DNA of 20,785 nt from a virus. Every line of letters starts with the position of its first letter. Positions within the stretch are counted from its first letter, which is position 1. The stretch is from the IMG/VR virus record IMGVR_UViG_3300006037_000049, positions 1 through 20,785 of that record, one strand, 5' to 3'. The position numbers and the translations under genes are program-made. A model generated the notes under the pieces. The model ran no database searches and was not told where the DNA came from. It saw only the letters and a program-made list of their open reading frames with translations. Positions 1 through 20,785 of this stretch are shown here, in pieces.

Positions 1-1
1 C

Positions 2-136
2 GCGGGCGCCCGTGCGATCTCCGCCGGCAACGGCAAGTTCACGAACGCCGGCGTGACGCCCGACGCGCGCACGCTCCGTGGCCAGTTCCTCGAGACGAGT
101 GCCGTCGACGGCGCGCTCGTGATGATGCGTCTCTGA
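2..136 (+). CDS. Head decoration / capsid cement-like protein, C-terminal part
   Basis: Only the last 44 codons are in the window, ending at TGA 134-136. The readable tail runs from an Ala-Gly-Ala-Arg-Ala-Ile stretch through a segment GKFTNAGVTPDARTLRGQFL and ends VDGALVMMRL. A small beta-rich C-terminus with this A-x-DGxLVxxxL ending directly before the major capsid gene fits the DUF2190-type capsid cement proteins, which decorate the outer surface of the phage head. The family call rests on this short tail and on position, because the N-terminal part lies outside the window. The next gene starts 117 bases downstream, one of only two long leaders in this operon. Confidence 0.55.
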   Translation, partial: AGARAISAGNGKFTNAGVTPDARTLRGQFLETSAVDGALVMMRL

Positions 137-144
137 AGTAGCCC

Positions 145-164
145 GGCGCCGAACACTCGGCGTC
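145..164 (+). terminator. Hairpin after the decoration gene, possible terminator or processing hairpin
   Basis: The segment CGCCGA (147-152), loop ACAC, TCGGCG (157-162) forms a perfect 6-bp stem. It can extend to 8 bp through a G-U and a G-C pair (145-146 with 163-164). It begins nine bases after the stop codon. No T-run follows, so a classic intrinsic terminator is not supported. The stretch right after it (about 165-190) is locally A-rich in an otherwise GC-rich region, as expected where a promoter might lie. Confidence 0.35.
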
Positions 165-191
165 TGAACAGTAAACCAAACTGACGATACC

Positions 192-223
192 CGCGGCCAC
201 GTTGGCCGATCGGGCTGGCCGCG
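192..223 (+). promoter_or_regulatory. Alternative hairpins in the major capsid leader
   Basis: CGCGGCCA (192-199) is the perfect reverse complement of TGGCCGCG (216-223), giving an 8-bp stem with a 16-base loop. A competing smaller hairpin, GGCCA-CGT-TGGCC (195-207), uses the same left arm, so the two structures exclude each other. The right arm of the long stem lies inside the element shared with the tail tube leader. Mutually exclusive stems are typical of attenuators and of mRNA stability or processing elements, but which applies here is inference. Confidence 0.4.
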
Positions 224-234
224 CTTTGTCCGCG
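211..234 (+). repeat. Leader element shared with the tail tube gene, copy 1
   Basis: These 24 bases match 4956-4979 at 22 of 24 positions. The core GGCCGCGCTTTGTC is followed in both copies by GCG and then GAAAGGC, which holds the ribosome binding site. Here GAAAGGC is at 241-247 and the GTG start at 254. The element sits outside any convincing reading frame and occurs before the capsid and the tube, the two most abundant virion proteins. That suggests a shared expression signal such as a late promoter, a leader stabiliser or a translation enhancer. Confidence 0.6.
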
Positions 235-253
235 TGCCGGGAAAGGCAACGCC

Positions 254-1198
254 GTGACCTATCCGAACAGTCCGATCCACAGGGACCGGGTTCTCGCCAA
301 CTTCGCCGTCGCGTACGAGAACTTCGACCTCATCGCCGACAAGCTCTCGCCCATCGTCCCCACGGACGAGATCTCCGGTACGTACTTCAAGCGCAACAAG
401 GAGAGCTTCGCGCTCTACACCGGCCAGCAGGTGATCGGCCCGTCGAGCGACGTGCCCGAGACCGAGGGCGACGTCACCGAGGGCACGTTCGCGTGCAAGG
501 GCCGCGGCCGCATGTCGAAGATCCCGCTCCAGACGGACGCGCAGGCGGATATCCCGCTGACGCTCCGCCAGGACGCCGTGATGGACGCCATGTCGCTGCT
601 CATGCTCGAGCGCGAGGTGCGTATTGCAACGCAGCTGACCACGTCGGGCAACTTCGCTGCGGCGAACACCGCGACGGTCGGCACCAAGTGGGACTCGACG
701 GGCAACCCGCTCGTGGACATCGACGCGCTCCGCGGCAACATCTGGCGCGCGGGCAACACGCGGCTCGTCGCGTACTGCGGCTGGGATGTCTGGAAGGGCA
801 TCAAGAACAACACCAACGTGCTCGCCCGTATCAACGGCGGCGCCACCACGGCGGCCCCTGCGCTCGTGCTTCGACAGGCGTTCGCGGAACTGATCGAAGT
901 CGACGAACTCGTGGTCGGTCAGGCTTGGTACCTGCCGAGCGTCGGCGGCACGCAGGCCCGCGTGTGGGGCAAGGACTTCGGCATCGTCGCCGTGTCCAAC
1001 TCGCCCTCGACGCGCTCGCTCTCGTTCGCGCAGACGATGCGCTGGACGGCGATCGGACCGGGCGGCGTGCGGCACGAACAGTGGATCGACCCGAGCAAGG
1101 GGACCATGGGCGTCGAGCGCCACAAGATCACGATGTCCGACGACGAGATCATCCCGGCGAACGACGCGGGCCTCTTGCTCAAGGCGGCGGTGACCTGA
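254..1198 (+). CDS. Major capsid protein
   Basis: This 314-residue protein is the likely building block of the phage head. The N-terminal part carries the features of the Mu-like and HK97-fold capsid families: an early helix containing NFAVAYENFDLIADKLSPIV, then a strand with GTYFKRNKESF, then an acidic segment around residues 70-80. A long central helix RQDAVMDAMSLLMLEREVRI matches the capsid spine helix by position. The start is GTG at 254 with GGGAAAGG about 7 bases upstream. A longer upstream in-frame ORF is not available, because the 202-1395 frame is a different one. Its 117-base leader holds hairpins and the element shared with the tail tube gene. The stop TGA (1196-1198) overlaps the next ATG. 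Position before the neck genes and after a decoration protein agrees with the call. Confidence 0.85.
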   Translation: MTYPNSPIHRDRVLANFAVAYENFDLIADKLSPIVPTDEISGTYFKRNKESFALYTGQQVIGPSSDVPETEGDVTEGTFACKGRGRMSKIPLQTDAQADIPLTLRQDAVMDAMSLLMLEREVRIATQLTTSGNFAAANTATVGTKWDSTGNPLVDIDALRGNIWRAGNTRLVAYCGWDVWKGIKNNTNVLARINGGATTAAPALVLRQAFAELIEVDELVVGQAWYLPSVGGTQARVWGKDFGIVAVSNSPSTRSLSFAQTMRWTAIGPGGVRHEQWIDPSKGTMGVERHKITMSDDEIIPANDAGLLLKAAVT

Positions 1199-1395
1199 TG
1201 GCTGTCCAGGACAAGGCGAAGATCGCCGACGTCGTGGCTGCCGATCAAGCTCGCGGGCCGAAGCTGGTCCGTATGGTCGTGCGCTCCGGGCAGCTGCTCA
1301 TCGAGGGTGCGATCAAGGGCGAAGGGTACGAGTTCGACGCGCCCGAAGAGCAGGCCGCTGGCTTCCTCGCCAACGGTATCGAGATCAAGTCCTGA
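1198..1395 (+). CDS. Small head-neck region protein of unknown function (65 aa)
   Basis: The ATG at 1198 overlaps the capsid stop as TGATG and the ORF runs 65 residues to TGA 1393-1395. The second half (IEGAIKGEGYEFDAPEEQAA followed by GFLANGIEIKS) has the pattern strand, Gly-rich turn, Gly-x-x-Phe-x-x-Pro/Ala-Glu-Glu, helix, Asn-Gly. Many small phage proteins between capsid and connector genes show this pattern and probably form a compact beta-hairpin plus helix domain. Its biochemical role is not known to me. The much longer ORF that begins at 202 in this frame is antisense-like noise across the capsid gene and is Arg- and His-rich, so I use the short start. Confidence 0.7.
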   Translation: MAVQDKAKIADVVAADQARGPKLVRMVVRSGQLLIEGAIKGEGYEFDAPEEQAAGFLANGIEIKS

Positions 1396-1871
1396 TGCCC
1401 GCCGCGTACCTCACGCAAGCCGATCTCGAATCGAGGGTCAGCCCGAGTCTCGTGCTGCGCCTCCTCGACGACGACGACGACGGCGTGGTGGACGCGGCGG
1501 CTTTGGATGCCACGCTCGTTGCGGCCGAGCGGTTCGTCGACGGGCATGTCTCGCGCCTCTATCCGATGGCCACGATCCTCGCGGACGCGGCCACGCTGGC
1601 GCACGTGCGGAGCCTCGCTTCGGCGATCGCGGTCCACTACGCGTACCAACGCCGACCCGAGTTCGGGACGCGCGAAGGCACGCCGTACCAGGGCCCGTTC
1701 GACGAAGCGGTCAAGGTACTGGACAAGGTCCGCAAGGGCGAGTTCCGCCTCGACACGAACGGGGCGCCCGTCGCTCCGGCCAACGTCGGTGGCAGCCTGA
1801 CCGAGCCGCAACAGTCGACGATCGAGACCATATGCCCTGGGTTCTTCACCAGCGGCTTCGGTAGCTACTGA
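1395..1871 (+). CDS. Mu gp36-like protein (DUF1320 family), neck region
   Basis: The product has 158 residues. It opens AYLTQADLESRVSPSLVLRLL, then an acidic run DDDDDG, then a helix AALDATLVAAERFVDGHVSRLYP. This opening, with helical segments built around a conserved R-LYP turn and a following paired helix with AIAVHYAYQRR, is the recognisable layout of DUF1320 (Mu gp36-type) proteins. Those sit between the capsid and the tail genes and are thought to belong to the head-tail connection. The C-terminal 30 residues are low in charge and Gly/Thr-rich and end GFFTSGFGSY. The ATG at 1395 overlaps the previous stop (TGATG), and its own stop overlaps the next start in the same way. Confidence 0.8.
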   Translation: MPAAYLTQADLESRVSPSLVLRLLDDDDDGVVDAAALDATLVAAERFVDGHVSRLYPMATILADAATLAHVRSLASAIAVHYAYQRRPEFGTREGTPYQGPFDEAVKVLDKVRKGEFRLDTNGAPVAPANVGGSLTEPQQSTIETICPGFFTSGFGSY

Positions 1872-2329
1872 TGCAAATCAGCGTCGACACAAGCGACCTG
1901 GAGGAGAGAGGCGGAGCGTTCGTTTCCGCCCTCTCCCAAGGGGCAAGCGCCGCGCTTCTGCAACAGGGCGCCGCTTCCTACAATCGGATCGTCCAGGGCA
2001 CCTACTGGACCAATCGAACCAACGCCACGCGCAAGACGTTCAAGCTGTCGCGCCCGGCTCCGCTGACGGTCACTCTCGAGTCGACGGACAAGGTTGCGCA
2101 CTTCCTGAACGTCGGCACGGAGGCGCACGTGATCAAAGCAAGGAAGGCGGGCGCGCTCTCGTTCTTCTGGGCAAAGGCAGGCAGGCAGTTTCTCGGCGGC
2201 AAGGTGAACCACCCCGGCACCACCGCCACGAAGTTCGTCAAAACCGAAACGGAGATCGGCGTGGGCCAGTTGCAGATACTCGTCGACGCCGCCGCCTCTC
2301 GCGCTGTCTCCAACGCGGGCATTGGCTGA
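1871..2329 (+). CDS. HK97 gp10 / Mu gpG-like tail completion protein
   Basis: The 152-residue protein begins MQISVDTSDLEERGGAF with a helix typical of the gp10-like fold. It then has an Arg/Lys-rich strand region, a strand pair around FLNVGTEAHVIKARKAGALS, and the motif VNHPGTTATKFV at about residues 115-126. The V-x-HPGT signature followed by a long C-terminal helix is the hallmark of HK97-gp10-like and Mu gpG-like neck and tail completion proteins, which join the tail tube to the head connector. The gene is coupled by TGATG overlaps on both sides. Confidence 0.75.
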   Translation: MQISVDTSDLEERGGAFVSALSQGASAALLQQGAASYNRIVQGTYWTNRTNATRKTFKLSRPAPLTVTLESTDKVAHFLNVGTEAHVIKARKAGALSFFWAKAGRQFLGGKVNHPGTTATKFVKTETEIGVGQLQILVDAAASRAVSNAGIG

Positions 2330-3213
2330 TGGCGCTCCTGTTCGGTGGCTACCGCTTCCCGCTCGACGCGTCCGGCGGCGCGGTGCCGCAGCCGTTCACG
2401 AGCGCCGCGCTTCCGTACCTTCAAGACTGCCTCAACGCGCACCTGAGCGAGGCTTTCGAGGCTGCCGTGCGCGGCAAGGTGCAAGGCGCCACCGGCCGTC
2501 TCGCGTGCCAAGAAACGGGCATCGTCGACGTCTCCTACCAGCTGACGAAGAAGACGTTTCGCCTGCCGTATCTCTGCCTCGCGCTCGACTCCGGCGTCTT
2601 CTCTGAAGGCACGGCGCGATGGGACCAGGATGTCACGCGGTACCAGCTTTCCTACGTCCTTCCTGCGCTACCGGAAGAGGCGATCCAAGAGGTCGCCGTT
2701 CCGCTCCTCGGCGCCGTCGCGAAGCTGCTCTCGCTGCTGATCAAGCAGGGTGGCGACCCGAACCACCGCAGTGGCGCGCGCGTCTGGGAAGAGGCCGAGA
2801 TCGTGGCCGTCCGCATCGGCGCGTACCAACTCGAGTTCCTGACGCTCGGCAGCGACATGGCAACGACGCAGCGCTTCCCGCTGCTCCGCGCTGAAGTCTT
2901 CGTGACCGAGCAAGAGGGATACGACCAGGACGGGCCCGCGCTCGTCGAGCAGCGCCACGCGGTCGATCTCAGCAGCGACGACGGCGTCTACCCGTCGATC
3001 GTCGAAACAATCCTCACGCCCTTATCGGGTACGCCGCCGGACGAATCCGGCACGGAGATTCACCATGATCGTTCGGCTCCTTCCGATCGAAGGCGAGCAC
3101 ACGTATTCGCCTCCTCACGTCCGCTTGGGGCGAGTCACGCCCATCGGCTACACGCGCCAGCCGGACGGCTCGTTGGTCTTCGACGGCGCGGCTGTCGATC
3201 TCACGCTCGATGA
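2329..3213 (+). CDS. Probable tail terminator protein (Mu gp37-like position), with an anomalous 3' end
   Basis: The ORF has 294 codons, but only about the first 245 look like real protein. This part contains predicted strands and helices such as RYQLSYVLPALPEEAIQEVA and VRIGAYQLEFLTLG, and a strand RAEVFVTEQEGYDQDG. Its place between the tail completion protein and the DUF2635-like gene before the sheath matches the Mu-like tail terminator (DUF1834-like), which caps the tail tube and stops its growth. I see no diagnostic motif, so the call is mostly positional. From about residue 247 the translation turns Arg/His/Ala/Ser-rich and overlaps the next gene by 149 bases in another frame. Every other junction nearby is a 1-base overlap. 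The true end may be near 3066, where a TGA in a third frame overlaps the next ATG. Confidence 0.6.
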   Translation: MALLFGGYRFPLDASGGAVPQPFTSAALPYLQDCLNAHLSEAFEAAVRGKVQGATGRLACQETGIVDVSYQLTKKTFRLPYLCLALDSGVFSEGTARWDQDVTRYQLSYVLPALPEEAIQEVAVPLLGAVAKLLSLLIKQGGDPNHRSGARVWEEAEIVAVRIGAYQLEFLTLGSDMATTQRFPLLRAEVFVTEQEGYDQDGPALVEQRHAVDLSSDDGVYPSIVETILTPLSGTPPDESGTEIHHDRSAPSDRRRAHVFASSRPLGASHAHRLHAPAGRLVGLRRRGCRSHAR

Positions 3214-3367
3214 CGAGCACCAATCGTCCGACCTCGCATTCCTCCGCAAGGAAGTGACGCAAGGGCGCGTCCGCCCCGGCGACGCGCAGGCCGCGCTCGT
3301 CCTCGGCGGCACGTTCGCCGAACCGCAACCGAAGAAGGCGCCCGCCAAGGGCGAGGAGAAGCTCTGA
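3065..3367 (+). CDS. DUF2635-like (Mu gp38-type) small protein before the sheath
   Basis: The 100-residue product begins MIVRLLPIEGEHTYSPPHVR and has a Pro-rich, positively charged start. The middle has a beta hairpin (RQPDGSLVFDGAAVDLTL) followed by DLAFLRKEVTQGRVRPGD. The order (MxVRLLP opening, then strand pair, then an aromatic/Arg helix leading to a basic turn) resembles the DUF2635 proteins that precede the sheath gene in Mu-like phages. The C-terminus is Lys/Ala/Pro/Glu-rich and probably disordered. The start ATG is 3065; the ATGA there also provides a TGA in another frame, relevant to the end of the previous gene. A good Shine-Dalgarno-like GAGGAGAAG for the next gene lies inside its end. 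Confidence 0.65.
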   Translation: MIVRLLPIEGEHTYSPPHVRLGRVTPIGYTRQPDGSLVFDGAAVDLTLDDEHQSSDLAFLRKEVTQGRVRPGDAQAALVLGGTFAEPQPKKAPAKGEEKL

Positions 3368-4884
3368 TGGCGACGCTCGGACTCAACCTCACCGCTCTCT
3401 CGTCCGGCTATCCGATCCCAGGCTCCTACGTCGAGGTCCTGTTCGCACAGGGCCAATCGGCCGGCGACCTGTCGGCAAAGAAGATCCTGATTCTCGCGCC
3501 TTCGATCGCCGCGGGCTCGATTGTCCAAGACTCCGAGGTCTACGGCCCGATCTCCGACGAGACCGAGGTGGTCGCCAAGGTCGGCGCCGGCTCTCCCGCT
3601 CACCGCATGGCACGCGCCGTGTTGTCGGTGAACAAGGCCGCGCAGTTGTACATCGTGGCGCCCACGCGTTCGGCCGGCGTCGCCGCGACGCTCTCGGTCA
3701 CGATCACTGGCACGGCCACGGGCGCCGGCGTGGTTCGCGTCGAGCTCTGCGAGGAGACCGTCGACTACGCGTTTGCTTCGGGCGACACGCCGACCGCGAT
3801 CGCCGCTGGCATCTCCGCAGCGTTCAACGCGCTCACGCACCTTCCCGCGGCTGCCGTGCCCACCGCTGGCGTGATCGCATTCACCGCCAAGGTGGCCGGC
3901 CCCGAGGGCAACGCGCTTCGTCTGCGCGCGAGCATGACCGCGGGCGTCACCTCGGCCATCACCGCGACCTCCGAGACCGCGTTCGCATCCGGCGCGACGG
4001 CCGCATCGCTGACCAACGCGCTCGCCACGATCGCCGCGCTCGACTTCGACGTCATCGTGCCGCACACGCACGCGGGCGCGTCGTCCGATCCGCAGCTGTC
4101 CGCGCTCGTGACGCAGGTCAACACGCAGGCACTTCCGATCACCGGCATCCGACAGAAGGTGATCGCGGGCATCGCTCTCGCGCCCGCCACGGCGGTCACG
4201 CTCTCGCAGAGCATCAACAAGCCGCGCCTCGACTTGGTGAACTTGGAAGAGTCGCCGCTCGAGCCGTCGGTGGTCGGAGCGATCTGCGCAGGCGTCGCTG
4301 CAAATACGTACTTCGTCGACCCCGCTGCGAACCTCGACAGCTACGGCACGAAGCCCGAGCACGTGTTCCCGGTGAAGGCTCCTCGCAACAAGGGAACCAA
4401 CTTCACGAGCACCGAGCTCGCGCTCATGCTCAACGGCGGCGTGACCCCGATCGGCGTCACCGCGACGGGTACTCCGTACATCGTCCGTCAGGTGACCGCC
4501 TACTCGCTCAACGGCGCGCTCGCCGACTACCGCGTGCGTGACTCGCACCGCGTCTACGTGGCGGACTGGTACGCCGACACGGCTCTCGCGCGCCTCGCAA
4601 CGGCTCCGTGGACGAAGCTCACGGACGACCCGCCGAACGACGTCCAGCCGCCTGCGAACTTCGCGACGCCAAAGCGCGTCAAGGGGCTCATCGAGCAGCT
4701 GATCAGCGACGGCTGCGACCTCGGCTACCTCGACCCGGCAAAGAAGGTCGCGATGCTCGCATCACTCTCCGTCGGCATCGATCCCGTCAACGCGACGCGG
4801 AACAACATCGGCTCCAACGTGTTCGCGGCCAACCTGCTCCACCAGACCGCGCACCTCGTTCGCGAGACGAGCGCCGCAGCCTGA
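3367..4884 (+). CDS. Tail sheath protein
   Basis: The product has 505 residues, a usual size for Mu gpL-like sheath proteins, which polymerise around the tube and contract on infection. It opens with a sheath-type N-terminal arm containing GYPIPGSYVEVLFAQGQSAG and then KKILILAPSI. There is an inserted Ala/Thr/Gly-rich beta domain in the middle (about residues 105-215, with ALSVTITGTATGAG-like repeats) and a typical C-terminal domain. That domain has NNIGSNVFAANLLHQTAHLV at the very end and KKVAMLASLSVGIDPVNATR just before. The start ATG at 3367 overlaps the previous stop and follows GAGGAGAAG, an unusually strong ribosome binding site for this operon. A 109-base leader and a terminator-like hairpin follow before the tube gene. 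Confidence 0.88.
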   Translation: MATLGLNLTALSSGYPIPGSYVEVLFAQGQSAGDLSAKKILILAPSIAAGSIVQDSEVYGPISDETEVVAKVGAGSPAHRMARAVLSVNKAAQLYIVAPTRSAGVAATLSVTITGTATGAGVVRVELCEETVDYAFASGDTPTAIAAGISAAFNALTHLPAAAVPTAGVIAFTAKVAGPEGNALRLRASMTAGVTSAITATSETAFASGATAASLTNALATIAALDFDVIVPHTHAGASSDPQLSALVTQVNTQALPITGIRQKVIAGIALAPATAVTLSQSINKPRLDLVNLEESPLEPSVVGAICAGVAANTYFVDPAANLDSYGTKPEHVFPVKAPRNKGTNFTSTELALMLNGGVTPIGVTATGTPYIVRQVTAYSLNGALADYRVRDSHRVYVADWYADTALARLATAPWTKLTDDPPNDVQPPANFATPKRVKGLIEQLISDGCDLGYLDPAKKVAMLASLSVGIDPVNATRNNIGSNVFAANLLHQTAHLVRETSAAA

Positions 4885-4890
4885 CCCGGT

Positions 4891-4921
4891 GCCCGGCTTA
4901 GCCGTCGGGCGCTTTCTTCTT
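4891..4921 (+). terminator. Terminator-like hairpin between sheath and tube genes
   Basis: GCCCG (4891-4895) pairs with CGGGC (4906-4910), with a partial inner GGC-TTA-GCC helix. It is followed within two bases by TTTCTTCTT, a T-rich tract that stands out in this GC-rich sequence. It starts seven bases after the sheath stop. A stem plus T-tract is the usual intrinsic terminator shape. Here it would reduce read-through from the sheath gene and imply that the tube gene has its own promoter downstream. Confidence 0.45.
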
Positions 4922-4938
4922 CGCAATCTCCAAAGCCT

Positions 4939-4960
4939 GCCCGCGCGTCGCGGAGCGGGC
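4939..4960 (+). promoter_or_regulatory. Hairpin in the tail tube leader
   Basis: GCCCGC (4939-4944) is the reverse complement of GCGGGC (4955-4960), a 6-bp stem with a 10-base loop. As in the capsid leader, the right arm of this stem runs into the shared 24-base element (4956-4979). Both leaders thus place a hairpin partly overlapping the 5' end of the shared element. Confidence 0.35.
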
Positions 4961-4979
4961 CGGCCGCGCTTTGTCTGCG
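4956..4979 (+). repeat. Leader element shared with the major capsid gene, copy 2
   Basis: This copy matches 211-234 at 22 of 24 bases; the two differences are a C for T at the sixth base and a T for C at the twenty-first. It is followed by GAAAGGC (4982-4988) and the GTG start at 4994. The distance from element to start codon is 15 bases here against 20 in the capsid leader. Because the surrounding leaders are otherwise dissimilar, conservation of this piece suggests a functional expression signal. Confidence 0.6.
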
Positions 4980-4993
4980 GCGAAAGGCTGCCC

Positions 4994-5374
4994 GTGTCTG
5001 CTCTGATCAAATACACGAAGTTCTCGCTCTTCCTCGGCGGCACCCTTCTCGCCGAAGCCAACTCTGTCGACGCCACCTACTCGCCCGGCACGCAGAAGGT
5101 CATCACGACCGAGAAGGGCCTGTCTGGCTTCTCTCCCGGCGCCGGTGAGATGACTCTCAAGATCGACTCGGCGATGCCCCGCGCGGGTATCGAGTTCGAC
5201 TACGTGCAGGCCGCGTACGACATCACGATCTTGGACGTCGTGATGTTTCGCGCCGGCAAGAAGGTGAAGACCAAGGGCGTCATCATGGACGCGTCCGAGC
5301 AAGGCGGCGCCGACAAGCCGTCGGCCGCGTCGTTCTCGATGACGTGCTCCATTCCCGAGTTCAGCACGCTGTGA
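4994..5374 (+). CDS. Tail tube protein (Mu gpM-like)
   Basis: The 126-residue protein from GTG 4994 reads SALIKYTKFSLFLGGTLLAE and continues with strand-turn patterns. These include SVDATYSPGTQKVITTEKGL, FSPGAGEMTLKIDSAMP and a final strand pair with SFSMTCSIPEFSTL. This all-beta protein of about 120-130 residues directly after the sheath is the Mu-type tail tube, which stacks as hexamers inside the sheath. An in-frame GTG at 4889 would add 35 residues. The added segment is Arg/Leu-rich and would cover the conserved leader element, while GTG 4994 has GAAAGG at the right spacing, so I use the later start. The stop overlaps the next GTG. Confidence 0.8.
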   Translation: MSALIKYTKFSLFLGGTLLAEANSVDATYSPGTQKVITTEKGLSGFSPGAGEMTLKIDSAMPRAGIEFDYVQAAYDITILDVVMFRAGKKVKTKGVIMDASEQGGADKPSAASFSMTCSIPEFSTL

Positions 5375-5979
5375 GCGGCCCTCCCGCATTCGCAAAGAAG
5401 GAGCCGTCTGCGTTCGTTGCTACGCTCATCGCGAGCGCGAATCGGCCTCACGCGGTCATCGACTTTCCGCTCGTCGGATTCGACGGAAAGCCGGTCGCGC
5501 ATGTGCATATCCGCGGGCTTTCGCAGGCCGAGGAAGACATCGCGTTTGCCAACGCCCGCGCGTACACGAGCCGACTCACGAGGGCCGACGAAGAGTCGCG
5601 TTGGCGGCCCGAGGACATCGAGCACAACGCTCGCGCGTCCGAGGTCTTGGCGGTGTGCTGTCGCAAGGCAGATGACCCGTCGCAGCCCTTCTTCGAAAGC
5701 GGCGTGGTCGATACGCGCGAGTTCGAAACCGAAGTGCTCGGGCAGCTGTTCAACGCCTATGCGGAGTTGAAAGAGAAGTTCTATCCGCGCGTGACGAGCC
5801 TCTCGGTCGAGGAGTTCGAGGCGTGGATCGCGGTCATCGCGGAAGGGGCCGAATCCATCCCTTTTCACTCCTACTCGCGCACACAGCTGGAAGCCCTCTG
5901 TCGTTCTGCCGTGATGTCCTTGGTCGACGCGCGGGCGACCATCACGACGTTGACGGACTCCTCTACCTCGGATTCCTGA
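5371..5979 (+). CDS. Tail assembly chaperone (Mu gp41-like)
   Basis: The protein has 202 residues from GTG 5371, which overlaps the tube stop as GTGA. It is mostly helical and acidic in the middle, with IDFPLVGFDGKPVAHVHIRG near the N-terminus and helices such as LSQAEEDIAFANARAYTSRL and VEEFEAWIAVIAEGAESI. A protein of this kind between the tube and tape measure genes is normally the tail assembly chaperone, which coats the tape measure during tail building. This is mainly a positional call. An overlapping -1 reading frame covers the gap to the tape measure gene (see the separate entry for the possible frameshift extension). An earlier in-frame ATG at 5344 would overlap the tube gene by 31 bases and is less likely. 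Confidence 0.65.
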   Translation: MSGPPAFAKKEPSAFVATLIASANRPHAVIDFPLVGFDGKPVAHVHIRGLSQAEEDIAFANARAYTSRLTRADEESRWRPEDIEHNARASEVLAVCCRKADDPSQPFFESGVVDTREFETEVLGQLFNAYAELKEKFYPRVTSLSVEEFEAWIAVIAEGAESIPFHSYSRTQLEALCRSAVMSLVDARATITTLTDSSTSDS

Positions 5980-6035
5980 GAGCCTACCGCAAGGTCTGGC
6001 CGGGACGCGACAATGGCAGCCACAGTCAAGATTGA
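5940..6035 (+). other. Possible -1 frameshift extension of the tail assembly chaperone
   Basis: In the -1 frame relative to the chaperone gene, the open frame runs 5823-6035 and spans the chaperone stop (5977-5979), the 33-base gap and the first 23 bases of the tape measure gene. Within it, about 5955-6011 reads GLLYLGFLRAYRKVWPGRDN, hydrophobic and aromatic in a way unlike the Arg/Ser/Pro-rich noise of the other wrong frames here. Many tailed phages make a longer chaperone by a -1 frameshift at just this place. I cannot find a canonical slippery heptamer, so the extension is a candidate only. Confidence 0.3.
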
Positions 6036-8445
6036 CTTCGTCGTCGGCGGCGTCGATGCGGTCGGGCGCGCGTTTCGCTCGATCGTCCAGGCGTCGCAGG
6101 CTGCCGGCAAAGAACAGATCAAGGCGGCTCGTGAGACGTCGCGTGCCGTCGCGAAGGCGCAGAACGAGAACGCTAATCCGAAGGCCGCGGCGGCGGCGTA
6201 CGCGGCGCAAGTCAAGGAGGCAAAGCGCGCGGCGGACAAGAAGATCGCCGATTCGAAGCGAGCCAACGATGCGATCGCGCGCGAGTCCAAGCGCACGCTC
6301 GACAAGGTGGCTGCCGCGGAGGCAAGCGCGGCGCGAAAGAAGGAAGCGAGCGACGAAGCTGCCGCGAATCGCTCCGTCCGGCGAACCATCAAAGAGATCG
6401 AGGCGCGCGAGACCGCGGAGAAGCGTGCGGAGCGTCGCAAGGCGGCAGCGCGTCAGTCGCAAGAGCGCCGCGGACAGAACCTCGCCTATGCGATGGACTT
6501 CGCGCGCATTGACGACATCAACCGTCGCCGCGGCTCCGTTCGTAGCGCCGTCGGCGATGCCGTGAAGCGCGGCGCGTCGTCTGGTCTCGGTGTGATCCAG
6601 GCGGGCGCCGGGCTCGTTGGCGGCTACCTCGGCACGCAGACCGTGCTCGACGCGGGCCGGTCGCAACTCGACCTCGGCCGTCGTCAGGCGCTTTTGCAGA
6701 ACACGACGGGCGACACGACCACGGACTTCGTCGGGCTGTCCAAGTCGGTATCGAACGCCACCGGCGAGAGCGCTGGCTCTGTGATGGGCGGGCTCGAGAA
6801 GATCGCAGGCAAGGCAGGCGCGGAGGGCATCGCGCAATCGAAGGACCAGCTTCTCGAGTTGGCCAAGGTTGCGAAGGGCGCAGGTGTGTCGATGGAAGAC
6901 CTCGGCGACGTCACGGCCACCCTGATCAATCGCGGCATCAAGTCGCAGGACCTCGTGAAGAACATCGAGGCGCTTGTCCAGCAAGGCAAGGACGGCGCCG
7001 TTGAGTTCAAGGATCTCGCGACGATGCTCGACGCGTCGTCTGGCGCCCTGATCAAGTTCAAGATGGACAGCACCGGCCGCAACATGACCGCCGGCGGGCT
7101 TTCGCAGATCGCCCGGACATACGGCAAGAGCAGCGCGGCGGAGTCCACCAACGCGGTCGTGGACCTCGCACGAGACCTCGGCGGCAAGGCCGACGACGTC
7201 AAGAAGCTGTCGGGCGTCGAGGTTGGCGTGGGCGGCAAGGTCGGGCGCGCGCAACTTCGTGACGTCAACACGCTGCTGCCGGAGATCATCGCCGGAATCG
7301 TGAAGAAGGGGAACGCCGGCAAGCTGGAAGGCCAGGGCGGCATCTTCACCGGCAACAGCACCACGATCTCTACACCGCTCATGCAGGCGTTCACGCTCGG
7401 GCTGAAGAAGAACGCGAGCGGTCGATTGCAGATCGCGAGCGAAGGCGAGACCGCGGACATGAAGGGCAAGGATGCCGTCAGGGCGCTCCTGTCGCAGTTC
7501 GAGGACACGCTGCCCAAGGCTGGCGCATCGGTCGAGGCATTCGAGCGCGTCATGTCGACCCAGTCCGAGCAGACGGGCGCCGCGATGAACAAGCTAAAGA
7601 ACGACCTCGGCGAGAAGCTGTCGCCGATCATCGCAAAGGCGACGCCGCAGATCGTCAAGATGGTTACCGCGTTCGGCGAGATCACGGCATGGGCCCTCTC
7701 CAATCCGTTCAAGGCCGTCGGCGCGATCATGCTCGCGAGCATCGCGCAAAGCCTCGCGTCGGCTGGCGCGGCGAGCCTGTTCGACAAGCTGCTTTCCAAG
7801 ATGATCCCGTCGCTCGCCGTCACGGCTGGCACGGTGAACATCGTGGGCGGCGCTGGCGCTGGCAGCCTTGCGGCTGGCGGATCGGGCGGCGGACTCGCGG
7901 CGCGCGGCGTCGGCATGAACGCCGCGACCATTCTGCCCACGTTGGCCGCTGGCGCCGTTGGCTACGGCGTGGGCACCGACGTCGCCGCGTCCGCCGGCAA
8001 AGACATTGCGGGCATGGACACGCGCGGCGCAGCGCTCGAAAGCTACAGCCTCGCTGGAGCCATCAACGCGGGCAAGGGCACGCCGGCCGATCGCGCCCGC
8101 GCTGGCGTCTTGCTGGCGAAGATGAAGGAAGAGCAGGGCAAGGGCGTGGTCTCCCGCTTCGGCGAGGGAGTCACCGCCGGCGCGCGCGGGCTCATGAGCG
8201 GAGACGTATCCGTCGGCAACGTGGCGTCGCTCGTGCCTCCCGTGGCTCTCGCCCGTGGCGCGCTGTCGGCGACGCTCGGCAACCAACAGGCGAAGAACGA
8301 CGACACGACGCGCGACGCGATCCGAGAGCTTCAGCAGGCGCTCATGAAGCCGCCGGCCGACGAGGCCGTGGTCGCTGCAATCAACGGCCTTCCTGCCGCC
8401 ATGGCCGCCGCTGGCGCTCTTCAGCAACCGAAGGTGCAACCGTGA
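6013..8445 (+). CDS. Tail tape measure protein
   Basis: The 810-residue protein sets tail length and is threaded through the tail tube. The first about 160 residues are a highly charged, Ala/Lys/Arg/Glu-rich helix that should form a coiled coil. Then follows a TP901-type core with RQALLQNTTGDTTTDFVGLS, LSKSVSNATGESAGSVMGG and LAKVAKGAGVSMEDLGDVT. Later come the pattern FERVMSTQSEQTGAAMNKLK near residues 510-530 and hydrophobic helices (about 553-585 and 635-660) that may contact membrane on DNA entry. The start ATG at 6013 has only a weak GGGACG-type ribosome binding site. The end overlaps the next GTG. Length, composition and position between chaperone and DNA-circularisation genes agree. 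Confidence 0.88.
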   Translation: MAATVKIDFVVGGVDAVGRAFRSIVQASQAAGKEQIKAARETSRAVAKAQNENANPKAAAAAYAAQVKEAKRAADKKIADSKRANDAIARESKRTLDKVAAAEASAARKKEASDEAAANRSVRRTIKEIEARETAEKRAERRKAAARQSQERRGQNLAYAMDFARIDDINRRRGSVRSAVGDAVKRGASSGLGVIQAGAGLVGGYLGTQTVLDAGRSQLDLGRRQALLQNTTGDTTTDFVGLSKSVSNATGESAGSVMGGLEKIAGKAGAEGIAQSKDQLLELAKVAKGAGVSMEDLGDVTATLINRGIKSQDLVKNIEALVQQGKDGAVEFKDLATMLDASSGALIKFKMDSTGRNMTAGGLSQIARTYGKSSAAESTNAVVDLARDLGGKADDVKKLSGVEVGVGGKVGRAQLRDVNTLLPEIIAGIVKKGNAGKLEGQGGIFTGNSTTISTPLMQAFTLGLKKNASGRLQIASEGETADMKGKDAVRALLSQFEDTLPKAGASVEAFERVMSTQSEQTGAAMNKLKNDLGEKLSPIIAKATPQIVKMVTAFGEITAWALSNPFKAVGAIMLASIAQSLASAGAASLFDKLLSKMIPSLAVTAGTVNIVGGAGAGSLAAGGSGGGLAARGVGMNAATILPTLAAGAVGYGVGTDVAASAGKDIAGMDTRGAALESYSLAGAINAGKGTPADRARAGVLLAKMKEEQGKGVVSRFGEGVTAGARGLMSGDVSVGNVASLVPPVALARGALSATLGNQQAKNDDTTRDAIRELQQALMKPPADEAVVAAINGLPAAMAAAGALQQPKVQP

Positions 8446-9335
8446 AAGACGTCCTTTCCAAGCTGCTGCGCGCAGAGTGGCGCGGCGTCGGCTTCTTCAC
8501 GCTGGGCCACACCTTCGACTTCGCGCACCAGCACGTCTCGCACCAGTATCCCGATCGGGACAGCGGATTCATCGAGGCGACGGGGCGCAATCCAGCGACG
8601 TACTCGTTCCAATGCATCTTCCGGAACGGCAACACGCTCGCGCCTGAAGAGCAGTACCCGCTGGCGTGGCGAAAGTTCATTTCTGCCTGCCTCGACCGCT
8701 CGACGGGCACGCTGCTGCACCCCGAACTCGGGCCCGTCAAGGTCAAGTGCGTGTCGCAGTCCACGACCTACGACGCAACGAAGCGAGACGGCGTCGACGT
8801 TCAGGTTTCGTTCATCGAATCCGCCGACGAGGAGGACGAGCTCGCGGCGCTCCTGAAGCGGGCGAGTGCGACCGACGCAGAGTTCGAGGCGCAGTACCTC
8901 GACGGCGTCATCAAGGACGTGACGCCCGCGCCAGAGGTCCCGTCGGCGCTGTCGCCGTCGCTCCTCGACTCGCTCAAGCAGGTGACCGGCGCGCTCGCTC
9001 AAGCAAAGGCGTCGATCGGCAACGCCGCCGCGCTGGTCGAGTCCTACGCGAACGCGATCGATGACCTTGCCGAAGCCGTGTCCGACCTCAACGAGCCTGC
9101 CTACGCGCCGATCTTGGAGTCGCTTCGGCGTCTCTTCTCGGCCGTCGTGGACCTCGTCCCCGAGGCCAAAGCGAAGACGCGCCCGGTGACGCAGGTGGTC
9201 GTGCGCACCGACGCTCCGACGGCTGCCGTAGCGACGGCGTTCGGCAACAAGCTGGAAGACTTCCTCGCGCTCAACCCGGCGCTCGCGACGCGCACCTCGC
9301 TCTCGGCCGGCGATCCCGTCCTGGTGTACGCGTGA
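8442..9335 (+). CDS. DNA circularisation-type protein (Mu gpN-like), baseplate/tail
   Basis: From GTG 8442 (overlapping the tape measure stop as GTGA) the product has 297 residues. The N-terminus (AEWRGVGFFTLGHTFDFAHQ, HVSHQYPDRDSGFIEATGRN, then a strand YSFQCIFRNG) matches the N-terminal domain of the Mu gpN / phage DNA circularisation family. In contractile phages that family forms part of the tail-tip and baseplate and follows the tape measure gene. The middle is helical. The last about 45 residues have LysM-like spacing (an N-terminal VVVRTDAPTAAVATAFGN and an end SLSAGDPVLVYA), as in baseplate proteins that bind peptidoglycan. I chose GTG 8442 because the upstream extension in this frame is Arg/His-rich noise across the tape measure gene. 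Confidence 0.78.
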   Translation: MKDVLSKLLRAEWRGVGFFTLGHTFDFAHQHVSHQYPDRDSGFIEATGRNPATYSFQCIFRNGNTLAPEEQYPLAWRKFISACLDRSTGTLLHPELGPVKVKCVSQSTTYDATKRDGVDVQVSFIESADEEDELAALLKRASATDAEFEAQYLDGVIKDVTPAPEVPSALSPSLLDSLKQVTGALAQAKASIGNAAALVESYANAIDDLAEAVSDLNEPAYAPILESLRRLFSAVVDLVPEAKAKTRPVTQVVVRTDAPTAAVATAFGNKLEDFLALNPALATRTSLSAGDPVLVYA

Positions 9336-10603
9336 TGGACAAGGTCGAGGTTCTGTTCGACGGCTCCTCGTTCGGGCTGATCACGGACCTGACGCTGACC
9401 GATTCGTTCCTGGACCCGTGCCAGACGATGACCGCGTCAATCTCCGCGGACGAGACGCGGTTCGATATCGTCGGCTCGGTCCGTCCGGGCGGCGCGTTCA
9501 AGGTGCTCGTCAACGGCGCGCCGCAGTGCTCCGGCATCGTCGACTCGGTCGAGATCGCATCGAGCCACGACGGCGGGCGCATCGTCTCCGTGACCGGCCG
9601 CGACCTTCTCTCGCAGATGGTCGACGGCAACGCTGACCCTCGGATCGCGATGTCGACGTCGATGCCGTTCGACGAGTTCTGTCAAAAGGCGTTCGACCAC
9701 TTCGGGTTCAAGGACGTCACGATCTTCGAAGAATACGGACCGAGCCGCGACCTTGCTCTCGGCCGCGCGGTCAAGACGAAGGGCACGGCGTCCAAGCGTC
9801 GTCGGAAGTTCAAGGATCCTGCCGACGGTCTACGCCCGAAAGACAACGAGGGCGGCTGGCAGTGGTTCGTGCGGATCGCTCACCGGCTCGGCTATCACGC
9901 ATGGGCAACGCCGGACGGGAAAGGCATCGTCGTAGGCATTCCCGATTACGACCAGGAGCCTGCCTACCGCCTGACGAGCAAGCGCAGCCAGGGCCTACAG
10001 GGCCTCGGCGCCGCGAACAACATCAAGACCGCTCGAGCGCGCCTGGATATCACTGGCCTTCCGTCCCACGTCTACGTGCGCGGCAAGTCGGCCAAGGTCG
10101 GCCAAGCGAAGGCGTACATCGGCTACGCCACCAACCCGAAGGCGCCTGTCTTCAAGCCGTTCTTCGTGTGCGACGAGGACTCGTCCACACAGGCACATTG
10201 CGACGCGTACGCGCGGCTGATTCTGTCGCGAGCGCAACGCAACGCACAGACGTACGAGGCCACGCTGCGCGGGCTCTCCGACCCCGAGACGAAGCGCGTC
10301 TACAACGTCGACACCGTAGCGATGGTGCTCGACGAAAACTGCGGCGTTGACGGCAAGATGTGGGTCGAGCAGCGGACGCTCCGCCACTCGCGCGCGGGCC
10401 AGGAAACAAGCCTCAAGCTGATTCCGAGCGATGCGCTGATCATGGACTATTACGTCAGCGACTCTCTCCCTCCGAGCGAGGCGTACGACGAAGCGAAGAA
10501 GAAGGTCGTGCCGCTGAAGGATGGCGATCTCGGGTACGCCGAAATCTTCATGGTCGGATGGCGCGAGGCAAAAGCCCGCGGCAAAGCAGAAAGAGGCCAG
10601 TAA
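9335..10603 (+). CDS. Baseplate hub protein (Mu gpP / gp44-like)
   Basis: The gene has tandem starts GTG 9332 and ATG 9335. I use the ATG, which gives 422 residues and a TGATG overlap. The product has the Mu gpP / T4 gp27-like hub layout. It begins with a beta domain (VEVLFDGSSFGLITDLTLTD), followed by RPGGAFKVLVNGAPQCSGIV, a segment around DLLSQMVDGNADPRI, and a second tube-like beta domain. Near the C-terminus are YARLILSRAQRNAQTYEATL and a strand NVDTVAMVLDENCGVDGKMW. The hub connects the tube to the spike at the tail tip. The stop TAA 10601-10603 overlaps the next ATG. Confidence 0.8.
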   Translation: MDKVEVLFDGSSFGLITDLTLTDSFLDPCQTMTASISADETRFDIVGSVRPGGAFKVLVNGAPQCSGIVDSVEIASSHDGGRIVSVTGRDLLSQMVDGNADPRIAMSTSMPFDEFCQKAFDHFGFKDVTIFEEYGPSRDLALGRAVKTKGTASKRRRKFKDPADGLRPKDNEGGWQWFVRIAHRLGYHAWATPDGKGIVVGIPDYDQEPAYRLTSKRSQGLQGLGAANNIKTARARLDITGLPSHVYVRGKSAKVGQAKAYIGYATNPKAPVFKPFFVCDEDSSTQAHCDAYARLILSRAQRNAQTYEATLRGLSDPETKRVYNVDTVAMVLDENCGVDGKMWVEQRTLRHSRAGQETSLKLIPSDALIMDYYVSDSLPPSEAYDEAKKKVVPLKDGDLGYAEIFMVGWREAKARGKAERGQ

Positions 10604-11280
10604 TGGGCGCGTGGACCGCTGACTTCAAAGACGTCTTCGATACCGTGTTCGGGATGGACTCTTCCGGTGGTTCAGAAGAGACGATCACGCTCAAGCTGCG
10701 CGACGCGGGCGACGAAGACGGGCAGACCGCCGACGACGTCGAGGCATGGGGGCAAGGGTGCATCCTGTACCGGCCCAAGGCGCCCGACGCGGAAGGCAAG
10801 GCGCAGGTCCTCACGGCGCAGGTCGGCCCGCGGAAGATCGCGATTGCCTCTCGAGACAGCCGCGCCACCAAGACGTTTGGCGCCGTCAACGCGGGCGACG
10901 CCGTGTTCGGCTCTCCAACGGGCGGCGGCATGTTCCGCGCGAACGACGACGGTTCGGCCTCGATGCGCGTCGTTGGTGAAGGTGGAGTCCAGAAGGGTTG
11001 GGTCTCCATCGAGACCGACGGAACCATCCTGATCGGCAACAAGTGGGGGCACCTCGAACTCGGCGAAAACGGGTTTTCGGTCTGCCTGTGCGACGGGCCC
11101 GATTACTTCCAGGTCAAGCCAGGCGAGATCGTGTGCTCGTCGAGCAAGGTCAACCTCGCCGCTGCTGCTGTCGCGCTCGGCCTTGGCGCCGTCTTGCCGC
11201 TTGCTGCCGTGCCCACGGTGCCGCCCGGTGGCTTCGCGTGCGCGTCGCCGGTGAGTAGCGTCACCGTGAGGCCAGGGTGA
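10603..11280 (+). CDS. Baseplate spike protein (Mu gp45 / gpV-like)
   Basis: From ATG 10603 (TAATG overlap) the product has 225 residues. The N-terminal half has an OB-fold-like arrangement with an acidic linker (LRDAGDEDGQTADDVEAWGQ) and strands such as CILYRPKAPDAEGKAQVLTA and VGPRKIAIASRDSRA. The next part is Gly/Asp-rich with repeating strand-turn units (SPTGGGMFRANDDGSASMRV), as in the beta-helical needle of gpV-type spikes. The C-terminus is hydrophobic and Pro/Gly-rich (VALGLGAVLPLAAVPTVPPG), as in the spike apex region. The spike sits at the tail tip and pierces the cell envelope. No HxH iron-binding motif is visible at the end, but the next gene encodes a Pro-rich protein that could contribute there. 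Confidence 0.75.
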   Translation: MGAWTADFKDVFDTVFGMDSSGGSEETITLKLRDAGDEDGQTADDVEAWGQGCILYRPKAPDAEGKAQVLTAQVGPRKIAIASRDSRATKTFGAVNAGDAVFGSPTGGGMFRANDDGSASMRVVGEGGVQKGWVSIETDGTILIGNKWGHLELGENGFSVCLCDGPDYFQVKPGEIVCSSSKVNLAAAAVALGLGAVLPLAAVPTVPPGGFACASPVSSVTVRPG

Positions 11281-11603
11281 GCCGGTGCGCGTTCCCGCTC
11301 CCACCTGTCCCCGGTCTCCCATCGATCACGATTCCTCCGGCGTTGCCTGGGATTCCAGCTCCGCCGATCCCTCGCTTGCCGTCGTTTGCGATCCCGTTCC
11401 CGCCGATTCCAGGGCTGCCGTCGATCACCTTCCCGCCGTCGCTTCCTGGCCTTCCGATCCCTCCGTTGCCGCGCCTTCCGTCGTTCGCGATTCCGCTGCC
11501 GCCGATTCCTGGATTGCCTTCGATCTCGTTTCCTCCTCCGCTTCCCGGCTTCCCTTTCCCTCCGTTTCCAAGGCTTCCCACATGCCCGCTCGACCTGGTG
11601 TGA
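11277..11603 (+). CDS. Proline-rich 33-residue repeat protein beside the spike
   Basis: The 108-residue protein starts at GTG 11277, which overlaps the spike stop as GTGA. It is almost entirely repeat: after MSRCAFPL come three units of 33 to 34 residues (residues 9-41, 42-74, 75-108) of the form PPxPGLPSIxxPPxLPGxPx then PPxPRLPSFAIPx. The last unit ends LPTCPLDLV. Nearly every second or third residue is Pro, so it probably adopts polyproline-II or an extended rod. The single Cys near each end (residue 4 and the C-terminal TCPLD) could form a disulfide or a metal site. Placement between spike and gp46-like wedge suggests a spike or hub accessory. Function is not known to me; I recall similar Pro-rich small proteins ending in a CPLD-like motif among phage tail genes, but cannot verify this. 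Confidence 0.7.
   Translation: MSRCAFPLPPVPGLPSITIPPALPGIPAPPIPRLPSFAIPFPPIPGLPSITFPPSLPGLPIPPLPRLPSFAIPLPPIPGLPSISFPPPLPGFPFPPFPRLPTCPLDLV
11301..11600 (+). repeat. Three tandem 99-base repeats encoding the Pro-rich units
   Basis: The units start at 11301, 11400 and 11499 (first two 99 bases each, third 102). The amino acid units agree closely, with conserved PPxPGLPSI and PPxPRLPSF blocks, while their bases differ mainly at third codon positions (for example ccg, cct, ccc and cca for Pro). The array therefore looks old and under selection for the encoded residues, not a recent DNA duplication. Confidence 0.7.
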
Positions 11604-11604
11604 C

Positions 11605-12045
11605 GTGAGCGGCGCCGGCTTCATGCGCGCGGGCGTAGACCCGTCTGGCGTCCCGTCTGCCGACCGATCGCCCGACGTACTCTCGCTGAGCGCAGCAATC
11701 TCCCGTCGGCTCGACCCTGTTCGCGGCGACTACGACAGTGGGCTCATCCGCGGAGACGGCTTCGCTTCGATGCCGATTGTTCTCGCAAAAGTGCTCATGG
11801 CCGTTGGCAACAAGCGAGGCTCGTTCGGCTGGGATGCGGCGCTCGGGGACCAGTCGCTTTCGATCGATCGTGACAACGGCAAGATGATCGAGACCGTGAC
11901 CGCCTACACGCGCGCGGCGCTTGCTCCGCTTGTCGATGCGAAGGAGATCGAGATCATCTCCGTCCGCGTGCAAGTCGTGGATGGGGCATTCCAGCGCGAT
12001 GTGACGTTTCGTGATATCTCGACCGACAAGGTGATGAGCACATGA
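11605..12045 (+). CDS. Baseplate wedge protein (Mu gp46 / gpW-like)
   Basis: From GTG 11605 the product has 146 residues; an in-frame ATG at 11623 would give 140 and I cannot choose firmly. The start is a base after the Pro-rich gene stop. After a low-complexity start the protein has a repeat-like RRLDPVRGDYDSGLIRGDGF, followed by MPIVLAKVLMAVGNKRGSFG, a helix region typical of Mu gp46-like proteins. It continues with a long helix-strand part containing TAYTRAALAPLVDAKEIEII. It ends SVRVQVVDGAFQRDVTFRDI, a beta hairpin. The protein would be part of the baseplate wedge (related to T4 gp25). Its stop overlaps the ATG of baseplate J. Confidence 0.7.
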   Translation: MSGAGFMRAGVDPSGVPSADRSPDVLSLSAAISRRLDPVRGDYDSGLIRGDGFASMPIVLAKVLMAVGNKRGSFGWDAALGDQSLSIDRDNGKMIETVTAYTRAALAPLVDAKEIEIISVRVQVVDGAFQRDVTFRDISTDKVMST

Positions 12046-13529
12046 CGACCAGCATCACCGTTCGCACCGTCGACGAACTCGAGAAGAGCGCGCTGAACAC
12101 CTACCGCGCTGGGCTCATGCGCCGCGGCGCGTCCGCTGCCATCGCGACGTCCGCCGTCGCCAAGGGCACGCCTATTCAGCTGAAGATCCGGTCTGTCGCC
12201 GAAATGATGGGCCAGATCTACGCCAACGAGCGCGCATTGGAAGACGCGCAGATGGCCGACACGGCGACGGGCGACGACCTCGTCAGGCTCGCGGCCGTCT
12301 ACGGTATCAAGCCGCTGTTGGGCTCGGGCGCCGCTGGCGACGTCGTGGTCACGTGCTCCGGCCCAACGACCTACAGCGCCGGGCAGGAACTTGTCAGCGC
12401 CAAGAACAAGAAGCGCTATCGCGTCGTCGCGTCGACGTTGACCGATAACGGCGGCTCCGTCGGCGTGATCGGCGTCGACGTCGGCAAGGCCACGAACCTT
12501 GCCGCTGGCGAGGTCCTGACGTGGGTCTCTCCGCCTGGCACGAGCGCCGTTTCGTGCGTCGTCGGCGTTGCTGGACTCACCAACGGCACGGAACCGGACA
12601 ACGATGCTCGCCTTCGGACGCGCCTGCTGAAGCGCTTGCAGAACCCGCCGGGCGCCGGCAACTGGGCACAGCTTCGTCAGTGGGCCGAGGAGGCCAACGC
12701 GAGCGTGGAAAACGCGTACGTCTACCCCGCTGTTCATGGCCCCGGGACGGTTCACGTTGCCTTCACGGTCGAGGGCACGGCCGAGAATGGGTACGTACGA
12801 GAGGCGCCGTCCGCACTTGTGACTGCCGTGCAAACGGCGTTGCTCGCGCAGCACCCCGAGCCGTCCGATCTCTTCGTCTCGACGGTCTCCCAGGTGTCGG
12901 CGACGCTGACGACGCAGCTTGCTATCCCGCTGCCTGTCTCCGCCGGTGGCGTCGGCGGCGGATGGCTCGACGCTGTCCCGTGGCCGTCGTCGATCGGCAC
13001 CGCTGGCACGGCGATCACAGCCGTGCTGACCGCGTCCAAGTTCACCGTCGACGCGCTAACGGCTCCGGCCGTCGGCAAGCATGTTGCGATTTGGGACAAC
13101 TCCGCGCAGGTGTACCGCCATGCGATCGTGACCGCCTTCTCGGGCTCGGCTGGCGCGTACACGATCACCCTCGACAGCGCGTTTCCGTCGGTCTCGGTCA
13201 ATGCGTACGTCTGCCCCGACGCGGAGCGCATCGACGATTACGGGCGCATTCTCTGCGAGCAGATCGCAAAGCTCGGACCGTACACGCGCACGAGTGGATC
13301 GCCTCGGTACGCGCGGCGTCCATACTTCTCGCCCGACAACCCGACGAACATCACGAGCGCGATGCTGTCGACGTTGCAGGCGGCCTGTCCGGAGATCACG
13401 GTCGCCTACTTCATCGCCGTCAACGGCAACGTTGGGGCGGCGCAGTCGATGCCGCCTCCCGTGCGCGCAGGCTTGAACCAAGCGCCTGCCATTCACTACC
13501 CCACCCAGATCGGATTCTACGCGTCGTGA
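12042..13529 (+). CDS. Baseplate J-like protein (Mu gp47-like)
   Basis: At 495 residues this is longer than many Mu gp47-like baseplate proteins, which are commonly about 350 to 400. It opens TSITVRTVDELEKSALNTYR and contains the characteristic AEMMGQIYANERALEDAQMA helix, DTATGDDLVRLAAVYGIKPL and GVVRPG-like strand patterns. In the second half, TNGTEPDNDARLRTRLLKRL and GAGNWAQLRQWAEEANASVE match the J domain. A beta insertion at about residues 302-391 (GGVGGGWLDAVPWPSSIGTA, then AVGKHVAIWDNSAQVYRHAI) accounts for the extra length. The C-terminus (CPEITVAYFIAVNGN) is mixed. The protein forms the core of the baseplate wedge. ATG 12042 overlaps the previous stop as ATGA. Confidence 0.85.
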   Translation: MTTSITVRTVDELEKSALNTYRAGLMRRGASAAIATSAVAKGTPIQLKIRSVAEMMGQIYANERALEDAQMADTATGDDLVRLAAVYGIKPLLGSGAAGDVVVTCSGPTTYSAGQELVSAKNKKRYRVVASTLTDNGGSVGVIGVDVGKATNLAAGEVLTWVSPPGTSAVSCVVGVAGLTNGTEPDNDARLRTRLLKRLQNPPGAGNWAQLRQWAEEANASVENAYVYPAVHGPGTVHVAFTVEGTAENGYVREAPSALVTAVQTALLAQHPEPSDLFVSTVSQVSATLTTQLAIPLPVSAGGVGGGWLDAVPWPSSIGTAGTAITAVLTASKFTVDALTAPAVGKHVAIWDNSAQVYRHAIVTAFSGSAGAYTITLDSAFPSVSVNAYVCPDAERIDDYGRILCEQIAKLGPYTRTSGSPRYARRPYFSPDNPTNITSAMLSTLQAACPEITVAYFIAVNGNVGAAQSMPPPVRAGLNQAPAIHYPTQIGFYAS

Positions 13530-14017
13530 CCTCGACTCTCGCACCGAACGTCCCTTCGCCTGACTCCTTCGGCCCCGCGCTGTCCAACGTCTTCCCGGTC
13601 GAGGATCCGACGACCGATCTGGACGCAGCCAACTGGAATGCGTCGCGCGTGCAAACGGCGGCGATGGGACAGACTAACTTCCGCGCGCACGTCCGCTTCA
13701 CCGTGACCGGTGGCGTCGTGTCGTTGCAGGAACACGCGGCCGTGTGGAGCGAGGCGGCCAATCCACCGACCGTCGTCCGCAGCGCAGAGGGCGACTACAC
13801 GATCACGTGGCCCGAGTACGTCTACGACCTCCAGGATGCGCCAGAGCAACACGCGGTCAACCTGACGTTTCCGCAGGTGTCGGTTGGGCGCGGTGGCTCA
13901 CTCGCAATGTTCTCGGTCCTGTCCGAAGCGCCGACGCCGCGCACCGTACGCGTTCGCGTCATCGGCTCGCCTGGCACGCTGATCGAGGCGACCGAAGTCT
14001 TTGTGAGCGTCCGATGA
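13526..14017 (+). CDS. Baseplate-region protein of unknown function (163 aa)
   Basis: From GTG 13526 (GTGA overlap with baseplate J) the product has 163 residues. It opens with Pro/Ser-rich sequence (LAPNVPSPDSFGPALSNVFP) and then an aspartate-rich DPTTDLDAANWN. After that it is all beta: HVRFTVTGGVVSLQEHAAVW, EGDYTITWPEYVYDLQD, VNLTFPQVSVGRGGSLAMF and TVRVRVIGSPGTLIEA. I do not recognise the family. The extra gene between J and gp48-like genes is not part of the minimal Mu order, and the beta-rich composition suggests a baseplate or fibre-attachment protein. The stop overlaps the next start. Confidence 0.65.
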   Translation: MTSTLAPNVPSPDSFGPALSNVFPVEDPTTDLDAANWNASRVQTAAMGQTNFRAHVRFTVTGGVVSLQEHAAVWSEAANPPTVVRSAEGDYTITWPEYVYDLQDAPEQHAVNLTFPQVSVGRGGSLAMFSVLSEAPTPRTVRVRVIGSPGTLIEATEVFVSVR

Positions 14018-14697
14018 CATGGGCCTCGCCGATGCCGCGTCGCATGGGCGGACGCTCGACGCAGACGATCGCCGATCTCTACGCAGCAGCGAAGGCGGGT
14101 GGCGGGTCGCTGATCTCCGACGGGCCCGAAGCCGAGCTCGAGAACATCGTGCTCGCGCGGATGGTTGCCGCCGGGCGCAACGCGGCTCGAGCTCGAGCCT
14201 GCCAAGGCGACCCGCTGCGACTCTCCGACGATCGGCGACCGGTCACGCTGCCGGACGGCGCCACGGAAAGCCTCTCGCCGCTCGAGCGATGGGAACGCGC
14301 CTTGCGCCTGCGTCCGCCAATGGGCGCGACCGTGACCCAGCGCCGGCGTGCCGTTCTCGCCCGTCGGTCTCTCAGTGGCGAATGCGTCCGCGGCGTGATC
14401 CAGGAAGCGCTCAACGACGTCTTTGCGCCGTGGCTTGTGAGCATCCCGCGCCTGACCGCCGACATCCTCACGCTGACCGATGCCTATTGGCCACTCGGCG
14501 CGAACACCGCGGCCTACCCAGGCTCTCCACCGTCGCCGCCGCTGTCGTGGATGAGCGGCTGTTACACGCTCTACGCATCCGCCACGTCGCCAGCGGGCAC
14601 GCCTGCTGCCGAAGAGAACCGGCGCAAGGGTCTCGCGGCGGCACTGTTGGAGGACATCCTCCCGGCGCACGCCGATTACTTCCTGGTGATCCTATGA
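14014..14697 (+). CDS. Mu gp48-like baseplate protein (DUF2313 family)
   Basis: From ATG 14014 (ATGA overlap) the product has 227 residues. It contains SLSPLERWERALRLRPPMGA and then TVTQRRRAVLARRSLSGECV, the Trp-Glu-Arg and RR-x-x-VLAR pattern of DUF2313/gp48 proteins, which join the baseplate to the tail fibres. A Pro/Gly-rich segment (PGSPPSPPLSWMSG) is followed by a helix RRKGLAAALLEDILPAHADY and the family-typical end FLVIL. The N-terminal 60 residues are Ala/Gly-rich and low in complexity. The gene directly precedes the fibre gene, as expected. Confidence 0.75.
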   Translation: MTWASPMPRRMGGRSTQTIADLYAAAKAGGGSLISDGPEAELENIVLARMVAAGRNAARARACQGDPLRLSDDRRPVTLPDGATESLSPLERWERALRLRPPMGATVTQRRRAVLARRSLSGECVRGVIQEALNDVFAPWLVSIPRLTADILTLTDAYWPLGANTAAYPGSPPSPPLSWMSGCYTLYASATSPAGTPAAEENRRKGLAAALLEDILPAHADYFLVIL

Positions 14698-16220
14698 GCC
14701 TCTCGTCAATCGTCCGCGTTCCCGAGGTCGGCGAGGTCGGCGTCAAAGCCACATTCCGCGCGTCTGGCGACCCCGCGGGGACCGAGCTTCGGTATTACCT
14801 CGCCTACGCCCCAGCCTCGTCCGCCCTGGTCACGCTGGCCACCGTAGACGCCGGAGACGAGACGCTTGCTCGCCTGCAAGTCGACGCGACGAAGGCCGGC
14901 TACTTCACGCCCGACGTCCCCGGTCACTACCAGGTCGAGTGCCACGACGTCACGGTCACGTCGACGCCGCGGACGTGGAACGAGGCGCCGGCGCTGCCCG
15001 ACACGGACAACGATTTCGCGGGCGCTCCCGTGTTGACGCTAAACACGGTCGAGGCCGCGTCTCGCTATGGCTACGGTGACTTTCGCGTTGTCGAAACGGT
15101 CACGCGGACGATTGGCCAAGCGCCTGACACGCTGGCGGTTTCGCTGCGCGTGCACGACAACATTGAGACCAAGCTCGACGACGCGGTGGTCTTCAAGCCG
15201 TCGAGCACAAAGCTCGCCTTCGTCGCCGCGTACGACGATCAGATTCTCGGCATCCGCGACATGTTGCGCGACGGCGACATCGTCGGCGATTCGGCGCTAC
15301 AGCAGCGCGTCGGCCTCTCCCTGTCTTCGCTCCGATTCGAGTGGAACGCGCACCTGATCGCGTCGTCGACATGGACCGTCCACAGCGTCGCCGACGTGGC
15401 GAACGTGGTCCCGTCAGCGACGGTAACGACGCTCGCCGGCGCACTGACGAGGCTCGAGCTACTGCGCACGGCGTACGAGGCGCACCGGGCGTCCGCGACC
15501 TATCACGGCGCGCCCAGGACGGCGGACACAACGAACGTGATTACGCTCGCCGCGCCTACCGACTTGACGACGGCGATCGCCTTCTGCCGCCACCTGCTTT
15601 TCACGATCGCGCACCGTGGCCATTTCATCGGGGGTGGCGCTCACCAGAACCCAGGCGACCCGAACGGAAACTACACGTTCGACTTCTCCTCAAGCCTTGT
15701 TGGCGTCCTGTCCGCGACCAACGAGATCACGAGGATCTGGAACCTTCATTGCGGCAGGACGTCGGGCGTCGCGCCGCACAGCGGCAACGACACGAGCAAT
15801 GGGATCTCGGTCATCCCCGACGACACGATGACGGTCGCCGCGCTCGTCGCGTGGGCGAACGCGTGGGCCGACAAGATCGAGCGGCACACGGCGGACCTCG
15901 ACGCATCGGGCACGCCGCTCGTTTCGCCGATTCACCAGAACACGCACCCGATCAAGCTGGCCGCTCGCGCCTCCGGGCTCGCCGATGCCATTGCGCTGAT
16001 CGAGCTTTGCTGTGTCGCGGAGGAAACGCACTTTCTCGACGGCGGCACGGGTGACGCTCACTTCGGGCCGCAGTTCGGATTCCACAACCGCAACGGCGCA
16101 TGGCCAGCGATGACGCGCCTTCAGCGGCACTGGATCCGCATGACGAAGACTCAGCTTCCGTCGACGCCGAATAATATGAACACGGAACCGACCTCGCTCC
16201 TCACGCTCGGCTGGCGCTAG
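14694..16220 (+). CDS. Tail fibre-like protein with duplicated helical module
   Basis: From ATG 14694 (ATGA overlap) the product has 508 residues. Residues 1 to 90 form a beta domain (KATFRASGDPAGTELRYYLA, FTPDVPGHYQVECHDVTVTS) that resembles an Ig-like fold. A middle beta part follows. Then there are two copies of a helical module: residues about 247-311 (TRLELLRTAYEAHRAS with TADTTNVITLAAPTDLTTAI and AHRGHF) and 381-447 (VAWANAWADKIERHTAD with HPIKLAARASGLADAIALIE and EETHF). Both are framed by His residues. Position after the gp48-like gene suits a fibre or receptor-binding protein, but function is inferred. The stop TAG (16218-16220) shares its bases with the stop of the reverse-strand lipoprotein. 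Confidence 0.65.
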   Translation: MSLSSIVRVPEVGEVGVKATFRASGDPAGTELRYYLAYAPASSALVTLATVDAGDETLARLQVDATKAGYFTPDVPGHYQVECHDVTVTSTPRTWNEAPALPDTDNDFAGAPVLTLNTVEAASRYGYGDFRVVETVTRTIGQAPDTLAVSLRVHDNIETKLDDAVVFKPSSTKLAFVAAYDDQILGIRDMLRDGDIVGDSALQQRVGLSLSSLRFEWNAHLIASSTWTVHSVADVANVVPSATVTTLAGALTRLELLRTAYEAHRASATYHGAPRTADTTNVITLAAPTDLTTAIAFCRHLLFTIAHRGHFIGGGAHQNPGDPNGNYTFDFSSSLVGVLSATNEITRIWNLHCGRTSGVAPHSGNDTSNGISVIPDDTMTVAALVAWANAWADKIERHTADLDASGTPLVSPIHQNTHPIKLAARASGLADAIALIELCCVAEETHFLDGGTGDAHFGPQFGFHNRNGAWPAMTRLQRHWIRMTKTQLPSTPNNMNTEPTSLLTLGWR

Positions 16221-16933
16221 TCGACGATCGGCTTGCAGCAGTATTGGTAAATGCGCTTGCCTTCTCCTTCGTTGATCCCGCCGAGCGGAAGCGCAGGGTT
16301 CGGGTAGCTTCGACAAAAGCGATCGCCCCATGCGCTCGACAGGTCGGCCGCGGACTCCGGCGGCATCGCTAGGCACTCGCGATCCGCTGGGCACGTTTCC
16401 TTGATCGCCTGCCACGACGGCGACGGGTAGGCCGCCTTCGCCTGTTCGCACGTCAGCACGCGGTCGGCCGGCGACGGCTTCGCAGACGCGTTGCAGTCGC
16501 ACATGCGACCGTCTCCGCTGGCCGCGTTGACGCAGGCGCCGAAGCCCGTTGCGCCACACGCGCACTCGCTTTGCTGTGGGGCACACGTGGGCGACGGAGG
16601 CGCTCCCGCGCTGCCAGCCATGCCAGACGCGCCGGCGATGCCACCTGTTCCGCCTGGTGACCCAGCCGAACCAGCGGCGCCCGCGGTTAGCATTCCGCCC
16701 GCGCCTGCCGTCGACATGCCAGCCGATCCGCTCTTACCCGACGCGCCGGCGGCTCCCGATGCGCCAGCCGTTCCGCTGGCTCCGGACTTGCCACCCACCG
16801 GTTCGGCCTTTCCTGCTGCGCCGGCGGCCCCGGCCGTGGGCTGCTCCTCGTCAGGCGGCGCATCGGCTGGCGCCGTCGCCTCGGAAGAACAGGCCGTGAG
16901 GAGCAGAGAGGCGACGATGAGAGCGAGGCGCAT
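16217..16933 (-). CDS. Lipoprotein with collagen-like linker and Cys-rich domain, phage cargo
   Basis: The only convincing reverse-strand gene encodes 238 residues. It begins MRLALIVASLLLTAC, a lipoprotein signal with lipobox L-T-A-C; the Cys is residue 15 and is followed by SSEA. Residues about 32-105 are a Gly/Ala/Ser linker with consecutive Gly-x-y triplets (SGASGTAGASGAAGASGKSG). The rest is Cys-rich with 12 Cys, including ECACGATGFGACV and YCCKP near the end. I chose ATG 16933 over the upstream GTG 16990 because it gives a proper signal peptide; the TAGGGGA before it is close to the start. This style is common in myxobacterial lipoproteins. As phage cargo it may change the host surface, for example block re-infection, which is inference. 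It ends at CTA 16217-16219. Confidence 0.8.
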   Translation of the reverse strand: MRLALIVASLLLTACSSEATAPADAPPDEEQPTAGAAGAAGKAEPVGGKSGASGTAGASGAAGASGKSGSAGMSTAGAGGMLTAGAAGSAGSPGGTGGIAGASGMAGSAGAPPSPTCAPQQSECACGATGFGACVNAASGDGRMCDCNASAKPSPADRVLTCEQAKAAYPSPSWQAIKETCPADRECLAMPPESAADLSSAWGDRFCRSYPNPALPLGGINEGEGKRIYQYCCKPIVD

Positions 16934-16965
16934 TCCCCTACGATAGCCACGTTTTGCGTTTGTAG

Positions 16966-16991
16966 CGGCCACAACGGCCACGAACGCCACC
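16966..16991. repeat. Short tandem CGGCCAC-type repeats before the lipoprotein gene
   Basis: CGGCCACAA (16966-16974), CGGCCACGAA (16975-16984) and CGCCACC (16985-16991) are near-direct repeats with a 9 to 10 base step, next to the palindrome at 16988-17004. They sit between the divergent lipoprotein and glycine-fibre starts and would be upstream of the lipoprotein gene when read from the reverse strand. Confidence 0.4.
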
Positions 16992-17004
16992 TAGTCACTA
17001 GGTG
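16988..17004. promoter_or_regulatory. Perfect 17-base palindrome, operator-like
   Basis: CACCTAGT-C-ACTAGGTG is an exact 8-bp inverted repeat around one central C. It includes two copies of CTAG, a tetramer that is rare in the rest of the window. It lies 55 bases upstream of the lipoprotein start and 41 bases upstream of the next forward gene, in the 112-base divergent region. No T-run follows, and the loop is too short for a strong terminator, so a protein-binding operator is more likely. Confidence 0.45.
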
Positions 17005-17045
17005 CGCCGCGATTCCCTACCGAATCGCCGCCCCGGAGACTGCCC

Positions 17046-19205
17046 ATGACCTCCGCACGATTCCAGTTGTCTTCCGACGGCGGAGCGACGTGGCTCGCCG
17101 CTGGCACGCCTCTCGCGGGCGGCAACGCGATCACGTCTGGCGCCGGCACGAAGTCGATCAAGGCCCGGCTCGAGTCTCTTTCCGGCGTCTCGTCCGTGGT
17201 GTGGGACATCGTCGCCGGCTGTGACAACGGCGAGATCCTGACTCTCACGACGAATGTCGACAAGAGCGTCTCGTTCCTCGTCCCGCGCACGACGCCCGGC
17301 GCGTATCTCCTCCGAGCTCGCGTCAACGGCGGGCTCGTCGCGACGGACGTCTTTGTCCTCGCGGTCAAGGTCCTCACCGATGCGAACTTGTCGATCCTCG
17401 CGACCGGCGAGACGAACGAGGCCGACAGCGCGTTTGGTTGGACAAAAGCGATCAACGACGCGATCAGGTTCATCGACCCGAGCGGCGGCCCCGGCGTCGC
17501 GATGCGCCTGCGCTCTGGGTCGAGTGCCTACCTGACGGGTGACGTCACCCTCGCCCAAGGCACCAACGTCACCCTCTCCCAAGTCGGCCAGACGATCACG
17601 ATCAGCGCGAGCGGTGGCGGCGGCTCCGCGCTCCCCTCGCCCTACACGGCGACGATCCCGGTCTCCGGCCCCTACGTCGACGGCCTTCTGATCGCGGGCC
17701 CGGCCGGCGCGTACACCGCTGCCGATCCTCCTCCGCTGGTCCTCCGCGGTCGCGACAACACCGACACGACGAACGACAAAAACGGCGGCGCCGCGATCCT
17801 TCGCGGCGGCGATCTTGCCCTTGGCAACACGGGCGGTGGCGGGGGTGGCGCGGCACTGCTGCAAGGTGGCGATGGCCCCTTTGCTGGCCACGCGCGAATG
17901 GAGGGCGGAAGCGGCACGTACGGCGGTGGCTACTGCCAGCTAATCGGAGCGCCTGCGACCACGGCAGACACGCCCGGCGGCGGGATCGATTTGTTCGGCG
18001 GCGACGCGCTCGGCAGCGCGGAAGGCGGTCGGTTCTATTTCGCTGGCGGATTCTCGCCAACCGGCATCGGCGGCGGGTTCTCGGTCGCCTGCGGCAGTTG
18101 CGGCGGAGGCGCGAACGGCGCCGCCGTCTCCATCGCGGCTGGCCAGTCGGCGTCGGGCACCGGTGGCACGTGCGAACTCTTCGGCGGTCCTTCGGTCTCC
18201 GGCCCTGGTGGCGCTGCTGGCCTCTTTGGTGGCGAGGGCGGCGGCTCGTCCACGGGCGGCGGCTGTCAGGTCTCCGGCGGCCCCGGTGGCGCAACGGGCA
18301 ACGGCGGCGGCCTCACGCTCAAGGGCGGCCTCTCCTACGGCGGCACGGGCAAGGTCGGCGGCAACGTCACGCTCACAGGCGGCCACGCGACGGGCACCAC
18401 GGGCACCGGCGGAAGCGCTGGTGTCGCGGGCGGCGACGGCACCGCAACGGGCGGAGCAGTCGATATCCGCGGCGGCGTAGGCCCTGCGCCCGGGACCGTG
18501 TTTGTCTCCGGTGGCGCAGCGACCGGATCTGGCACCGGCGGCGCGTCGACGTTTGCGGGTGGCGCCGGCGGCTCGACGGGCTCCGGCGGAGACGTTGCCG
18601 TCATTGGCGGCGCCTCAAGCGGCGGCACATCCAAGCTCGGCGGCACCGCGTCGATCGCCGGAGGAGCGGCCAGCGGAACGACAGGCATCGGCGGCGAGGG
18701 CAGGGTCTCCGGCGGCGACGGCACGGCGACGGGCGGCGATGTCCGGCTGACACCTGGTCTTGGCGCCTCGTCTGTCCCGGGGCGCACGCGAATCACCCGC
18801 GGCGCTCTCGACGTCGAGGAGTCAACGGCCGTCGGCAAGCAGCGGTCGCAAACAGCCATCCTCACGACCGCCACGGTCACGCCGACGCTTGCCTACTCAT
18901 ACGCAATGGGTACGTCCGAGTCCGTCTCGATCGTCGTGCTCGCGACCGCGGACAACGGCACAACCACGGGCGAAGTGGTCAAGAAGGCTGTCTTCCGTCG
19001 CGCTGTCGCCGACAACTCCGGCAACGCGAATCAGCAGGGCGGCGGCGCGACTTACGATGCATCCGTAGCCGCGTTCAAGCTGTCGCACGACGTAACGATC
19101 GCGCTCAACGGCAACGCGATCGAAGTGAAGGTCAAAGCCGCCGCCGCGACGTCGACGCTTTGGACCGTCGCGGTCTCGCTCGTCACTCGGACCGGGCCTG
19201 TCTAA
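17046..19205 (+). CDS. Large glycine-repeat tail fibre protein
   Basis: The product has 719 residues from ATG 17046, with GGAGA six bases upstream. Residues 1-185 are ordinary beta domains (RFQLSSDGGATWLAAGTPLA, VDKSVSFLVPRTTPGAYLL, then VTLAQGTNVTLSQVGQTITI). Residues about 246-575 are a long Gly array of short strand-and-turn units, GGxVxLxGG followed by a GTxTG turn, such as GGNVTLTGG and GGDVRLTPG. A 53-residue block at 427-479 recurs at 521-573, with 31 identities by my count. The C-terminal 145 residues (ESVSIVVLATADNGTTTGEV, STLWTVAVSLVTRTGPV) form a beta-rich head. Fibres of phages such as S16 also use glycine-rich adhesin regions. It is probably the receptor-binding fibre. Confidence 0.75.
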   Translation: MTSARFQLSSDGGATWLAAGTPLAGGNAITSGAGTKSIKARLESLSGVSSVVWDIVAGCDNGEILTLTTNVDKSVSFLVPRTTPGAYLLRARVNGGLVATDVFVLAVKVLTDANLSILATGETNEADSAFGWTKAINDAIRFIDPSGGPGVAMRLRSGSSAYLTGDVTLAQGTNVTLSQVGQTITISASGGGGSALPSPYTATIPVSGPYVDGLLIAGPAGAYTAADPPPLVLRGRDNTDTTNDKNGGAAILRGGDLALGNTGGGGGGAALLQGGDGPFAGHARMEGGSGTYGGGYCQLIGAPATTADTPGGGIDLFGGDALGSAEGGRFYFAGGFSPTGIGGGFSVACGSCGGGANGAAVSIAAGQSASGTGGTCELFGGPSVSGPGGAAGLFGGEGGGSSTGGGCQVSGGPGGATGNGGGLTLKGGLSYGGTGKVGGNVTLTGGHATGTTGTGGSAGVAGGDGTATGGAVDIRGGVGPAPGTVFVSGGAATGSGTGGASTFAGGAGGSTGSGGDVAVIGGASSGGTSKLGGTASIAGGAASGTTGIGGEGRVSGGDGTATGGDVRLTPGLGASSVPGRTRITRGALDVEESTAVGKQRSQTAILTTATVTPTLAYSYAMGTSESVSIVVLATADNGTTTGEVVKKAVFRRAVADNSGNANQQGGGATYDASVAAFKLSHDVTIALNGNAIEVKVKAAAATSTLWTVAVSLVTRTGPV
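18324..18764 (+). repeat. Internal duplication in the glycine-repeat fibre
   Basis: The block encoding residues 427-479 (18324-18482) recurs as residues 521-573 (18606-18764), an offset of 94 residues or 282 bases. Both contain GGTxKxGG, GGxATGTTG-like and GGDGTATGG segments. The exact GGDGTATGG occurs twice with different codons, so the duplication has diverged at the base level. Confidence 0.65.
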
Positions 19206-19861
19206 TGGCCGTCTTTCAATGGGCCAACGGACTCGTGACGGTGTCGAATCCTGACGCCGCCAACATGCGCGCGCTCTTCGCGAAAACCGGCCCCTTCTGG
19301 CAGGACACCGCGCGCACCGTCGCAGCGACGACGACGGGCGATCCTGTCAAATGCTGGGACGACACCTCGGGCCTCGGCAACCACTGGACCTGGGCATCCG
19401 GCAACGTGCCGACCCTGCGCGCGGGCGGTGGAATCAACGTCACGAATGCGATCTTGACGTCGTCCGCTGGCTCGTCTGGCTCGTCGTGGTCGCTGTACTC
19501 GCGTCACCTAGACGGTGGTGGCGCGGGGCTCGCGATCTCCGACGTGAGCAATCCGGTGACGACGTATATCGAGGCGTTTACAGGCGGAAACGCATACATC
19601 GCCATCGTCGGAGCGGGCGCGGCCATCATCACAGACCCGACGAACGATGCGATTCGCGGCATGGTCTCATCGTCCGGCGCGTCGGTCGCGTTCGTCGACT
19701 CCGCAGAGACCGCGCTTGGCGCAGCCGCGACGCTCGTTTCGCTTCGGATGGGCAGCGCTGTCTATCCGTTCACGGGCGAAATCATCAACTGCGTTTTCTA
19801 CAACGCCGCACACGGTGCTCCCACGCGGAGTGCTGTCCGGAACTGGCTTGCCACCGTCTGA
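19205..19861 (+). CDS. Tail-associated protein with likely jelly-roll (ConA-like) fold
   Basis: From ATG 19205 (TAATG overlap) the product has 218 residues. It contains TGDPVKCWDDTSGLGNHWTW followed by NVPTLRAGGGI. This is the G-D-x-V-x-x-W-x-D-x-S-G-x-G-x-H pattern I associate with LamG/ConA-like proteins of phage tails, where it opens the domain. The later part is beta-rich (YIEAFTGGNAYIAIVGAGAA, RMGSAVYPFTGEIINCVFYN). A role in binding cell-surface sugar is likely by analogy. It belongs to the fibre region and directly precedes the putative lysis block. Confidence 0.65.
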   Translation: MAVFQWANGLVTVSNPDAANMRALFAKTGPFWQDTARTVAATTTGDPVKCWDDTSGLGNHWTWASGNVPTLRAGGGINVTNAILTSSAGSSGSSWSLYSRHLDGGGAGLAISDVSNPVTTYIEAFTGGNAYIAIVGAGAAIITDPTNDAIRGMVSSSGASVAFVDSAETALGAAATLVSLRMGSAVYPFTGEIINCVFYNAAHGAPTRSAVRNWLATV

Positions 19862-19883
19862 ACACGAACAAGGAGCCTGACCA

Positions 19884-20390
19884 ATGCCGGATGCTGACCT
19901 CGACCCCCTCCGCAAGAGCGTCTCGGAGGCGCTCTCCATCGCCACCAAAGCCGACAACACGGCCACCAAAGCTCTCGAAATCTCGAAGCAGAACGCGAAC
20001 CAGCTCATGGGTCTTGCCGTCTCGCAGCAGCGCACGGAGGCGGGGCTCAACGAGCATCGGATCCAAAGCGAGACGCGTCACGGGGAGGTCCTCGCGGCCA
20101 TCAACGGCGCAATGACGACCGACAAGGCGCAGGCCGAAGCCATCCTCGCTGTGAAGGCAGAGGGCGCGACGCAGGCCGATGCCCTGAAGAAGCTGGAAAG
20201 CAAGCTGACGAACGCCGACGTCGGCAAGATCGCCGGTGGCGTCACCGCGCTCCTCGTCGCTGTCGCCGGGGCTATCACTCTTGCCGCGACGCAGCTCGCC
20301 CCCGTCCTTCCGTCGATCGCGCAAGCGAAGTACGCGCAGCCCATCGTCGTCTACGCGCCTGCCTCGGCTGCCCCCGTGGGGTCGAAGTGA
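19884..20390 (+). CDS. Coiled-coil plus single transmembrane protein, holin-like candidate
   Basis: The 168-residue protein starts at ATG 19884 with a good AAGGAG ribosome binding site 8 bases upstream, one of the few canonical sites here. It has a long charged, Ala-rich helix (VSEALSIATKADNTATKALE and AILAVKAEGATQADALKKLE) and then a transmembrane stretch at about residues 116-140 (IAGGVTALLVAVAGAITLAA). A short Pro/Ala-rich tail ends APASAAPVGSK. The layout, a coiled coil followed by one membrane helix, resembles XhlA-type or other phage membrane proteins, including possible holins and spanins. No sequence signature proves this. It is the first gene after the fibre block. Confidence 0.6.
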   Translation: MPDADLDPLRKSVSEALSIATKADNTATKALEISKQNANQLMGLAVSQQRTEAGLNEHRIQSETRHGEVLAAINGAMTTDKAQAEAILAVKAEGATQADALKKLESKLTNADVGKIAGGVTALLVAVAGAITLAATQLAPVLPSIAQAKYAQPIVVYAPASAAPVGSK

Positions 20391-20620
20391 GGGCCGTCGA
20401 GAAGCGCGCGGCGCTGCAGACGATCCTCGGGTCGCAGAGCTCCGCCGAGGCGCTGCGGACGCAGTTGCAGAATGTTCGAGGAGCCATCGGCGACAACAAG
20501 GCCGACACGGTCGACGCGCTCCTTTTGAAGCTCAGCGACGTGCTCGACGACTCGCTACGGCGTGTCGCCACGACCGACGTCACGCCCGAGCCCAGCTCGG
20601 CGAAGGGAGCCGACCAGTGA
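20387..20620 (+). CDS. Small helical protein of unknown function (77 aa)
   Basis: The GTG at 20387 overlaps the previous stop as GTGA, and the ORF ends at TGA 20618-20620 overlapping the next GTG. The product is helical and charged (VEKRAALQTILGSQSSAEAL and DALLLKLSDVLDDSLRRVAT) with a Pro/Ser-rich end. It has no signal peptide or membrane segment. I do not recognise it. Being locked between two membrane-linked genes, it may belong to the same lysis or envelope unit. Confidence 0.55.
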   Translation: MRAVEKRAALQTILGSQSSAEALRTQLQNVRGAIGDNKADTVDALLLKLSDVLDDSLRRVATTDVTPEPSSAKGADQ

Positions 20621-20785
20621 AGCGCCTCGTGCCCCCGACGCGCTGGCGCCTCGACACCTGGATCCTTGCGATCGGCCTGCTCGCATTCTTGATCGTGATC
20701 ACCCTCCCTGCGTGCGGCCACGGCGCCAAGGCCTGCGCGGTCGTCGACGTCGCGCACGAGAGCTGCCGGGTGGTGCGCTACCTGG
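20617..20785 (+). CDS. Small lipoprotein, N-terminal part, truncated by window end
   Basis: From GTG 20617 (GTGA overlap) 56 codons are readable before the window ends. After a basic start (KRLVPPTRWRLDTW) there is a hydrophobic stretch ILAIGLLAFLIVI and then TLPACGHG, which fits a lipobox L-P-A-C. Three more Cys follow the lipidation Cys in the visible part (KACAVVDVAHESCRVVRYL has two of the pattern). A tiny phage lipoprotein after a membrane protein is reminiscent of an outer-membrane spanin (Rz1-like), but Cys-rich mature sequence is not typical of Rz1. The function is left open. Confidence 0.5.
   Translation, partial: MKRLVPPTRWRLDTWILAIGLLAFLIVITLPACGHGAKACAVVDVAHESCRVVRYL

Follow-up and report, generated by a model that had tools for sequence, protein, structure and literature searches.

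Two long leaders in a contractile-tail operon

The IMG/VR record IMGVR_UViG_3300006037_000049 is a single virus contig of 20,785 bases, and we analysed its whole length, referred to below as the window. Judged from sequence, its gene content is that of a Mu-like contractile-tail phage, with products that include capsid, head-tail adaptor, sheath, tube, chaperone-like, tape-measure-like, and baseplate hub and wedge proteins. Three of these genes and two leaders concern us here:

137..253, plus strand: capsid leader, 117 nt, from the stop of the upstream gene to the capsid start (reading frames, gene calls)
254..1198, plus strand: major capsid gene, GTG start (phrog_1005, E 7e-47)
3367..4884, plus strand: tail sheath gene (phrog_165, E 1e-57)
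4885..4993, plus strand: tube leader, 109 nt, from the sheath stop to the tube start (reading frames, gene calls)
4994..5374, plus strand: tail tube gene, GTG start (synteny, homologues, predicted fold)

The tube gene had no family match in the PHROG assignment, and its fold was therefore predicted from 14 homologues. In a Foldseek comparison with solved structures, the resulting model (mean pLDDT 69) matched phage tail tubes (E 8e-6, TM about 0.7). A preliminary description of this DNA had named the capsid and tube genes; both names hold, the first through PHROG and the second through the predicted fold. It had also singled out the two leaders as the only long intergenic gaps of the operon apart from a lipoprotein island, and the gene calls agree: outside that island, 137-253 and 4885-4993 are the sole gaps in the plus-strand chain that exceed 33 nt.

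Several other features of the window deserve mention. The gene at 16217-16936 lies on the minus strand, alone on the reverse strand within the tail operon. With its lipoprotein-like signal (LLLTACSS) and an extended region of Ala-Gly-Ser repeats, its product resembles myxobacterial cell-surface lipoproteins; the gene is possibly host-derived cargo. Between the baseplate genes, 11277-11603 encodes a short protein consisting almost entirely of proline-rich repeats (PPLPGIPIPPLPRLPSF). The frames 2329-3213 and 3065-3367 overlap by 149 nt. Since relatives match the product of 2329-3213 only to about residue 253 of 294, the end of this frame may be extended or frameshifted.

A matched element before the capsid and tube genes

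Near the end of each leader lies a copy of the same short sequence, followed by an identical Shine-Dalgarno site:

211..234, plus strand: element copy 1, capsid leader, CGGGCTGGCCGCGCTTTGTCCGCG; 22/24 bases shared with copy 2
241..247, plus strand: Shine-Dalgarno GAAAGGC of the capsid gene (sequence)
4956..4979, plus strand: element copy 2, tube leader, CGGGCCGGCCGCGCTTTGTCTGCG; 22/24 bases shared with copy 1
4982..4988, plus strand: Shine-Dalgarno GAAAGGC of the tube gene (sequence)

The agreement at 22 of 24 bases is as first noted, and so is the arrangement downstream, in which each copy is followed by GAAAGGC and then by a GTG start (254 and 4994). Could two leaders of this composition share such a stretch by chance? 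When just these leaders were shuffled 5,000 times with dinucleotides preserved, no pair of 24-base stretches agreed at more than 20 positions. The record holds one further same-strand pair at 22/24 (18429/18711), which lies inside a Gly-rich coding repeat; none of 12 whole-record shuffles yielded any 22/24 pair. Random further copies of the core, suggested earlier as a sign against the element, were not found: GGCCGCGCTTTGTC has no third copy in the record with up to two mismatches allowed. The similarity between the leaders ends sharply to the left of 211/4956, and to the right of the element it returns only at GAAAGGC and the start codon. Both copies lie on the coding strand, 14 and 19 nt from their GTG codons. 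We conclude that the 24-mer is a genuine duplicate, beyond chance. A link between the element and gene starts is supported by the sequence, because the match is non-chance, its position relative to the start codon is similar, and just these two genes carry it.

Perhaps the element acts as DNA? On this reading it would be a late promoter or operator, recognized by a phage polymerase, sigma factor or activator, that yields short transcripts ahead of capsid and tube. We regard this as rather unlikely. A repeat at two gene starts would fit, and one relative of the same group, L103, has repeated DNA-like elements at gene starts, seven copies of TCATAAATCGATTTATGA. However, a sigma-70 promoter was rejected since no matching site (-35/-10 hexamers, 16-18 nt spacing) occurs in the first 20 kb, and a sigma-54 promoter was rejected on inspection of the sequence, both copies reading GG-N10-TC where GG-N10-GC is required, with the spacing off by one and GT for GC. 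Moreover, the element ends so close to the start codons that scant space is left for a leader.

We searched for the element in related phages. A two-sequence sheath alignment retrieved 30 related viral loci and an improved alignment 33, together about 60 partly overlapping IMG/VR loci; scans that used one capsid, sheath or baseplate sequence at a time retrieved no relatives, nor did two scans of genome contigs. The element was absent from the roughly 60 sheath-related loci, 42 of which were searched as whole records. Among 104 loci, a 12-base core occurred only in the window's own two copies and in L072, on the opposite strand and away from the capsid and tube leaders; a match to a 14-base core, with one mismatch, was found in only one of the 42 whole records, in an unrelated context. 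Closest in its capsid protein is L078 (42% capsid and 47% sheath identity), a relative whose leaders measure only 38 nt (capsid) and 10 nt (tube). Beyond this group, an 18-letter form turned up in just two viral contigs, both unrelated, where it lies opposite long reading frames. A looser form, GCTTTGTC...GAAAGG, gave 37 stretches, about the chance expectation by a rough estimate, none resembling a second leader of this kind. A mobile or widespread repeat was rejected on these counts. A BLAST comparison of the leaders with phage and plasmid sequences returned only weak matches (best E 0.1).

Hence, within the collections searched, the element appears to be confined to this phage. Lack of conservation had been put forward as evidence against it, and that evidence is partly there, in that none of the relatives keeps the sequence; but these relatives, whose best sheath identity is 48%, are too distant to be decisive, and the absent match is for this reason compatible with function. 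The same absence is what would be expected of a neutral, recombination-born duplicate, either a copy from leader to leader or a linker flanking the capsid-to-sheath block, with no regulatory role: the element is confined to one record, and L078 manages without either leader. Against such an origin, the match is restricted to the stretch adjoining the Shine-Dalgarno site and stops abruptly, and the spacing to the start is kept though the intervening bases differ. We think a neutral origin unlikely and the 24-mer probably a regulatory leader element private to the phage.

Predicted folds in the leaders and at the tube gene junctions of relatives

Folding of the two leaders gave three hairpins in each:

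145..164, plus strand: hairpin A, capsid leader, with no T run behind it (folding)
190..214, plus strand: hairpin B, capsid leader, its right arm formed by the element's first bases (local fold)
216..239, plus strand: hairpin C, capsid leader, loop CUUUGUC (probability about 0.6-0.8 for most pairs)
4888..4913, plus strand: hairpin A, tube leader, terminator-like, followed by TTCTTCTT (terminator scan, folding)
4935..4960, plus strand: hairpin B, tube leader, right arm overlapping the element start (pair probability about 0.97)
4963..4981, plus strand: hairpin C, tube leader, loop CUUUGUC (local minimum-energy fold)

When the fold spans the region from slightly 5' of the element to about 17 nt inside the gene, both leaders are predicted to have the same order: hairpin B, hairpin C with its CUUUGUC loop, then GAAAGG. 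The difference C231/T4976 preserves the pair that closes the loop (G-C or G-U). In the capsid leader, hairpin B has an alternative 8-bp pairing of 192-199 with 216-223. When the whole leader is folded, hairpin C stays favoured for capsid (about 0.6-0.8) but is a minor form for tube (0.34), where UUUGUC pairs instead with the Shine-Dalgarno region (0.58). Hairpin C was below significance against shuffled flanks (about 0.06 and 0.25), and the stability of the two whole leaders is ordinary for their base composition (z -1.66 and -0.63). Thus, the hairpin overlap noted earlier survives as a prediction, the right arms overlapping the element start, but the hairpins are within chance. The leaders gave no Rfam covariance-model match up to E 1, so that a known RNA family was rejected, and a by-eye check of the window's leaders found no loop-loop contact of the kind described below for relatives.

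The element had been proposed to boost expression. Opening the Shine-Dalgarno site is predicted to cost 8.6 kcal/mol for the capsid gene and 9.1 for the tube gene; over the 21 genes tested, the median is about 5.3. Because both sites cost more to open than most, these values argue against a simple accessibility enhancer, and the proposed boost is unsupported, both ribosome sites having a higher predicted occlusion than most others of the operon.

Does the junction before the tube gene have leaders in other phages? We ran a simple coding-score gene caller on 38 loci. With the window counted in, the sheath-tube gap was at least 50 nt in 14/28 cases, compared with 58/333 other junctions (Fisher p 2e-4, uncorrected for relatedness). 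Since this gap is often long in relatives, the junction is one at which leaders recur. Four relatives (L047, L076, L077 and L055) have strong hairpins in the gap that end about 20-30 nt before the tube start, and three others (L049, L054 and L103) have intrinsic-terminator-like sites. Taken together, the leader hairpins of relatives did not exceed those of other long gaps in stability (p 0.13). In the window, the only plus-strand site in the first 20 kb to pass an intrinsic terminator test (GC-rich stem, then T-rich run) is 4888-4913, directly after the sheath stop; the shared element fails it, and the total of terminator-like sites in the window is about that obtained from shuffles. That a hairpin and GCTTTGTC form a weak terminator setting readthrough into capsid and tube is very doubtful: the terminators of the three relatives and hairpin A of the tube leader speak for it, but GCTTTGTC has just three consecutive Ts, that hairpin A lies outside the shared element, and nothing terminator-like was found in the capsid leader.

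In relatives, the gap that follows the tube gene is long in 16/27 cases, even more often than the sheath-tube gap. A common content is a pair of hairpins whose loops are complementary; a T run follows the second hairpin, and the tail chaperone gene begins shortly after. Nine such gaps are:

L059: 11934-12100
L063: 3107-3267
L067: 6035-6171
L062: from 11923
L083: 9941-10113
L051: 3328-3498
L073: from 12002
L116: 2361-2500
L040 (MW202476): 9936-10073

The loops are complementary over 6-9 bp, with letters that differ from phage to phage, as in L059 (GATAGGGAC/GTCCCTATC) and L063 (GATCGTGTC/GACACGATC). With hairpins picked by script, complementarity of at least 6 to the phage's own loop was found in 10/18 sequences and in 25/306 swapped pairings. 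With three loops set by hand, the counts were 14/18 and 27/296, with a permutation p of about 2e-5 that is optimistic because the sequence set was partly selected. In some phages the following gene has the loop 1 sequence again in its ribosome site (TGGATAGG in L073, TCAGTGGGA in L139). As modelled, this would be a kissing-loop terminator RNA, a candidate new structured RNA. Nine of the loci with this RNA had no match in Rfam and a literature search found no description of a post-tube kissing-loop RNA; it is apparently undescribed so far. No RNA of this kind is present in the window, where the tube and chaperone genes overlap by 4 nt. In this phage group, then, long gaps and structured RNA cluster at the tube gene's two junctions, and the post-tube RNA, the most interesting by-product of our analysis, deserves its own study.

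An RNA-level reading and comparison with described repeats

Outside model phages, it is poorly understood how a tailed phage obtains capsid and tube subunits by the hundred, but neighbouring products in few copies, from a single late operon. With a matched element at just these two genes, the window offers a small, testable case. Our tentative preference is for a cis-acting 5'-leader RNA element that controls how the capsid and tube cistrons are translated or what becomes of their mRNA locally. The non-chance match, coding-strand copies that stand 14/19 nt before GTG with the same GAAAGGC, the shared local fold order, the loop-closing pair kept by C231/T4976, and the long sheath-tube gaps of relatives all favour it. 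It is weakened by hairpin C, which is not significant and is a minor form in the full tube leader, by ordinary whole-leader stability, by the lack of conservation, and by a copy number of two, too few for a covariation test.

Such a phage-specific element, placed where two 5' leaders end, would most likely act at the RNA level through the predicted order of hairpin B, hairpin C with its CUUUGUC loop, and GAAAGG. In the tube leader the element could pair with the Shine-Dalgarno region and so keep the site partly closed, until a ribosome or a phage protein, or cleavage of the RNA, opens it. In this way capsid and tube, the two most abundant proteins, might receive shared, separately tuned expression within one operon. 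There is a slim chance that the modelled CUUUGUC-loop hairpin is a translational operator for one phage protein, co-regulating capsid and tail tube post-transcriptionally. If so, the polymer-forming proteins of head and tail would be co-regulated from two sites in one operon.

Phages Mu and P2 likewise have the sheath gene followed by the tube gene, but there the two genes lie 9 and 12 nt apart and no leader separates them, compared with 109 nt in the window. The repeat of L103, a sheath-sharing relative, resembles the element in being an identical sequence shortly before several gene starts. In its whole record (L106 and L107), TCATAAATCGATTTATGA is a perfect palindrome with seven identical copies and no variant copies, at 1440, 4476, 10774, 15418, 20190, 25021 and 34691. 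Every copy precedes a likely gene start, and the palindrome is a candidate operator of that phage. Unlike the element, it is palindromic, AT-rich, unrelated in sequence, present seven times, and not placed before a capsid or tube start.

The closest described kind are the start-associated sequences (SAS/ESAS) of cluster K mycobacteriophages, whose role in translation is a proposal only. Like the element, these are short asymmetric repeats in one orientation, just before start codons and adjoining the ribosome site; most of them lie in gaps over 50 bp, and about half have an upstream inverted repeat. The leaders here are similar: the element and GAAAGGC are both on the plus strand, in gaps of 117 and 109 nt. 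However, the element (CGGGCYGGCCGCGCTTTGTCYGCG, with ribosome site GAAAGGC) falls outside the 13-bp SAS/ESAS consensus GGGATAGGAGCCC with up to two mismatches, and it stands 14-19 nt from the start where SAS/ESAS are a few nucleotides away. SAS/ESAS occur in 11-19 copies per genome, before non-structural genes only, and are conserved across their cluster, whereas the element has two copies, before structural genes, and is absent from relatives. Because sequence, copy number and gene class differ, we do not class it as SAS/ESAS; by analogy, it would belong to the same general kind of phage leader repeat.
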